DNA of 64,000 bases, from NCBI RefSeq assembly GCF_014284155.1, contig NZ_JACOFZ010000001.1, positions 620,001 through 684,000 on the forward strand, given 5' to 3'. Positions 1-64,000 of this stretch are shown here, piece by piece. Origin of the DNA: Affinundibacterium nitidum. GTDB taxonomy: Bacteria; Pseudomonadota; Gammaproteobacteria; Burkholderiales; Burkholderiaceae_D. Both the position numbers and the translations under genes were made by a program. The notes under the pieces are model-generated. The model did no database searches. It had not been told where the DNA came from and saw only the letters and a list, made by a program, of their open reading frames with translations. Position 1 is the stretch's first letter. Every line of letters starts with the position of its first letter.

Positions 1-864
1 GATACCGTCAAAAGCCTGCTACCAACGCACGACGTGTATATTACAGACTGGCGTGATGCGCGGATGGTGCCTCTATCAGAAGGTCCTTTTCACCTTCATG
101 ACTACATTTATTATGTGCAAGATTTCATCCGTCATCTTGCACCAGATCTTCACGTTATCTCCGTTTGCCAACCGACAGTTCCGGTGCTGGCGGCGATATC
201 CTTGATGGCGACAGATAACGATCCTGCTCTACCAAAGAGCATGACAATGATGGGTGGTCCAATCGACCCACGTAAATCACCAACTCAAGTAAACGCGCTT
301 GCCACAGAAAAGAAATTTTCTTGGTTCGAGAATTCAGTTATCTATAACGTACCAGCAAACTACCCGGGTTTCGGTCGCAAAGTTTATCCAGGATTCTTGC
401 AACATGCGGGCTTTGTGGCAATGAACCCCGATCGTCACGCACAGAGTCATTGGGATTTCTACCAACACTTAATTCAAGGTGATGATGAATCAGCTGAGCA
501 GCATAGAAAGTTCTATGATGAATACAATGCGGTATTAGACCTACCCGCTGAGTACTACCTTGAGACTATTAAAACCGTATTCCAAGAGTTCCGACTGCCG
601 AAAGGCACTTGGGAAGTCGAAGGAAAATTAGTGCGTCCACAGGATATCAAGACAGTCGCGTTATTTACTGTTGAAGGTGAGTTAGATGACATATCTGGAC
701 CAGGACAAACACAAGCTGCTCATGATCTTTGCTGCAATATTCCTGCAAAGATGAAACAAGACTATGTCGCTCCAGGTGCTGGTCACTATGGCATTTTCTC
801 GGGCCGCCGCTGGCGTGAAATTATCTGTCCAAAAGTGGTCAGCTTCATTGAGGCGAATTCTTGA
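1..864 (+). CDS. phaZ: Intracellular polyhydroxybutyrate depolymerase, 5' end outside window
   Basis: The reading frame is open from base 1, so the start codon lies upstream of the window and about 288 codons are seen. The protein belongs to the intracellular PHB depolymerase family (alpha/beta hydrolase), which mobilises cytoplasmic polyhydroxybutyrate granules into 3-hydroxybutyrate units. The nucleophile position carries Cys rather than Ser (motif SVCQPTVPV, Cys codon at 166-168), as in the Ralstonia PhaZ1 type. A likely acid lies in the VEGELDD segment and the catalytic His in the GAGHYG segment near the C-terminus. A strong hairpin terminator follows the stop codon. The family assignment is secure; which paralogue it is cannot be told. 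Confidence 0.9.
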   Translation, partial: DTVKSLLPTHDVYITDWRDARMVPLSEGPFHLHDYIYYVQDFIRHLAPDLHVISVCQPTVPVLAAISLMATDNDPALPKSMTMMGGPIDPRKSPTQVNALATEKKFSWFENSVIYNVPANYPGFGRKVYPGFLQHAGFVAMNPDRHAQSHWDFYQHLIQGDDESAEQHRKFYDEYNAVLDLPAEYYLETIKTVFQEFRLPKGTWEVEGKLVRPQDIKTVALFTVEGELDDISGPGQTQAAHDLCCNIPAKMKQDYVAPGAGHYGIFSGRRWREIICPKVVSFIEANS

Positions 865-887
865 TCACACAGGTGATTGTTAATTCG

Positions 888-911
888 AAGGGTGGCACTG
901 CCACCCTTTTT
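888..911 (+). terminator. Rho-independent terminator after phaZ
   Basis: A 10-bp perfect inverted repeat (AAGGGTGGCA / TGCCACCCTT) with a one-base centre is followed directly by a run of T. It sits 24 bp after the phaZ stop codon and separates it from the next gene. Confidence 0.85.
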
Positions 912-1037
912 CATTTGAAGAAATTAGAGTTGGTATTTAACCAATCTTCTTTTTTCCAAAAATACGCTATACTCGAGAATACTATACGCAATATCCAATG
1001 CTGTTTTAACAACAACATACAAAAGACCGTTTAGCGC

Positions 1038-1580
1038 ATGCAGATAAAACTCTCGACCAAATTCAGCAAGATGATAGTGATTGGCGCCCTTCTCGGCACA
1101 GTCCAAATGATGTCGTCTCAAGCTATGGCCGCAGATGAATCACCCACCGAAACGTCAAAAGCAATCAACGCCTTAAGAGATCTGCGAGATAAAACCTCTG
1201 ACCTCACTATGAATGCAATGAGCCTACTTGGGATCAAGTATAAACGGGGTGGAAATACGCCTGAAAATGGTCTTGATTGCAGTGGTTTTGTACGACTCGT
1301 TTTTAAGAACACGGGCGAAACTGAACTGCCGAGGACTGCAAAAGAGATTAGTAATCAAGGTACGACCGTTGATGAGAAAGACCTTAAACCAGGTGATTTA
1401 GTCTTCTATAACACGCTCAAGAAGAGTTTTTCGCATGTTGGCATTTATCTCGGCGACAATAAATTCATCCATGCGCCTTCAGCAGGTGGGCGCGTCCGTA
1501 TCGAAAGTATGAACTTAGATTACTGGCGCAAACGTTTCAACGGAGCCCGTCGGATCAATGAAGAGCCTCCCGCGAAATAA
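1038..1580 (+). CDS. NlpC/P60 (C40) family cysteine peptidase, secreted
   Basis: 180 residues. A signal peptide of about 31 residues ends in an AMA-A type cleavage site. The NlpC/P60 domain fills the C-terminal two thirds, with Cys81 in the DCSGF motif, His133 in SHVGIYLG and His145 in IHAPS forming the expected Cys-His-His triad. Family members cut peptide bonds in the murein stem (gamma-D-Glu-diaminopimelate). It is preceded by the phaZ terminator, so it should have its own promoter in 912-1037. It converges with the patatin-like gene, with the two stop codons adjoining. Substrate and physiological role are inferred from the family only. Confidence 0.85.
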   Translation: MQIKLSTKFSKMIVIGALLGTVQMMSSQAMAADESPTETSKAINALRDLRDKTSDLTMNAMSLLGIKYKRGGNTPENGLDCSGFVRLVFKNTGETELPRTAKEISNQGTTVDEKDLKPGDLVFYNTLKKSFSHVGIYLGDNKFIHAPSAGGRVRIESMNLDYWRKRFNGARRINEEPPAK

Positions 1581-2519
1581 CTAGCGTTCTTGAAATGCTT
1601 TAATCTTTTCTTTCAACTCGGGAATGACTGCGTTAGCAGCACGTTCGCCGGCCAAAATCGCCAGATTACGACCATTAAAGTCGCTCCCCTTCATTCCTGG
1701 CAAATCTGGTTTTATGACTACATCTGCGCTTTTCAATTCAAAGTGATTGAGACTCTGCCCCATAATCGTGAAAGTTTGCATGAGGACTTCAAGAGAACTC
1801 GAAGCGGCTTGCGAATCTGGGGTCGATGAAATGTTGACAGCAATTACAATATCGGCGCCCATTTCACGAGCAAATCTAACTGGCACTGGCGATACCAAAC
1901 CGCCATCGACATATTGACGCTCATTGATGCGTACGGGCTGAAAAACACCTGGTACCGAGGAAGAGGCTCGCACTGCCAATCCTGTATTGCCACGTTGAAA
2001 TAGGATAGGTAACCCAGTGTTCAAATCTGTGGCAACCGCACCAAAAGGTTTTTTAAGTTTTTCAATCGGCGCTTGCGATACCATCTTATTTACGTAGTTT
2101 TGAAGTGCCTCACCTTTTAATACGCCACTACTTTTCGAAAACAAAGGAACTGACCAATCAGATATCGTAGACTCATCCATTTCCAGCGCCATCTTCTGCA
2201 ACGTAAAGCCGTTATTTCCGGCTGCGTACATTGCACCAACAACACTACCCGCACTTGTCCCAACGATAATGTCAGGGTAAATCCCTTGCGCCTCCAACAC
2301 CTTGATCACACCGATATGTGCAAAACCACGAGCGGCGCCACCACCAAGAGCAAGTCCAATCTTGACAGGTCTAATCGTCTTTACTACCGGTTGCAAGTCA
2401 GTCTTCAAGACCGGCTTGGTGTTGTTCGTCACCGGTGCTGTTGTTGCACAGCCAAATAGAAACAGGGCAGAAATAGCACACGACAAAAGTACTGGCAGGT
2501 TTCGTGAAACGCAGCGCAT
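1581..2519 (-). CDS. Patatin-like phospholipase, predicted lipoprotein (RssA-like)
   Basis: About 312 residues from the chosen start. I prefer the internal ATG at 2519 over an ATG 16 codons upstream because it places a basic n-region and hydrophobic segment directly before a lipobox (LFGC, Cys24). This predicts a lipid-anchored envelope protein. The patatin domain shows the glycine-rich oxyanion segment LALGGGAARG, nucleophile Ser89 in GTSAG and the dyad Asp205 in DGG. The fold acts as a phospholipase/acyl hydrolase; the substrate is unknown. It is convergent with the NlpC/P60 gene and lies downstream of tRNA-Ser on the same strand. Confidence 0.82.
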   Translation of the reverse strand: MRCVSRNLPVLLSCAISALFLFGCATTAPVTNNTKPVLKTDLQPVVKTIRPVKIGLALGGGAARGFAHIGVIKVLEAQGIYPDIIVGTSAGSVVGAMYAAGNNGFTLQKMALEMDESTISDWSVPLFSKSSGVLKGEALQNYVNKMVSQAPIEKLKKPFGAVATDLNTGLPILFQRGNTGLAVRASSSVPGVFQPVRINERQYVDGGLVSPVPVRFAREMGADIVIAVNISSTPDSQAASSSLEVLMQTFTIMGQSLNHFELKSADVVIKPDLPGMKGSDFNGRNLAILAGERAANAVIPELKEKIKAFQER

Positions 2520-2595
2520 AATTAACTCGATATGTAATGGAATAAATATTTGAATCGTTTCCTTCATACAGCTTTACGAGGAAAGACTTTTTGAC

Positions 2596-2625
2596 TTGAT
2601 GACGCGCTCTAAATGAGCGCATCAA
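2596..2625 (-). other. Hairpin downstream of tRNA-Ser, possible terminator
   Basis: An inverted repeat pairs TTGAT + GCGCTC with GAGCGC + ATCAA around a TAAAT loop, with a three-base bulge. It begins seven bases after the CCA end of the tRNA on the minus strand. There is no U-tract after it, so it may be a processing or weak termination structure rather than a canonical terminator. Confidence 0.35.
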
Positions 2626-2631
2626 TAAATT

Positions 2632-2721
2632 TGGCGGAAGCGGTGAGATTCGAACTCACGAAGGGCTCTCACCCTCGCTAGTTTTCAAGACTAGTGCCTT
2701 CAACCACTCGGCCACACTTCC
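2632..2721 (-). tRNA. tRNA-Ser (anticodon TGA)
   Basis: 90 nt on the minus strand. The acceptor stem GGAAGTG pairs with CGCTTCC (one G-T pair), followed by discriminator G and an encoded CCA at 2634-2632. The anticodon arm is CTAGT-CTTGAAA-ACTAG, giving anticodon TGA. A long variable arm (class II) and a T-arm with GTTCGAATC are present, as expected for serine tRNA. Confidence 0.96.
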
Positions 2722-2813
2722 AAGCCGCAAATTATAGCCTAACACGAAATTTTTAGGAAGAGTTTTTGGAAAAACTTTAGAAAATTCCCGATTCGGAAAA
2801 ACGCGCGAGAATA

Positions 2814-4835
2814 TTAAGCAGCGAATGGAAGCGTAAATCCACGCTGCTGCGCATCGAAAAACTTCTCAGCATCTAAAGGACGTGCAAACAAATAACCTTG
2901 AATTTCATCGCAGCCCATTTTCCGTAAAAACTCGAACTGCTCGCTATTTTCAACGCCTTCAGCGACAACTTTATGCCCCATCTGTTTCGCCATACTGATG
3001 ATCGCACTCGAAATAGCACAATCGTCAATATCATCTGGAACGCCCTGTATAAATGAGCGGTCAATCTTCACACTATCAATCGGGAATTTTTTCAAATATG
3101 AAAGACTTGAGAAACCGGTACCAAAATCATCAAGTGCCAAGCTGAGCCCCATCGACGAGAGTTCATTCATGATAGGAACCACATTGCTTGCATTTCGCAT
3201 AAGCATGCTCTCTGTGATTTCTAGTTCAATCCACTGTGCAGATATCTGATGCTTTGAGAGTGCCGCCATCACGCGCTCGCACAAGGAAGATGTGAACTCT
3301 TTTGCAGCCACGTTGACTGCAATACGAAATGGTTTAATTCCTTGAGCTTGCCAGATTTTCGCCTGCTGACATGCCGCATCGAGAACCCAAGAATCAATTT
3401 GAATAATGAGATTACTTTCTTCAGCTACCGGAATGAATTCAATTGGAGAAATAATTCCATGGTTAGGCTTAGCCCAGCGAATTAACGCTTCAGCACCAAT
3501 CACTGCACCACTAGAAATATCGACTTTAGGTTGAAAAAGTAAGAAGAACTCATTTTGCTCCAGCGCACGTCGCATGCTTGATTCGAGTTCCATTCGCCCA
3601 GAAATCGAGTGGTTCATTGCTGCATCATAGAACGCATAGTCTCCACAACTCTTTTCAACGAGACGCTTTGCGCGAAACATCGCAATATCCGCTTTTTGCA
3701 AAAGGTCTTCAGCATCTACACCATCTTGTGGAAACAAACTAATGCCAATACTTGCACCAAGCTTTAACTCATGTGAATCGATTTTTATTGTTTGATCTAG
3801 ACATGCCAAAAGCTTTTGTGCCACTAAGCCCAAGTCGAAATGGCGCTTTACATCGACAATCGCCACGGCGAACTCATCACTTCCTAGTCGAGCGATCACA
3901 TCATTTTCACGTAGCGCTGCACGAAAACGGTAGGCCACTTGCCTTAACAACTGATCACCTACTGCATGCCCTAATGCTTCATTGATAGGCTTGAATCGAT
4001 TCAAATCGATAAAAAAAACACCAACCATGCAGTCATTCCGTTGACCACGCTGAATGGAAGCTTCAACAAGCTTTTTAAATAAAACACGGTTCGGAAAATC
4101 AGTGAGTACATCGTAGTAAGCGAGGTGATTGATTTTTTCCTCTGCACACTTACGCTGAGTAATATCACTCAAATAACCTATCATTCCAATTGGACTACCA
4201 ACTTCGTCGGTCAACATAGACAAACTGAGACTAGCCCAAAAAACCTCGCCATTTTTTTTGCGTCGGCGCACTTCCATCTCTCGTCCGCCTTGCTGTAAGA
4301 AATGGTCATGGTGAAGAAAGTCTATTGGTTCTTCATCTCCATACAAAAATAAAATGTTTTGTCCTATCGCCTCAGAAGCACTATATCCAAACAGTTTCTC
4401 CGCGCCCAAATTCCAACTTATTATGAAACCCGCTAGGTCCATAGTGATGACAGACTCATGAATCTGGTCAAGAATCTGAGATTGCATCAGCTGCGACTTT
4501 AGCGCTGCCTTAAATTTTGAATCTAACTTTGTACGAACCGATAGGAGTCGTGCAGTTAGCGCGGTAATTTGATTGAGCTTATCCAATTCCCGTTCATTTA
4601 TTGTCCTCGTGCTTGAAGATAGAACATAGCAATCCTCTGCCGTTACTTGAGTGATCGCGACGTGCTCTGAATGTGCGGGCAATTCCCGCGTAAAAACGAT
4701 TTCGAGATCATCAAATAACTGCGCGACAATTTTTGAAATTTCGTTCTTGAAATACGCGGTATCTCGACACAAAATCGTTTCGCAGAGATTAATCCCGACT
4801 TGAACGTCAGCTAATGAACTACTAAGCTCGTTCAT
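2814..4835 (-). CDS. PAS-GGDEF-EAL c-di-GMP signalling protein
   Basis: 673 residues from the ATG at 4835; an in-frame start 10 codons upstream is less likely because the 4835 ATG overlaps the TAA of the upstream HDOD gene (TAATG), a translational coupling arrangement. Order: an N-terminal region of about 115 residues without a recognised domain, PAS (about 115-230), GGDEF (about 235-400), EAL (about 415-660). The cyclase signature reads GSDEF instead of GG(D/E)EF, so cyclase activity is doubtful. The EAL domain keeps EALIRW, DDFGTGFSS and KIDRSF, so a c-di-GMP phosphodiesterase is the better prediction. No membrane segment is seen, suggesting a cytoplasmic sensor. Confidence 0.88.
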   Translation of the reverse strand: MNELSSSLADVQVGINLCETILCRDTAYFKNEISKIVAQLFDDLEIVFTRELPAHSEHVAITQVTAEDCYVLSSSTRTINERELDKLNQITALTARLLSVRTKLDSKFKAALKSQLMQSQILDQIHESVITMDLAGFIISWNLGAEKLFGYSASEAIGQNILFLYGDEEPIDFLHHDHFLQQGGREMEVRRRKKNGEVFWASLSLSMLTDEVGSPIGMIGYLSDITQRKCAEEKINHLAYYDVLTDFPNRVLFKKLVEASIQRGQRNDCMVGVFFIDLNRFKPINEALGHAVGDQLLRQVAYRFRAALRENDVIARLGSDEFAVAIVDVKRHFDLGLVAQKLLACLDQTIKIDSHELKLGASIGISLFPQDGVDAEDLLQKADIAMFRAKRLVEKSCGDYAFYDAAMNHSISGRMELESSMRRALEQNEFFLLFQPKVDISSGAVIGAEALIRWAKPNHGIISPIEFIPVAEESNLIIQIDSWVLDAACQQAKIWQAQGIKPFRIAVNVAAKEFTSSLCERVMAALSKHQISAQWIELEITESMLMRNASNVVPIMNELSSMGLSLALDDFGTGFSSLSYLKKFPIDSVKIDRSFIQGVPDDIDDCAISSAIISMAKQMGHKVVAEGVENSEQFEFLRKMGCDEIQGYLFARPLDAEKFFDAQQRGFTLPFAA

Positions 4836-6016
4836 TACATGTCCTGGCAGACTTGATTTACCCAAGTGTATGAATAAACTTGGTTTTCGTAATAGGTCCC
4901 AGCATCAATTCCCTGCGCCTGGAGCGCGTTCGCAAGCAACTGTGATTTCGGACGATCTGCTAATTCAACAATTGCCAACAAACTACCCAGCTCACCGGCA
5001 CGTTCGGTCAAAGCATCAACAATCTCTTCTGGCAAATTTAGCGGCTTCAGAATTTCCCAGAGTGGTGTCGAGAACAAAAGATCCAGTAATGAAAACATGC
5101 CGACCATAAACGCACTATCTTGCTCATCGCGGCTTCCGCCTCGTTGTCGACAATACGCTTCCATTGAACTAGCGCGAAAAGCCGCCCTCAACATCAATGG
5201 GTTCAAGCCGCTCCCATGATCGCCCTGCTTCGCATAAAGCAAGAGTTGCAACCAACGTTGGAGTTGACGACGCCCGAGCAAATTAATCGCTTGAACAAAG
5301 CTGGAAACTTTTACCGTTTGCGCGAATGCAGCTGAGCTAACAATCTTAAACAACATAAACGAAAGGCTAGCGTCTTGCTTAAATAGGGTTTCCAACTCCT
5401 TGACGTCTGCATCCCGGGAAACCAAATTGAGAAGCTTCAACAATCTTGCGCGAGCAGTCGCGTCTCCCGTCTTGTTCGAATTGGTCGGAGAGAACGCAAA
5501 TTCACCGCTAAAGAGACTAAACCCTGCTTCAGAAGCCGTCTGCTGTTGGGCGAGAGTGTCGAGGTTTTTCGCCAAATGCTGATTGTTCTGCAGACTAAAT
5601 AACCAAGGCTGAATATGAGAGGGAATTCCTTGCGCGCAATCAACTATGATGCCTTTTGTCTCGGGCCAAATTAATGAAGCCTTCGAATTAAAATCATCCA
5701 TCAAAATACGCATGCCAAGGCTAGCGAAATGCTCAAGCTTGTCGCCGACCTCTTTATCTATACAGCTCAACTCTGGAATACACAAAGCAATATGTTTGCT
5801 GGTGTCTCGCTCGGCGAAATCGAGTGGAAGCTCCCTAGGATGCTTCACCGGCAGCATGATGAACAGCGGTGCAAGTCGCTCCAGGAAATCGACTTGCTGC
5901 AGTACATTTAAAAGATAACTGTAGGTATCTTCCGTTTGATCGCCAAAATCTGGACGTAAGGCGACGAGCTTCTGTTGACTATTCACTACAGGCAAGAAGG
6001 ACACAATAGGAATCAT
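4835..6016 (-). CDS. HDOD-domain signalling protein with degenerate EAL-like N-terminus
   Basis: 393 residues. The C-terminal half has HDOD features (a segment with LSFMLFKIVSSAAF and then INLLGRRQLQRW). The N-terminal half looks like a shrunken EAL domain of the YuxH type (ALCIPELSC, MRILMDDF) that lacks the catalytic EAL motif, so it is unlikely to hydrolyse c-di-GMP itself. Its stop overlaps the start of the PAS-GGDEF-EAL gene, implying co-translation and related roles. HDOD proteins commonly act in signalling and regulation without proven enzymatic activity. Its specific partner is unknown. Confidence 0.78.
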   Translation of the reverse strand: MIPIVSFLPVVNSQQKLVALRPDFGDQTEDTYSYLLNVLQQVDFLERLAPLFIMLPVKHPRELPLDFAERDTSKHIALCIPELSCIDKEVGDKLEHFASLGMRILMDDFNSKASLIWPETKGIIVDCAQGIPSHIQPWLFSLQNNQHLAKNLDTLAQQQTASEAGFSLFSGEFAFSPTNSNKTGDATARARLLKLLNLVSRDADVKELETLFKQDASLSFMLFKIVSSAAFAQTVKVSSFVQAINLLGRRQLQRWLQLLLYAKQGDHGSGLNPLMLRAAFRASSMEAYCRQRGGSRDEQDSAFMVGMFSLLDLLFSTPLWEILKPLNLPEEIVDALTERAGELGSLLAIVELADRPKSQLLANALQAQGIDAGTYYENQVYSYTWVNQVCQDM

Positions 6017-6252
6017 GAGCAGGAAAATCTCCAGATTTTTACTCTGAGCTTACTCTCAGTTAGATGCTTAAAAGCAATTTGTATCCTGATGGTAAGTTGG
6101 AAATTACACAATTGCAAGATTAATTGATGAATACGAAGCAATTTTTGAAAGATGTTGCTTTCGCAATACATGCGGCGAAAACAGGACTGAAGATATCCAC
6201 AAAATCGATCGAATCTCTTTCATTACCAACTAAAGGATCGAAAGAAATTAGT

Positions 6253-7521
6253 TCAATTATCGAGAAACATTTGCTGAAGATCGTTGAGAAAACGTCGCCC
6301 TAAAGGACTTGGCTTAATCGTCAAATGGTCAACTTCGATTAAAGCGCGTTTTTCGGCTGCGCTTAGAGTTTTCTCGATTGAATTTAGCAATAAGCCAGTA
6401 CGCTCGAAAAATAGTTTCGACTCGAAACCATCATTCAAGCGCAAGGCATTTAGCATAAACTCGAAAGGCAATTCATCCCTTCCAATCTCAAAAGACTCTT
6501 GCACTGCATTCCCTTTAAATGCAGATTCAACGAATGCTTTTGGTTGCTTATGACGAAGTTGTCGAATGATTCGATGAGGAAATGAAAGTTTGGAATGAGC
6601 ACCAGCGCCAATCCCAAGATAATCACCAAAATTCCAGTAATTTAAATTGTGACGCGATTCCTTACCTGGCTTCGCAAATGCTGACACCTCATAGTGGTGG
6701 TAACCATACTCCCCCATCTTTGCCTGTATTTGCTCCTGCATCTCAGCGCTTAGATCTTCGTCAGGAACAGTTGGAGGATATTTGGCAAAGTACGTATTTG
6801 GTTCCAGTGTGAGGTGATATAAAGACAAATGGGTCGGTTCAAAGCTCAATGCCATTTCTAAATCATGCTTTGACTCCGCTAAAGTTTGATTGGGTAAAGC
6901 GAACATCAGATCAAGATTAAAATTATCGAAATTATTTCGGGCTATATCAATTGCTCGCTTCGCCTCATCTCCGTTATGAATACGACCCAAAGCGTGCAAA
7001 TGTTGGCTATTGAAACTCTGAATACCGATCGACAATCGATTAATTCCGCTTTCACGATAGGAACGAAACTTTTCCGCCTCGAAGGTACCAGGGTTCGCCT
7101 CCATCGTAATTTCCGCAGCACTATCCAAGGGCAATAAGGTACGCACATCACTCAATAGCTGATCGAGGCCTGCAGCAGACATCAAACTCGGCGTACCGCC
7201 ACCAATGAATACCGAGTATATCTTTCGCCCCCAAATCATTGGAAGTGCATGCTCTAAATCCAATCGCAATGCGCGAAGATACTCAGCTTCATCGAAAGAT
7301 TGCTTTACCTCATGTGAATTAAAGTCGCAGTAAGGACACTTTCTTACACACCATGGGAAATGAATATACAAAGACAATGGTGGCAAGGCGCCCAAATGCA
7401 AAGTACCCTCACTTAGATAGTTTCTGGCAACTTCGGATGAAATTTCACTGATGCGATCAGAAGAGGAAGCTTGTTGTTCTTGGTTCGGTGGTGTGAGAGT
7501 AATTGGCTTAATCGGAATCAT
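6253..7521 (-). CDS. hemW: Radical SAM heme chaperone HemW
   Basis: 422 residues. The radical SAM cluster motif CxxxCxxC is present as Cys58, Cys62, Cys65 after YIHFPW. GGGTPS and the following MEANPGT and RLSIGIQSF segments are typical of the HemN/HemW family. Members were once called oxygen-independent coproporphyrinogen oxidase-like, but the HemW branch is a heme-binding chaperone. A 45-residue N-terminal extension before the core is unusual but has no recognised domain. Its ATG overlaps the rdgB stop by four bases (ATGA), so it is the distal gene of an rph-rdgB-hemW run. Confidence 0.9.
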   Translation of the reverse strand: MIPIKPITLTPPNQEQQASSSDRISEISSEVARNYLSEGTLHLGALPPLSLYIHFPWCVRKCPYCDFNSHEVKQSFDEAEYLRALRLDLEHALPMIWGRKIYSVFIGGGTPSLMSAAGLDQLLSDVRTLLPLDSAAEITMEANPGTFEAEKFRSYRESGINRLSIGIQSFNSQHLHALGRIHNGDEAKRAIDIARNNFDNFNLDLMFALPNQTLAESKHDLEMALSFEPTHLSLYHLTLEPNTYFAKYPPTVPDEDLSAEMQEQIQAKMGEYGYHHYEVSAFAKPGKESRHNLNYWNFGDYLGIGAGAHSKLSFPHRIIRQLRHKQPKAFVESAFKGNAVQESFEIGRDELPFEFMLNALRLNDGFESKLFFERTGLLLNSIEKTLSAAEKRALIEVDHLTIKPSPLGRRFLNDLQQMFLDN

Positions 7522-8111
7522 GCTTGTTGCGTCAGTTTTTGTATCAGGTCCTGAAGGGCTTTTGCTCGGTGAGAAATACCATTTTTTTCCAAGGGAGTTA
7601 GCTGCGCAGCCGTTTTACCAAACTCAGGGACATAAAAATGTGGATCATATCCAAAGCCGCCATCGCCTGCAGGACTATCAACGAAAACGCCATTCCATCG
7701 GCCATCTGCGATGACTGGTTGGGGATCATTCTCTGATCGCACAAAAACAAGAACACAATAATAGTAGGCAGATCGGTCATCCATACCCTGCAACTGCATC
7801 ACCAATTTTTGATTATTATTCTCATCTGACTTTGGTTCACCAGCGTAACGCGCAGAAAATACACCTGGCGCACCACCCAAGCTTGGCACACAAATACCAG
7901 AATCATCCGCTAACGCAGGCAACCCCGTCAATTTAGCAGCATGTCTCGCTTTAGACAGTGCGTTTTCAAGGAACGTAAAATATGGCTCTGGCGAATCGGG
8001 GACATTGAATTCAGATTGAGAGTGCACAGAAAAACCAAGCGGCGCCAATAATTGATGAAACTCCTTGAGTTTCCCCTGATTATTGGATGCCAAGACAATC
8101 TTTTGACTCAT
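7518..8111 (-). CDS. rdgB: XTP/dITP diphosphatase (RdgB/HAM1 family)
   Basis: 197 residues, the usual length. Family motifs visible: [10 protein letters not shown] at the N-terminus, [10 protein letters not shown] with the catalytic Asp, [22 protein letters not shown] and a C-terminal SHRAKAL. It hydrolyses non-canonical purine nucleoside triphosphates (XTP, ITP, dITP) to monophosphates and so keeps them out of DNA and RNA. It overlaps rph upstream (four bases) and hemW downstream (four bases), indicating one transcript. Confidence 0.95.
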
Positions 8112-8842
8112 GAAATCAATCCCAAAGCACGTTTCTGGTTCTGAATGATTTCTGCGATTCCGCTCTCAGCGAGGTCAAGCAATTGATTCAGCGTAGCGCG
8201 TTCAAAAGCATGCCCTTCCGCCGTGCCTTGAACCTCGATAAAATGTCCTTGATCTTCCATGACGACATTCATATCTGTATCACAATCTGAATCTTCAAGA
8301 TAATCCAGATCGAGAACAGGCTGACCACGGTAGACCCCCACAGAGACCGCAGCGACAAATTGTTTCACGGGAATTGCATCGATGGTCCCAGCTGCCAACA
8401 TTTTAGAAAACGCGTCGTAGGCTGCAACCATCGCACCTGAAATCGCTGCCGTACGAGTTCCCCCATCAGCTTGAATCACGTCACAATCAAGATGCAATGT
8501 TCGCTCTCCGAACGCTTCCAAATCAAATGCCGCGCGCAAAGAACGCCCTATCAGACGCTGGATTTCTTGGGTACGACCACTTTGCTTTCCCTTCGCGGCT
8601 TCGCGATCCATTCGTGTGTGCGTAGAACGTGGCAACATCCCATATTCAGCCGTTAACCAGCCTTGTCCTTTGCCTTTCAGGAAACCAGGAACTTTATCTT
8701 CGATACTGGCCGTGCAGATAACTTTAGTCGCCCCAAACTCGACCAAAACGGAGCCCTCAGCATGCTGAGTAAAATGACGAGTAAAGCGCACTTCACGAAG
8801 TGAATTGGGGCTGCGTCCACTAGGACGTTGAATAGTAGACAT
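8108..8842 (-). CDS. rph: Ribonuclease PH
   Basis: 244 residues from the ATG at 8842, which gives the family-typical beginning [16 protein letters not shown]; another ATG five codons upstream is in frame and neither has a strong ribosome binding site. RNase PH is the phosphorolytic 3'-5' exonuclease that trims tRNA 3' ends. Characteristic segments include [28 protein letters not shown] and [15 protein letters not shown]. First gene of the rph-rdgB-hemW run and close downstream of the phosphatase gene's 5' neighbour region. Confidence 0.94.
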
Positions 8843-8869
8843 AGGAGATACCATCATTTGAAGAATAAA

Positions 8870-9811
8870 TTATTTATCGTTTTTGTTAGTTAAACGCGTT
8901 GAGTTATGAATCGCATTTCGGATCTCGTCAATTGCTTTTTCAATCTCTTCATCATTAAACAGATCGGCTTCGGCATTTTCATCATCAACATCAACAGGGA
9001 TTTGAATCGTGGTCGCAATCGAGCCAATGGGCAAAGTGTTTGTAGAAATAATGGAGGAATTCTCCAAGATATCATTACCTTCCCACATCATTGCGAGAGC
9101 CGTCGCGTTATCGCCCTGACGTCCTGCGATTTCCACAGCGGTTCTTACCAGTTCTGGGATTGCACGAACAATCGTTTGTTCATGAAGACGTTGCGCTAAT
9201 AAATGGTCCGGCAATACGCCCCATAAACCATCCGAACACAAGAGAATCAAATCGCCTGCTTGCAAGGAAGCGCGACGAGAAAGCTCGACGATGGGTGCGT
9301 GCGGCGCGCCGAGGCAATTAAAAAGTTTATTGCGATCTGGATGTGTATTTCGCTCAGAGGGATCAATCTTACCTTGATCAATTAAGGTTTCGAGGCGGGA
9401 GTGATCTTTGGTGCGCAGTAAGATTTGACCATCACGCATCCAATACAGCCTAGAGTCACCGCAATGTGCCCAGTAAGCATTACCGTTTTGAATTAGACAG
9501 GCAACGATAGTCGTACGCGGTGTTTCTGGAAGATTCTTTAATTGACGAAAACGATGTATTTCGTTGTGTGCAGCCAAGAAACCTTTCTCGAGAAAACGCT
9601 CAGGCTTATCAATCATTGGATGAGCTTGCTTCTGAAACAGACTGCCAATCGTTTGCATCGCAATCGTGGCTGCCATTTCACCCATGATATGGCCACCCAT
9701 ACCATCCGCAAGTAGCAACAAAATCGCGTCACGGGTAAAGCTGTAGCCCATACGGTCTTGATTAACCTTGCGGCCGCCAATATGGCTTTCTTGGTAGACT
9801 GAAAAACGCAT
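8870..9811 (-). CDS. PP2C-type Ser/Thr protein phosphatase
   Basis: 313 residues. PP2C metal-binding motifs are all present: NQDRMGY, LLADGMGGH, HCGDSRLYW, LCSDGLWG and RQGDNAT. The last 60 residues after the catalytic core are acidic and lack a domain. It follows a Ser/Thr kinase gene by 63 bp on the same strand, and the pair presumably reverse each other's phosphorylation. The targets are not evident from the sequence. rph starts 27 bp downstream, so all five genes of this block may be one operon. Confidence 0.93.
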   Translation of the reverse strand: MRFSVYQESHIGGRKVNQDRMGYSFTRDAILLLLADGMGGHIMGEMAATIAMQTIGSLFQKQAHPMIDKPERFLEKGFLAAHNEIHRFRQLKNLPETPRTTIVACLIQNGNAYWAHCGDSRLYWMRDGQILLRTKDHSRLETLIDQGKIDPSERNTHPDRNKLFNCLGAPHAPIVELSRRASLQAGDLILLCSDGLWGVLPDHLLAQRLHEQTIVRAIPELVRTAVEIAGRQGDNATALAMMWEGNDILENSSIISTNTLPIGSIATTIQIPVDVDDENAEADLFNDEEIEKAIDEIRNAIHNSTRLTNKNDK

Positions 9812-9874
9812 GAATAGAGTTCTTAAAAACGCCTCTCGTCGTTCGCACTTGTGCGACCAACGATAGACTTTGTT

Positions 9875-10885
9875 TTAGATAGTATCTTCTTGAATTGTCG
9901 TGAAATCTTTTTCGTCAGCGTCTTTACCGTTGCGACCAAATAGACTCGCCAACTTGACCTTCGTACGCTCCATGAATGTCAACTCGCGTTGTGGAGGAGA
10001 TTTCACCGACAGCGCTTTTTGCAATGCAAATACGCTTTGCGGGCGTTCTAATGGATCCAGCTTCAGACACATACGGACCACATCAATCAATTCCGCTGAA
10101 TAGGTGCCCTCGAGCTTTTTGTAATGCGCTTCCATTTTGTCGTTGGTCTTACGTTGATCTGCTGGTTGTGGAGGAGCTCCCACCATACAGGCGAACATCG
10201 ATGCGCCTATACTGTAGATATCAGTCCAAGGACCGAGATTACTATTTTTCACATACAACTCTGGGGCGGCAAATCCAGGTGTGTACATTGGATATAGTTT
10301 TGGCATATCTGTTTTCAAGGTCTGACGCGCAGCACCAAAGTCTAGCAAGATAGGCGTACCATCCATGCGCAAGTAAATATTTGCAGGCTTTAAATCGAGA
10401 TGTAACAACTTATTCGTATGTACTTCCCGCAAACCATTCATGACCATGTTGAACATCTTCCGAATGAAACGCTCGGAGACCAAAGGCTTTTCACCTTTAT
10501 CCCGACGGCGAAGAATGTGTTCTTGCAGTGATCGTCCTGACTCGTAAGCCATCACCATGTATACTGTTTCGTTCGCTCGGAAAAAATTCACAACACTCAC
10601 CACATTAGGGTGAGCGATTCGAGCCAAAGCACGCCCCTCCTCAAAGAAGCACTTTAAGCCAATGCGATAGACGGGGAAGTTTTCGGCAGAAATGGCAGGA
10701 ACTAACTCACCGATCTGGCGCAATGCCAAAGAACTTGGCAAATACTCTTTAATCGCGACTGCATTACCATCCTCATCGGTCGCAAGATAAACAATACTGA
10801 AGCCACCCGAGGCAATTTTCTTTACAATACGGTATCCGGCGATTTCCAAGCCGTCTGGCAATGGTGCGTTATTTTGTGCTGCCAT
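9875..10885 (-). CDS. Eukaryotic-like Ser/Thr protein kinase, soluble
   Basis: 336 residues. Kinase motifs in order: glycine-rich loop SGGFSIVY, catalytic Lys in AIKEYLP, catalytic loop LHLDLKPANI (HLD in place of HRD), LDFGAAR and an APELY segment. No transmembrane helix or PASTA repeat is seen, unlike Gram-positive PknB, so this is a cytoplasmic kinase with a short C-terminal tail of about 60 residues. Encoded immediately upstream of the PP2C phosphatase. It is divergent from yicC, whose promoter region shares 10886-11043. Confidence 0.92.
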   Translation of the reverse strand: MAAQNNAPLPDGLEIAGYRIVKKIASGGFSIVYLATDEDGNAVAIKEYLPSSLALRQIGELVPAISAENFPVYRIGLKCFFEEGRALARIAHPNVVSVVNFFRANETVYMVMAYESGRSLQEHILRRRDKGEKPLVSERFIRKMFNMVMNGLREVHTNKLLHLDLKPANIYLRMDGTPILLDFGAARQTLKTDMPKLYPMYTPGFAAPELYVKNSNLGPWTDIYSIGASMFACMVGAPPQPADQRKTNDKMEAHYKKLEGTYSAELIDVVRMCLKLDPLERPQSVFALQKALSVKSPPQRELTFMERTKVKLASLFGRNGKDADEKDFTTIQEDTI

Positions 10886-11043
10886 ATTATTTTTGGTCCT
10901 ACGATGGTAAATTGCGAAAATGCTGAAAAAATTAGTATACGCATTGTACAGTGTCGACTTTAGCTCATTGACTAATGGTGCGCAAATAAATGCTTAACCA
11001 TTCAACAATTCGCATAATCGCAACATTAAACAAAGGAAAACAA

Positions 11044-11958
11044 TTGAGCATCTTTAGTATGACTGGTTATGCAACCAGTACAAAAGAAACCGAGGCAGGC
11101 ACAATAACGATAGAAATTAAGAGTGTCAATTCACGATTTCTTGATTTGCAATTTCGTATAAATGACGAATTTCGTTCAATTGAACCGTTATTTCGAGATG
11201 CCATTAGCAAACGAATTAGCCGCGGCAAAGTTGAATGCCGCTTTAGCTTCGGCAAAAAGAATACTGAGGGTCAACAGAAGGCACTCAATTCGGGCGTATT
11301 GGAACAACTAAATCAATTTCAAGTTGAACTCAAAGGTCGTTTTCCGAGTGCAAAGGAACTGAGTGTTAGTGATTTACTACGTTGGCCTGGTGTTATTGAA
11401 GAGTCTGAAATCAATTCAGACCATCTACAAGAAAACATCCAAGCTGGGATCGAATCGACACTTAATGATTTCTTAGCGAGCCGAGAACGAGAAGGCTCAG
11501 CACTCGCACAAGTATTACTAAAATGCGTAGATGAAATGGAAACCATCGTTACTCGCATAACTCCACTTTTGCCCACAGTATTGCAACAGTTCCAGCAAAA
11601 AGCGATTGCCCGCTTAGAAGAAGCACTTGGCCTCGCACTTAACAAGGCTGATGGCAGTGCTCCGAGCATTTCTCGCGACGAAGTATTGGACCGTATCCGC
11701 CAGGAAGTTACGATGTATGGGATTCGCATTGACGTTAATGAAGAGCTAGCACGACTCTCTGGTCATCTAAATGAGACTCGCCAAATCCTGAAAAAAGGTG
11801 GGCAAGTGGGCAAACGACTAGACTTTATGATGCAGGAGTTAAATCGCGAAGCAAATACTTTGGGCTCAAAAGCTGCACTAAAAGAACTCGCGGACGCATC
11901 AATGGAATTGAAGCTACTCATCGAACAGATGCGTGAACAAGTACAAAACCTAGAATAA
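11044..11958 (+). CDS. yicC: YicC family endoribonuclease
   Basis: About 304 residues if translation starts at TTG 11044, which yields the family-typical SIFSMTGYA beginning and has AAAGGAAAA just upstream. An ATG at 10990 would add 18 residues not seen in the family. The N-terminal YicC domain (MTGYA, EIKSVNSRFLD) and the C-terminal DUF1732 block (RIDVNEELARLSGHL, GKRLDFMMQELNREANT) are both complete. YicC proteins are endoribonucleases reported to promote decay of certain small RNAs. yicC upstream of gmk is a common order. Confidence 0.9.
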   Translation: MSIFSMTGYATSTKETEAGTITIEIKSVNSRFLDLQFRINDEFRSIEPLFRDAISKRISRGKVECRFSFGKKNTEGQQKALNSGVLEQLNQFQVELKGRFPSAKELSVSDLLRWPGVIEESEINSDHLQENIQAGIESTLNDFLASREREGSALAQVLLKCVDEMETIVTRITPLLPTVLQQFQQKAIARLEEALGLALNKADGSAPSISRDEVLDRIRQEVTMYGIRIDVNEELARLSGHLNETRQILKKGGQVGKRLDFMMQELNREANTLGSKAALKELADASMELKLLIEQMREQVQNLE

Positions 11959-12001
11959 CCGTAACAAATAACCCATTTTAATCAAGTTTCAAGCACAACA
12001 A

Positions 12002-12643
12002 ATGACCGCAAAAACATCGACCTCTGGCAGCCTCTTTATGGTTTCCGCCCCATCAGGCGCGGGCAAATCATCATTGGTGAACGGGCTTCTCAAGCTCGAA
12101 CCTGGTTTGAAATTATCGATATCTTTTACGACCCGGCCACCACGCCCTGGTGAAGAAAATGGTCGCGAATATCACTTTGTGACCGCCGATGACTTTTTAG
12201 CACGCAAAAACCGCGGTGAATTTCTCGAATTTGCTGAAGTTCACGGCAATTATTACGGCACTTCGAAAATCCTAATTCACGAAGCCATGAAGGCGGGAAC
12301 AGATATTTTGCTAGAGATTGACTGGCAAGGCGCTCAACAGGTCAAAAAGCAATTCCCGAACGTAGCAAGCATCTTTATTTTGCCACCATCGATCGAAGCG
12401 TTAGAAGAACGCCTCAATAAACGCGGACAAGACTCCCAAGAGGTGATTTCCCGTCGAATTTTGGCTGCTGGCGGCGAAATGGCGCACGCTCCAGACTTCG
12501 AATATGTTATTATCAACCAAGATTTTGAATTAGCTTTATCAGAATTGAGTGCCATTGTGAAAGCTACCCGTTGCCGCACAAGTCAGCAAACGGTTCGCAA
12601 TGCGGCACTTTTTGCTCAATTGGGCATACAAATCAATCATTAA
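12002..12643 (+). CDS. gmk: Guanylate kinase
   Basis: 213 residues. P-loop [10 protein letters not shown] near the N-terminus, then the GMP-binding [17 protein letters not shown] segment and [11 protein letters not shown]. It phosphorylates GMP to GDP with ATP. It lies 43 bp after yicC and 16 bp before rpoZ, the usual gmk-rpoZ-spoT arrangement that links guanine nucleotide supply, RNA polymerase and ppGpp. Confidence 0.97.
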
Positions 12644-12659
12644 GTAAGAAGGAACCACC

Positions 12660-12863
12660 ATGGCACGTATCACCGTTGAAGACTCTCTCAAACAAATTCC
12701 AAATCGCTTCCAATTGACATTGTGCGCAACTTACCGCGCTCGCCAATTGCTGCAAGGCCATACACCAAAAGTCGAAGCGAAAAACAAGCCTACCGTCGTT
12801 GCTTTGCGCGAAATTGCGGACGGCAAAGTTGGTATTGAAATGTTGAAAAAAGTCCCATTCTAA
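12660..12863 (+). CDS. rpoZ: RNA polymerase omega subunit
   Basis: 67 residues, the normal betaproteobacterial length. MARITVEDS start, [15 protein letters not shown] helix and [16 protein letters not shown] are typical. The omega subunit stabilises the beta' subunit and forms part of a ppGpp-binding site of RNA polymerase in proteobacteria. A good ribosome binding site (AAGAAGGAACC) precedes the ATG. Confidence 0.97.
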
Positions 12864-12916
12864 TTTCGAATCGCGACATACCGTGAAACGGCTGGGGACA
12901 CAGGGAAACATTAAGT

Positions 12917-15193
12917 ATGAATTTGCAAGCCGACAAATTGCCCTCCCCCACCGTATCTGAATCTGCAGAAGCAAACGTCTCATCCACAAAAAAACGCCGT
13001 AGCCCAGCACCTTCTAGCCCAACTACGGTTGCGCCGCCACCGATAGTAGCTTCGATCACCGATCTCACTAACCGCTTATCAGAGTATCTCTCTCCTACCG
13101 ACTTAAAATTGGTCAAGGAGGCTTATCGTTTTTCGGATGAAATGCATTTGGGTCAGGTTCGGAAATCGGGCGAGCCATATATTTCCCACCCCATCGCGGT
13201 GGCCGAGATTTGTGCGGAATGGAAGCTAGACGTGCAAGCCATCATGGCTGCATTGCTGCACGACGTCATGGAAGACCAAGACGTTAAGAAAGAAGAACTA
13301 ATCGAGCGATTTGGTGCTCCAGTTGCAGCGTTAGTCGATGGTCTATCCAAATTGGAGAAAATCGAATTTCAAAGTCACATCGAAGCGCAAGCTGAAAACT
13401 TCCGTAAGATGTTACTGGCCATGGCGCGCGATGTTCGAGTCATTTTAGTCAAGCTCGCCGACCGCCTACACAATATGCGCACACTCGGCGTGATGTCTCC
13501 CGAGAAGCAACGCCGTATTGCGAGCGAGACGATGGAAGTGTATGTGCCTATCGCCCATCGACTCGGCTTAAACAATATTTATCGAGAACTACAGGACCTG
13601 TCGTTCGCCCATATCTACCCTATGCGCTATCGTACACTTGCTAAGGCAATCAAAGCGGCGCGTGGGAACCGACGTGAAGTCGTGAATAAGATCATGGCAG
13701 CAGTCAAAACGACACTCAACGAAGCCGGTTTAGAAGCACAAGTTGATGGTCGAGAAAAAACACTTTACGGCATTTATTGCAAAATGCGCGATAAGCAACT
13801 AAGCTTTTCGCAGGTTCTTGACATCTACGGCTTTCGCATTGTTGTCGATAATTTCAAGAATAGCTACTTTGCACTAGGCACACTGCACGCACTTTACAAG
13901 CCTATGCCAGGCAAGTTCAAAGACTACATTGCTATACCCAAGTCAAACGGCTACCAGTCTTTGCATACGACACTGATTGGCCCTTACGGCACTCCTGTTG
14001 AATTTCAGATTCGCACAACCGAAATGCATCGTGTCGCCGAATCTGGTGTCGCTGCGCATTGGCTATACAAAAATGAAGCTGGAACACTCACAGACCTACA
14101 GCAGCGTACACACGCTTGGTTGCAATCACTTCTAGATATCCAAAAACAAACGGGCGACTCAGCCGAATTTTTGGAACATGTCAAAGTCGATTTGTTCCCC
14201 GACTCGGTCTATGTGTTCACACCGAAGTCTAAGATTTTCGCTTTACCTCGCGGGGCGACTGCACTCGATTTTGCCTATAACATTCATACGGACATTGGTG
14301 ATCAAGCGATTGCGACACGCATCAATAATGAGCCAGTTCCACTGCGTACCGAATTAAAAAATGGCGACATCATTGAGATCATTACCTCCCCCAATTCGCG
14401 CCCGACGCCGAATTGGCTAACCTACGTACGCACTGGCAAAGCACGTTCTGCAATTCGCCATTATTTGCGCACGATTAATCTTAATGAGTCGACGGAATTA
14501 GGTAAACAATTACTGGCGCAAGCACTCGTTTCTTTGCACCTCAACCCAGAACTGCCTGACAGTTTGGTCGATAAGCTACTGAATGAATCCAGCGCAAATT
14601 CACTAGAGGAACTGCATACGGATATTGGAATTGGTAAGCGCATGGCTGCTTTAGTCGCGCGCCACATTCTTGATCTGGTTGAAAATGACTCTCCATCTAT
14701 CCCATTCCAACATATGGGCGATGAAAAAATTAATAAACCAGATCCTGTGATGATTTACGGTAGCGAAGGGGTCTCCGTCCAGCTTTCTCCGTGCTGTTTA
14801 CCAATTCCTGGCGATGACATCGTTGGACAATTAAAACGTGACCAAGGCCTAATTGTTCACACTGCCGAATGCAAACATGCGAAACGCATGCAGGTAAAAG
14901 AGCCAGACCGCTGGATTGATGTCACCTGGGGAGAGGACATCAATCGCCGCTTTGATTGCCGCATTTCAGTATTAGTTAACAATGAACGCGGTGCGTTAGC
15001 AAGAATTGCCGCTGAGATTGGCGAAGCCGATGCCAACATTAGCCATGTCAATATGGAAGATGGTGAATCGAAAGATATGACCAAAATTCACTTTACGATC
15101 CAGATTGATGACCGCGTGCATCTCGCCAAGATTATCCGTAACGTTAAACATCTCAATGGCGTAAGTAAGATTCGCCGCGAGTATTCAAACTAG
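12917..15193 (+). CDS. spoT: Bifunctional (p)ppGpp synthetase/hydrolase (RelA/SpoT family)
   Basis: 758 residues with an additional Pro/Ser-rich N-terminus of about 45 residues. The HD hydrolase domain keeps HDVMED (His115, Asp116) and LADRLHNMRT, so the hydrolase should work. The synthetase domain follows with DIYGFR and YQSLHTTLIGP, then TGS (SVYVFTPKSKIFALPRGATALDFAY), a Cys-containing helical/CC region (SPCCLPIPGDD) and a C-terminal ACT domain. The intact hydrolase motif together with linkage to rpoZ favours SpoT over RelA. It makes and degrades the stringent response alarmone. Confidence 0.94.
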   Translation: MNLQADKLPSPTVSESAEANVSSTKKRRSPAPSSPTTVAPPPIVASITDLTNRLSEYLSPTDLKLVKEAYRFSDEMHLGQVRKSGEPYISHPIAVAEICAEWKLDVQAIMAALLHDVMEDQDVKKEELIERFGAPVAALVDGLSKLEKIEFQSHIEAQAENFRKMLLAMARDVRVILVKLADRLHNMRTLGVMSPEKQRRIASETMEVYVPIAHRLGLNNIYRELQDLSFAHIYPMRYRTLAKAIKAARGNRREVVNKIMAAVKTTLNEAGLEAQVDGREKTLYGIYCKMRDKQLSFSQVLDIYGFRIVVDNFKNSYFALGTLHALYKPMPGKFKDYIAIPKSNGYQSLHTTLIGPYGTPVEFQIRTTEMHRVAESGVAAHWLYKNEAGTLTDLQQRTHAWLQSLLDIQKQTGDSAEFLEHVKVDLFPDSVYVFTPKSKIFALPRGATALDFAYNIHTDIGDQAIATRINNEPVPLRTELKNGDIIEIITSPNSRPTPNWLTYVRTGKARSAIRHYLRTINLNESTELGKQLLAQALVSLHLNPELPDSLVDKLLNESSANSLEELHTDIGIGKRMAALVARHILDLVENDSPSIPFQHMGDEKINKPDPVMIYGSEGVSVQLSPCCLPIPGDDIVGQLKRDQGLIVHTAECKHAKRMQVKEPDRWIDVTWGEDINRRFDCRISVLVNNERGALARIAAEIGEADANISHVNMEDGESKDMTKIHFTIQIDDRVHLAKIIRNVKHLNGVSKIRREYSN

Positions 15194-15213
15194 AATTAGT
15201 CTACTGAACAACG

Positions 15214-15768
15214 TCATTTCGGTGACGGGTACTCAACTTCCAAGATCGTCAATTCTTTTGCGCCTTCTGGCGTATTGAGCGTCACAGCATCCCCCACCCT
15301 CGCCTTCGTAATAGCTCGAGCGACAGGTGAAATCCAGCTAATTAAACCATTGAGCGGATCGAACTCGTCGACGCCAACGATGCGTACTTTGGTCAATTGT
15401 CCATCTTCATCCTCAAACTCGACGGTTGCACCAAAAAATACTTGATCAGATCCGTAATGGACACTGGGATCAACAATTTCGGCCAAGTCTAAACGCTTGG
15501 TCAGGAATCGAATACGGCGGTCAATTTCACGAAGGCGCCGTTTTCCGTAAATATAGTCCCCATTCTCCGAGCGGTCCCCATTAGACGCCGCCCAAGAAAC
15601 GATACGAACCACTTCTGGTCGTTCATTGTCGATCAAGTTCAACAACTCTGTTTTCATGCGATGATGGCCTTCTGGGGTGAGATAGTTCTTCACACCCGCG
15701 GGGATCGGTGGCGCGCCAAACTCATCGTCATCGTCATTGTCAGATTCTTTAACAAAGGCTTTACTCAT
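15214..15768 (-). CDS. greB: Transcription elongation factor GreB
   Basis: 184 residues from the ATG at 15768, giving the typical MSKAFVKESD start; an upstream in-frame ATG at 15792 adds eight residues. An acidic DNDDDDE stretch is followed by the coiled-coil containing DRSENGDYIYGKRRLREIDRRI-type segment, a GreB rather than GreA signature, and a C-terminal FKBP-like domain. It stimulates transcript cleavage in backtracked RNA polymerase. Convergent with spoT, with only 20 bp between the stop codons. Confidence 0.93.
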   Translation of the reverse strand: MSKAFVKESDNDDDDEFGAPPIPAGVKNYLTPEGHHRMKTELLNLIDNERPEVVRIVSWAASNGDRSENGDYIYGKRRLREIDRRIRFLTKRLDLAEIVDPSVHYGSDQVFFGATVEFEDEDGQLTKVRIVGVDEFDPLNGLISWISPVARAITKARVGDAVTLNTPEGAKELTILEVEYPSPK

Positions 15769-16059
15769 CGATTTACCAAATTCTTTCTGCATAAATTCTT
15801 AAACAACCCCATTCTAGCGTATCCAATCTGCAACCCCTATAAACAAAAAACAATATTTCCACAAACACACTTTATTTCCTGAGTGCATCATGCAATAATA
15901 AACTGACAGTGTTTTACACGGTACAAAGTGCAACACCTTAAACGTTTATTTAGGGTTGGTTAGAAATCTAACTTGCTTTGTTTGGACTGCAGTTCCAATA
16001 ATGTATTGCAATCGTAGCTTAAGCCGCGAACTTAATCGGAATCAAAAATAGGAATAGGC

Positions 16060-16707
16060 ATGGCCGAATCTGCAAGCATCAAATTGATCATTGTCGACTC
16101 CCACCCAGTAGTCCGGGCAGGCATTCGCTTTCTCACCGCCTCAGATTCTAGTATCCAAGTCGTCGGTGAGGCGAATAACGGCCTCGAGGCGATCAAACTT
16201 GCTCGCCAAGTTCAAGCGACACTGATGTTGATTGAAATTGCACTCAACGATAGAAATGGCGTCGATGTGCTCAAGCAAATCAAGCGTGAATTCCCTCACA
16301 TCGGCATTCTGGTGTTTTCTTCACATCGAGAAGATCAATACGCCATACGCTCGCTCAAGGCGGGGGCGGCAGGCTTTTTGAATAAGGCCAGCTCAGAATT
16401 TGAAATCTTGCACGCGATTCACCAGGTTTCGTCTGGACTCAAGTTCATTAGCCCTGAACTAGCACAAGAAATGGCAAACAACCTCAACCAGGAACATGAA
16501 GGTGAGCCGCACAAAACCCTCTCGGATCGCGAATATCAAACCATGATCATGATCGCCTCTGGCAAGAGCGTGAGTGACATTGCTAAAGAGCTCTCACTTT
16601 CTGTCAAAACAATCAGCGAATACCGCTCTAGAATTTTGATCAAGATGCGATTACGACACAATGCCGAACTTACCCACTATGCGATCAAGAATCAACTGGT
16701 AGAATAA
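16060..16707 (+). CDS. LuxR/NarL-type response regulator with Glu at the phospho-acceptor site
   Basis: 215 residues: receiver domain (about 7-125) and LuxR-type HTH (about 150-210, LSDREYQTMIMIASGKSVSDIA). The first acidic pair reads Asp13-Ser14 instead of Asp-Asp. The phospho-acceptor position is Glu59 (LMLIEIALNDRNG; GAA at 16234-16236). The switch Ser87/Ser88 and Lys109 are kept. A Glu here often mimics a phosphorylated state, so the protein may bind DNA independently of a kinase; this is inference. No kinase gene is adjacent. The next gene, 59 bp on, is a diguanylate cyclase. Confidence 0.88.
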   Translation: MAESASIKLIIVDSHPVVRAGIRFLTASDSSIQVVGEANNGLEAIKLARQVQATLMLIEIALNDRNGVDVLKQIKREFPHIGILVFSSHREDQYAIRSLKAGAAGFLNKASSEFEILHAIHQVSSGLKFISPELAQEMANNLNQEHEGEPHKTLSDREYQTMIMIASGKSVSDIAKELSLSVKTISEYRSRILIKMRLRHNAELTHYAIKNQLVE

Positions 16708-16766
16708 ACCGCTTGTGTCGCTAGAAGCTGGTTTAACCCGTAAAGACTACACGTTGAAAGATCGCC

Positions 16767-18434
16767 ATGGCCGAGAAACCCAGTTCTGCTCCGCTAAAGA
16801 ATCCCACCGACATTGCGCGCGAGACATTCAAGCGCCTAGCGATTGAACGCATTGCCCCTACTCCAGACGCGTATCGCAAACTCTACCTCGAAATTTCAGG
16901 AATCGAAGAGCAAGCCGAACCTGTCAAAGTTGAAGTACCACAACCCAGATCAATCGACGATATTCTTCCTTCTGAAGCGGAAAGTTTACTGAGTAGTTTC
17001 GCTCGAAGCTTACAAAAATCGAGTGGAGAATTAGCGGACTTTGGGCATCGTTTTTTGCGTGCAGTGAAAGCACAAAACTGGGAAGACTATGGCAAGGGAC
17101 TGAACGAACTTGCAAGTAAAGTAACGACCAAAAGTTCGACCAATTCGATTAGCCTTGTCGACCCACTTCCAGCAACGGTCAATGCACTTCCTCAAAAAAT
17201 ATCTCTGGTCGATGATGATCCCACCGAAGATAAACGACCCAGCATTCTCAAGGATCTACTGTTTCGCACATTAACGATGGCTGTCTCATCGCTTTTAAAG
17301 TCGACACCGGCACTTGCCAATGAATCGGAGGCAATCGGTGAAGCCGTCAAGGTAGCGAACAACGAAACCGAGCTCAATGCGATTTCAAGTCGCATTAAAC
17401 AACTCTGCTTTCAAATTGAATTAAAGAGTGGTGACACAGCTGAACAACAAGAGCTTCTGCTTAGATTGTTTTCGCTCCTACTTGAAAACGTGCGAGAACT
17501 TCTTGATGATGACAATTGGTTACGGGGTCAAATCGAGGTAGTTCAAAACTTAATCGCTGGCCCAATTGATCACCGCGCGTTACAAGAGGCCACGCGCAGC
17601 CTCAAAGATGTCATCTACAAGCAAGGTGCGCTAAAACATAGTCTGGCCGAATCAAAGACCTCGGTCAAAAACATGATGGCAGCTTTCATCGATCGACTCG
17701 ATGTAATGACCCACGCAACTGAAAATTATCAGCATAAGATCGACGACTATTCACATCAAATCAGTGCCACTAGAGACAAAGCGGAATTAGAGAAAATTAT
17801 TCACGCGATCCTTGATGAAACACAAGCTGTACAGTCTGAAACCAGCCGCTCGCAAGCCATCATGCTTGCCGCTCAAAAAGAAGTTAAAGAAGCTGAAATT
17901 CGCATCAAGGAACTCGAAGACAAGCTTACACAAATGAGTGAACTCGTACGTGAAGATCAGCTCACTGGTAGCTTGAATCGTCGTGGTTTAGATGACGTGT
18001 TTGAACGAGAAGCGGATCGCGCTGATAGACGCGGCACCCCGATGTGCGCAGCCATGCTCGACCTCGACAATTTCAAGAAACTCAACGACACACACGGCCA
18101 CGCTGCTGGTGATGAGGCTCTGATCCACGTAGTCCGCATCGTCAAGCAAACCCTACGTTCTATCGACGTCATTGCTCGCTATGGCGGTGAAGAATTTTTG
18201 ATCGTGATGCCAGAAACGTCGCTGGAGGAAGCCGCACGTGCCATGACGAGAGTGCAGCGTGAATTGACTACTCATTTCTTTACGGCGAATGATCAGCGAT
18301 TGTTCATCACGTTTAGCGCTGGTGTTGCTCTACGAGCACCGCATGAATCTCAGGAGTCCGTTTTGAAACGGGCCGATAAAGCGATGTATGAAGCTAAGAA
18401 GTCCGGTAAGAATCGGGTTGTGACAGCGGATTAG
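16767..18434 (+). CDS. GGDEF diguanylate cyclase, soluble
   Basis: 555 residues. The N-terminal 380 residues are mostly helical, with a long predicted coiled coil directly before the cyclase domain (LAAQKEVKEAEIRIKELEDK region), and no membrane segment. The GGDEF domain has DQLTGSLNRRGL, LDLDNFKKLND and an intact GGEEF at 473-477. An inhibitory-site RxxD (RSID, 464-467) lies exactly five residues before it, so product inhibition is expected. It makes c-di-GMP from two GTP. The N-terminal part does not match a sensor domain I recognise. Possibly co-transcribed with the preceding regulator. Confidence 0.9.
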   Translation: MAEKPSSAPLKNPTDIARETFKRLAIERIAPTPDAYRKLYLEISGIEEQAEPVKVEVPQPRSIDDILPSEAESLLSSFARSLQKSSGELADFGHRFLRAVKAQNWEDYGKGLNELASKVTTKSSTNSISLVDPLPATVNALPQKISLVDDDPTEDKRPSILKDLLFRTLTMAVSSLLKSTPALANESEAIGEAVKVANNETELNAISSRIKQLCFQIELKSGDTAEQQELLLRLFSLLLENVRELLDDDNWLRGQIEVVQNLIAGPIDHRALQEATRSLKDVIYKQGALKHSLAESKTSVKNMMAAFIDRLDVMTHATENYQHKIDDYSHQISATRDKAELEKIIHAILDETQAVQSETSRSQAIMLAAQKEVKEAEIRIKELEDKLTQMSELVREDQLTGSLNRRGLDDVFEREADRADRRGTPMCAAMLDLDNFKKLNDTHGHAAGDEALIHVVRIVKQTLRSIDVIARYGGEEFLIVMPETSLEEAARAMTRVQRELTTHFFTANDQRLFITFSAGVALRAPHESQESVLKRADKAMYEAKKSGKNRVVTAD

Positions 18435-18544
18435 CTTATCGAACTAGTTATATCCAACTTTCGGTTTTCATTACCCCTTGAAATAAACGCGTTCTGGGAG
18501 TTCAGACAACAACTCTAGAGTTCGATTCCCACATTTTTATCTAC

Positions 18545-19354
18545 TTAACGTGGTCGGGTAATGTGGTCAATTCCGGATTTCAATTCGGTTCGTTCGAATT
18601 CATCGGTTGGCGTATAACTACAAAAACCGTAGACAATTTTCTCATCAATGTCTAGACCATTGAACATTTCTTCCGAGATCGCACGAGGATAATCAAAACC
18701 CTGTTTAATATACCATCGTACAAATGTTCCAACCAAAGCCCAACGGCTTCGATGGGCGGTATTCTCAAGAGTCGCATGCCAAATACGGCTATCCCAAATC
18801 GCGATATCTCCAGGTTCAGCCTCTAGTGCTATCGCCATTGGATTATCACCTTGAGGCGCATAAGCCCCGCTTAAATGAGAGCGTGGAATCAATAGAGTAC
18901 AACCATTATCGCGTTTCGACTCCTCTAAGAAAAGAACCGTCTGAACTACTGACGTGTAGTCACCAGGATAAGGAATAAACGAATCAATATGATAAGGCAT
19001 TGCACCAACTGAACTTCGCAAAAGCACGCTACGGAGAATGTAATTGGGTAAATCCTCGGGAATACTCCGATAGTATTTATCGTTCAACAGCGCTCGTAAA
19101 ATATCACCGCACAAACCACGAATGAAGTGGCGTACGACTTCAGGTTTTTTTGCGGGGATATTATAGATGGTCGCACCATATCCATTTAATCGCTGCTGAT
19201 TCGCAGTCAAGACTTCCCTCTCTTGCTCCGAGTACTCAAATGAATTCGCAAAATCTAACAGGTCCGCGACAAGCTCCTGTGCAATCGCATCCTTAATGAC
19301 AACATATCCGTTCTCTCGAACAGCATTCACATAATCATTTAAAGTATTAATCAT
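18545..19354 (-). CDS. PhyH-type Fe(II)/2-oxoglutarate dioxygenase, last gene of glycan operon
   Basis: About 269 residues from ATG 19354, which has AAGG upstream; a GTG at 19360 overlapping the preceding stop is the alternative. Phytanoyl-CoA dioxygenase (PhyH) fold: metal ligands HID in the MPYHIDSF segment and a distal His in SRIWHATLEN, with the 2-oxoglutarate Arg probably in the SRWALVG segment. Such enzymes hydroxylate small molecules or sugars. It shares the family with the upstream gene, but the two are clearly divergent. Its position in a sugar-modification operon suggests hydroxylation of a glycan or acyl group; the substrate is unknown. Confidence 0.78.
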   Translation of the reverse strand: MINTLNDYVNAVRENGYVVIKDAIAQELVADLLDFANSFEYSEQEREVLTANQQRLNGYGATIYNIPAKKPEVVRHFIRGLCGDILRALLNDKYYRSIPEDLPNYILRSVLLRSSVGAMPYHIDSFIPYPGDYTSVVQTVLFLEESKRDNGCTLLIPRSHLSGAYAPQGDNPMAIALEAEPGDIAIWDSRIWHATLENTAHRSRWALVGTFVRWYIKQGFDYPRAISEEMFNGLDIDEKIVYGFCSYTPTDEFERTELKSGIDHITRPR

Positions 19355-19356
19355 AT

Positions 19357-20202
19357 TCACTTACCTTCGCTGATTTTGAAAACCCGACGTACCTGATCTG
19401 GCACGGGAAAATCTGTTCTTATCGGTGCCCTTGTTACTGACCTGTTGTATGCGGAGGGATAAATTCGATCAACAAAACTTGATTCATCGCCATTGTCAAA
19501 TCGAGTCGAGAGTGCGACCCTTAACCGATTCTTTTCGCCATCGATAGCGCTACGATGAACTGTAAACAAAGACATAAACACAACGTCACCTGGTTCTGCT
19601 TCTAACTTAACGAATTGATCTTCCCGGTAGTGCTTTGGATCCAATTGCCACTGCGCTTTTTCATCTGAAATTGTGGGTATCAAGCCCTGCATATGGCTAC
19701 CTGGAATTACTTCAAGTGGGAAATTGCTCGAGTCCACTTTCACAAGTGGCAACCACACTACTACTCCATCCAAACTCCCTTGCACCGAAGGAAAATCTTG
19801 ATGAGCCGATATACCAAAGTAGCCGTCTTGAATGCGTAATTCATGGGACATAATTAAAACTATCTGACCGCCAGGCACGAAAATATCACTCCATACAAAT
19901 TGATCACGCAAAAACTGGATTATTTTTTCATGATGCATTAACTGATACACATCAAGTTTCCGCCAGAGAGCGGACACAGTCTTCTTGTATTGAGAAAGAT
20001 TCTTGTGAAATAGTCGCTGCATAAGTTCAAACAACAAACCGTCCGAAAAATCCTCGGATGAATGAGACAATTTAAGCTGTTCAACAAAATTTTTGATCAA
20101 CGAGTCACGAACACGTAAAACATCAGCTTTGGGCAACAAACCATTCGCTACATAATATCCGTCACGGCAATATTGCTTGACGACTGCACCACGTTTTTTC
20201 AT
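19357..20202 (-). CDS. PhyH-type Fe(II)/2-oxoglutarate dioxygenase
   Basis: 281 residues. PhyH family features: a metal-binding HQD in SAHQDFPS, EVIPGSHMQG, an EPGDVVFM turn and a distal His in FTVHRSAIDGEKNRLR with the following Arg available for 2-oxoglutarate. Its ATG directly follows the TAA of the upstream gene (TAAATG), and its stop lies two bases before the next ATG. Very tight packing supports a single operon. Two different dioxygenases in one glycan cluster suggest two separate oxidation steps. The substrate is not predictable from sequence. Confidence 0.8.
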   Translation of the reverse strand: MKKRGAVVKQYCRDGYYVANGLLPKADVLRVRDSLIKNFVEQLKLSHSSEDFSDGLLFELMQRLFHKNLSQYKKTVSALWRKLDVYQLMHHEKIIQFLRDQFVWSDIFVPGGQIVLIMSHELRIQDGYFGISAHQDFPSVQGSLDGVVVWLPLVKVDSSNFPLEVIPGSHMQGLIPTISDEKAQWQLDPKHYREDQFVKLEAEPGDVVFMSLFTVHRSAIDGEKNRLRVALSTRFDNGDESSFVDRIYPSAYNRSVTRAPIRTDFPVPDQVRRVFKISEGK

Positions 20203-21171
20203 TTAAGGACACTCCGAATTTGATAAATGACATAATCGCGCGATACCAATCCCTGTTTGTCCAAAGCCATTACCGTTGTATAGCATATAGGTTTGATCGA
20301 GATGAGAAAACACATCGGGGTAGGCCTGCATAAATGAATCCCATCCTTCCTCACTGAGTGCAATTCCCGCCATCTCGTCCATTCTCAGCCATTGAATACC
20401 ATCTGTTGATTCTGCATATCCAATCCTATAGCTAGCATTTCGATCGGAACTGTAATTAACCAATTTCCGATAGCAGAACCACATTTGGTAGGTATTACCA
20501 CGTTTTAGAACACTTGCCCGCGCTACTGCTCCCTCTTCATCGTCCTTAAAATCAATCGCAACTTGACCATATCTGCGCCAATGAATCCCATCATCTGACT
20601 CTGCATATTTTAGGTGATAGCGAGGTTCTGCCTTCCCATTGACCATCCTCCATTCTGTACACGACAAATACCAATTACGCCAAATACCGTTTTCAATCTG
20701 AATACATGCGGTCGCACAGAAAAATGGCTCATCATGGCTTCTATCCATCACGGGTCCATTGAAAAGCCGGCGATAGCTTGCACCATCATCTTCACTAATC
20801 GCTAAGCCAATTGAATTGTGGTAAGGAATTGTGTTTCTCACGTTCCAACCGATGTAATACAAATATTTTGTTCCTTGATGTGTCAACACGGCGGTCGGCA
20901 TCACACCACAATCATCGAAACTTCCTAATGTTCCCAAGCCAAGAACAGGTTGCCCTTGAACAGAAATTATCTTTTGAAGATTGTTTTTATCAACAGAAAA
21001 ACGCCCTATTTGGCTACGACTATTTTGATCTCTTGCACTGAAAAAAACTTGCAATTCATCCTTGCATGACACATCAATCGTAGGCATTTGGGTATGGCTT
21101 TTAGCCCATGGCAAGTGTTCCTCTGCCCGAAAAATAACTCCTTTCTTATCCCAAACAAATGTGCGACTCAT
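20203..21171 (-). CDS. Glycosidase-like five-bladed beta-propeller protein (GH43/GH32-like)
   Basis: 322 residues with repeated blade-like segments: QVFFSARDQNSRSQIG near the start, LGTLGSFDDCGVMP, KYLYYIGWN, YLSCTEWR, HLKYAESDDGIHW, YRIGYAESTDGIQW and YMLYNGNGFGQTGIGIA. The paired YAESDDGIHWxR/YAESTDGIQWLR motifs are typical of glycosyl hydrolase 43/32-like propellers found in surface polysaccharide loci. Catalytic carboxylates cannot be assigned with confidence, so it may bind or remodel sugars rather than hydrolyse. There is no signal peptide, so it acts in the cytoplasm. Confidence 0.68.
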   Translation of the reverse strand: MSRTFVWDKKGVIFRAEEHLPWAKSHTQMPTIDVSCKDELQVFFSARDQNSRSQIGRFSVDKNNLQKIISVQGQPVLGLGTLGSFDDCGVMPTAVLTHQGTKYLYYIGWNVRNTIPYHNSIGLAISEDDGASYRRLFNGPVMDRSHDEPFFCATACIQIENGIWRNWYLSCTEWRMVNGKAEPRYHLKYAESDDGIHWRRYGQVAIDFKDDEEGAVARASVLKRGNTYQMWFCYRKLVNYSSDRNASYRIGYAESTDGIQWLRMDEMAGIALSEEGWDSFMQAYPDVFSHLDQTYMLYNGNGFGQTGIGIARLCHLSNSECP

Positions 21172-21221
21172 TCCTTAATTCCTCGCGACTAGTCAACTAC
21201 AACATTAAACACAGCACCCAA

Positions 21222-21884
21222 TTAAAAATGGATATCACGACTTGATACCGAGGACTTAACAGCCGGATTGCCTTTATAAACACTCCAAGGCTCAGTATTC
21301 TTAAACACAGCCGCCGCCATCGAGATCAAGCTACCCTCCGCAATGACTAAGCCATCTCGAATCGTAGAATTTACGCCAAAAAAACTGAAGGGTTCAACAA
21401 CACAGTGCCCTGACAAGACAACATGCGAAGTAAACATAACATGGTCTTTAATTTCGCTATGATGCCCAATGTGATTACCACTCCACATCACTACGTTATG
21501 ACCAATCGTAACGAAAGGTTGAATGGTATTGTCTTCCAGAATAAAGCAATTATCGCCAATCTGATTATTGAAATGCGTGGATTTTGAGCTGACATAGCTA
21601 ATCATTCGATAGCGCTTGGCTTTAATCTCGTGATAGACATCGTGACGAACACGATTCATCTTAGCCGGTGACATAGGTGCAAAAAAAGCGTAAGCCGTTG
21701 GAGGATAAAATGTTTCCACTGTTTCAAACGGCACAACGGGCAAACCGAAAAAGCTTGTCTCTTTTATATACGCCTGATGCACAGAGAAGGCAACAACTTC
21801 ATGCTCACTATCGTTTGTTAGGTAATAGTGCGCCAATTGGGCGAAATCATTAACACCAAAAATGATCACCTTTTCCTTAAGCAT
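21222..21884 (-). CDS. NeuD/PglD-type sugar O/N-acyltransferase
   Basis: 220 residues from ATG 21884, chosen for the strong TGGAGG seven bases upstream; a longer reading frame would overlap the preceding methyltransferase gene. The N-terminal PglD-like Rossmann part begins KVIIFGVNDFAQLAHYYL. The C-terminal part is a left-handed beta-helix of hexapeptide repeats (IGDNCFILEDNTIQPFVTIG, IGHHSEIKDHVMF) with a likely catalytic His in the GHHSEI turn, and ends with the VYKGNPA signature. It probably transfers an acetyl or related acyl group to an amino sugar made by the upstream aminotransferase. Confidence 0.82.
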   Translation of the reverse strand: MLKEKVIIFGVNDFAQLAHYYLTNDSEHEVVAFSVHQAYIKETSFFGLPVVPFETVETFYPPTAYAFFAPMSPAKMNRVRHDVYHEIKAKRYRMISYVSSKSTHFNNQIGDNCFILEDNTIQPFVTIGHNVVMWSGNHIGHHSEIKDHVMFTSHVVLSGHCVVEPFSFFGVNSTIRDGLVIAEGSLISMAAAVFKNTEPWSVYKGNPAVKSSVSSRDIHF

Positions 21885-21909
21885 ATTGCCTCCAAATAGG
21901 GGGGTCTTT

Positions 21910-22545
21910 TTAACGGTAGATGTAGACCGTATATTCATACAAGCCATAATCATTGCGGATCACAAAATTTCTACTAATATTCTTCACAAGGAAATCGGCC
22001 AACATATCCATCGGCAAATGAAATAAATCATCGCGTTCCCAATCAACATGACTCGACATCACATTAAAGGCAATTCCAAAACGTGCTTTTTCAAAGGCTA
22101 CTTGAATAAGACGACAAAAATAAAATCTCATTTCATCAAAAGTGAGATTACGCTTTTCAGTAAAAACACCATTCAATACGATATAGTCAAACATTGGCAA
22201 CTCAGTTGAGCTCTCCAATATATCCATACAATAAAAGTCGACCACAGGAAATTTTTGCTTACAAAGTTCAATGAAGTGCTGTGATAAATCAAGTCCTGAA
22301 TAAATAAGACCGTCATATGAATTTGACTGCATATATTCAAGCAGGTGCGCGGCACCACAACCAAAATCCAGAATACTTATTTCTTGTGCGGGACGCTTAG
22401 CTGGTATCAGCCCCAGCATCACACGATATCGAGTTTCAGCATCTTCAAGTTTTGGCCAATCGACACCACGATGTGAATCACCAAATTTTTCAAGGCAAGA
22501 CTCATAATGCTCCACGATATGTAGATATGATTTGTCACTTTTCAT
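21910..22545 (-). CDS. Class I SAM-dependent methyltransferase
   Basis: 211 residues. The SAM-binding motif I appears as ILDFGCGAAHLLEY, followed by an acidic end of strand 2 (YSGLDLS) and motif IV-like FDYIVLNGVF. The remaining half has no special features. It overlaps the upstream methyltransferase gene by 11 bases. The likely role is O- or N-methylation of the glycan; the acceptor is unknown. Confidence 0.82.
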   Translation of the reverse strand: MKSDKSYLHIVEHYESCLEKFGDSHRGVDWPKLEDAETRYRVMLGLIPAKRPAQEISILDFGCGAAHLLEYMQSNSYDGLIYSGLDLSQHFIELCKQKFPVVDFYCMDILESSTELPMFDYIVLNGVFTEKRNLTFDEMRFYFCRLIQVAFEKARFGIAFNVMSSHVDWERDDLFHLPMDMLADFLVKNISRNFVIRNDYGLYEYTVYIYR

Positions 22546-23644
22546 ATTGAGACTCAGTCTTAAACTTTACAAATAAGGCCTTACCACAAGAAAAAACAAA
22601 TTCAATTTTTTCGACATAACGCTCAACCAGCGTATCTCCGACCCTTTTTGGGCCATCACCGTGGACCCAAAAATAATCATCTAAAATTAAACAGCCGCCT
22701 GGTTTGATCAGCGGAACCCATAGTTCACAGTCAAGCTTCACTTTTTCAAAGTCATGATTACCATCGATATGAATAACAGAAATCTTGCCTTCGTAATTCG
22801 TCACACCAAACTCCGCGGACGTTATTTGTTTCTGTTCACAATAAACATTAAATGCGTCAACCGACTCTGCTTGATAATAATTTAGATAGCCTAAGCCCAC
22901 TGGCAAAGTGTTGACGCAAAAGTCTTGTGGCAACATTCGATAATCCCATTCGCCAGGAAGGTCAACACCGGCGGTAACTGGCGAGTCTTTTTGAATGGAT
23001 GCATGAAGCTGCCAAGGGTCTATTGCAAGCACTTTGCCTAATTCAAAACGGCGTGCCAGAAAACACATTACAGCAACAGACCTTCCTACTAAAGAACCAA
23101 TTTCTATGACATCACCTCTAGGAACGCCAGCAAATATTCCCATCATTGCAGCGATCTTCTGTTCGTTTGTTTCGCCATAAATATGTCGAGCCATACGAAA
23201 AATTGCGGCGATTTCCAAATCTTTAAGAGGCGAGACTACGCCTGCACAAGTATCAATAAAATCTCTGTATTGGTCTACCGTTCCCATCAGCTGATCAAAG
23301 CGTTTGACTTCACTCTTGATGGGCGAAGCCCCTAACAAGCGAATCGACAGATTGTTTTGCGAGATAAATTGTTCTAACCAAGTAAATACGGCTGCGACGG
23401 GTGCATAGATTGACGTGACTCGATAACTTGCAACCAACGATATAAAAGCCTCAGAAAAGTCTGTGTCGACGACATAGGGCAATAAATGCAATTCACCATA
23501 TTGACTCACAAATTCTGGATCTTTAATCGATGACGCCAAAACAAGTTTATCGCCACGTTGATTAGCAGACTCGATATACGCACATCCTTCAGGATGATTC
23601 GCTGGAAAAATCAAAGTGGCGTTGCTCATTTCAACTGCATTCAT
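22535..23644 (-). CDS. Two-domain protein with C-terminal class I methyltransferase (Methyltransf_24-like)
   Basis: 369 residues. The N-terminal 130 residues look Rossmann/pre-ATP-grasp-like (NATLIFPANHPEGCAYIES; SIYAPVAAVFTWLEQF) but no ATP-grasp domain follows. Residues about 170-365 form a methyltransferase with VIEIGSLVGRSVAV as motif I, VLAIDPW, VIHIDGNHDFEKV and LILDDYFWVHGDGPK, the class often seen with macrocin-O-methyltransferase or cephalosporin hydroxylase-like proteins. The ATG overlaps the upstream stop by four bases. It likely methylates the sugar or its acyl substituent; the role of the N-terminal domain is unknown. Confidence 0.72.
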   Translation of the reverse strand: MNAVEMSNATLIFPANHPEGCAYIESANQRGDKLVLASSIKDPEFVSQYGELHLLPYVVDTDFSEAFISLVASYRVTSIYAPVAAVFTWLEQFISQNNLSIRLLGASPIKSEVKRFDQLMGTVDQYRDFIDTCAGVVSPLKDLEIAAIFRMARHIYGETNEQKIAAMMGIFAGVPRGDVIEIGSLVGRSVAVMCFLARRFELGKVLAIDPWQLHASIQKDSPVTAGVDLPGEWDYRMLPQDFCVNTLPVGLGYLNYYQAESVDAFNVYCEQKQITSAEFGVTNYEGKISVIHIDGNHDFEKVKLDCELWVPLIKPGGCLILDDYFWVHGDGPKRVGDTLVERYVEKIEFVFSCGKALFVKFKTESQYEK

Positions 23645-24366
23645 ATGAAGTCTCTTTGAAGTAGCATTTTCTTTATTTCAGAAATAGGGTTATACATCAT
23701 TACATCAATTATGGAGAGTCCTGGCACAAATTCAGATACCGTTCCCTTCTTTCCTAGATTATGTTTTTGCAGGTAGGAATTCAGCTGAGGTTTTATAAAT
23801 TCCAATTGAATTTCTTGCGCTGAGAAATTCGTCTTATTGTATAAATCTATTCCACCGGGCAAATTCACATACCGGCCAGCACGCTCCAACTTACAAATAT
23901 CTAAAATTCGTGGTTCTGCATGCAGATGTTGATTATGAAAATGAGCAGACGAACAAATTAGCTCGGTCTGAATATCCAACAACTGCATCATGACTTGTAG
24001 GCTATAAATAATGAACTCGACTAGATGATTTGTCGAATTCAAAAATATGCTCTCAACAACGGGATAAACTTCTTGAAAATAAGGTGCATCTTTGTACGAC
24101 TGCCCTATCATCTTTAGTATCTTACTTACTCGGACAACATCTCCCACCAGCTCAACTTCATTAATTTGAGCCCGTTGTGGCGCATTCTTAACAGGCAAGG
24201 TAAACAAATGTGCCTCACCGTTCAACAAAATTCTATTTCGATGAACCCACCCGCGCTTTATAAATTGCACGTCATCGAACAACACAAAACGATCAACCGC
24301 TGCAATTAATTGGAAATAGCCTATATAAGGTAAAAAATATGGCTGCATAACAGCGATGCTCTTCAT
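23641..24366 (-). CDS. WbqC family protein
   Basis: 241 residues, complete. WbqC family landmarks: MQPYFLPYIGYFQLIAAVD, FVLFDDVQFIKRGWVHRN and a C-terminal SIIDVMMYN segment. The family occurs next to sugar aminotransferases in O-antigen and glycan loci, but its biochemical role is not settled; it is often thought to act in nucleotide-sugar tailoring. Here its start overlaps the aminotransferase stop by four bases (ATGA), so the two are almost certainly used together. Confidence 0.85.
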   Translation of the reverse strand: MKSIAVMQPYFLPYIGYFQLIAAVDRFVLFDDVQFIKRGWVHRNRILLNGEAHLFTLPVKNAPQRAQINEVELVGDVVRVSKILKMIGQSYKDAPYFQEVYPVVESIFLNSTNHLVEFIIYSLQVMMQLLDIQTELICSSAHFHNQHLHAEPRILDICKLERAGRYVNLPGGIDLYNKTNFSAQEIQLEFIKPQLNSYLQKHNLGKKGTVSEFVPGLSIIDVMMYNPISEIKKMLLQRDFI

Positions 24367-25496
24367 AACTCTCCAGCATTTTTTATCAAATGAATGACTA
24401 ACTCTAAGGAATCATCGGTTAATGCAGGAAAGATTGGTAAACACAGAACTTTTGACGCCAATTGACGAGCTACAATTAGATTTCCATGTTCCGCTGATGG
24501 CAATCCTCGGTACATAGGAAACTCCGTAATTAACGGATAGAAATACCGCCGAGCAAAAATATTATGCTGTTTTAAACGTGCAAACAAGGTATCTCGATCA
24601 ATTGGATATGCATCTTCAAGTAACACTGGGAAATAAGCGAAGTTCGGCACTTCGCCGGCAACATCCTCAAGATAACGAAGCCCTTTCAAGTCTTTGAAGG
24701 CGGCGCGATATCTATCTGAAATACGCTTGCGCTTCGCTAATGCAACGTCAATTCCCTTAAGTTGCAATAGTCCAAAAGCAGCATTGACCTCACTCATCTT
24801 GCCATTGATGCCTAAAGACACGACCGTCGCGTCATCTACAAAACCAAAATTCTTTAAATGATCAATACGACGTTTATCTTTTTCACTATGGCAGACAATT
24901 GCGCCACCTTCAAAGGTATTAAATACTTTGGTCGCATGAAAACTTAATACCGACAAGTCTCCATGATTAAGAATACTTCCTTCTGCATTTTGAACACCAA
25001 AAGCATGTGCGGCGTCGTAAATCACTTTTAGTCCATAGTTGTCGGCAATTTTTTCAATACGATCAACATCACATGGATGCCCATAACAATGTACAGGCAA
25101 GATCGCCGTCGTTTGCGGTGTGATTGCCGCCTCGATTTTTGCAGGGTCCAAGTTCATAGAATTGGGATCTATGTCGACAAATACGGGCTTGATTCCGTTC
25201 CATAGTAATGAGTGCGCCGTAGCGACAAACGAATAAGGTGTCGTTATTACTTCGCCGGTAATTCGCAAAGCCTGTAATGCAGTTACTAACGCGATTGTGC
25301 CATTAGTAAATAGGGATATATGTTTTACGCCCAAGTAAGCGGCAAGTTCAGCTTCTAGCTGCTGATGAAACGGACCATTATTTGTGAGCTGTTTGTTCTC
25401 CCAAATTTCCTGTAGGTATGGAATAAACTCTGCAAGAGGTGGTAACAACGGTTGTGTGACAAACAAGGGATTTTGCGGCACTTTTAACTCAGTCAT
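24363..25496 (-). CDS. DegT/DnrJ/EryC1/StrS-family sugar aminotransferase (VioA-like)
   Basis: 377 residues from ATG 25496 (TAGGA six bases upstream); an in-frame ATG at 25511 is the alternative. PLP enzyme with the internal-aldimine Lys in SFHATKVFNTFEGGA, the PLP phosphate-binding TNGTIALVTAL and Asp in IYDAAHAFG. The sequence style (LTNNGPFHQQLE, PYSFVATAHSLLWNG) resembles aminotransferases making 4-amino-4,6-dideoxyhexoses such as dTDP-viosamine. The regiochemistry is inference. It would supply an amino-sugar nucleotide for the neighbouring acyltransferase and GT41 enzyme. Confidence 0.85.
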   Translation of the reverse strand: MTELKVPQNPLFVTQPLLPPLAEFIPYLQEIWENKQLTNNGPFHQQLEAELAAYLGVKHISLFTNGTIALVTALQALRITGEVITTPYSFVATAHSLLWNGIKPVFVDIDPNSMNLDPAKIEAAITPQTTAILPVHCYGHPCDVDRIEKIADNYGLKVIYDAAHAFGVQNAEGSILNHGDLSVLSFHATKVFNTFEGGAIVCHSEKDKRRIDHLKNFGFVDDATVVSLGINGKMSEVNAAFGLLQLKGIDVALAKRKRISDRYRAAFKDLKGLRYLEDVAGEVPNFAYFPVLLEDAYPIDRDTLFARLKQHNIFARRYFYPLITEFPMYRGLPSAEHGNLIVARQLASKVLCLPIFPALTDDSLELVIHLIKNAGEL

Positions 25497-25545
25497 GTTA
25501 AATCCTAGCAAAATTCAATCTGATGTTGGGCCAGCTCTAAGGCAA

Positions 25546-28014
25546 TTAATTTTCTGGGATCTCAAATGCGTCTAATGGCATACCAGAACACCAATTTAAC
25601 CACATTTGTTTTAAAGCACTTGCCAGATAGTTTGCTATACGATCTGGTTGAAATTTAGGTGACGCTAAGCAGCGACTTCTCAGATTTTTCCTTATATCTG
25701 CCAAAGCGTTGCGATTCTTGGACCAAAACACACCTAATTCAATAAAAGTTTTTTCGTCCTTTGCAACCATCTCCTGCAAACCTGCATGCGTCATCAGACA
25801 ATAACCATTACGCGATACCAGTTGATTACCTTCGATACTCAATGTTGGCACTCCCATCCATAATCCGTGCAAAGTAGTGGTAGCGCCGTTGTATGGGAAA
25901 GCATCAATACACAAATCAATTTGCTTATATTGTTCAAGATAAACAGGCATACTTGAACGATAAAACACAATTAGTCGGCCTCGGTCGATTCCACGACGTT
26001 CAAATCGCTGGATAAATTCTTCCAGCTGCTCGAATCCCGTTGGAATGGACCCTAAAAACAATTTGGAAGCAGGAACTTCGTGCATCAGCCTACACCAAAT
26101 GGCAATAGTTTCCTCATTGATTTTGCTGATACGATTGAAAGTACCAAACGTAAACCAATCCTTTTCCAAACTTGGCAAAGGAGAGATTTCCGGCGCTAAT
26201 TCAAACGGCTCGAACGGTGCAGAACTGGGCAAATTACAAAGCTTTTCTGTAAAATATCGAGATTGTTCTTGAATTGGGGTTAAAGAACTTTCACTGATAA
26301 AATAGTCCATTGCACCCAAGCCCGTCGTCCCTGGATAACCAATCCATGACACCGCAATTGGTGCTGGCTTCATTGCGAAAAGCGTAAGTCGATTATTTGA
26401 AGTATGCCCGGAGAGGTCGACGAGGATATCAATACTGTCTTTTCTAATCAGTTCATATACATCGTGGTCATTGCGATGTTTGATAACTGCCCATGAAAAA
26501 AAGAACTGCTTAAGCTTTTCGGTGACCTTGTCAAAGGTATCTCCGTTGTAATAAGCATGCAATTTAAAACTGGAATTCGCAGACAAATTTTTTAATATGG
26601 GTCCAACAAAAGAAGCAACAGCATGGTTATTGAAATCTCCAGAAACAAATCCAACGTTCAAAACGCGTTGCGCATTTTTTGAGCGCCCGTCTGTTTCCCA
26701 AGTTTGTTTGAGAGCTGATTCGTGAATTTTGCCAAACGACCGATGTTGCGAGAAAAGTTCTTCCGGACTAATCGCAGCTGATTCGGTCAACATAAAGAGG
26801 AGACTTGTATGCGCCTCACTGTCTCTCTGGTTTACTGCCAAAGCCATCCGAAAATATCTCTCTGCACTAGTAAGATCAAAATCTAATGTTTGACTAATCT
26901 GTCCAAGGCACCGCAATGCACCCCCAAGTTGCGGATCGAGTTCGATAGCTTTCAGAAAATAGGGTTTCGCCTGATCGTACTTCTTTTCTCTAAAGTAGAC
27001 GCTTCCAATATTATTGTACGCATCTGCAAACTTCGGATTAAGTTCGATTGCTCGACGCAATTGGGTCAATGACTCTTCATTTTTACCGAGTTTGTGCAAA
27101 ATTGATCCAAGGGCGTTGCAAACATCTGGGGAACTAGGCGCTGCTTTTAAGGCTTTCTTTGCCTCGACTAACGCTTTTTCGAGCTCGCCCTTTTCCTTAA
27201 GAATCCCGACTAAGTTGACCCGCGCTATGTAAAAGTCTTTATCAAAACGGATCATCATCCGCAAATAAGACTCAGCCTCATCCAATTTCCCCTGCTTTCG
27301 AAGGCAATTGCCGAGGTTATTATATGCAGCAACCAATTGGGGATTAAGCCTAATTGCTTGGCGAAAGTGTTTTTCAGCTTCTCCTAGAGAGTTTTGCTTA
27401 CTTAATAGAGAGGCTAAATTGAAATGAGCAATTGCATCTTTCGGTAGGAGTTGTACTGCAATTTCCATCGCATATTGACTTTCTATATACCGCCCTTGAT
27501 CAAACAATGAAATGCCCAGGAATCTCCATGACACACCGTCTTCAAGCTTGATACTAATTAAATGCGACGCTAGCCTATCTAGATCAAGGTATCGCCCTTC
27601 GCGATATAGAAGTTCAAGCGACTCGCTTGCATTAGGGAAGATTAATTCATCATTGAACTGTTGGCGTGCAATTTCGATGGCTTCCCTTGAAGCCGATGAA
27701 TCATTAAAAGTTTGTATCAGTCGAATATATGAATGCCAGTAAATAATACTTTGTGGAGCCAATTGAATTGCGTTCTCGAGACATGGCAGCGCATCTTGAG
27801 TCGCTCCGACTTTAGTCAAGATATCCCCTAACATAAATTTCGCTAGTGGTTGATCTGGTTGTACGTTGAGAACTTGATTAAGGAATGTGATTGCGGCCTC
27901 AAATTCATTTTGATCAATCTGCTGCTTCGCTTTGGTAAGTAAAAGAGCAATATCCTGATCATTCAAGACATCTTTTCTTGGCATTGCTGTCGCCACAGGC
28001 TTCTCAAACTCCAT
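25546..28014 (-). CDS. TPR plus OGT-like (GT41) glycosyltransferase, candidate flagellin O-glycosyltransferase
   Basis: 822 residues from ATG 28014, preceded by GGGAGC at good spacing (an ATG four codons upstream is the alternative). Residues about 20-400 are tandem TPR repeats (for example AHFNLASLLSKQNSLGEAEKHF and its copies). Residues about 410-815 match the SPINDLY/O-GlcNAc transferase catalytic region: NVGFVSGDFNNHAVASF, DILVDLSGHTSNNRL, PVSWIGYPGT-like AVSWIGYPGTTG, and IDLCIDAFPYNGATTT followed by VPTLSIEG. There is no signal peptide, so it acts in the cytoplasm. The first gene of the operon, divergent from fliC with a 311-bp gap, it is the obvious candidate to modify flagellin Ser/Thr. 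Confidence 0.88.
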   Translation of the reverse strand: MEFEKPVATAMPRKDVLNDQDIALLLTKAKQQIDQNEFEAAITFLNQVLNVQPDQPLAKFMLGDILTKVGATQDALPCLENAIQLAPQSIIYWHSYIRLIQTFNDSSASREAIEIARQQFNDELIFPNASESLELLYREGRYLDLDRLASHLISIKLEDGVSWRFLGISLFDQGRYIESQYAMEIAVQLLPKDAIAHFNLASLLSKQNSLGEAEKHFRQAIRLNPQLVAAYNNLGNCLRKQGKLDEAESYLRMMIRFDKDFYIARVNLVGILKEKGELEKALVEAKKALKAAPSSPDVCNALGSILHKLGKNEESLTQLRRAIELNPKFADAYNNIGSVYFREKKYDQAKPYFLKAIELDPQLGGALRCLGQISQTLDFDLTSAERYFRMALAVNQRDSEAHTSLLFMLTESAAISPEELFSQHRSFGKIHESALKQTWETDGRSKNAQRVLNVGFVSGDFNNHAVASFVGPILKNLSANSSFKLHAYYNGDTFDKVTEKLKQFFFSWAVIKHRNDHDVYELIRKDSIDILVDLSGHTSNNRLTLFAMKPAPIAVSWIGYPGTTGLGAMDYFISESSLTPIQEQSRYFTEKLCNLPSSAPFEPFELAPEISPLPSLEKDWFTFGTFNRISKINEETIAIWCRLMHEVPASKLFLGSIPTGFEQLEEFIQRFERRGIDRGRLIVFYRSSMPVYLEQYKQIDLCIDAFPYNGATTTLHGLWMGVPTLSIEGNQLVSRNGYCLMTHAGLQEMVAKDEKTFIELGVFWSKNRNALADIRKNLRSRCLASPKFQPDRIANYLASALKQMWLNWCSGMPLDAFEIPEN

Positions 28015-28206
28015 TTTTGCTCCCATTTTTTACTACGGAACAGCAGAATTAATCACACAATTTAGTCAAATATTAACAAAATCTAATGAATTCAAAACTG
28101 AAAATAGGCATAAAAAGACCCTCAAGTATTTTGAAATGCTGCCGTTTAACGGAATCTCAAAAAAAAGTTTATAGCAAAAATAAAAAATTTACTTTAGGCA
28201 ACTCCT

Positions 28207-28233
28207 TAAACTTTTCCAAAAGACGTCCGATAC
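28207..28233 (+). promoter_or_regulatory. Candidate sigma-28 promoter, distal, for fliC
   Basis: TAAACTTT, 11-base spacer, TCCGATAC: close to the sigma-28 consensus TAAAGTTT-N11-GCCGATAA with the exact spacer. It would start transcription near 28243, giving a leader of about 80 bases before fliC. Confidence 0.5.
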
Positions 28234-28273
28234 CTGATTGCAACGGCGGTCCAATATTCTTGGAAGTACAGAC

Positions 28274-28299
28274 CAAAGTTTAAGGCTCGCAGCCGATTT
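28274..28299 (+). promoter_or_regulatory. Candidate sigma-28 promoter, proximal, for fliC
   Basis: CAAAGTTT, 10-base spacer, GCCGATTT. Both half-sites match the sigma-28 consensus well but the spacer is one base short. Transcription from here would leave a very short leader containing the AAGGAG ribosome binding site at 28313-28318. Confidence 0.5.
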
Positions 28300-28325
28300 A
28301 CATAACTTGGGTAAGGAGAAATAAA

Positions 28326-30125
28326 ATGGCTTCATTTATCAATACAAATATTGCGTCCCTCAATGCACAACGCAATCTCACAACATCACAATCAGCGTTA
28401 AACACCTCTTTGCAACGCTTGTCTTCAGGTTTGCGTATTAATAGCGCAAAAGACGATGCAGCGGGTTTAGCGATTTCCGAACGTCTGTCTTCACAAATCG
28501 GTGGTTTGAATCAAGCGGTTCGTAATGCCAACGATGGTATCTCACTTGCGCAAACAGCTGAGGGTGATTTAACTCAGATTGGTGCAAACTTGCAACGCAT
28601 CCGTGACTTGGCTGTGCAAGCAGCCAACGGTTCAAACAGCGCAAGTGACCGCGCTGCGTTAAATAACGAAGCTTCTCAGTTGATCGACGAGATCAATCGT
28701 GTTGCAAGCTCCTCTAACTTCAACGGTGTTAAGCTTCTCGACGGTAGCTTTACATCCCAATCTTTCCAAGTGGGTGCAAACTCTACTTCGAACGACCAAA
28801 TTTCGATCGCTTCAATCGCAAGTGCGAAATCTTCTGCGCTCGGCGTTGGCTCCAGCTCAAGCTACAGCACTTCAATCGCTGGCGGCACGAATGGTATCGG
28901 TTCATTGACAAGTGGCGACTTGGTCATCAACGGCTATAACATCGGCGCAAGCTCTTCAGATGGCGTTTCCTACGCTGCGTCAAGTGGCAGCGCGATTGCG
29001 AAAGCAGCTGCAATCAATGCCGCGAGCAGCCAAACAGGTGTAACAGCAACAGCACAAGCAACTACAGTAGCTGGTACAACTGTCACTACATCAGGTACTG
29101 CAATCGCAGCAGGCGATATCAAGATCAACGGTGTCGATATTGGTGCATTGGCTGCTGCTGGCGGCGTCGCAGAACGCGGAGCCCAAGTTGCTGCTGCTGT
29201 TAATGCTAAAACAAGTCAAACTGGCGTAACAGCGACATTTGACTCAACTACTGGCGCGGTTGCACTGACTGCTACTGACGGTCGCAACATTAATATTACC
29301 AAATCTGGTAATGCAGGTTCTGCGGACAACGTCACTGGTTTGACAGTTGCTGGCTTCACAGGTGCAGCTGCTGGTCAAGCAACGACAGTAGGTACCATTT
29401 CTTTAGCATCCACAAGCTCTGCTGGCATCGTGTTAGCAAACGGCGGCACAGGTACTAAAACTGGTGCAGCGACTACCGACACAAACACTACAATAGCTGC
29501 TGGTGACATCAATATTAACGGCGTTGACATCGGTGCTAACACTGCCGGTACCACGGCGGCGACAAATGCTGCGAGCATCATCGCTGCTATTAATGCAAAG
29601 ACAGCGCAGACTGGCGTAACCGCGAGCGGTGACAACACCGGTATTATCTTGACTGGCGCAAATAATGCGGGTTTCACGGTAAAAACTAAAGGTACAGCTT
29701 CCCTTACAGCAACTGGTTTCGCGGTAGGAACCACAACAGTCAGCGGTAAAGGTGCGAATGCAAGTGGTTTAACAGCGGGTTCAACTTCAGCAACGGCAAC
29801 CGTTGGTGCAGGTGTCTCCTCCGTTGATTTGACTACAGCGACCGGTGCCACATCAGCTTTGACGACTATCGATGCAGCCTTGGCCAACGTCAATGCTTCT
29901 CGTGCGTCTCTCGGTGCTTACCAAAACCGTTTCGCATCTGCAGTCAGCAGCTTGAATACGACTTCTGAGAACTTAACAGCTTCTCGTAGCCGTATCCGTG
30001 ACGCAGACTTCGCGCAAGAAACAGCGACGTTGACACGTGGTCAGGTCTTGCAACAAGCAGGTACAGCGATCTTGGCTCAGGCGAACGCGTTACCACAAGG
30101 TGTGCTCGCACTCCTCCGTGGTTAA
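28326..30125 (+). CDS. fliC: Flagellin
   Basis: 599 residues, larger than a minimal flagellin. The conserved N-terminal D0/D1 region (about 1-170; [33 protein letters not shown]) and C-terminal region (about 500-599; [13 protein letters not shown], ending [11 protein letters not shown]) bracket a Ser/Thr/Ala-rich centre with three FlgIN-like repeat units. The protein polymerises as the filament. A strong AAGGAG lies seven bases before ATG. Two candidate sigma-28 promoters precede it, and a hairpin follows the stop. The adjacent divergent glycosyltransferase operon makes it a likely O-glycosylated protein; attachment would be expected in the exposed central domain. Confidence 0.97.
28911..29054 (+). 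repeat. FlgIN-like unit 1 within fliC
   Basis: Residues 196-243. Begins [13 protein letters not shown] and ends [13 protein letters not shown]. It is the most divergent of the three in-frame copies; the spacing between INGxxIG and QTGVTA elements is 25 residues or so, as in the other two. Confidence 0.7.
29109..29240 (+). repeat. FlgIN-like unit 2 within fliC
   Basis: Residues 262-305 (44 residues). Begins [13 protein letters not shown] and ends [13 protein letters not shown]; close in sequence to unit 3 and of identical length. Confidence 0.8.
29499..29630 (+). repeat. FlgIN-like unit 3 within fliC
   Basis: Residues 392-435 (44 residues). Begins [13 protein letters not shown] and ends [13 protein letters not shown]. 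Nearly the same as unit 2 at both ends while the middle differs, which suggests duplication followed by divergence. Confidence 0.8.
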
Positions 30126-30165
30126 TCGATGAGAATCTAATCAATCTTCATTGATAAATGAGTGG

Positions 30166-30198
30166 TCCCCTGGTCAATTTATTGATCAGGGGAATTTT
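30166..30198 (+). terminator. Terminator after fliC
   Basis: A 12-bp stem with one mismatch (TCCCCTGGTCAA / TTGATCAGGGGA) around a four-base loop, followed by ATTTT. It lies 40 bases after the fliC stop and before flaG, and would give a discrete fliC transcript. Confidence 0.75.
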
Positions 30199-30215
30199 GC
30201 TTAAAGGAGATTATC

Positions 30216-30587
30216 ATGAGTATCCAAGCTCTCAACTCTAGCTCGTCTGGAGTTCAGTTCTCAGAACGTGCCACAAGTGCCCCCGCACCACAAGTTCAAA
30301 ATACGGTAGCGACTCAAATTAGCAATCCCGTGAACCAAGCCGAGGCTGGTCAAAAAACCTATACACGCGAACAAGTGAATCAAGCGGTTGAGGCGATCAA
30401 CAAAACGATTCAGTCCGCTTCGCAAAATCTAGAATTTAGTGTAGATGGTGATACCAGCGGTGTAGTGGTGAAGGTCGTTGATCAACAAACAAAACAAGTA
30501 TTGCGTCAGATTCCAACGGAAGAAGCACTTGAAATTGCCAAGTCCTTGGACAAACTTCAAGGCCTATTGATTAAGCAAACGGCATAA
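30216..30587 (+). CDS. flaG: FlaG family protein
   Basis: 123 residues. The C-terminal half (LEFSVDGDTSGVVVKVVDQQTKQVLRQIPTEE, shown here by its ends LEFSVDGD and RQIPTEE) is the FlaG domain. FlaG proteins affect filament length in other bacteria, by an unclear mechanism. The Ser/Gln-rich N-terminal half is poorly conserved. AAAGGAG precedes the ATG. Sited between fliC and fliD as usual. Confidence 0.92.
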   Translation: MSIQALNSSSSGVQFSERATSAPAPQVQNTVATQISNPVNQAEAGQKTYTREQVNQAVEAINKTIQSASQNLEFSVDGDTSGVVVKVVDQQTKQVLRQIPTEEALEIAKSLDKLQGLLIKQTA

Positions 30588-30642
30588 TGTATTTAAATAC
30601 GTAAAAAGATGAATTCCAGAAACTAACCGGTAAAATCCCTTC

Positions 30643-30669
30643 TAAAGTCTGATTTGCCTCTGCCGTTAA
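30643..30669 (+). promoter_or_regulatory. Sigma-28 promoter for fliD
   Basis: TAAAGTCT, 11-base spacer, GCCGTTAA: only two of the 16 consensus positions differ and spacing is exact. It ends 35 bases before the fliD start codon, so fliDST and following genes likely belong to the late flagellar class. Confidence 0.72.
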
Positions 30670-30704
30670 TACAGTAAAGTACTACCAAACTTAAGGGGAT
30701 TCAG

Positions 30705-32717
30705 GTGGGAATTCAATCAACAGGCTTAGGATCAAATCTTGATGTCAACACGTTAATAACGAAGTTGATGCAGGTCGAGAGCCAACCATTAACGGCTTTA
30801 GCAAAGAAAGAGGCGAGCTTTCAAGCTAAGCTTTCTGCTTATGGCACCCTCAATGGCGCTGTCGGATCATTCCAGAGTTCGCTTTCCTCTCTCAGTAATG
30901 CCTCAACTTTTCAAACACTCAACGCAACAACAAGCGACTCCAGCGTTGCCTTTGCCACAGCAAATAGCTCGGCGTCTAACGGCACATATAGCATTGCTGT
31001 CACAAAACTGGCACAAGCTCAAACAATTTCCAGTACAGGTCAAGTGAGCTCTAGTGCGGCCATCGGAACAGGGACAGAGACAACCATTTCCTTCCAATTT
31101 GGGAAGATTACAGGAACTGCAGTCAACGGCGTTTATCCAGGCGGCTCAAGTTTTGATCAAGATGCATCGCAAACTGTAGGAACCGTCAAGATCAACAGCA
31201 GCAACAACACTTTACAAGGGATACGCGATGCCATTAACGCCGCGAGTGTTGGCGTGACAGCATCAATCGTCGGTGATGGTAGTGCAACTCCCTATCATCT
31301 CGTTCTGAACTCCAGTAAAACAGGCGCTTCTTCAAGCTTGAAGATCACATCATCTGGCGAAGACGCAGCAGTCACATCACTGTTGAGCTACGACCCTGCC
31401 GGTGTGCAAAATTTTACCGAAGTTTCTACCGCGCAAAACGCCAGCCTAACTGTGAATGGCATTAGCATTTCAAGTGCATCAAATACTGTCAATGGCGCGA
31501 TACAAGGGGTATCCCTGAACGTATCAAAAGTTGGATCTGCATCGATCTCGGTTTCTGCCAACACAACAGCCGTGCAAACTAGCATTACAAATTTTGTCAA
31601 AGCGTATAACGATCTCAACACAACGATCAAAAATCTAACGGCATATGACGCGAGCACAAAGAAAGCAGGTCTCTTGCTTGGAGATTCCACCACGCAGAGT
31701 GTACAAGATCAAATAAGACGTACATTGAGTACGGCAGTAAATGGACTCGGTGGCGGTGTCACGTCTCTCGCTCAAATCGGCATTACATTTCAAAAAGACG
31801 GATCATTGGCGGTCGATTCGGGGAAACTCTCAACCGCGCTGTCTACAAAATTCACTGACGTCGGTGGGCTATTCGCCTCACTGGGATCGAGTAGCGATAG
31901 CCTCATTTCGTTATCGGGTTCAAGTTCTTCGACCAAAGCCGGTGCATACGCCTTAAACATCTCACAGATCGCTACCAAATCCAAGCTAACCGGAGATCTC
32001 ACTCTTCCAACGACCACCACCATCGCAGCGAATACAAAGCTAACCGTAACAGTAGATACAATAACTGCCGATGTCAGCTTAACAGCAGGAGACTATTCCG
32101 CCTCTGCATTGGCAACACTTGTTCAATCAGCAATTAATAGTACGAGTGCATTTAGCGCTGCCGGCATTACAGTAAAGACGAATACCACAGGTGGCGTTCT
32201 GAGCATTGAATCCGACGCTTACGGCTCAAAATCTAAAGTTACACTTGCAGATTCAAGCGGCACTAGTTTTGCTGCGCTGACAGGTACGGTATCTTCGGGC
32301 AGCACTGCTTTAGACGTTGCAGGCACAATTAATGGCGTAGGTGCATCTGGTAGTGGACAGCTTCTTACTGCAACCACGGGAACGGATGCTGATGGATTAA
32401 AGCTATTAGTCACAGGTGGTTCTATCGGTGATCGTGGCACAGTCAATTATTCAATTGGCTACGCCACCAAACTAAACACTTTGCTAAGTGGATTTGTTGG
32501 ATCAAGCGGCACCATTCAAAGCAGCAGTAATGGCATCAGCCAAAACATTAAGAACATTACTAAGCAGCGCGATATTTTGAATAGTCGGCTATTCGACACG
32601 GAAGCTAGATATCGGGCGCAATTTACTGCACTAGACAGAATCGTGAGCAATTTAAACAATACCAGTTCGTTTTTGACGCAGCAATTAAGTGCACTCAATA
32701 GTAGTAGCAACAAATAA
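30705..32717 (+). CDS. fliD: Flagellar hook-associated protein 2 (filament cap)
   Basis: 670 residues, about 200 longer than the enterobacterial protein. Starts at GTG 30705 with AAGGGG upstream and the family start GIQSTGLGSNLDVNTLITKLM. FliD_N is at about 1-110 and FliD_C extends to the end (ITKQRDILNSRLFDTEARYRAQFTALD near the C-terminus). Extra central sequence (about 390-560) includes a second FlgIN-like stretch (AGAYALNISQIATKSK and ASALATLVQSAINS). It forms the pentameric cap that helps flagellin fold at the filament tip. Confidence 0.96.
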   Translation: MGIQSTGLGSNLDVNTLITKLMQVESQPLTALAKKEASFQAKLSAYGTLNGAVGSFQSSLSSLSNASTFQTLNATTSDSSVAFATANSSASNGTYSIAVTKLAQAQTISSTGQVSSSAAIGTGTETTISFQFGKITGTAVNGVYPGGSSFDQDASQTVGTVKINSSNNTLQGIRDAINAASVGVTASIVGDGSATPYHLVLNSSKTGASSSLKITSSGEDAAVTSLLSYDPAGVQNFTEVSTAQNASLTVNGISISSASNTVNGAIQGVSLNVSKVGSASISVSANTTAVQTSITNFVKAYNDLNTTIKNLTAYDASTKKAGLLLGDSTTQSVQDQIRRTLSTAVNGLGGGVTSLAQIGITFQKDGSLAVDSGKLSTALSTKFTDVGGLFASLGSSSDSLISLSGSSSSTKAGAYALNISQIATKSKLTGDLTLPTTTTIAANTKLTVTVDTITADVSLTAGDYSASALATLVQSAINSTSAFSAAGITVKTNTTGGVLSIESDAYGSKSKVTLADSSGTSFAALTGTVSSGSTALDVAGTINGVGASGSGQLLTATTGTDADGLKLLVTGGSIGDRGTVNYSIGYATKLNTLLSGFVGSSGTIQSSSNGISQNIKNITKQRDILNSRLFDTEARYRAQFTALDRIVSNLNNTSSFLTQQLSALNSSSNK

Positions 32718-32759
32718 TTTTTATAGCTCAGCAATAGCTGTATTTCAAAGGAACAAATT

Positions 32760-33233
32760 ATGTTCGGATCTCCTCAATCACATGGTGCAAATGCTTACGC
32801 TAAAGTTGGCATCGAAACTGGTGTTATTGCTGCAAGCCCACATAAACTGATTGTTATGCTGTATGACGGTGCGATTGTCGCACTGAGTAACGCTGCGCAG
32901 CACTTAAAAAATGGTGACTTCGCAGCAAAAGGTCACTCTATTTCTAAGGCGATCGCCATCATCGAAAATGGCTTACGCGCCAGCCTCGATAAAAAAGCGG
33001 GAGGAGAGATTGCGGTAAGCCTCGATGCTTTGTATGAGTATATGAATAGTCGATTGTTGCAAGCAAATTTAAAGAACGAGGTTGAAGGTCTGCACGAAGT
33101 CCAAGGACTCTTGCGGGATCTCAAATCAGCATGGGAAGCCATTAGCCCTGATAGTAAACCTGCAAATGTGGAACGCCCAATTCCACAACAAGATCCATTA
33201 GCACCACGTCGTCCAAATTTTTTTGAGGCTTAA
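32760..33233 (+). CDS. fliS: Flagellin export chaperone
   Basis: 157 residues. Typical AYAKVGIETGVIAASPHKLIVMLYDGAI start and helical body (LYEYMNSRLLQANL). A Pro-rich tail of about 25 residues follows the core. FliS binds the C-terminal end of newly made FliC and prevents premature assembly. A good ribosome binding site (AAAGGAAC) precedes the ATG. It is six bases upstream of fliT. Confidence 0.96.
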   Translation: MFGSPQSHGANAYAKVGIETGVIAASPHKLIVMLYDGAIVALSNAAQHLKNGDFAAKGHSISKAIAIIENGLRASLDKKAGGEIAVSLDALYEYMNSRLLQANLKNEVEGLHEVQGLLRDLKSAWEAISPDSKPANVERPIPQQDPLAPRRPNFFEA

Positions 33234-33238
33234 TCACG

Positions 33239-33574
33239 ATGAATAGCATTGAGTTATTAGAGGTCTACGAGAAGGTCTCGGCAATCACATCGAATATGTT
33301 AGAAGCTGCGCGAAGCAGCGACTGGGACCTGCTTGAAAAATTAGAACAAGATTGCAGTCTTGAAGTGAGTACCTTGCGTAATCACGAAAGCAATGGAGAT
33401 CTTCCCAAAGAACTGCGAGAACGGAAGATCAGCATTATCAAGCAGATCCTCGCTGATGACCGTGCCATCCGTGATTTAACTGAACCATGGATGCAGCAAT
33501 TATCGAAGCTCATGCAAAGCACCAATACAAGCCGAAAACTATCGCAGAGCTATGGTGCAAACCAAATTGGCTGA
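33239..33574 (+). CDS. fliT: Flagellar protein FliT
   Basis: 111 residues, all-helical, with LLEVYEKVSAITSNMLEAARSSDWDLLEKLE-type beginning (shown by its ends LLEVYEKV and DLLEKLE) and a C-terminal helix ending near SQSYGANQIG. FliT is an export chaperone for FliD and in some species a regulator of FlhDC. Follows fliS by five bases; its TGA is followed five bases later by the next ATG. Confidence 0.88.
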   Translation: MNSIELLEVYEKVSAITSNMLEAARSSDWDLLEKLEQDCSLEVSTLRNHESNGDLPKELRERKISIIKQILADDRAIRDLTEPWMQQLSKLMQSTNTSRKLSQSYGANQIG

Positions 33575-33579
33575 CAGCT

Positions 33580-34851
33580 ATGTCAGACATTTTTCCAAGA
33601 CTTAATATTAATCTGAATCAAGCTGCGGGCATCGTCGGACCCGCGGCACTTCGAAGTATCGAGGCCATCAAGCAAGATGTAATTGCCCAGCTCAATCGAT
33701 TCCCACCTGGAACACCTTTTCCTGCCGAGATCATCGCCAAACTTGGCGACGGCACAGTAGTTGCGAATGTCGGCAACATTCCACTAAGGCTTGCGCTCCA
33801 GATGCCCCAAGCTAAAGTCGGCGACAAGTTAAACCTCACACTGTTGCAAACAAATCCAAGGCTAACCTTTTCAATCGATGGAAAGCAAACAACAGCCGTA
33901 TTTGAAGCGGTACCGAAGGAACAGCACCAGGGGGAGTCGGGACTCGCCAGTAACGATGATAAATCTGGCTTAGAAAAACGTAGTAACGTGCACACTGGTG
34001 ATAAAGCACTCCCCGCCTCTCTTGAAACGGAACGTACGTTAAATACTCGAGATTCAACGACCTCGCTCATCGCAAGAAACGCTGCGATCGGAAACAATAG
34101 CGTTTTTAAAGATGCTCTACGTTCTTATCAGCAGAATGGACTTCCGACAGAAGCCAGTGCACACATTGACCTGAGCCCTACAGGGAAAATTCTGGCTGCG
34201 GTGTTGAGCGAATCAAATAAGTCGGATTCAAAACTCACACTTTTGGGGAGTACGCCACTGGCAGACGACATCACTGCACGTGCCAACCCAAATCGTCTTG
34301 CAACGAGGATAGAAACTCAGCTCAACAAACAAATCGAACAGAGCGGCCTCTTTTATGAATCTCATGTAAGCCAATGGGCGGATGGGAAGAAAGACCTCTC
34401 AGACCTACAACAAGAACCACAATCAACATTGTCATTAGAGATCGAAAACACGATACTCACCGATAGCCATGAGGCGAAGCATGCGGCGCTCACACAACTT
34501 GTACATCAACAATTAGATGTGCTTGATCAAGGTCGGTTGATGTGGACAGGTATGCTGACTGAAAGCGTCTCTATGCAGATGCAAATAGAATCCGTTGACG
34601 ACGAATCTCCACAATCAGACATGAGTCAGCCTGGCAGGGGACAAACATGGCGTACTACACTCAACTTACATTTCCCCACACTTGGTGAAGTACAAATCGC
34701 TATATCACTAAAGGATAAAGCTAGTGATATTCAATGCAAGGTAGAAACACCAGAACTAGTTCAAACACTACATCAACATGCAAAGGAACTGATCAAAGCA
34801 TTCGAAGCAAGCGGAAATCAATTGCACTCAATGAAAGTGAGTAGCAAATGA
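33580..34851 (+). CDS. Second FliK-like hook-length control protein
   Basis: 423 residues from ATG 33580, which immediately follows the fliT stop; an upstream in-frame start would overlap most of the fliT end. The first 120 residues contain VGNIPLRLALQMPQAKVGDKLNLTL-type beta segments and the middle is low-complexity. The C-terminal about 90 residues match the FliK C-terminal (Flg_hook) domain: TTLNLHFPTLGEVQIAI and a helix ending SGNQLHSMKVSSK. It is distinct from the other FliK at 41808. Together with the following FlhB C-terminal homologue it resembles the paired arrangement seen in beta-proteobacterial fliT-flanking loci. Confidence 0.75.
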   Translation: MSDIFPRLNINLNQAAGIVGPAALRSIEAIKQDVIAQLNRFPPGTPFPAEIIAKLGDGTVVANVGNIPLRLALQMPQAKVGDKLNLTLLQTNPRLTFSIDGKQTTAVFEAVPKEQHQGESGLASNDDKSGLEKRSNVHTGDKALPASLETERTLNTRDSTTSLIARNAAIGNNSVFKDALRSYQQNGLPTEASAHIDLSPTGKILAAVLSESNKSDSKLTLLGSTPLADDITARANPNRLATRIETQLNKQIEQSGLFYESHVSQWADGKKDLSDLQQEPQSTLSLEIENTILTDSHEAKHAALTQLVHQQLDVLDQGRLMWTGMLTESVSMQMQIESVDDESPQSDMSQPGRGQTWRTTLNLHFPTLGEVQIAISLKDKASDIQCKVETPELVQTLHQHAKELIKAFEASGNQLHSMKVSSK

Positions 34852-35156
34852 ACGACACTCCCAAGCCAATTCCATCAGCTGTCGCACTCTCCTACCAAGA
34901 TCAAACAGATACCGCGCCAAGGGTCGTAGCGAAAGGGCATGGTTTAATTGCCGAAGAAATTATTGCGCGCGCCAATGAACACGGTGTTTTCATTCACCAA
35001 TCCAAAGAATTAGTCTCTCTTTTAATGAAGGTTGACCTCGACGACAGCATTCCCCCCTCACTCTATCGAGTTGTTGCAGAACTACTCGCTTGGCTATACC
35101 ATATTGAAACAGGAATAACGACAGAACAAACCCCAAAACCTGTTCCACCCAAATAA
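34848..35156 (+). CDS. Stand-alone FlhB C-terminal homologue (FlhX/FhlB-like)
   Basis: 102 residues. Aligns by eye with the cytoplasmic C-terminal part of FlhB: AVALSYQDQ, APRVVAKGHGLIAEEI and IPPSLYRVVAELLAWLYHIE. It begins after the NPTH autocleavage loop, so it carries no cleavage site and no membrane helices. It is the equivalent of the cleaved FlhB-CC fragment and could work in, or substitute in, the export specificity switch. The ATG overlaps the FliK-like stop by four bases, supporting joint function. Confidence 0.85.
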   Translation: MNDTPKPIPSAVALSYQDQTDTAPRVVAKGHGLIAEEIIARANEHGVFIHQSKELVSLLMKVDLDDSIPPSLYRVVAELLAWLYHIETGITTEQTPKPVPPK

Positions 35157-35172
35157 ACTCTTACAAAGCCTT

Positions 35173-35931
35173 ATGCAAGCCAACTATCCCTCTTTAGGAA
35201 CAGAAAATCAGAGTCCATATCAAGTCGAATCTCGACGTGAAATTTTGGCTTTATTGCGTGGTTTCAAAGAAAAAGGACAGTTGATCAGCATGATCATTAA
35301 TAACGGTGGTGAAGCTTTTATCACCTCCGTGTTGGCAATTGACGACACCAATAATCAATTAATTGTCGATAGCGCACCTGACAATATGGCGAATCAACGT
35401 GTGATTGAGTCGCCAACGGTTTTTTTTGATGGCTTACTAGACAAAATTAGCATTCAATTTTCGTCTTCAAAATTACAAAAAACACAATTTGAAGGCCGCC
35501 CTGCACTTCAATTACCTGTACCGAATTCAGTGATCCGCTTGCAGCGGCGTGAAAACTATCGCATCAACACTCCAGTTTCAACACCGATTCGTTGCCTAAT
35601 ACCGGTTGAAACTGACGGTACACTCGAGCGTGCTAAATTTTCTTTGGTGGATATCAGCTGCGGTGGCGTTGCTCTCCTAGATGATCGCCGATTGTTAGAC
35701 ATGACTGTAGGCAAAGTCTATGACGACTGTGAAGTTGATCTACCGACAATTGGAGTCATTGAAACGCAATTAGAGATTCGAAATTCACAAGAATTGACCT
35801 TGCTAAATGGTAAGACGACACGCCGAGTCGGTTGTGCTTTTAAAGACTTATCAAACCGCACACTGACCACAGTTCAACGCTACATCATGAAATTAGAGCG
35901 TGAGAGAAATGCACGCTTGACAGGCATCTGA
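35173..35931 (+). CDS. ycgR: Flagellar brake protein YcgR (PilZ domain)
   Basis: 252 residues. The N-terminal YcgR domain (about 20-125) precedes a PilZ domain with the c-di-GMP-binding motif RRENYRIN and the downstream DISCGGVALL. In the family, c-di-GMP-loaded YcgR interacts with the motor and slows rotation. Placed in the flagellar cluster with c-di-GMP enzymes elsewhere in the window, it gives a route from c-di-GMP to motility. Convergent with fliE. Confidence 0.92.
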   Translation: MQANYPSLGTENQSPYQVESRREILALLRGFKEKGQLISMIINNGGEAFITSVLAIDDTNNQLIVDSAPDNMANQRVIESPTVFFDGLLDKISIQFSSSKLQKTQFEGRPALQLPVPNSVIRLQRRENYRINTPVSTPIRCLIPVETDGTLERAKFSLVDISCGGVALLDDRRLLDMTVGKVYDDCEVDLPTIGVIETQLEIRNSQELTLLNGKTTRRVGCAFKDLSNRTLTTVQRYIMKLERERNARLTGI

Positions 35932-35988
35932 TAAGCTATTTCAAGGGATTAAATCGTTAGTTGACAGAAGAAGTGCCTTCACAGACTT

Positions 35989-36330
35989 CTAAATTTGCAT
36001 GTTCATAATGTCGTGATAAGCAGCAACTAACTTGTTACGAACTTGAACGGATGTCTGAAATGAAATGCTGGCTTTTTGCATCGATATCATGACGTCAGAC
36101 AAACTTACACTGTCGTCACCAAGCGCGAATTTCTTCCCCAGTTCTTGAGATGCACTTTGTTGCGCATTCACCGCATCAAGTGAATTCTTTAGAGCGTCAG
36201 CGAAATCAACTTTGGCTGGCTGTACAGAAGTCGTTGGTGCTGCGCTTCCTGCCTCCATTTTCGCGGCTGCTGCCTTCAACTGCGCAACCATCGCGTCAAT
36301 TCGACTTTTATCGATTCCACCCACGTTCAT
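35989..36330 (-). CDS. fliE: Flagellar hook-basal body complex protein FliE
   Basis: 113 residues. C-terminal SLSDVMISMQKASISFQTSVQVRNKLVAAYHDIMNMQI-type end (key part SFQTSVQVRNKLVAAY) is diagnostic. FliE links the MS ring to the rod. A strong GGGAGGAG lies upstream. It is transcribed divergently from fliF, with 214 bp between; the region lacks a convincing sigma-54 promoter by eye. Confidence 0.95.
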   Translation of the reverse strand: MNVGGIDKSRIDAMVAQLKAAAAKMEAGSAAPTTSVQPAKVDFADALKNSLDAVNAQQSASQELGKKFALGDDSVSLSDVMISMQKASISFQTSVQVRNKLVAAYHDIMNMQI

Positions 36331-36544
36331 ACTAGCTCCTCCCTAAATCATGCGCCTCATTCCAGATGTGCATACCTTAACAGTTTGCGCACCGGTCTTA
36401 GCCAGAAGAAGAGATACAAAATTGGCTTTTCTCTCTCGATTGAATTCGACAAACCAGTTCAAAATTCGTATCAAGGAAAAAACCAATGTCTGGAGCATGG
36501 CATGCAGAATTTATTGAACACTAAACTGAATCGCGAGGCAGATC

Positions 36545-38257
36545 ATGGCAACCGTCAATGATGCAGCTTTAATTGAACCTACGCCAGTACCAATGGTTTT
36601 TGGGATACCACAAACGCCCGGCGTGAGAACAATTATGCTCTCAGTGGGCGCCGCCATTGCGATCGCCATCATGGCTGGCATCTGGATGTGGAGTCAAGCA
36701 CCAGATTATCGCGTACTGTTTTCGAATTTCAATGATCGAGATGGTGGCGCCATTGTCGCTTCGCTTCAGCAACAGAATATTCCCTACAAGTACTCCGATG
36801 GTGGCAGCGCCATTCTAGTACCTGCGAACCAAGTACACGATGCTCGCTTGAAACTCGCATCGCAAGGGCTTCCTAAAGGTGGAAATGTCGGCTTCGAATT
36901 GATGGAAAATCAAAAGCTAGGTATCTCTCAGTTTTTAGAGCAAGTCAATTTCCAACGTGCATTAGAGGGTGAACTCGCACGTTCGATTCAAGCAGTCTCT
37001 GCCGTGCAAACTGCACGTGTCCATTTAGCTATTCCAAAAGCATCTGTGTTCGTTCGCGAACAGCAAAAACCGACTGCATCGGTTTTACTTAATCTATATC
37101 CTAGTCGAGTGTTAGATCAACAACAAGTAAGTGCCATTATTCATTTAGTTGCGAGCAGCATTCCAGAGCTTTCGGCGAAAAACGTTACGATTGTTGATCA
37201 AAACGGCAACTTACTATCTGACCCGAGCAAGCAAAATGCCAATCCAAATCTCGATCCGACCCAATTAAAGTATGTACAAGAATACCAAATGGGCGTGGTC
37301 AAGAAAATTGAATCGATTATTTCTCCAATCGTCGGAGCGCAAAATGTACGCGCCGAAGCGAGTGCAGATATTGATTTCTCACGGACCGAGCAGGCCGCCG
37401 AAATTTATCGTCCAAACACACCACCAGAGGCATCCAGCATTCGCAGTCAGCAAACCAGTGAATCATATGGAAAATCGAATACTGCTTCTGGTGTGCCAGG
37501 TGCATTAAGCAATCAACCACCTGCTCCAGCTACCGCACCGATCACGACACCTGCTACAGCAGCAAATGGCGCCGCAGCGAGCGCTGCGTCTGCACCCGCA
37601 CTTACTCAGAAAGATGCCACTATCAATTATGAGGTCGACAAAACCATCAAGTATACGCAGCAAGGAATGGGCGGACTCAAGCGTCTCTCTGTTGCAGTTG
37701 TTGTCAACTATAAATCAGAGACCGACAAAAACGGAAAAGTCACCACAAGACCACTCACAGATGTTGAGAAAAACCAAATTACGGATCTCGCCCGAGAGGC
37801 CATGGGATTTAGTAAAGAGCGTGGAGATACGCTTAACGTAGTGAATACACCATTCGCAGCGCCTGAGAAAGTTGTTAGCGAAGACATTCCACTTTGGAAG
37901 CAAGCTGATGTCATTCAGACAGCAAAAGAATTCGGTAAATATTTAATTGGTATTCTAGCTATGTTCTATATTTTCAAGAACTACTTGAAACCAACATTGA
38001 ATAAGATCACAGGTAAAGATCAAGAAAAAACTGAGGAAGAAAAAGAGAAAGAAAAAGAACAGAATGCACTTGAAAAATCGCAGAAGGAGGCAGATGATGA
38101 AGATGGAGCGATCGTCGAGTTAGAAGGTACTGTCGATGCTCAAGGACGTAAGCAACTATCGTCTTACGAAATCAATATGGATATGGCCAAGCAACTCGCT
38201 GCCAGTGATCCAAAAATCGTCGCAAACGTGATTAAAACATGGGTGAGCAATGAGTGA
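36545..38257 (+). CDS. fliF: Flagellar MS-ring protein FliF
   Basis: 570 residues. Two membrane helices (about 30-48, and about 455-475) bracket the periplasmic ring-building domains (LASQGLPKGGNVGFELME, FQRALEGELARSI). A Pro/Ala/Thr-rich spacer (about 300-360) is typical, and the C-terminal acidic tail binds FliG. It begins the fliFGHIJK cluster; its stop overlaps fliG by eight bases. Confidence 0.97.
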   Translation: MATVNDAALIEPTPVPMVFGIPQTPGVRTIMLSVGAAIAIAIMAGIWMWSQAPDYRVLFSNFNDRDGGAIVASLQQQNIPYKYSDGGSAILVPANQVHDARLKLASQGLPKGGNVGFELMENQKLGISQFLEQVNFQRALEGELARSIQAVSAVQTARVHLAIPKASVFVREQQKPTASVLLNLYPSRVLDQQQVSAIIHLVASSIPELSAKNVTIVDQNGNLLSDPSKQNANPNLDPTQLKYVQEYQMGVVKKIESIISPIVGAQNVRAEASADIDFSRTEQAAEIYRPNTPPEASSIRSQQTSESYGKSNTASGVPGALSNQPPAPATAPITTPATAANGAAASAASAPALTQKDATINYEVDKTIKYTQQGMGGLKRLSVAVVVNYKSETDKNGKVTTRPLTDVEKNQITDLAREAMGFSKERGDTLNVVNTPFAAPEKVVSEDIPLWKQADVIQTAKEFGKYLIGILAMFYIFKNYLKPTLNKITGKDQEKTEEEKEKEKEQNALEKSQKEADDEDGAIVELEGTVDAQGRKQLSSYEINMDMAKQLAASDPKIVANVIKTWVSNE

Positions 38258-39245
38258 AGACGGCATACAAAAAGCAGCCACTTTAATGTTGGCGCTCGGC
38301 GAAGATGCAGCAGCAGAAGTCATGAAGCATCTTGGGCCACGTGAAGTTCAGAAAATCGGTGCAGCGATGGCAACGATCGGCGCGATTCCACATGAAACGA
38401 TTGCCAAAGTATTAGAAGAGTTCAAGTCGCATGCCGATTTAAGTTCATCGGTGGGCTTAGACTCCGATGAATACATTCGGAATGTGCTCACCAAAGCACT
38501 TGGTGACGATAAAGCTTCGTCATTGCTGAATCGTATTTTAGGTGGCAAAGATGCGAGTGGGATCGAGAGTTTGAAGTGGATGGACTCAGCCTCAGTGGCA
38601 GAGTTAATCAAAAATGAGCATCCACAAATTATTGCCACCATTTTAGTTCACCTAGAAAGTGATCAAGCGAGCGAGATTTTGAATCATTTTAGTGAGCGCT
38701 TGCGAAATGATGCTGTGCTGCGTATTGCTACGCTTGACGGTATCCAGCCGACTGCACTACGTGAGCTCAATGACGTATTGACGAAACTATTGACAGGTAA
38801 TGAGAGCCTGAAGAAAAAATCGATTGGTGGTGTTCGTGCTGCAGCGGAAATCTTGAACTTCATGAGCGGCGAGAACGAAGCTTCCATCATGGAAAACCTG
38901 CGCAAATACGATGGCGACATGGCTGAAAAAATCATGGATGAAATGTTCGTCTTCGATAATATTCTCGAAATTGACGACCGCGGAATTCAATTATTGTTAC
39001 GCGAAGTGCAGTCTGATTCTCTGATTATTGCCCTCAAAGGTGCGAATGCGGATATGCGCGAAAAGATATTCAAAAACATGTCACAACGTGCTGCGGAAAT
39101 GATGCGAGAAGACCTCGAGTCAAAAGGACCCGTTCGTTTGTCTGAAGTTGAAGCACAGCAAAAACAGATTCTAATGATTGTTCGTCGTTTAGCGGACGAA
39201 GGTCAGATCATGCTTGGTGCTAAAGGTGAGGATGCCTATGTCTAG
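38250..39245 (+). CDS. fliG: Flagellar motor switch protein FliG
   Basis: 331 residues, full length. N-terminal FliF-binding part (AATLMLALGEDAAAEVMKHL), middle EHPQIIATILVHL and a C-terminal motor-torque domain (VFDNILEIDDRGIQLLLREV). The charged residues that contact the stator are expected in the C-terminal domain. FliG links MS ring, C ring and stator and sets rotational direction together with FliM and FliN. Confidence 0.97.
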   Translation: MSEDGIQKAATLMLALGEDAAAEVMKHLGPREVQKIGAAMATIGAIPHETIAKVLEEFKSHADLSSSVGLDSDEYIRNVLTKALGDDKASSLLNRILGGKDASGIESLKWMDSASVAELIKNEHPQIIATILVHLESDQASEILNHFSERLRNDAVLRIATLDGIQPTALRELNDVLTKLLTGNESLKKKSIGGVRAAAEILNFMSGENEASIMENLRKYDGDMAEKIMDEMFVFDNILEIDDRGIQLLLREVQSDSLIIALKGANADMREKIFKNMSQRAAEMMREDLESKGPVRLSEVEAQQKQILMIVRRLADEGQIMLGAKGEDAYV

Positions 39246-39912
39246 TGTTCTTCCCAAAGGACAGCAAACGGCGTATCAACGATGGGAACTTACCTCGTTT
39301 GGCGACGCTCGTGCTTCACAAGTGGAAAAACAAAATGAAGTTTCTCGAATAGCCCAAGCCGAAATCAATGCCATAAAAGAGCAAGCGCGCAACGAAGCCT
39401 ACGCTGAAGGCTATAAAGAAGCCTACCAAGCTGGCTTCAACGAAGGACAGCAAGCTGGATACGCGGAGATGCAGGAGCAAGCTCGCACATTAATTTCTCA
39501 TATCGAAGGCTTAGCTCAGCAATTCCAAGGTCAATTGAATCTAGCCCATGAAGTCGTCGGCGATGAGCTGCTTCAATTAGCAATCAGCTTGGCAAGTAGT
39601 ATGACGAAAAAACATTTTGAACTAGCTCCAGAATCCATCACGACAATCGTTCAAGAAGCGATCGCCCTATTACCATCGATACAGCAACCTGCTCAAATTT
39701 TTCTACATCCTGAAGACCTTGATTTAGTTAAAGAGCTTGCCAGCGCCACATTGGAAAAAGACGGCTGGCGTCTCTTTCCAGATCATCAAATGACTCGAGG
39801 TGGGTGCCGAATCGAGACGGGACAAAACGTGATCGACGCAACGTATGAAACACGTTGGAATCGCCTTACGGAAAATCTGATTGGTGTAACTCATACTGCG
39901 GAACTTGTATGA
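39238..39912 (+). CDS. fliH: Flagellar assembly protein FliH
   Basis: 224 residues from ATG 39238, chosen because GAGG lies six bases upstream; the start overlaps the fliG stop by eight bases. The central GxxxG-like stretch ([25 protein letters not shown]) is characteristic of FliH, and the C-terminal domain ([16 protein letters not shown] onward) matches. FliH regulates the FliI ATPase and delivers it to the export gate. Confidence 0.93.
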
Positions 39913-41300
39913 ACACCCTTACCTCCCCCAACACTTGGAAGACCCAACTTCAGTCGAGCTTGAAAAAAGTTCAACAAGGACAAGTGGAAAACGTTTCTGG
40001 CCGTATCGTAAAGGTGACGGGGTTGGTGATGGAAGCGGTTGGCATCAAACTCCCTGTCGGCAGCGCGTGTCTGATCGAACTACAAAGTGGAATCAAGATT
40101 GAAGCTGAAGTTGTTGGCTTTGATGGTGACCGTCTATTTTTGATGCCGCAAAGTGATCTAGAAGGTGTGATTCCAGGGGCTCCGGTTTTTCCAGTGAATG
40201 CTCCGCAAATTCACGACCCAACACAACCACAACGGCGTAATAGCGATCGCACCAAACACTTACCAGTCGGCGAAGAATTGCTAGGACGTGTACTCGACGC
40301 CAATGGCCGAGCATTAGATAGTATTGGCCCTATTCATTGCAGAGCGACAGCACCACTTGGTGCACGTATCTACAACCCCCTCGCACGCGCCCCTATCAAG
40401 GAACAGCTTGACGTCGGTGTCCGAGCAATCAATAGCATGCTGACCGTCGGTCGCGGACAGCGCCTCGGCCTATTTGCTGGTTCTGGCGTAGGTAAGAGTG
40501 TGCTACTTGGCATGATGGCGCGCTACACCACAGCAGATGTCATCGTTGTCGGCCTGATCGGTGAACGGGGACGTGAGGTCAAAGAATTTATCGAAGAGAT
40601 TTTAGGGGAAGAGGGACTTGCGAGATCGGTCGTGGTGGCAGCTCCAGCCGATGCGCCTCCACTCATGCGACTACAAGGTGCCGCCTACGCAACAACAATT
40701 GCAGAGTATTTCCGAGATCAAGGAAAAAACGTCTTACTTATCATGGACTCATTAACACGTTATGCAATGGCACAACGTGAAATTGCCTTAGCCATCGGTG
40801 AGCCACCGGCTACCAAAGGTTACCCACCTTCCGTATTTGCAAAACTTCCTATCTTGGTTGAACGCGCTGGTAATGGAAAACTTGGTGGTGGATCAATCAC
40901 TGCCTTCTATACCGTACTAACCGAGGGTGATGATCAACAAGACCCCATCGCTGACTCGGCACGCGCTATTCTCGACGGGCATATTGTACTTAATCGGACA
41001 TTGGCAGAAAGCGGACACTATCCTGCGATTGACATCGAACAATCAATCAGCCGAGCAATGCACGGTATTACGACGCCACAACATCAAGCTGCTGCTCGCA
41101 AATTAAAGCAACTTTATTCGCGTTACGAAAGAAGCCGGGACTTGATCAACGTCGGTGCGTATTCCGCAGGTTCCGACCCTCTGTTGGACGAAGCCATTCG
41201 GAAGTACGCGCGAATCCAAGCCTTTTTACAACAAGAAATACCGGAAAAGGCCAGCATTTCAGAGAGTTTAGAGGGACTTTCCGCTCTATTCGAGGCTTAG
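39909..41300 (+). CDS. fliI: Flagellum-specific ATPase FliI
   Basis: 463 residues from ATG 39909, whose ATGA overlaps the fliH stop. Walker A in [14 protein letters not shown], Walker B in [21 protein letters not shown], then [18 protein letters not shown], the F1-like arrangement of type III export ATPases. FliI energises unfolding and release of export substrates at the base of the flagellum. Confidence 0.97.
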
Positions 41301-41344
41301 ATTATTTTAACCTGCTCTATGATGAAATATAAAATCGGTATCAC

Positions 41345-41782
41345 ATGGTCAAATCGCAATTACAAACACTCATCGAGCTTGCTGAAAGTGAACTCGATGT
41401 CGCCACAAAAAGTCTAGGTCGGGCGGTTAAGGCGAAAGATGATGCCGATGCACAGCTGACGATGTTGGTTCAGTACCGAAGTGACTATGAAGATAAGCTA
41501 CAGAACCATGCGCAGCGGGGATTGAATGTGGCTCAGTTTGCCAACTTTCAAGCCTTTATAGGAAAACTAGATCAGGCTATTGAAGGTCAGAAAAAAATTA
41601 TTGTAGACGCAGAATACAGAGTAAAGAGTGCCACGCTGCATTGGCAAGAATGTGAAAAGAAACGCCTTTCCTATCAAGTATTGATTGATAAGAATCAGCG
41701 CCAAGCGCAATTAAAAGAAGCGAAACGAGATCAGAAGCAAACCGATGAACTAGCAACTCGTACCTTGTTTTACAAACGTTAA
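41345..41782 (+). CDS. fliJ: Flagellar export chaperone-like protein FliJ
   Basis: 145 residues, almost entirely coiled coil (QTLIELAESELDVATKSLGRAVKAKDDADAQ region). FliJ is the export-complex stalk that connects FliI to FlhA and promotes chaperone cycling. Matches the usual position between fliI and fliK. Confidence 0.92.
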   Translation: MVKSQLQTLIELAESELDVATKSLGRAVKAKDDADAQLTMLVQYRSDYEDKLQNHAQRGLNVAQFANFQAFIGKLDQAIEGQKKIIVDAEYRVKSATLHWQECEKKRLSYQVLIDKNQRQAQLKEAKRDQKQTDELATRTLFYKR

Positions 41783-41807
41783 TTTGAATTTCTAACTGGG
41801 TGGGACC

Positions 41808-43361
41808 ATGCATACACCGCAAATCATTACGCAATCACTGAGCCCCATTACACCTTCAAAAAACAATAGTGGGATGAATGAAGGAAAGCCGACGACGAGC
41901 TTTAATTCCATGTTGAATAAGGAAGTTAGCAATCAGAACAAGCTTGCCGTCAAAAACAGCACAAACGACGCCAATAAAAATAAAGTCAATAAGCCAAGCG
42001 AAGCTCCTCCGCCTGCAAAACAAGACGCAAGTGATGTACAAGTTGCGGAGAGCTCAGGCAAAAAAATTAGCGAAGAATCAGAGTCAGCTACTGAAAATAC
42101 AGATGACATGTCGACGGAGACAAATAACATATTGGCTTTCGTCGACCAACTGAGTCAGTTGGGACTAAAAAATCCGGCAACGAATGAGTCGAATGCTCCT
42201 TTGCTGGAGAGTGATAGTGCGAATCTTGAAGCTCAATCCTTGCGGGTGTCGAGCGATTCCATTCTTGGGCGAGACGCTGCAAGTAAAAATTTGATGCAGA
42301 AAGTCGGCGATGCAAAGGTAGTTCAAGAAGACACACTCGATACCACATCTCAACAAACCGCCTCTCAGTTTAAAGCGCTGATGAGTGAAAGCGAACAGCT
42401 CAACCAAGATCAAAATAAGCTAGCACCATCCCAATTAGCCACAGCGGATTTCGAAAGCAAAAGTATCACATCGAGCGATAGTAAGCGCGCGAGTGATCTC
42501 AACGATAACTCGCGCGACTTGAGTCTTGAACAGGTACAGGCAGGTGCAAGTATCTTGGCTCAGCAAATGGCCAAGGCTGAAGCTGGATCGTCTGAAAAAT
42601 TAAGTGCTTCGAAAAACACTGACACTAGCGACGCTCTTTCAGAAATCAGTATCAAAGATGTAAAAACAAAAGTAGACCGTGATGGCGACCAAGTTGAAAA
42701 TAAAAAAATGGCAAGAGACACTCAAGCACTTGCTTCGAATCAGGACAAATTTTCCTCCAAACTTGAATTACAGCGAGACAAGTCTTTCGATTCCAAGAAT
42801 AACCAGACATCTAATTCCCAAGCTGCAGACCAAACAAATGCGATAGGAAGCGTTCAAAATCAAACACCACCGTCAGAAACGACAAAACTCAATGAACTGA
42901 TCAAAACACAGGCAGGAATGGAACAAATCTCGCCTCGTGTCGGCAGCAAAGCTTGGGACCAAGCAATTGGGCAAAAAGTGGTTTGGATGGTCGCTGGGGG
43001 TGAACAAAGTGCAGAACTTACACTTAATCCACCCGATCTTGGGCCACTCCAAGTTGTTCTTAGCATCAGCGATAACCAAGTTGACGCCAGTTTCGTTTCT
43101 TCACATTTGGACGTTCGCGAAGCCATTGAAGCCGCAGCACCTCAGCTAAGAGAGATGCTAGATAACGCAGGGATTTCTTTAACAGGCTTCTCAGTAAATG
43201 CAGAAACAAAATCGAACGACACACAGTTCGCGCAAGACCGTCCGAATCAGAGACAATCGTCTAGTAGCGCAAGAAACAACAGTGAAACAAAGGTGGGGGA
43301 GCTTCCAATCAGTAACCGCGCATCACGGACTCAACTTGGCGCGGTAGATACCTTCGTATAA
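41808..43361 (+). CDS. fliK: Flagellar hook-length control protein FliK
   Basis: 517 residues. The first 360 residues are low complexity, rich in Ser, Lys, Gln, Asn and Asp, as expected of the molecular-ruler part. The C-terminal domain carries the family core KVVWMVAGGEQSAELTLNPPDLGPLQVVL and FVSSHLDVREAIEAAAPQLREML, here given by its key parts. This domain contacts FlhB to switch export from hook to filament substrates. It is the canonical FliK of the fliFGHIJK block, unlike the shorter FliK-like protein at 33580. Confidence 0.93.
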   Translation: MHTPQIITQSLSPITPSKNNSGMNEGKPTTSFNSMLNKEVSNQNKLAVKNSTNDANKNKVNKPSEAPPPAKQDASDVQVAESSGKKISEESESATENTDDMSTETNNILAFVDQLSQLGLKNPATNESNAPLLESDSANLEAQSLRVSSDSILGRDAASKNLMQKVGDAKVVQEDTLDTTSQQTASQFKALMSESEQLNQDQNKLAPSQLATADFESKSITSSDSKRASDLNDNSRDLSLEQVQAGASILAQQMAKAEAGSSEKLSASKNTDTSDALSEISIKDVKTKVDRDGDQVENKKMARDTQALASNQDKFSSKLELQRDKSFDSKNNQTSNSQAADQTNAIGSVQNQTPPSETTKLNELIKTQAGMEQISPRVGSKAWDQAIGQKVVWMVAGGEQSAELTLNPPDLGPLQVVLSISDNQVDASFVSSHLDVREAIEAAAPQLREMLDNAGISLTGFSVNAETKSNDTQFAQDRPNQRQSSSSARNNSETKVGELPISNRASRTQLGAVDTFV

Positions 43362-43664
43362 ATCTGTTGCCAAATCACGCCAAAACAAAGGTTTTTTGAC
43401 AATACATAACAGTGTTAGATTGTGAGATTCAAAACAATACTATAATTGAACAGATGAAATTAATTCCCTAATGAAACATTGGACACCTTGGTTGGCAACC
43501 TACGCCAGTCGGGTTTCGAAACTTCATAGACTTCATTTCATCGGTTCGAATGCTGAATCCATAAGTTAAGCCCGAAATCCAGCTCTTTTTCCCAGATGAG
43601 ACGGTGAGAAAAATGCGGATAATGATCAACAAGCACTGAAGCATTGATGTAGCGAGAGGAAAAA
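43362..43664 (+). other. Intergenic region between fliK and fliL with a possible promoter
   Basis: 303 bp without a convincing gene. A perfect TATAAT at 43441-43446 has TTGTGA at 43420-43425 (15-base spacer), a fair vegetative promoter candidate reading toward fliL. A start-to-stop frame at 43470 of about 30 codons shows no conserved character. The fliLMNOPQR block may thus be transcribed separately from fliFGHIJK. Confidence 0.35.
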
Positions 43665-44168
43665 ATGTCAAAAGCACCTGCCAAACCAGCAGACGATGGC
43701 GCAGCGCCAGCAGGAAAATCAAAGAAGAAATTGATTGTCATTATTCTTGCAGCAGTAGTTTTATTAGGTGGTGTCGGAGGAGGAGCTTTCTTCTTCCTAT
43801 CTAAGAAAAAAGGCGATAGCAAAGAGAAAGAACACAAAGAAGAAGTCGCCAAAGCGCCTGTTTTCTTACCGTTGGAACCATTCGTCGTGAATTTGCAGTC
43901 TGAAGGTGGCGATAAATATTTGCAAGTCCAAATGACATTACAGGTGCCAGATGATGCACAAGTTGCTTTGATCAAAGCCAATGTACCTCAAGTGCGTAGC
44001 CGGCTCTTAATGTTATTGTCGAGCAAAGATGCAAATGAAATTCTGACGCAAGAAGGCAAAGACAAACTGATTGAAGAAATAACTGAACAAATCAATTTAC
44101 CGTTTGTTCCCAAGGGAGACCCGCAGAAAGTTAGCGGTGTATTTTTTACTTCTTTTGTAGTGCAATAA
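43665..44168 (+). CDS. fliL: Flagellar basal body-associated protein FliL
   Basis: 167 residues. Short N-terminal cytoplasmic tail, one membrane helix (LIVIILAAVVLLGGVGGGAFFFL, about 25-46) and a periplasmic domain with FVPLEPFVVNL-like LPLEPFVVNLQ and a C-terminal VSGVFFTSFVVQ. FliL sits near the stator and affects torque and stator retention. The start AGAGGAAAAA is well placed upstream. Confidence 0.93.
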   Translation: MSKAPAKPADDGAAPAGKSKKKLIVIILAAVVLLGGVGGGAFFFLSKKKGDSKEKEHKEEVAKAPVFLPLEPFVVNLQSEGGDKYLQVQMTLQVPDDAQVALIKANVPQVRSRLLMLLSSKDANEILTQEGKDKLIEEITEQINLPFVPKGDPQKVSGVFFTSFVVQ

Positions 44169-44172
44169 AAAC

Positions 44173-45186
44173 GTGTCTGATAATTTTCTATCACAGGAAG
44201 AAGTCGATGCCCTTCTGAAGGGCGTGACTGGCGATCAAGACGATACCGATAATCTTGAAGATACCTCGGGTGTCCGCCCCTATAACTTGGCCACCCAGGA
44301 ACGTATCGTTCGTGGGCGTATGCCAACCTTGGAAATTATCAATGAACGTTTTGCACGCCTACTCCGCATTGGATTATTCAACTTCCTACGCCGTAGCGCA
44401 GAGGTTTCAGTTGGTACAGTAAAGGTATCGAAATATAGCGAATTTATTCGTAATCTTGTGGTACCAACCAATCTCAATCTCACTCACATGAAACCCTTGC
44501 GGGGAACATCTCTGATTGTATTGGACCCAGGCCTAGTTTTTCTCTTAGTCGATAATCTGTTTGGTGGCGATGGTCGTTTTCACACCCGTGTTGAAGGTCG
44601 TGATTTTACACAAACTGAACAAAGGATTATTCAGCGTATTCTCGAAATCATTTACGAGACTTATGCTAAATCGTGGGAACCTGTTTACCCGGTTCAGTTC
44701 GAATATATTCGTTCTGAGATGAACACCCAATTTGCAAATATCGCGACACCAAACGAAGTCGTTGTCTCTACCACATTCACGATTGAACTCGGGCCTGTCA
44801 GTGGCGAAATGCATATGTGCATGCCCTACTCCATGATTGAACCAATTCGCGATTTATTAACCAGTAGCTTGCAGGGTGAGACTCTAGAAATTGATAAACG
44901 TTGGGTGCGTCTGATGACCCAACAAATTCAAATTGCTGAAGTGGAATTGGTGGCAGATTTGGGACAAACAAGAATCACGCTAGGTGACATCTTGAATATG
45001 AAGGTTGGCGATGTAATTCCTTTGCAAGTACCAGAGATAGTCTCGGCAAAGGTCGACGGCACACCAGTCATGGAATGTAAGTATGGCGTTTTCAATGGCC
45101 AATATGCCTTACGTGTAGAAAAATTATTAGGCTCGAGCGTCAATGAAATAGCGCACGAAGTAATGCAGGGAGAGAACAATGGATGA
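44173..45186 (+). CDS. fliM: Flagellar motor switch protein FliM
   Basis: 337 residues, start at GTG 44173. The N-terminal LSQEEVDALLKGV segment is the CheY-P binding peptide. The CheC-like middle domain and the C-terminal SpoA domain follow. It receives the chemotaxis signal in the C ring. It follows fliL by four bases and overlaps fliN by eight bases. Confidence 0.97.
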   Translation: MSDNFLSQEEVDALLKGVTGDQDDTDNLEDTSGVRPYNLATQERIVRGRMPTLEIINERFARLLRIGLFNFLRRSAEVSVGTVKVSKYSEFIRNLVVPTNLNLTHMKPLRGTSLIVLDPGLVFLLVDNLFGGDGRFHTRVEGRDFTQTEQRIIQRILEIIYETYAKSWEPVYPVQFEYIRSEMNTQFANIATPNEVVVSTTFTIELGPVSGEMHMCMPYSMIEPIRDLLTSSLQGETLEIDKRWVRLMTQQIQIAEVELVADLGQTRITLGDILNMKVGDVIPLQVPEIVSAKVDGTPVMECKYGVFNGQYALRVEKLLGSSVNEIAHEVMQGENNG

Positions 45187-45607
45187 CAATAACGAAACCC
45201 CGATTAGCGAAGATGATTGGGGCGCGGCGATTGCGGAACAGGAAAAAGCCGATGCTGAAGCGGCTGCACGAGCAGCTGCGCCGGCAGTGAGCTCTGGGGC
45301 TGGCTTGTTCCAAGAATTTGGTAAGGGCACACAATCGCAAACGCAAAACGACATCGATTTCATTCTCGACATCCCTGTTCAATTAACCGTTGAACTAGGA
45401 CGCACCAAAATTGCGATTAAGAATTTATTACAATTGGCCCAAGGTTCTGTGGTTGAGTTAGATGGTTTAGCGGGTGAACCAATGGATGTCTTGGTAAATG
45501 GCTGCTTGATTGCACAAGGTGAAGTCGTCGTGGTCAATGATAAGTTTGGTATTCGTTTAACTGACATTGTTACCCCAGCCGAGCGTATACGTAAGCTCAA
45601 CAAATAA
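45179..45607 (+). CDS. fliN: Flagellar motor switch protein FliN
   Basis: 142 residues. The N-terminal acidic/Ala-rich stretch (EQEKADAEAAARAAAPA) precedes the conserved SpoA domain (ILDIPVQLTVELGRTKIAIKNLLQLAQGSVVELD). FliN polymerises with FliM and docks FliH-FliI for export. Its final TAA shares an A with the fliO ATG (TAATG). Confidence 0.95.
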   Translation: MDDNNETPISEDDWGAAIAEQEKADAEAAARAAAPAVSSGAGLFQEFGKGTQSQTQNDIDFILDIPVQLTVELGRTKIAIKNLLQLAQGSVVELDGLAGEPMDVLVNGCLIAQGEVVVVNDKFGIRLTDIVTPAERIRKLNK

Positions 45608-46023
45608 TGCATAAGATACTTTCGCTGCTTGTTTGCCTAGGCTTGCCTACTTTAAGTTTTGCGCAAGCCAAAACGGTATCTCCTAGTACCGGGCTCTTAC
45701 AAATATTCTTGGCATTAGCTTTCGTTATTGCGCTGATGTTAGCCTTCGCTTGGTTGTTTAAACGGATCGGGCCAATCGCCAACGGACATCTACTGCAGCT
45801 AAAAGTCATCGGCGGTTTGAACATTGGAAATCGTGAAAAGATAATGGTGGTGGAAGTCGCAGATCAATGGTTAGTTCTCGGTGTTACTGCGCAAAACATC
45901 AATACCTTGGCGACTCTTCCAAAGCAAGAAATACCCACAAACCAAACGAACACATTAACGCAAAATAATTTTGCGGACTGGCTTAAAAAGAATCTCGACA
46001 AGCGCAATCCACCTCAGCCTTAA
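45607..46023 (+). CDS. fliO: Flagellar biosynthesis protein FliO
   Basis: 138 residues. A probable signal-like N-terminus (LLVCLGLPTLSFAQA), a membrane helix (LLQIFLALAFVIALMLAFAWLF) and a FliO domain (LLQLKVIGGLNIGNREKIMVVEVADQWLVLGVT, shown by key parts). FliO helps assemble or stabilise FliP in the export gate. Nine bases upstream of fliP. Confidence 0.9.
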   Translation: MHKILSLLVCLGLPTLSFAQAKTVSPSTGLLQIFLALAFVIALMLAFAWLFKRIGPIANGHLLQLKVIGGLNIGNREKIMVVEVADQWLVLGVTAQNINTLATLPKQEIPTNQTNTLTQNNFADWLKKNLDKRNPPQP

Positions 46024-46032
46024 AGTAAGATC

Positions 46033-46803
46033 ATGAATAGACCACGCGCTTACCTCGGCATCGCAGCTGCATTAGGATGCTTCGCTCTGTGCCTTTTTGC
46101 ACCAGAGTTAGCATTCGCGAAAGCCAATAGCGCGCTCCCTGTAATTACGAGCACGCCCGCTGGTGGTGGTGGCCAAAATTACTCGCTTAGCATTCAAACT
46201 TTATTATTCCTCACTGCCTTAAGTTTCCTCCCCGCAGTGCTTTTGATGATGACGAGCTTCACGCGCATCATCATCGTCTTATCTCTCCTGCGCCAAGCAT
46301 TGGGAACGCAGGGTGCACCACCCAATCAGGTCTTGGTTGGTCTATCGCTGTTTCTCACGTTGTTTGTCATGGGGCCGACGTTCGATAAGATCTATGAAGA
46401 CGCCTATGTACCTTTCAGTGAAAACAAAATCACCATGCAAAAGGCCATGGAAAAAGGTGCCGAGCCGTTAAAACAATTCATGTTAAAGCAGACGCGTGAA
46501 ACCGATATCGCATTGTATGTTCGCCTTTCAAATACGCCGCAATTACAGGGGCCAGAGGATGTGCCTTTGCGCGTACTGATTCCTGCGTTTATTACAAGCG
46601 AATTAAAAACTGCGTTCCAAATCAGTTTCGCTATTTTTATACCATTTTTGATCATCGACATGGTCGTCGCGAGCGTCTTGATGGCAATGGGTATGATGAT
46701 GGTTTCGCCCTCTATTGTGTCCTTACCATTTAAGCTGATGTTATTTGTATTGGTCGATGGATGGCAACTCTTGATTGGCTCTCTGGCCAAGAGTTTTTAC
46801 TAG
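46033..46803 (+). CDS. fliP: Flagellar export gate protein FliP
   Basis: 256 residues. A cleavable N-terminal signal segment ([19 protein letters not shown]) precedes the family core [37 protein letters not shown] (key part [12 protein letters not shown]) and C-terminal membrane segments ([22 protein letters not shown]). With FliQ and FliR it forms the export gate in the MS ring. Confidence 0.97.
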
Positions 46804-46812
46804 GAGTCTCAC

Positions 46813-47082
46813 ATGACACCCGACAGCGTTATGACCTTAGGTCGCCATGCAATGGAAATCACGTTAATGGTTTCCGCACCATTACTGTTGGTGGCGCTTT
46901 TGATTGGTCTCATTGTCAGTATTTTTCAAGCAGCTACGCAAATTAATGAAACCACTCTTTCATTTATTCCAAAACTCGTTGGCATATTCGTCACTTTAGT
47001 TATTGCAGGCCCATGGATGTTGACGGTGATGGGTGATTACATGCGAGAAGTATTCACTGGGATCGCTACGATCGCTGGCTAA
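46813..47082 (+). CDS. fliQ: Flagellar export gate protein FliQ
   Basis: 89 residues, two membrane helices; typical MTLGRHAMEITLMVSAPLLLVALLIGL (key part ETTLSFIPKLVGIF later in the sequence). Part of the FliPQR export gate complex. Nine bases after fliP and five bases before fliR. Confidence 0.97.
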   Translation: MTPDSVMTLGRHAMEITLMVSAPLLLVALLIGLIVSIFQAATQINETTLSFIPKLVGIFVTLVIAGPWMLTVMGDYMREVFTGIATIAG

Positions 47083-47087
47083 ACGCC

Positions 47088-47891
47088 ATGATTTCAATCG
47101 GCACACAAGAACTCCTCTCTATCATCGCAGCCTTTCTGTGGCCGCTCACGCGCATTCTTGGCTTCATCGTCGTAGCTCCGCCATTCGGCAATAACGGCGT
47201 ACCTCCTCTGGTTAAAATCGGCTTAGGAGTTATGTTGGCCTTAATTGTGGCACCCACACTTGAGCCTATGTCTAATGTTGATATGGTCTCCATCACGGGC
47301 ATCATGGTCTTAATTCAACAATTTGTTGTTGGGTTAGCCATGGGCTTTATGGTGCGGATCATCTTCGCTGGTATCGAAATGGCCGGTGAAGTAGCGGGAC
47401 TCACAATGGGCCTCGGCTTTGCCACATTTTTTGATCCACAAACACGTGGTCGCTCCACTGCGATCAGCCAATTTTTAGTCATTATCACTACTCTTGCGCT
47501 GCTTGCGATGAACGTTCATCTCACGATGTTTGAGGCTCTGGTCACCAGTTTCAAAACGATACCTATTTCGACATCTTTAGAAATGGGATTTAGTTCACAG
47601 AAGCTTGTGATTTGGGGACAGGAGATTTTTAAGGTTGGCATGCTACTGTCGCTACCAATCGTCGCCGCGCTCCTAATCACCAATATCGCGTTAGGAATTT
47701 TGACCAGAGCAGCGCCTCAACTGAATATCTTCGGCATTGGCTTTCCAATTACGATTACTGTCGGTTTTGTGATGTTAGGATTAGTGCTTCCTTACTTGAT
47801 ATTACCTTTGGAAAACATCTTCCGTCATATGATTGACGCCATCAATAGCATGGGTCAAAATCTTCCGAGTAAGATCCCTACTTCGCCCTAG
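47088..47891 (+). CDS. fliR: Flagellar export gate protein FliR
   Basis: 267 residues, with about six membrane helices (WPLTRILGFIVVAPPFGN at the N-terminus; EVAGLTMGLGFATFFDP). It completes FliPQR. It is the last flagellar gene in this window; flhBA and the flagellar regulatory genes lie elsewhere. Confidence 0.96.
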   Translation: MISIGTQELLSIIAAFLWPLTRILGFIVVAPPFGNNGVPPLVKIGLGVMLALIVAPTLEPMSNVDMVSITGIMVLIQQFVVGLAMGFMVRIIFAGIEMAGEVAGLTMGLGFATFFDPQTRGRSTAISQFLVIITTLALLAMNVHLTMFEALVTSFKTIPISTSLEMGFSSQKLVIWGQEIFKVGMLLSLPIVAALLITNIALGILTRAAPQLNIFGIGFPITITVGFVMLGLVLPYLILPLENIFRHMIDAINSMGQNLPSKIPTSP

Positions 47892-47919
47892 AACAATACA
47901 AAATCAACGACACTGACAC

Positions 47920-49482
47920 ATGAAACTATCCCCTCCTTGCAACTTGTCAGTGTATTTGAGCAAAGACATTCGAGCCATCGAAACGGCTGTCAAAGCGCAC
48001 GCTCCAAAACCTAGTCTGATGCAAAGGGCTGGACTAGCTGCCGCCAATCTCGCGAGTCAGCTGATACACATCAACGAACCTATACTGATATTTGCAGGTC
48101 CTGGCGACAACGGCGGCGATGCCTTTGAAATGGCAATCCATCTGAGCCAACGAGGCTACCTGGTACAGATTTATAGACTCAATGAGGAAACACAATATTC
48201 GCATGATGCTGCGCTGAGCTTAGGTGGAGCCACAAACTCTGCAATTACATGGATCGTAAGCCATGAAGACCTCGAACAAGCACTGCAATCGACCTCACTC
48301 ATTGTCGATGGTTTGTTTGGTATCGGTCTCAATCGTGCCATCATTGGTCGTGCGGCAGAATTGGTAAATTTAATTAATCAAACGAGTCAACGAAGATCGA
48401 TCCCGGTACTATCGCTCGATATTCCCAGCGGTCTCAATGCCGACACCGGCAATATCTTTACTCACACTGGCGCTTCAGCAAACTCAATCACAACCACAAT
48501 ACGGGCGACACATACCATCACATTTATTGCGAACAAACCGGGTCTATTCACGGCAAAAGGACGCGACTTTGCTGGCAAAATCATCCTCGAAACGCTGAAT
48601 ATCGACGCGGATTCCTTTCCAAGAACATCACTCTATTTGAACGCAAACGACAACGTAACAGGGCTACTGCACCGTCGAAACCACGATAGCAATAAGGGCA
48701 GCTTTGGAGATGTCAGCATTATTGGAGGAGCAGATGGCATGTGTGGGGCCGCTATCCTTAGTGCACGCGGTGCGCTAATGAGCGGTGCTGGAAAAGTACA
48801 CGTCGGTTTTTGTACCGAACAAACACGTTCATCAATGGAAATTGATCCACAATATCCAGAGATCATGTGTCGTCATGCCAATGATATTGAGTTCGCCAAG
48901 AGTGTGATTGCTATCGGCCCCGGACTAGCACACAGCCCAACTGCAAAGAAACTGTTAGCAAGAGCATTGAACGAGTCGCCATGTTTGGTCATCGATGCCG
49001 ATGCCATCAATCTGATTGCCCAAGACATTCAACTACAACATCAAGTCTTAAAACGCAGAGAGAAAAATTTCAGTACAATTCTAACGCCTCACCCTCTAGA
49101 GGCTGCACGATTGTTGAATACCGACACTGCAAATATTCAAAGAGACAGACTAGAAGCAATAAGTGAATTAACCGACAAATTCCAAACCATTGTCATCCTT
49201 AAAGGCTCTGGCAGCTTAATCAGCGACGGTCAAACAACATTTATTAATACGAGTGGCAACCCAGCACTCGCTACCGGTGGCACGGGTGACGTATTGACAG
49301 GGGTTTGTGCTGCATTGCTAGCACAGGGCCTCGCACCGATTGATGCCGCACGGCTCGCTTGTTTTGTGCATGGCGCGGCTGCCGATGCTCTTGTCGATGC
49401 GGGCACAGGCCCAATCGGACTCAATGCGAGCGAACTAATGCCAGCGATTCGGCGCCAACTGAATCAAATCAGTAGGGGCTAG
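47920..49482 (+). CDS. nnr: Bifunctional NAD(P)H-hydrate epimerase / ADP-dependent dehydratase
   Basis: 520 residues. The N-terminal YjeF_N domain (about 1-230; ILIFAGPGDNGGDAFEMAIHL as key NNGGDAF-like site) is the epimerase (NnrE); the C-terminal kinase-like domain (about 240-515; VSIIGGADGMCGAAILSARGAL and NPALATGGTGDVLTG) is the dehydratase (NnrD). It repairs damaged NADHX and NADPHX. It lies 28 bp after fliR, likely a chance neighbour. Convergent with a sensor kinase gene. Confidence 0.93.
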   Translation: MKLSPPCNLSVYLSKDIRAIETAVKAHAPKPSLMQRAGLAAANLASQLIHINEPILIFAGPGDNGGDAFEMAIHLSQRGYLVQIYRLNEETQYSHDAALSLGGATNSAITWIVSHEDLEQALQSTSLIVDGLFGIGLNRAIIGRAAELVNLINQTSQRRSIPVLSLDIPSGLNADTGNIFTHTGASANSITTTIRATHTITFIANKPGLFTAKGRDFAGKIILETLNIDADSFPRTSLYLNANDNVTGLLHRRNHDSNKGSFGDVSIIGGADGMCGAAILSARGALMSGAGKVHVGFCTEQTRSSMEIDPQYPEIMCRHANDIEFAKSVIAIGPGLAHSPTAKKLLARALNESPCLVIDADAINLIAQDIQLQHQVLKRREKNFSTILTPHPLEAARLLNTDTANIQRDRLEAISELTDKFQTIVILKGSGSLISDGQTTFINTSGNPALATGGTGDVLTGVCAALLAQGLAPIDAARLACFVHGAAADALVDAGTGPIGLNASELMPAIRRQLNQISRG

Positions 49483-49511
49483 TTTGCGTCGGATCTAAAG
49501 CCGGCGAGACT

Positions 49512-51569
49512 TTAACGCAAGGGACGTGGCAAACTCAGTACGAAGTCGACGCCATCCGATACATTGCGCGCGATAATTGTGCCACCCATTTTTGCCATAT
49601 AGGTTTGCGCTACGAATAGCCCTTGGCCACGATTACCATTCGCGCCCGATTCCAACTGATCTGAAACCCCATACTCGAATATCTTGTTCAACATATCTTC
49701 CTCGATATGTGGGCCTTGATTATGAATAATGACAAACGCATTCGCTTCGTCAATTTCCAAACTGATCCGAATTGACGTTTCTTGTGGTCGATACCGATCC
49801 GCATTCTTTAGGACATGAGTGACTACATCCTCGAGTGAATATTCGTCTGCCTTAACGACTATTGCTCCCAATTCCGATTCGAACAGGACCTTGTTGATGC
49901 CAGCGTGCGGAGCATTGTTAGAAACGTGACGCAAAAATTCAGTGAGGTCAAGTTCGCCAATTTGTAGCACCGTAGATTGAAATGCCTCACTTGGAGTAGC
50001 GCTTCCATATAATACTTTGATCGCCTGTTGCATACGACTAATATAGCGATGACTCTCATCCTCTGTACTTGAATGTAAAACCATCAAACTTTGCAGTGGT
50101 GACATGATTTCATGCCCAACCGCATGCCACATTTGTTTTTCCTGTTCAGTGCGGATAGTTTCCCGCTCAACGTCTTCTTTTACCCTCCGCAATAAATCAT
50201 GCAAACCACTGGCCAACACGCCAAGCTCATCTGGGCTGCGTAAATCACTCACATCCAATTGATCGAGCTCACCGGCACCTTTCATCGTGCGCGACAGCGC
50301 TGCGGCTCTGCGGGTCAGCAAAGTAATGCGGCGAATAATGCTAATTTCAATCAAGAGCCAAGCTAACAATAAGGCCAACAACATCGCGCCCACAAACCAA
50401 GACACACGGGTTGCCACCACACTCAAGCTCTTGCTGATACTGCGCACATCGCCCTTCATCATCAATTCGTAATTATCGAGAGGCGTACTAATCAGTTCTT
50501 TACTTTCAAGGGGGGTAGCGAACTCGTCGACAGGCAAACGTCGAATCAAGCGCGTGAGTAAGTTCCACGACTCTTCTTCTTGCTCCACTTTACCGACTAA
50601 GCGTATGACTTCTTTTTTATCTGATGATTTACGCAACACCAAACTTTCACCTGGCAGCAACAATGCATTTAAGTCGTTGAGCGAGAATGGCGTTGCACTC
50701 GGAACTGACTTACTGTCTAGAAGCGGAATGTCACTCTCAGGAGCTAAGACTGTCAGCTCGACCTGAATTTGCTCTAAATCCTGCGGCGGCCAAACGGGGC
50801 GTTTCTTTTCAAACAGTGCTTCCTGCAAAACGGCGATAGGCAAGCGTAATGAGAAGAAGGTATTACGCTCGCAATTGAGATCTTTGCCATCTTTGTCTGC
50901 ATCATTACAAACGGCCTTCTGCCAAGCCCAACCACGGAAGTCACGTACTGGTCGCGCACCTGATTTAGCAACTTCAGACTCTAAGAAGCCAACCCAACGT
51001 CCACGTATGCCGGTATTAGGGCGACTGCTAACCTCTTCTTCGAACGGGGCAATCCATTGATAGTGCTGTCCGCGCAATGCGACGCTGACACGAATACGGT
51101 GCGCATCATCCTTGATTAACTGTCCACGTGGATGCGATACCAGAGCCGCACTATTGAAACTTCCCGCGACATAAATGAAACCACCGGCCCAAGGATTGTT
51201 ACCAATACCCACGCACAGTGAACCATCATTACCATATTGCACTAGACAGCCAGACATCGCGATGGCCTGCTGTACCTTGCTTTGATCGTCAAAGTCTAAG
51301 GCAGAGAATGGCAGCAATAGAGGATGCAAGCTTGCGGTATCTTGATCTAAAGGCGGATTTAACAAAGCCAATTGACCAGCTGGATGACGCAAAGTCGCCG
51401 TGATTTGGCTCACGGTTTTGTCAAAGTTGGTTTGATAACTGTTATAACTAAGCTGTTTCTCTTGCTGCAGTAAGGAAAGCGCGAGTCCAAAAGTTGCCAA
51501 TGCCAATAGCAAAAACACGCTACGAAAAATAATTCGTAGACGATAACTCGCTAAGAGCAAACGCTTCAT
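49512..51569 (-). CDS. Membrane sensor histidine kinase with large periplasmic domain
   Basis: 685 residues. One membrane helix at about 12-32 and another at about 390-415 enclose a periplasmic domain of roughly 350 residues with no recognised family. A HAMP-like linker follows, then the phospho-acceptor His in HEIMSPLQSL (about residue 490) and an HATPase region with HVLKNADRYRP, IHNQGPHIEEDM and GQGLFVAQTYMAKMGG. Its start codon overlaps the upstream regulator stop by four bases. The input signal is unknown. Confidence 0.9.
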   Translation of the reverse strand: MKRLLLASYRLRIIFRSVFLLLALATFGLALSLLQQEKQLSYNSYQTNFDKTVSQITATLRHPAGQLALLNPPLDQDTASLHPLLLPFSALDFDDQSKVQQAIAMSGCLVQYGNDGSLCVGIGNNPWAGGFIYVAGSFNSAALVSHPRGQLIKDDAHRIRVSVALRGQHYQWIAPFEEEVSSRPNTGIRGRWVGFLESEVAKSGARPVRDFRGWAWQKAVCNDADKDGKDLNCERNTFFSLRLPIAVLQEALFEKKRPVWPPQDLEQIQVELTVLAPESDIPLLDSKSVPSATPFSLNDLNALLLPGESLVLRKSSDKKEVIRLVGKVEQEEESWNLLTRLIRRLPVDEFATPLESKELISTPLDNYELMMKGDVRSISKSLSVVATRVSWFVGAMLLALLLAWLLIEISIIRRITLLTRRAAALSRTMKGAGELDQLDVSDLRSPDELGVLASGLHDLLRRVKEDVERETIRTEQEKQMWHAVGHEIMSPLQSLMVLHSSTEDESHRYISRMQQAIKVLYGSATPSEAFQSTVLQIGELDLTEFLRHVSNNAPHAGINKVLFESELGAIVVKADEYSLEDVVTHVLKNADRYRPQETSIRISLEIDEANAFVIIHNQGPHIEEDMLNKIFEYGVSDQLESGANGNRGQGLFVAQTYMAKMGGTIIARNVSDGVDFVLSLPRPLR

Positions 51570-52318
51570 ACGCTCTCAGCCCAGCGAAAACCGCGCATAG
51601 GCACGTTTTCTATGCCTTCAAAGTCAGGATCTATTTCGCGAAATGCATCGCGAATAGTACTCACATGTTTACGAATATTGTCGCGATTACGTCCGCTCTT
51701 CACCACTTCATACAGATCGTCATACGACACCACTTGGCCCCGCTTTTCCAACATCACGGCAAGAATGCGTTGCGCTGTCAAGGGTAAGTTGATCCGCTGC
51801 CCTCGCCACATCGGTGTGCGTTGGCGCAATGGATCCATGCTTAAAGTTTCCCCACCATTCGGCAATTCCTTCGCAACTTCTTTATTCGCTTCAGTCTTCG
51901 CTTGTCGCCGTTCTTTCACGGCACGCAGCATATCCAAGAAGGTTTCGATAAAATCAGCTTCCTCAAACGTCGCTTTTTGCAGGTAATCCCATGCGTCTAA
52001 GGCTTTCATGATGCTGCGATAAATAGTGGCGGGCATGGCAGACACTACCAACACTGGTGTCGCTTGTCCGTCACGGCTGATATTCTTATTGATGGCATTA
52101 ATGATGGCGACACCGGCGTGTCGTTCACGACCTAATTCAATATCCAATACCACCAAATCGTATTGCGCGCGCACGATAGCGGCTTCTGCATCATCACGGT
52201 TAAACCATTGATCGATTTGTATACCGGGCTTAGCCGCTTCTATCCAAGTTTTGAATTGATTACTCGTAGGTAAATCATCTTCAATCACCGCTACCCTAAT
52301 TCCTGACATTGCAGACAT
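51566..52318 (-). CDS. Response regulator with receiver and winged-helix DNA-binding domain
   Basis: 250 residues from ATG 52318, with GGAG nine bases upstream. The receiver is intact (VAVIEDDLPTS; phospho-acceptor Asp in YDLVVLDIELG; Lys in YLQKATF). An Ala/Glu/Lys-rich linker leads to a Trans_reg_C winged helix (LPLTAQRILAVMLEKRGQVVSYDDLYEVV and IRKHVSTIRDAF). It is the partner of the sensor kinase downstream. The divergent SPFH gene, 308 bp away, is a candidate target by position only. Confidence 0.9.
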   Translation of the reverse strand: MSAMSGIRVAVIEDDLPTSNQFKTWIEAAKPGIQIDQWFNRDDAEAAIVRAQYDLVVLDIELGRERHAGVAIINAINKNISRDGQATPVLVVSAMPATIYRSIMKALDAWDYLQKATFEEADFIETFLDMLRAVKERRQAKTEANKEVAKELPNGGETLSMDPLRQRTPMWRGQRINLPLTAQRILAVMLEKRGQVVSYDDLYEVVKSGRNRDNIRKHVSTIRDAFREIDPDFEGIENVPMRGFRWAESV

Positions 52319-52626
52319 CAACTTGCACTCCAATCCTTTGTTCTTGTGTCTCTTGGCTTCCGCTAAATCCAGCAGAAAACCGATGTATTTCCGCAGTATC
52401 CCTTTTTTTGGGGCAAAAGTCAGTCCTCAGCTGTGAGTTTTTCTTCACAACATCTTCCATCTCCTCCGAACGCGCCATTTTCTTTCCTGCCTTACGATGA
52501 TTTTCACCCGCCGGCGGCATTGAACGCTCTTGCCCGCTAGGCGCAAGATTCGTCTCAAGGAAAGACAACAAGTTCGATCCCCGGAGTTATAAACAAAGTC
52601 ATTTTGAAACCAATTAGGAGGCTACT

Positions 52627-53988
52627 ATGAGCAATCGTTTAAAAACCATCGTCAATGCAGTTCGTTCCAGTTTTACTTCTTTGTTCGGCAGCAAAAACCC
52701 AGGCTACAGCGCGCCGAGCGGTTTTGACAAAGAGGCGACCACTGCGGAAGACAGTGAATATCAAAGTGAATACCCAGCAGAGTTCCAGGTCAAAGAACGT
52801 CGCCCATTGCTCACCAAAAAAACACTGACAAGCCTAAGCGTGATCAGCGCCATTAGTTTGGTTGCGTATGGTTTGTATAACCACCCTCCTCTTAAAACAG
52901 TAAGCCGTGGCGAAATCGGTATTCGATCTAATCAATTGACGGGCAATGTCACAGCCTTCCGTGAAGGCAGTGTGATTGTGATTCCAGGCTTATTTCAATT
53001 ACGCAAATTCTCGCTGCAGGATCAGTTATATCGTCCAACTAAATCAAGCTCGACCAACGATGCACCTTTTCAATCAGTCGAAGGTTTATCGCTTGGCGTT
53101 GACTTGGCGGTACGTTACGCGATCGACCCAGCGAAGCTCATCAGCAATACCAAAGGTTTGCCAGAGAATGTCAATGCAGAGATCGTAGAACCGATGGTGC
53201 AAGGTGTGATGTACAAAGCGTTCACCCGTTACACGGTGAAAGAGATTTTCTCGACCAAGCGTGGTGAGATTCAACAAGTCATCGAAACGGAATTGAAACC
53301 TAAGTTGGCAGCCGAAGGCATTATTTTGCATGCGGTGATGATCGGCAAGATCGACTTGCCAGAAGATTATAAACGCGGCATGGAAAAGCTCTTAGCTGAA
53401 GAACTTGAGAGTGAAAAAATGCGTTACACCTTGGAACTGAAAGAAAAGCAAGTGAAGCAGTCTGCCTTGGAATCAGAAGCAGAAAAAGTACGTCGCGAAA
53501 AAGCAGCAGAAGCAGCGGGTAATGAACAAGTGATCGCGGCAAAAGCACAAGAGGAAGCCATGAAACACGTTTTACCGTTCAAACAAAAACAAATCGAACA
53601 ACGCCAATTGGAAGCAGAAGCCGCCAAAATTTCGATGATCAAAACTTCCGAAGGTAATGCCCAATCTCGTTTGATTGAAGCCGCCGGTGAAGCAGATTCT
53701 CGTCGTAAGTTAGCCGATGCGGAAGCCTATCGCCAAGAATTGGTAGGTAAAGTGTCGAGCGCCCAATTGGAACGTGACGGTGCACTTTTGAGCAAACACC
53801 CATTGTTGATCCAAAAAACCATGGCTGACAAATTGTCTGACAAGATCTCTGTAATTATTGCCCCTCCCCCAGCAGATGGCGGCTTCATTGGTTCTGCTTT
53901 GCTCGGTAGCGGCAACAATGCCAAAGCGCAACGCGCCAATAAAGAAACACAAACGGAGAACACTGAAGCCAATACCGAAAGCAATTAA
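52627..53988 (+). CDS. SPFH-domain membrane protein (prohibitin/flotillin-like)
   Basis: 453 residues. A strong AGGAGG lies before the ATG. One membrane helix at about 70-90 (LTSLSVISAISLVAYGLY) is followed by an SPFH/band 7 domain (VSRGEIGIRS onward) and a long coiled coil (about 260-400) rich in Glu, Lys and Ala, and a Pro-rich then Asn/Glu-rich tail. SPFH proteins scaffold membrane microdomains and stress responses. The divergent two-component system upstream may regulate it; this is inference. Confidence 0.88.
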   Translation: MSNRLKTIVNAVRSSFTSLFGSKNPGYSAPSGFDKEATTAEDSEYQSEYPAEFQVKERRPLLTKKTLTSLSVISAISLVAYGLYNHPPLKTVSRGEIGIRSNQLTGNVTAFREGSVIVIPGLFQLRKFSLQDQLYRPTKSSSTNDAPFQSVEGLSLGVDLAVRYAIDPAKLISNTKGLPENVNAEIVEPMVQGVMYKAFTRYTVKEIFSTKRGEIQQVIETELKPKLAAEGIILHAVMIGKIDLPEDYKRGMEKLLAEELESEKMRYTLELKEKQVKQSALESEAEKVRREKAAEAAGNEQVIAAKAQEEAMKHVLPFKQKQIEQRQLEAEAAKISMIKTSEGNAQSRLIEAAGEADSRRKLADAEAYRQELVGKVSSAQLERDGALLSKHPLLIQKTMADKLSDKISVIIAPPPADGGFIGSALLGSGNNAKAQRANKETQTENTEANTESN

Positions 53989-54047
53989 TTCGGTCGCAAC
54001 GACACCTTCACGACACCTAACGATTATTTCATACAACAGGATCTATC

Positions 54048-55514
54048 ATGTTTAGCACCTTAAGTACCATCGCCGCTTCAAGTTTGATCGCCATCGTCAC
54101 CCAAGACCAGGCCGCACTCAGAGCCTCACCTCGCGAAAGTGCCCAGCAACAAGTCGTCTTATGGCAAGGCGACAGCCTCGAAATTCGCGGCGAGCGCATG
54201 GACTATTTGCAGGTATATGACCATAGGCGTGAACGCGCTGGCTTCATCAAAGCGAGTCAAGTTCGATTGGTCAGAACCGAAGCCGATGGTGCTGCTGAAA
54301 GTATGTCAGTGATACGTTTTCTGCGCGACACACCTGGCTCCGAAGCTCTCGGCATTAGTTACTCTGCCGCCTATTTGAAAGCCGCACCAGCGAATCAAAT
54401 CAACGCTGAAATTTTTGATGCTTTAGGTAGCATGGCCGAGCGTTTAGCACGCCGCTCGACGAATTTGCAAGCGCAGACCGGAAGCACAAAGCCAAATAAG
54501 CAAATGGAAACCGCGATTGCAGCGCACTTAGAAGTGGCGACCTACTACGGCGTGCAATTCAAAAGCTTTGAACGCGAAGGCCGTATTCAACTCTGCTATG
54601 ACGGTGAGGCTTTCCGTCGTGTCTTAGCCATGAACGCGAGCGACGAACAAAAGGCCCGTGCCGCACTAGCGCTAACACGTTCGGAATGTATCGATCCGGC
54701 GACCAGACCATTAGAAAAATCAGCCATCGACACCTGGCGTGCCGATGTATTAGACCGTGTAGAGACAAGCAAATTACCAGAGCAACTAAAGAATCGCATC
54801 AAAATGCGCAAAGCCACGGTGTGGTCTGCAATCGCCTTCCAACGTGCGCGGAAAGCAGAAAACAAAGATGAAATGAACAAGGATGTACAAGCAGCCGGCA
54901 ATCGCGCCGTCCTTGAATTAGCTTCCATCAACAAAGAAGAATTAAGTGACGAAGACAAATTGAGCTATACCGACACAGGCATTCGTGCCGGCACTTCACG
55001 TTGGGCGGCAGAACTTGCAATACAAAACAAAAGTACATTAAAAATCGTCACTAGCGCTGGTGAACCTGGTGAAACTTGCGTCCATCTGATCGACGCTAAA
55101 CATGACTTGAAGAATCCCTTAGCTAAACGTTGTACATACAGCGTAGTATGGCCACACTCGGCGCGTGCGAATACTCATAGCACCGCACTCACACTCGCCG
55201 TACAACCGATGGAAAGTTGGCGTGAATTATGGTTATTCCATCAAACAAGTAACGGCTGGATCATTGACGTTTTGCCACCAGCCAATACCGATCCACAGTT
55301 AGGCTATGTCGAATTCGCAGGTTGGGTGCCAGCGACAAATAAAATGCTGGTAGCGCGCGAGGCGAAAGTCGATGGCGTCTTTAAACGTCGATTCGAGGTC
55401 ATCAATATGGATACTCTGCAGGCAGAAAACGGTGCTGACAATCCTTCCTCATTGAGCACCTTCTACAAATGGCAAGATGCCATATGGAAGAGTCAGACCT
55501 TGAGTCTACGCTAA
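54048..55514 (+). CDS. Putative secreted protein with N-terminal SH3-like domain
   Basis: 488 residues. The N-terminal 20 residues (MFSTLSTIAASSLIAIVTQD) may be a signal sequence or short anchor. Residues about 20-80 (LRASPRESAQQQVVLWQGDSLEIRGERMDYLQVYDHRRERAGFIKASQV; key part GFIKASQVRLV) look like a bacterial SH3 domain. The remaining about 400 residues are not assigned to a family I recognise. It lies 59 bp downstream of the SPFH gene and ends in a terminator, so the two probably share a transcript. Confidence 0.72.
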   Translation: MFSTLSTIAASSLIAIVTQDQAALRASPRESAQQQVVLWQGDSLEIRGERMDYLQVYDHRRERAGFIKASQVRLVRTEADGAAESMSVIRFLRDTPGSEALGISYSAAYLKAAPANQINAEIFDALGSMAERLARRSTNLQAQTGSTKPNKQMETAIAAHLEVATYYGVQFKSFEREGRIQLCYDGEAFRRVLAMNASDEQKARAALALTRSECIDPATRPLEKSAIDTWRADVLDRVETSKLPEQLKNRIKMRKATVWSAIAFQRARKAENKDEMNKDVQAAGNRAVLELASINKEELSDEDKLSYTDTGIRAGTSRWAAELAIQNKSTLKIVTSAGEPGETCVHLIDAKHDLKNPLAKRCTYSVVWPHSARANTHSTALTLAVQPMESWRELWLFHQTSNGWIIDVLPPANTDPQLGYVEFAGWVPATNKMLVAREAKVDGVFKRRFEVINMDTLQAENGADNPSSLSTFYKWQDAIWKSQTLSLR

Positions 55515-55532
55515 CTCGTAATTTACTGAAAA

Positions 55533-55563
55533 AAAAAAGGGCTCGCATCAAGGGCCCTTTTTT
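55533..55563 (+). terminator. Terminator after the SH3-like gene
   Basis: GGGC (55539-55542) pairs with GCCC (55554-55557), extended by an A-run on the left and a T-run on the right. It follows the stop codon by about 20 bases. Confidence 0.7.
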
Positions 55564-55614
55564 GCACCAACACAAAACCTTCAATTCTACGAATACGGCC
55601 ACCATCTTTCCGCA

Positions 55615-56610
55615 TCATAGTGCTTGTTGGCGCGAGAAGAAATCCCAAATCATGGCAGGGCCGTTAGGCGACATCGGAGACGGTCCAACGAGTCGCGGAC
55701 GTTTCCAATACGCTTGCGGCATGCCATGCCCGCCACCATAAATTGTGACCAACTCGACTTCCACTTTGCTCTCATTTTTCCACAGTGTTCGTTCAAACTT
55801 CGAGTTATCTTCTCCGCCCTGAGACACAGAGTTCATTGTTGGATTAATCACAGGAGCTGCGTTGATTTGATTCAGATCAGCAAAAAATTGAGCCGTATCC
55901 TTGGATGATTTGAGAATGCCGCCTTTGTAAAACAGACCCAACAAACTGGTTTCGCCACCCTCATAATGAACAATAGGATCTTCAGTACCGTTCATCATCA
56001 TGATCGATGTACTTGATCCAGAAAGCGCACATTTAAAATTATCAGAGACCGGTAGATTCGCCGATACTGCGGCGACCGCACGAAAACGAGAAGGTGCCTC
56101 TATCGCTAAACGCAGGGACATAAATCCACCCGACGACACCCCGGTCGCGAAAACACGTTGTGGGTCAAAACCATTTTCTGCAACCAGCTTATCGGTGAGC
56201 AGCGTCAAAAACTTCACATGGTCAATCTCTTTCCCATCGACTTTAAAATCACCAACTTTGCTACAGTCGTTCCAGTCAAAAGAACTAGCGCTAGGATAAA
56301 CCACAGCAAAACCATATTGATCAGCTAGACGATCAAAGCCATAACCGGTTTCCAAACGAATTTGCGATCCATTTTGTCCGGAACCATGCATCACAATCAC
56401 TAAGGGCGCAGCTTTGGCCAAGCCCTTGGGAATATAGCTGCGATAGGTCATCTGTTTGCCGTCGACTTCCATCGTCGCCTTTGTCAATACACCGGAAAGC
56501 TGCGGTACGTCGGGATCTGGCGTATAGATAAAATAAACGAACAAAGCGCCAATGATCGCAACAAAGCCGAGCAAACCAACAAAGACCTTACGTAGGATTT
56601 TCTTCATCAT
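55615..56610 (-). CDS. PHB depolymerase-family esterase, membrane anchored (LpqC/CE1-like)
   Basis: 331 residues. An N-terminal membrane segment (FVGLLGFVAIIGALFVYFIYTP) is uncleaved-looking. The hydrolase domain has an HGSG oxyanion turn (VIVMHGSGQNG) and a Ser nucleophile in GVSSGG (GxSxG), then a late acidic residue in NGTEDPIVH and a final His in GGGHGMP. The family covers esterases and feruloyl esterases as well as depolymerases, so the substrate is open. It shares no evident partner; the phaZ gene at the window start is unrelated in family type. Confidence 0.85.
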   Translation of the reverse strand: MMKKILRKVFVGLLGFVAIIGALFVYFIYTPDPDVPQLSGVLTKATMEVDGKQMTYRSYIPKGLAKAAPLVIVMHGSGQNGSQIRLETGYGFDRLADQYGFAVVYPSASSFDWNDCSKVGDFKVDGKEIDHVKFLTLLTDKLVAENGFDPQRVFATGVSSGGFMSLRLAIEAPSRFRAVAAVSANLPVSDNFKCALSGSSTSIMMMNGTEDPIVHYEGGETSLLGLFYKGGILKSSKDTAQFFADLNQINAAPVINPTMNSVSQGGEDNSKFERTLWKNESKVEVELVTIYGGGHGMPQAYWKRPRLVGPSPMSPNGPAMIWDFFSRQQAL

Positions 56611-56659
56611 TCACCTGCCTTATCTTGATTTGTTTTGATCGCGAAACTTACGACTGTTT

Positions 56660-57079
56660 TCAATTGACTTTGCGCCACTGATCACCGTATTTTTGAATAT
56701 AGTGGCGATAGACATAGGACCAAGGAATGACGGCATACACGAGAACCACCGCACCAATCGCAAATACATTCGGCAGTAACTTATCATCCAATGCACCATT
56801 TAACCAGAGTGGCAATGGTACCGCAATCAACCAAATCGTCTTCCATATCAATTCCCACATCAGTATCGGCAATAACTGTAATGGATAACGAATGCCTAAC
56901 AAACATAGCAGCCAGAAGGCGGCCATCATCGAAGTTTCGACGCCCCGGAAAAACTCCCACGCTGAGAAAGCCTTTTTAGAGGCGATAACATCAGGCCATA
57001 AGCTAAGTGCTAAACCGACTACCACTAACAAGTACATCGCACGCAGTAGATAAAGACGAGTGAGTGAGACTTCATTCAT
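56660..57079 (-). CDS. Small integral membrane protein, function unknown
   Basis: 139 residues from ATG 57079, which has TAGGAAC upstream; an upstream in-frame start would add 14 residues. Four predicted membrane helices (LYLLRAMYLLVVVGLAL; MMAAFWLLCLLGI; IWLIAVPLPLWLNG; VFAIGAVVLVYAVIPWSYVY). I do not recognise the family. It lies 42 bp after the TPR gene and 49 bp before the esterase gene on the same strand, so they may form an operon. Confidence 0.72.
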   Translation of the reverse strand: MNEVSLTRLYLLRAMYLLVVVGLALSLWPDVIASKKAFSAWEFFRGVETSMMAAFWLLCLLGIRYPLQLLPILMWELIWKTIWLIAVPLPLWLNGALDDKLLPNVFAIGAVVLVYAVIPWSYVYRHYIQKYGDQWRKVN

Positions 57080-57121
57080 GATTGTTCCTATCGTTTTCTT
57101 AAAAATGGTGTGGAATAGCAA

Positions 57122-58141
57122 TTACTTCAGGAGCTTTATCTGTTCTTCTGCGTCGGCACGCGTCTTTGTGCCCAAGGCTGGAGTAAAAGCTAGTGCTTTT
57201 TCAAAGAATGATATGGCTTTCGTTTTATCTCCCAAAGCTTGCCAGGTTTTTCCGAGGCGATAGTAGGCAGCGCCAGTCGCATCAATGCTCAAGGATTTTT
57301 CTAAATGGGGCAGCGCATCTTTCGCCTTTCCTTGTTCTTGCAAAGACCTACCAAGTCCAAGATGTGCAGCTGAAGATTCAGGGAAGCGTTGAACAATGTC
57401 ACGGAACATCTTTTCTGCATCAAGAAATTTCTTATCTTTAACAAGAGTCTGCGCAATCTCGATCGCGATATCGTTCTGCAGCTGCGCAATGACAGGATTG
57501 CCGGCACTATTTACCGCAAGAACTCCACTTTTCGCTTTCTCCAGTTTCTCATCTTTGAGATCAAACTTGGCCTGCAACAAACTCGCTACTGCTGCGCTCA
57601 CCTTTTGCGTTTCTGCAATCACCTCTTTCGCTTTCGAATTACTGCCACCCATGAAGCCAGGCACTTCCAAATAAAAGGTCATCAAGGAGTTAACTGCACT
57701 GAAATTCTTCGGATCTAATTCAATGGCTTTCTTAAAAGCGTCGCGTATCTTTCCTAGTGATCCGATACCCGACATGACGCCGCCTTTTTCGGCTTTGATA
57801 CCGAGCACGTTGCCAAGTGCTTCATGGCATTCAGAATTCTTTGGGTTGTTTGTAATGCACTGCTCTGCCAGCTTAATACCCTCGTCGAGCCGAGCCAATT
57901 TAGCTTCAATCAAAATCAAGTCGACTTTAGCAACTAAGGCATCCGCATTATTGGCATCGGATGCGAGCTTTACACCGACGGCGCGTTCCACCTCAGCATA
58001 TTTTTTTGCTTTAATCAGCGCACTATATTCGTGGGCCTGTGCTGACTGCATTCCTAACAACGAAGTCAGTAATGTCGTGACGAAGAGCGAAGTCTTGAGG
58101 CCGCGGGGAACATTAAATTCTTGAAGGGATATGTTTGTCAT
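57122..58141 (-). CDS. Secreted TPR-repeat protein
   Basis: 339 residues from ATG 58141, which sits seven bases after AAGGA; another ATG two codons upstream is in frame. A signal peptide (SLFVTTLLTSLLGMQSAQA) is followed by TPR-like helices throughout (LAEQCITNNPKNSECHEALGNVLG; SAAHLGLGRSLQEQGKAKDALPHLE, shown by key parts). It probably acts as an envelope scaffold. It is preceded by a 477-bp intergenic region containing inverted repeats, and the downstream two genes read in the same direction. Confidence 0.8.
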   Translation of the reverse strand: MTNISLQEFNVPRGLKTSLFVTTLLTSLLGMQSAQAHEYSALIKAKKYAEVERAVGVKLASDANNADALVAKVDLILIEAKLARLDEGIKLAEQCITNNPKNSECHEALGNVLGIKAEKGGVMSGIGSLGKIRDAFKKAIELDPKNFSAVNSLMTFYLEVPGFMGGSNSKAKEVIAETQKVSAAVASLLQAKFDLKDEKLEKAKSGVLAVNSAGNPVIAQLQNDIAIEIAQTLVKDKKFLDAEKMFRDIVQRFPESSAAHLGLGRSLQEQGKAKDALPHLEKSLSIDATGAAYYRLGKTWQALGDKTKAISFFEKALAFTPALGTKTRADAEEQIKLLK

Positions 58142-58618
58142 AGTCATTTCCTTAATTGATGAGTGGGTGTAGCCTGAAAAAAATCAGTTCAAACTACAAT
58201 CGAAAAGGAAGTATCCGCCGTCGGCCACTCTGCTTCTATGAATAAGCGACCAGTTACGGTCTGATAACCGTGAGTGGCGGTAGACGATTGCTGAGTTACA
58301 TTCAAAAATTGAATTCAGAGATCGAAGATGTAAGGAAATTTAGACCTGACCTTCCTTCCTGTTTAGCAGCGCACAAACCGAGAAAGAACAGCCTGAGAAG
58401 CACATTCGCACAAAGAATGGCAGCTTAAGAATTTGCCTTAAAAAAAGAAACTAATATGCAGCGTTCAACTCGGAAACAAGGATATAACCTAGAGCTAGGG
58501 CTCTATCACGCATGAAGTTTTGCGGGTAGGACGCGAATGAGAATTTTCGCGCAGAGATGTAGTAACAACCGAGATAAAAAAACAATCTTGGATTGCGTAA
58601 TGCCAGTTTAACGTCGGC
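58142..58618 (-). other. Intergenic region with inverted repeats upstream of the TPR gene
   Basis: About 477 bp without a convincing gene. It holds a strong inverted repeat, CGTC and GCCACTC (58219-58230) matching GAGTGGC and GACG (58272-58286), with an inner ACGGT/ACCGT hairpin at 58256-58271. A second short hairpin, TAGAGC/GCTCTA, is at 58490-58505. The first lies about 80-145 bases upstream of the TPR start and could be a regulator site or RNA structure; neither has a T-tract. Confidence 0.4.
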
Positions 58619-59404
58619 CTACATCTGCTTGAAGTGATGTAAATAGCTGCGACTTACAGGCAACTTATCCTCACGCCCTTTCATAAAGACAGTGGCAGTC
58701 TCATTTTCTCCCCGAATGACATGACTTACCATATTGATGTTGACGACCACTGAGCGATGTATTTGGATAAAGTCCGAGGCATCGAGTTGATCTAACAACT
58801 CCTTCAGAGAACTTCGAATTAGAGCCTCGGCAGCTTTGCCATCATCACCGCGCCATGCGATTAAAGTGTACTTTTCGTCCGACCGCAAAAAATCAATACT
58901 GGCAACAGGGATCATACGTAAGGATTGCCCTACCATGGCTTTTATCCACCGCAAGGGTTCTGCTGCAGCTTTCTTTTGCATTCGAGCTTCCAGCTTATCC
59001 AGCAAGGAATCGATGTCTGGTGCTTCTTGAGATGTACCAATACGTTCGCGTACCCGTGCAACTGTATCAGCAAGGCGAGCAGGATCCACTGGTTTCACCA
59101 AATAATCCAAGGCACCTTGGGTAAACGCTTCGACTGCATATTCGCTATAGGCGGTAACGAAAACCAAATGGACACCTCGTCCTATCTGGCGTGCTGCTTC
59201 TATGCCAGTCATTCCTGGCATATGTACATCGAGAAAACACACCGTTGGTTTGAATTTTTGGTATTGTTCAACGGCTTCGCGCCCATTTCGTGCCTCGGCA
59301 ACGATCTCTAATTCTGGCCAAACTTGAGTAAGCATGCGTGTTAATGAACTGCGCAGTAGTGGTTCATCGTCGGCGATCAATGCGCTTGGGCGGGTTGAGC
59401 TCAT
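58619..59404 (-). CDS. LytTR-type response regulator
   Basis: 261 residues. An intact receiver (ADDEPLLRSSL; phospho-acceptor Asp in VCFLDVHMPGMTG; Lys in YLVKPVD) and a C-terminal LytTR DNA-binding domain (IDFLRSDEKYTLI; IQIHRSVVVNINMV). It pairs with the sensor 9 bp upstream. The regulated gene is not shown; the TPR gene downstream on the same strand is an untested candidate. Confidence 0.92.
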   Translation of the reverse strand: MSSTRPSALIADDEPLLRSSLTRMLTQVWPELEIVAEARNGREAVEQYQKFKPTVCFLDVHMPGMTGIEAARQIGRGVHLVFVTAYSEYAVEAFTQGALDYLVKPVDPARLADTVARVRERIGTSQEAPDIDSLLDKLEARMQKKAAAEPLRWIKAMVGQSLRMIPVASIDFLRSDEKYTLIAWRGDDGKAAEALIRSSLKELLDQLDASDFIQIHRSVVVNINMVSHVIRGENETATVFMKGREDKLPVSRSYLHHFKQM

Positions 59405-59413
59405 CTTGCTCTC

Positions 59414-60517
59414 CTAAGACAAGTTAGTCGTTGAATTTTCAAATTGCACAGGCAAGTGAATCTCTGCAAGAAAACCATGTGGCTCTATCGCCGTCAAACG
59501 CAGCTGTGCTTGATCAGCAAATACCAAATGTAAGCGTTCGCGCAGATTTGCCAAGCCCGTGCCTAAACCTTTGCTACCTTGATCTCCGTTTAGACCAACA
59601 CCAGTATCGCGCACTTGGGCCAAGCAATGATCCTTTTGCATTTGTACCGTGACATCAATTCTGCCACCTTCTTCACTTGGGTCAATACCATGGCGCACTG
59701 CATTTTCTACCAAAGTGAGTAAGCTCATCGGCGGACATGTCACCCGTAGCGCTGCCTCATCTACATTGAAAGAAAACTGCAAGCGATCAGGCATACGCAT
59801 ATGCATTAACTCAAGATAGGCACGAACCAATTGTAGTTCTTGCCCCAAAGTGCTTGCCGCATTATTCAGATTGGGAACGGCAGCACGCAAATAGGCAATC
59901 AAGCTAGCCAATACACTTGACGCCTGAGATGAACCCGAGTCCACCAACTCTTTAACATTCGCCAAGGTATTGAATAAAAAATGAGGCTCCACCTGCGCTT
60001 GCAATAAACGCAAGCGTGAATCGAGGGCGTCACGCGCTAACTCGCTACGCTCCAATTCAAACGCTAGTGCCTGTCGCTGGGCCTGCCCATTAATATGGCG
60101 ATATAGCGCAGACATCGCAATCCATGGTGAAAATAATAGCCCTGCACCGATCATTTGGCCACACCCATCCAGTTTTGTCTGCACGGTGTACCAAGGTACA
60201 GGGTCTGCTATCGTTGTCAGGCTATAGGCCAGCGCGGCAGCAAAAGGAACAACGATAGCCACTGCCGCCACTTGAAGGACCCAGCGTGCTAACCAACGCG
60301 GCAGGCGTTTCGGCCAACGTTCAACAAGCCCAAACGCCGTCAATTGGATCATACCAATCAAAGCTAAACGAACAAAAATCGTAATCCACCAAGATGCCCA
60401 AGTGAACTTCATCATGATACTTAGAATGAAGGCCACAGCTAACACTACTTTGATACGCTGCCAGTTGTACATAGGAGGTGGTGTCGACAATACATTTGAG
60501 AATTCTTTGCTATCCAT
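59414..60517 (-). CDS. LytS/YehU-type membrane sensor histidine kinase
   Basis: 367 residues. Four membrane helices in the first 160 residues, then the His_kinase (PF06580-type) domain with the phospho-acceptor His in EPHFLFNTLANV and an HATPase region (LVENAVRHGIDPSEEGG; GLGTGLANLRERL). The N-terminal membrane part has no recognised sensor domain. It forms an operon with the LytTR regulator. Confidence 0.92.
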   Translation of the reverse strand: MDSKEFSNVLSTPPPMYNWQRIKVVLAVAFILSIMMKFTWASWWITIFVRLALIGMIQLTAFGLVERWPKRLPRWLARWVLQVAAVAIVVPFAAALAYSLTTIADPVPWYTVQTKLDGCGQMIGAGLLFSPWIAMSALYRHINGQAQRQALAFELERSELARDALDSRLRLLQAQVEPHFLFNTLANVKELVDSGSSQASSVLASLIAYLRAAVPNLNNAASTLGQELQLVRAYLELMHMRMPDRLQFSFNVDEAALRVTCPPMSLLTLVENAVRHGIDPSEEGGRIDVTVQMQKDHCLAQVRDTGVGLNGDQGSKGLGTGLANLRERLHLVFADQAQLRLTAIEPHGFLAEIHLPVQFENSTTNLS

Positions 60518-60711
60518 GCTGAAAACCTGTACGAAAGATGAAAATTGGAAGCCTGATTTAGCTTAATTATCTGGATTTAGTGCAAACGAAACATAAGTGA
60601 AGTTTAACCTGCGACGATCGCTTCGCCTACTTCACGTCGACGGTTGACGCTTGGCGATAGATGAATGACGCTATTGCGTGACCAGCAACGACACCTGCGA
60701 CAAAACCGAGT

Positions 60712-60744
60712 GTAGAAAAAAAAAGCCGGAACTTAGTTCCGGCT
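60712..60744 (-). terminator. Terminator after the merR-like gene
   Basis: A 9-bp perfect stem (AGCCGGAAC / GTTCCGGCT) with a three-base loop, followed on the minus strand by a long T-run (complement of 60716-60724). It ends the ihfA-merR transcript. Confidence 0.9.
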
Positions 60745-60748
60745 CTTC

Positions 60749-61123
60749 TCATAATTTTAGTAAGCTAAGTAGTGCTTGTAACTCTGATCGAATTTGTCCC
60801 AAGCTCAGTGGATCATTATTCGTCTGCTCTACTTTCACTTCTTCATGTGTCGCCTGATTATTGAGTTTATTGCGCGCACCGTTGATCGTAAAACCCTGAT
60901 CATAAAGAAGTTCACGAATACGGCGAATCAATAACACTTCATGGTGTTGATAATAGCGACGGTTACCGCGGCGTTTAACCGGTTTTAGCTGGGCAAACTC
61001 TTGCTCCCAATAGCGCAATACATGCGGTTTTACACCGCATAAATCACTCACCTCACCAATCGTAAAATACCGTTTGGCGGGAATCGGCGGCAGCACGAAA
61101 TTTTCCATGGCGGCGTCACTCAT
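60749..61123 (-). CDS. MerR-family transcriptional regulator
   Basis: 124 residues. MerR HTH: YFTIGEVSDLCGVKPHVLRYWEQEF and the KRRGNRRYYQ wing. The rest (NGARNKLNNQ onward) is short with no effector domain. It follows ihfA by eight bases, an arrangement widely conserved in proteobacteria although the regulated genes are not defined. Confidence 0.9.
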   Translation of the reverse strand: MSDAAMENFVLPPIPAKRYFTIGEVSDLCGVKPHVLRYWEQEFAQLKPVKRRGNRRYYQHHEVLLIRRIRELLYDQGFTINGARNKLNNQATHEEVKVEQTNNDPLSLGQIRSELQALLSLLKL

Positions 61124-61131
61124 ATCGACAA

Positions 61132-61557
61132 TTAGGCTGCGTTAGCCACGTTAAATTGAGCTGGCGTATGAAGATCTTCAACCATACCCTTGAGCTTTTG
61201 ACTGGCATGAAAAGTCACAACGCGACGCGCTGTAATCGGAATCTCTTCGCCCGTTTTCGGATTGCGACCTGGTCGTTGTGGCTTGTCGCGCAGCTGGAAA
61301 TTTCCAAAACCGGACAACTTCACTTCGGCACCACGCTCTAAGGCATCACGAATCTCACCGAAAAAAGTTTCGACCATATCTTTCGCTTCGCGTTTATTCA
61401 AACCTACTTGCTCAAACAGAAGTTCAGCGAGCTCGGCTTTAGTCAAGGTCGGCAAATCTTTCTCTGCCTTCGAACGCGCTTGCGCTTCACGCATCGCACG
61501 TTTCAAATCTTCGTCCAGCAAAGTTTGAAGATCTGCAGGATTTACTTCATTCATCAT
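61132..61557 (-). CDS. ihfA: Integration host factor alpha subunit
   Basis: 141 residues: about 99 residues of the HU/IHF core ([61 protein letters not shown], shown in key parts), with an N-terminal extension of about 35 residues ([23 protein letters not shown]) and a short tail beyond the enterobacterial length. IHF bends DNA at specific sites. A second ATG (MNEVN) is one codon later. It is preceded by the pheT terminator. Confidence 0.95.
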
Positions 61558-61624
61558 TGTGAACCCATCTCTGTATCTATTTTTCTTGTATGTGCTGCAC
61601 TACAGAAAATCACATCTAATTAGC

Positions 61625-61682
61625 GCTCAAAAAACACTTTGACGCTCTACCCTGCCTTGTATTCTGGCATTGAGAGCGTCAA
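61625..61682 (-). terminator. Rho-independent terminator between pheT and ihfA
   Basis: A 10-bp perfect inverted repeat (TTGACGCTCT 61639-61648 / AGAGCGTCAA 61673-61682) around a 24-base loop that can fold further. On the minus strand it is followed by GTGTTTTTTG, a U-tract. It would end the pheT transcript or act as a partial terminator before ihfA. Note that it lies upstream of ihfA coding only if read from pheT toward ihfA in reverse; both are on the minus strand and pheT is upstream. Confidence 0.7.
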
Positions 61683-61734
61683 GCTTTATACGAATATCTA
61701 AATAAAAACCTTAAATAAAAACTTTATTTAATAT

Positions 61735-64000
61735 TTAACGTAGTCTTGCCGAAACAGCAGCAGCTGCAGCGTTGACCAAAGCGGTCATTGCTTGCTCAAC
61801 TGTTTCATCTTGTAAGGTATTCTGAGTATCTTGCAAGCTAAAGCGGAATGCAAGACTTTTCTCATCATTTTCCAAACCTTTGCCACGATATTCATCAAAT
61901 AAAACAAGGTCTTGCACGATTTTACAAGAATCTGCTTTCTTTATTTCCGCGTGGAAAACATCTACCAAACTCTGTACGCTTACGGACTGCTTGACCACCA
62001 AAGCTAAATCACGGGTCACCGCTTGGAATTTCGAAATTTCGCGGTGACTTGGCAAACTCACGGCTTGCAAAGCATCGGCAGCAACTTCGAACACGATTGG
62101 TGCTAAAGGCAAATCGTATTTCTGTTGTAAGCGCGGGTGCAGTTCACCGATCAAACCGATTACATTGCCATCACATTCGACTGTTGCAGCACGTCCTGGA
62201 TGCAGTGCAGGATGATCAATCTTGTTAAAGCGTAAAACCTTCGGTGCAAACAGATTTTCTAAATCAGCCTTCACGTCGAAGAAGTCGACATTGCGTGTTG
62301 GCATACCCCACTGCTCTTCCGCAACAGGACCGTAAGCGAGTGCAGCCAAACGTTTAGGTTGAGCGTAGCCCGAAACGCTCAAAGGGCCATCTTGTACTTT
62401 TTCATCACGCAAATAGACCGCAGCCAATTCAAAAATACGAACGCGATTAATTTTACGATTCAGGTTATAACGCGCATTGGCAACCAAGCTTGCGATCAAA
62501 CTTGTACGCATCACACTCATTTGACTGGCAATTGGGTTTTGCAACTTAATTGGTTGGTCGTTGTTGCAGAAGTCTTTTTCCCAGGCTTCTTCGACGAAGC
62601 TATAGTTGACGACCTCTTGGTAATCCATATCCGCGATTTGACGGCGCAAGGTGAATGCCGAACGCGTATTCTCTGGCGCGATCAACATCGCATTTGGTGC
62701 AACCGGCGGCAAGGAAGGAATGTTTTCAAAACCAAACACGCGCACAACTTCCTCGATCAAATCTTCTTCGATCTCGATATCGAAGCGATATGAAGGTGGA
62801 GTCACAGAAAACAAGCCTGGTTCTTGCGTGAACTGCAAACCAAGACGGGCAAAGATATCCGCGATCTGAGCATCAGTGAAAGGCACACCAATTACTTTAT
62901 TGGCGCGCTCGGTGCGCATTTTCACCGGTAAGCGTTGTGGCAGATTCACGATATGATCGTCGATCGGGCCAACCTTCACGTGCTCTGGGCCACCACAAAT
63001 TTCAACGATCAAAGCAGTAATGCGCTCAACATGCTCAACCACAGAGGCGAAATCCACGCCACGCTCGTAGCGATGCGCTGCATCAGTAGAGAAATTATAT
63101 TTGCGTGCGCGGCCTTGGATCGCCTGTGGCCACCAGAACGCCGATTCCAAATAAATGTTTTCAGTATCGAGTGTGACGGCTGTGGAATCACCGCCCATGA
63201 TGCCAGCGAGCGATTCGATCTCTTTTTGATCTGCAATCACGCCAACCCATTCATCAACTTCGATGGTGTTGCCGTTTAAGAGTTTTAAGCTTTCGCCTTT
63301 TTTACCCCAACGCACATCCAATCCACCGTGAATTTTTTCGAGATCAAATACGTGGCTTGGACGGCCCATTTCCAACATCACATAGTTAGAAATATCAACC
63401 AATGCGGAAATCGAACGTTGGCCACTGCGCTCTAGACGTTGTTTCATCCAATCAGGTGTCGGTGCTTTCGCATTCACGCCGCGAATCACACGTCCAACAA
63501 AGCGACCACACAGATCAGGCGCACTAATTTTGACTGGCAATTTTTCAGTCAGCGCCACTGGCACCACGTGCGCTTCAGGGAGACTCAATGGTGTACCGGT
63601 CAGAGCGGAAACTTCACGCGCCACACCTAACACAGAGAGGCAGTCTGCCTTATTTGGCGTCAGCTTAATCGTGAATTTCAAGTCGTTGAGTTGATAATAA
63701 TCACGGAAGTTTTGACCAACGGGTGCATCTGCAGGCAAGTCCATCAAACCGCCATGATCTTCAGATAATTTCAACTCACGTGCGGAACACAACATACCTT
63801 GTGATTCAACACCACGCAGTTTACCGACTTTAATCAAGAACGGTTTACCGTCTGCACCTGGGGGCAACACAGCGCCTGCCATCGCACATGGTACTTTCAT
63901 CCCTACTCGTACGTTGGGGGCACCACAAACGATATTCAACAAGGTACCAGTACCCACATCTACTTGGCAGACATTCAAACGATCTGCGTCTGGATGTTTC
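61735..64000 (-). CDS. pheT: Phenylalanyl-tRNA synthetase beta subunit, 5' end outside window
   Basis: About 755 residues of a protein of roughly 800; the frame is open to the window edge and the start codon lies beyond 64000. The visible N-terminal part is the tRNA-binding (EMAP-like) region ([18 protein letters not shown]), followed by B3/B4, B5 and the core (RIRLEA-like [16 protein letters not shown]), and a C-terminal FDX-ACB anticodon-binding domain ([16 protein letters not shown]). It forms the alpha2-beta2 enzyme that charges tRNA-Phe. A terminator hairpin lies downstream, before ihfA. Confidence 0.96.

Follow-up and report, generated by a model that had tools for sequence, protein, structure and literature searches.

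The nine genes upstream of fliC in the analysed stretch of Affinundibacterium nitidum DNA (the window, 64,000 nucleotides) are best read as an island for flagellin glycosylation whose sugar cassette can be exchanged, a reading to which we give a probability of roughly 0.6. A sugar made by the rml, DegT, WbqC and NeuD-type enzymes would be tailored and put on FliC by a GT41 glycosyltransferase. The locus lies beside a flagellin gene, combines a glycosyltransferase with sugar genes, and varies in content between close relatives, as expected of such an island.

The first-pass annotation described nine tightly spaced minus-strand genes with GT41 divergent from fliC, and our ORF survey (18545..28026) and the spacing confirm this layout (Table 1). 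As called, neighbouring genes are separated by -4, 0, 50, -44, -11, -4, -4 and 34 bases; the -44 overlap would vanish if the NeuD-type gene uses an internal ATG start. The divergent GT41 and fliC starts are separated by 299 bases. The island has a G+C content of 41.6%, compared with 45.5% before and 46.5% after it within the window. Pfam agrees with the gene families named earlier, the propeller being backed by its fold and not by sequence. None of the nine genes has a Pfam match to Wzx/Wzy, a polymerase, a flippase or an ABC exporter, and the sole glycosyltransferase recognised among them is the TPR-GT41.

Table 1 Genes of the putative glycosylation island and the adjacent flagellin gene
Feature	Position	Strand	Evidence and remarks
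PhyH-type 2OG-Fe(II) dioxygenase 1, 271 aa	18545..19360	-	Pfam PhyH 71.3 bits
PhyH-type dioxygenase 2, 281 aa	19357..20202	-	Pfam PhyH 48.9 bits
GH130-like five-bladed propeller protein, 322 aa	20203..21171	-	several conserved acids
NeuD/PglB/VioB-type hexapeptide N-acyltransferase, 243 aa	21222..21953	-	Hexapep 43.5 bits; start probably internal ATG
Class I SAM methyltransferase MT1, 211 aa	21910..22545	-	Methyltransf_25 35.2 bits
Methyltransf_24 protein, 369 aa	22535..23644	-	Pfam 60.8 bits
WbqC, 241 aa	23641..24366	-	Pfam WbqC 219 bits; candidate amino-acid:amino-sugar ligase
DegT aminotransferase, DesI/VioA-like, 382 aa	24363..25511	-	Pfam DegT 338 bits
TPR-GT41 O-glycosyltransferase, 826 aa	25546..28026	-	Pfam Glyco_transf_41 156 bits + TPR; candidate flagellin transferase
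fliC flagellin, 599 aa	28326..30125	+	Flagellin_N 159 bits, Flagellin_C 88.9 bits; proposed acceptor

The genome carries rmlA and rmlB, both above cut-off, at a separate rml locus, and their products would supply dTDP-4-keto-6-deoxyglucose to the pathway. Judging from its family, DegT would aminate this intermediate at C4, yielding a dTDP-4-amino-4,6-dideoxyhexose, Qui4N or Fuc4N. Its best NCBIfam model is DesI (299.6 bits, far under the equivalog cut-off of 650) and its closest solved chain is 2PO3 (229 bits). Of ten further DegTs from other cassettes, nine likewise have DesI as top model, and the remaining one matched nothing at 1e-50. K195, which we take to be the PLP lysine, is conserved in 58 of 59 aligned rows. 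The NeuD-type protein scores 136.5 bits against NeuD_NnaD (TIGR03570), below the cut-off of 160.8, and among solved structures it matches LpxA-type acyltransferases best (35 bits), with VioB at 24.5 bits; H161 and H164 are present in 44 and 45 of 46 rows, respectively. WbqC and the NeuD-type enzyme would together build the N-linked substituent; WbqC would probably contribute the amino acid, and the acyl group would come from the NeuD-type enzyme.

The predicted fold of WbqC matches the BshC structure 4WBD over 228 of 241 residues. This likeness was raised by VIA only; Foldseek alone found no match for the predicted structure at E <= 0.001, and the WbqC profile found none better than E 0.33 among PDB sequences. 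BshC, the cysteine-adding enzyme of bacillithiol synthesis, presumably couples an amino acid to an amino sugar, and its activity in vitro had not been demonstrated according to the available part of a review (PMC4360819). A sequence relation between the families was rejected: hhalign gave a probability of 0.3% (46 WbqC vs 6 BshC), compared with 0.1 to 0.4% for five unrelated cassette profiles, of which the DegT row has the same values as MT1 and was not relied on. Because the profile similarity is no better than that of unrelated profiles, we do not class WbqC with BshC. The two are alike in predicted fold, but WbqC is less than half as long and without sequence-profile similarity to BshC. Among the papers containing the term, several of them plainly through a random run of letters, none names the WbqC family in its title or abstract.

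The propeller protein has a weak match to Pfam GH130 (23.1 bits, under the gathering cut-off of 26), and its structure model (pLDDT 95) adopts the GH130 five-bladed fold. It is 11 to 18% identical to its eight best VIA rows. A pocket with conserved acids is probably where it binds a sugar and processes it. The fold is common to the GH130 and GT108 propeller enzymes as described in the available part of PMC8950772, but unlike these, the window protein sits in apparently biosynthetic cassettes.

The two dioxygenases and one or two methyltransferases may further modify the sugar or its side chain. In dioxygenase 1 (H124-x-D126...H195) the HxD motif is conserved in 14 of 14 aligned rows and the distal histidine in 13 of 14; in dioxygenase 2 (H134-x-D136...H216) all three residues are conserved in 15 of 15 rows, the window being counted in both alignments. 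We presume that this triad binds Fe, as in PhyH-type dioxygenases. In PHROGs, the Methyltransf_24 protein matches a phage methyltransferase family, and no match was found for the propeller or dioxygenase 1.

The best solved matches of the GT41 protein include OGT and SPINDLY, and K635 is conserved in all 24 aligned rows. By analogy with FlmG and the Dickeya island, the enzyme would attach the finished sugar to Ser or Thr residues of FliC in the cytoplasm before export; residues 171-510 of FliC are 29% Ser/Thr. In a tree of 29 GT41 domains, the window row falls into a supported clade (97/96) of 11 rows, ten of which have DegT, WbqC and the propeller nearby; the same-genus L097 is among the members. 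The GT41s of same-genus CDP-sugar islands group separately, together with L115 (99/99), and the genome's own two additional GT41 genes (L108, L109) belong to a third group. Since the window clade follows the cassette and not the genus, the tree suggests that it is the cassette's product, and not the species, to which the transferase is matched. Strict tracking of the cassette by GT41 was rejected, as overall clustering is just moderate (the cassette label changes 6 times on the tree, against a shuffled mean of 8.6, and 20 of 500 shuffles reach 6) and L115, the best-scoring GT41 (671 bits), runs counter to it, with neither WbqC nor a propeller in the stretch covered. The window row is unusual in composition and sits on a long branch (1.37). 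We also considered whether the GT41 operon has a FliA-type promoter: a site agrees at 10 of 12 positions, but it was dropped as evidence because the window contains 24 such sites and the best sites on the GT41 side in four relatives reach 9 of 12.

A comparison of syntenic loci, which the first-pass annotation proposed across Burkholderiales, showed the locus to be variable. At fliC, one of four same-genus genomes is empty (L111, with no called gene between the GGDEF gene and fliC) and three carry a GT41 with another gene set. By Pfam, the slot in L112 is of CDP-sugar type, with a nucleotidyltransferase, a 4,6-dehydratase, a dTDP-sugar-isomerase-family protein, a C-methyltransferase, a hexapeptide acyltransferase and an epimerase. 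The genes of L113 are laid out in the same way. The curated-model scan, which covered L112 and L114, places glucose-1-phosphate cytidylyltransferase and CDP-glucose 4,6-dehydratase above cut-off in both; in L114 these are joined by a PhyH dioxygenase and a TylF-like methyltransferase. In view of these differing contents, the slot seems to be a place where sugar pathways are exchanged, each together with its own GT41, and the lower G+C of the island fits this reading. In the same-family fliC sample (20 of 90 genomes with a match), the only GT41 catalytic matches in the stretch read, beyond the four same-genus genomes, are in L115 and L119.

The Undibacterium MAG L037 shares the SpoT-GreB-NarL-GGDEF flank with the window (SpoT 86% identical) and has the same cassette minus the Methyltransf_24 gene; its contig ends inside GT41. 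Identities of the window proteins to Paraburkholderia L041 and to L037, respectively, are 59 and 59% for the propeller, 62 and 62% for NeuD, 44 and 43% for WbqC, 58 and 53% for MT1, 65 and 74% for DegT, and 42 and 69% and 33 and 58% for the two dioxygenases. The propeller, NeuD, WbqC and MT1 are thus about equally close to both, which suggests that part of the cassette has been exchanged. Another same-genus genome, G209, carries GT41-DegT-WbqC-propeller-propeller on a contig without flagellin, away from fliC.

The propeller was used to follow the cassette further. Among 300 genomes of the order, drawn from a larger group, 29 matched, our own counted. A pattern-based scan of GTDB species genomes gave 31 propeller loci, including Burkholderiales, Vibrio, Bacteroidota, Paenibacillus, Acidobacteria, a planctomycete, Prochlorococcus and an archaeal MAG with a divergent form of the cassette; the scan was seeded by short exact peptide patterns, so that it returns mostly near relatives and is no census. 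Within 10 kb of the propeller, the 31 scan loci and the 28 order loci other than our own contain DegT in 27 and 27 (a lax label, any DegT at E 1e-5), WbqC in 26 and 19, NeuD in 26 and 19, MT1 in 16 and 4, and PhyH in 18 and 6. DegT, WbqC and NeuD occur jointly in 23 of 31 and 11 of 28, and GT41, counted by its catalytic part alone, in 8 of 31 and 15 of 28. Where the stretch contains a flagellar gene, the GT41 catalytic domain is present in 4 of 5 scan loci and 9 of 11 order loci. A Burkholderiales variant has two propellers, mostly without NeuD (present in 1 of 9). The Methyltransf_24 protein, found in 0 of 31 and 2 of 28 loci, is apparently a local addition to the operon.

No Flagellin_N match was detected in 13 of the 31 scan genomes, where a missing flagellin may be a gap, since they include MAGs; in 9 it lies within 35 kb on the same contig, in 3 it lies apart, and the other 6 are on contigs under 20 kb. 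For the 29 order genomes the corresponding numbers are 5, 13, 8 and 3. With the nine short-contig genomes set aside as unresolvable, flagellin is within 35 kb in 13 of 21 resolvable order genomes and 9 of 12 database genomes, and far off or on another contig in 8 of 21 and 3 of 12. Distances use 47 flagellin positions, most of them the best matches or those on the same contig, and two of them recorded as match ends. By our estimate, this proximity is far above chance, which we put at a few percent. Since flagellin is absent or distant in many propeller genomes, adjacency alone cannot fix the target.

Individual loci illustrate both settings. In Aliiglaciecola (L055), the gene order is WbqC, NeuD, propeller, FkbM methyltransferase, PhyH, one further gene and DegT; next come a Maf-type transferase, encoded on the opposite strand, and flagellin. 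In Paenibacillus (L049), flagellin lies 17.6 kb away. In Vibrio RE86 (L046), rmlB-rmlA (RmlA confirmed) directly precede DegT-WbqC-NeuD-propeller, a GT56-like protein and a Wzy-like protein (Wzy_C 29.3 bits, just below the cut-off of 31.7) come after it, and the flagellins are on other contigs. GT56 enzymes use dTDP-Fuc4NAc, and the GT56-like neighbour fits a dTDP-4-amino-4,6-dideoxy sugar. Found both beside flagellin and in polysaccharide settings, the cassette is therefore a general sugar module, with flagellin one of several uses.

Islands of variable sugar genes near fliC with a GT41 are described for Enterobacteriaceae (PMC4875605; this and the following papers are cited from the portions available). 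Dickeya dadantii FliC has a mass of 32170 Da in the wild type and of 31034 and 28890 Da in two transferase mutants, one of the two genes being OGT-type (PMC6637903). These islands and the window have in common GT41, nucleotide-sugar aminotransferases and methyltransferases, and CDP-4-keto-6-deoxyglucose types are also reported (PMC4875605, PMC6637903). The window differs in its two PhyH dioxygenases, a word absent from PMC4875605, and in WbqC and the propeller, neither of which appears in the available portions of the two papers. Caulobacter FlmG joins a flagellin-binding TPR domain to a glycosyltransferase domain (PMC7591256), and the window GT41 resembles it in its N-terminal TPR and C-terminal glycosyltransferase domains, as read from sequence; FlmG uses pseudaminic acid, whereas the window aminotransferase scores 231 bits against the PseC model, whose cut-off is 423.5. 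The nearest described chemistry we found is the viosamine island of Pseudomonas syringae, in which VioA, VioB and VioM make an N-acylated, O-methylated Qui4N for flagellin (PMC3927599). For its aminotransferase, acyltransferase and methyltransferase the window has candidates, the first two scoring below the cut-offs of their best models; the P. syringae island has KAS III, a ketoreductase and ACP for the 3-hydroxybutyryl group, and the 1173-aa VioT, families not found among the nine genes by Pfam or NCBIfam; where P. syringae has KAS III, ketoreductase and ACP, the window has WbqC, the propeller and PhyH.

In the open-access literature, we found no description of the nine-gene combination, no paper with 'WbqC' together with 'flagellin glycosylation', and no 'dioxygenase' in a flagellin-island paper among the matches listed. 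A GT41 with variable sugar genes close to fliC is thus nothing new, and we found no paper on the combination of WbqC, propeller and PhyH. The first-pass annotation could not match the set to a described flagellin pathway; this stands for the full set, but the DegT and NeuD types resemble the VioA/VioB route.

The annotation also named FliC as the target. In favour of this, GT41 and amino-sugar genes in a variable fliC slot match published islands, and no target better than FliC presents itself; the idea of a flagellin-specific pathway did not hold. Occurrence of the operon away from flagellar genes, named as counting against FliC, was found in part (genomes without detected flagellin, the Vibrio polysaccharide locus and G209), because the cassette is a general sugar module with flagellin as one use. 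These same loci, with 13 of 31 and 5 of 29 propeller genomes lacking a detected flagellin, the Wzy-like gene in Vibrio and the GT41 cassette of G209 away from fliC, would be expected if the sugar served a surface polysaccharide or other proteins and the fliC adjacency were incidental. We consider this unlikely, since the operon has no Pfam-recognised polymerase or flippase and no recognised transferase but TPR-GT41, other GT41-sugar sets fill the fliC slot in three of four same-genus genomes, and flagellin proximity far exceeds the estimated chance level.

It is also conceivable that GT41 puts plain GlcNAc on FliC and the remaining operon acts on something else. The enzyme aligns with OGT and SPINDLY, and N-acetylglucosamine derivatives were proposed for island GT41s, wider specificity being possible, in the available text of PMC4875605. 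The window GT41 clade, however, follows the sugar cassette and not the genus, and the operon has no second recognised transferase, unless the propeller is one, making this quite improbable. Within the preferred reading of a flagellin glycosylation island, WbqC might perform another step, for instance as a nucleotidyltransferase, with the amide made by the NeuD-type enzyme alone. We regard this as a real possibility, if short of even odds; it concerns one step of the main explanation and does not add to the other alternatives.

More speculatively, and with considerable doubt, DegT-WbqC-NeuD-propeller could be a horizontally shared cassette, for which we found no name, making an aminoacylated 4-amino-4,6-dideoxyhexose. 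The WbqC family (PF08889) would then be BshC-like amino acid:amino sugar ligases, the propeller a GH130/GT108-like enzyme recruited to biosynthesis, and the carriers would differ by lineage: flagellin via GT41 (Burkholderiales) or Maf (Aliiglaciecola), and surface polysaccharide in Vibrio.

The tie to the amino-acid-adding enzyme of bacillithiol synthesis gives the WbqC family a testable chemistry. One sugar cassette recurs in flagellin and polysaccharide contexts alike, in organisms as far apart as Burkholderiales, Bacteroidota, Bacillota and, with a divergent version, an archaeal MAG. Because flagellin glycans influence immune recognition and the binding of phages, swapping such a cassette could plausibly bring about rapid change.

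The slot between the GGDEF gene and fliC is occupied by a CDP-glucose-type sugar set in three same-genus genomes (L112, L113 and L114), and this set comes with a GT41 lineage of its own. The genome G209, from the same genus, likewise carries a CDP-sugar GT41 island at fliC. At a separate locus of that genome (L097), a GT41-DegT-WbqC-propeller-propeller set is present, with no recognised flagellar gene nearby.

The GH130-like propeller is found in two copies at nine loci (L088, L089, L090, L091, L093, L094, L096, L097 and L099). The copies are arranged in tandem in all of these except L099, where they lie on opposite strands, and flagellar genes occur within the stretch at five of the nine.

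Coordinates of additional features at and away from fliC
Feature	Position	Genomic location or source	Strand
GT41-DegT-WbqC-propeller-propeller set	L097 5448-11327	G209:C10, about 952-958 kb	
Antisense ORF (172 aa), fliC variable region	window 29375-29893		minus
Further GT41 genes, outside window	L108, L109	G000:C11, about 733-735 kb and 1416-1419 kb	
Cassette-adjoining protein, about 300 aa	L055 12555-13469	gammaproteobacterium	
Cassette-adjoining protein, about 300 aa	L050 11640-12530	Bacteroidia MAG	
Own rml locus, includes second DegT	L110 9762-15241	G000:C43, about 222-227 kb	

The two proteins adjoining the cassette in the gammaproteobacterium and the Bacteroidia MAG resemble each other when compared by eye. 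Our tentative guess is that they are sulfotransferases; a Pfam scan of the L050 protein returned no match. The antisense ORF in fliC probably arises incidentally from the repetitive sequence that encodes the flagellin.

Beside the two further GT41 genes of the organism's own genome, no matches to cassette genes were found. The own rml locus encodes a small protein that we take, from by-eye likeness, to be similar to FdtA/QdtA-type isomerases. Because this protein is accompanied by the second DegT, the surface polysaccharide of the organism may carry a different 3-amino sugar.
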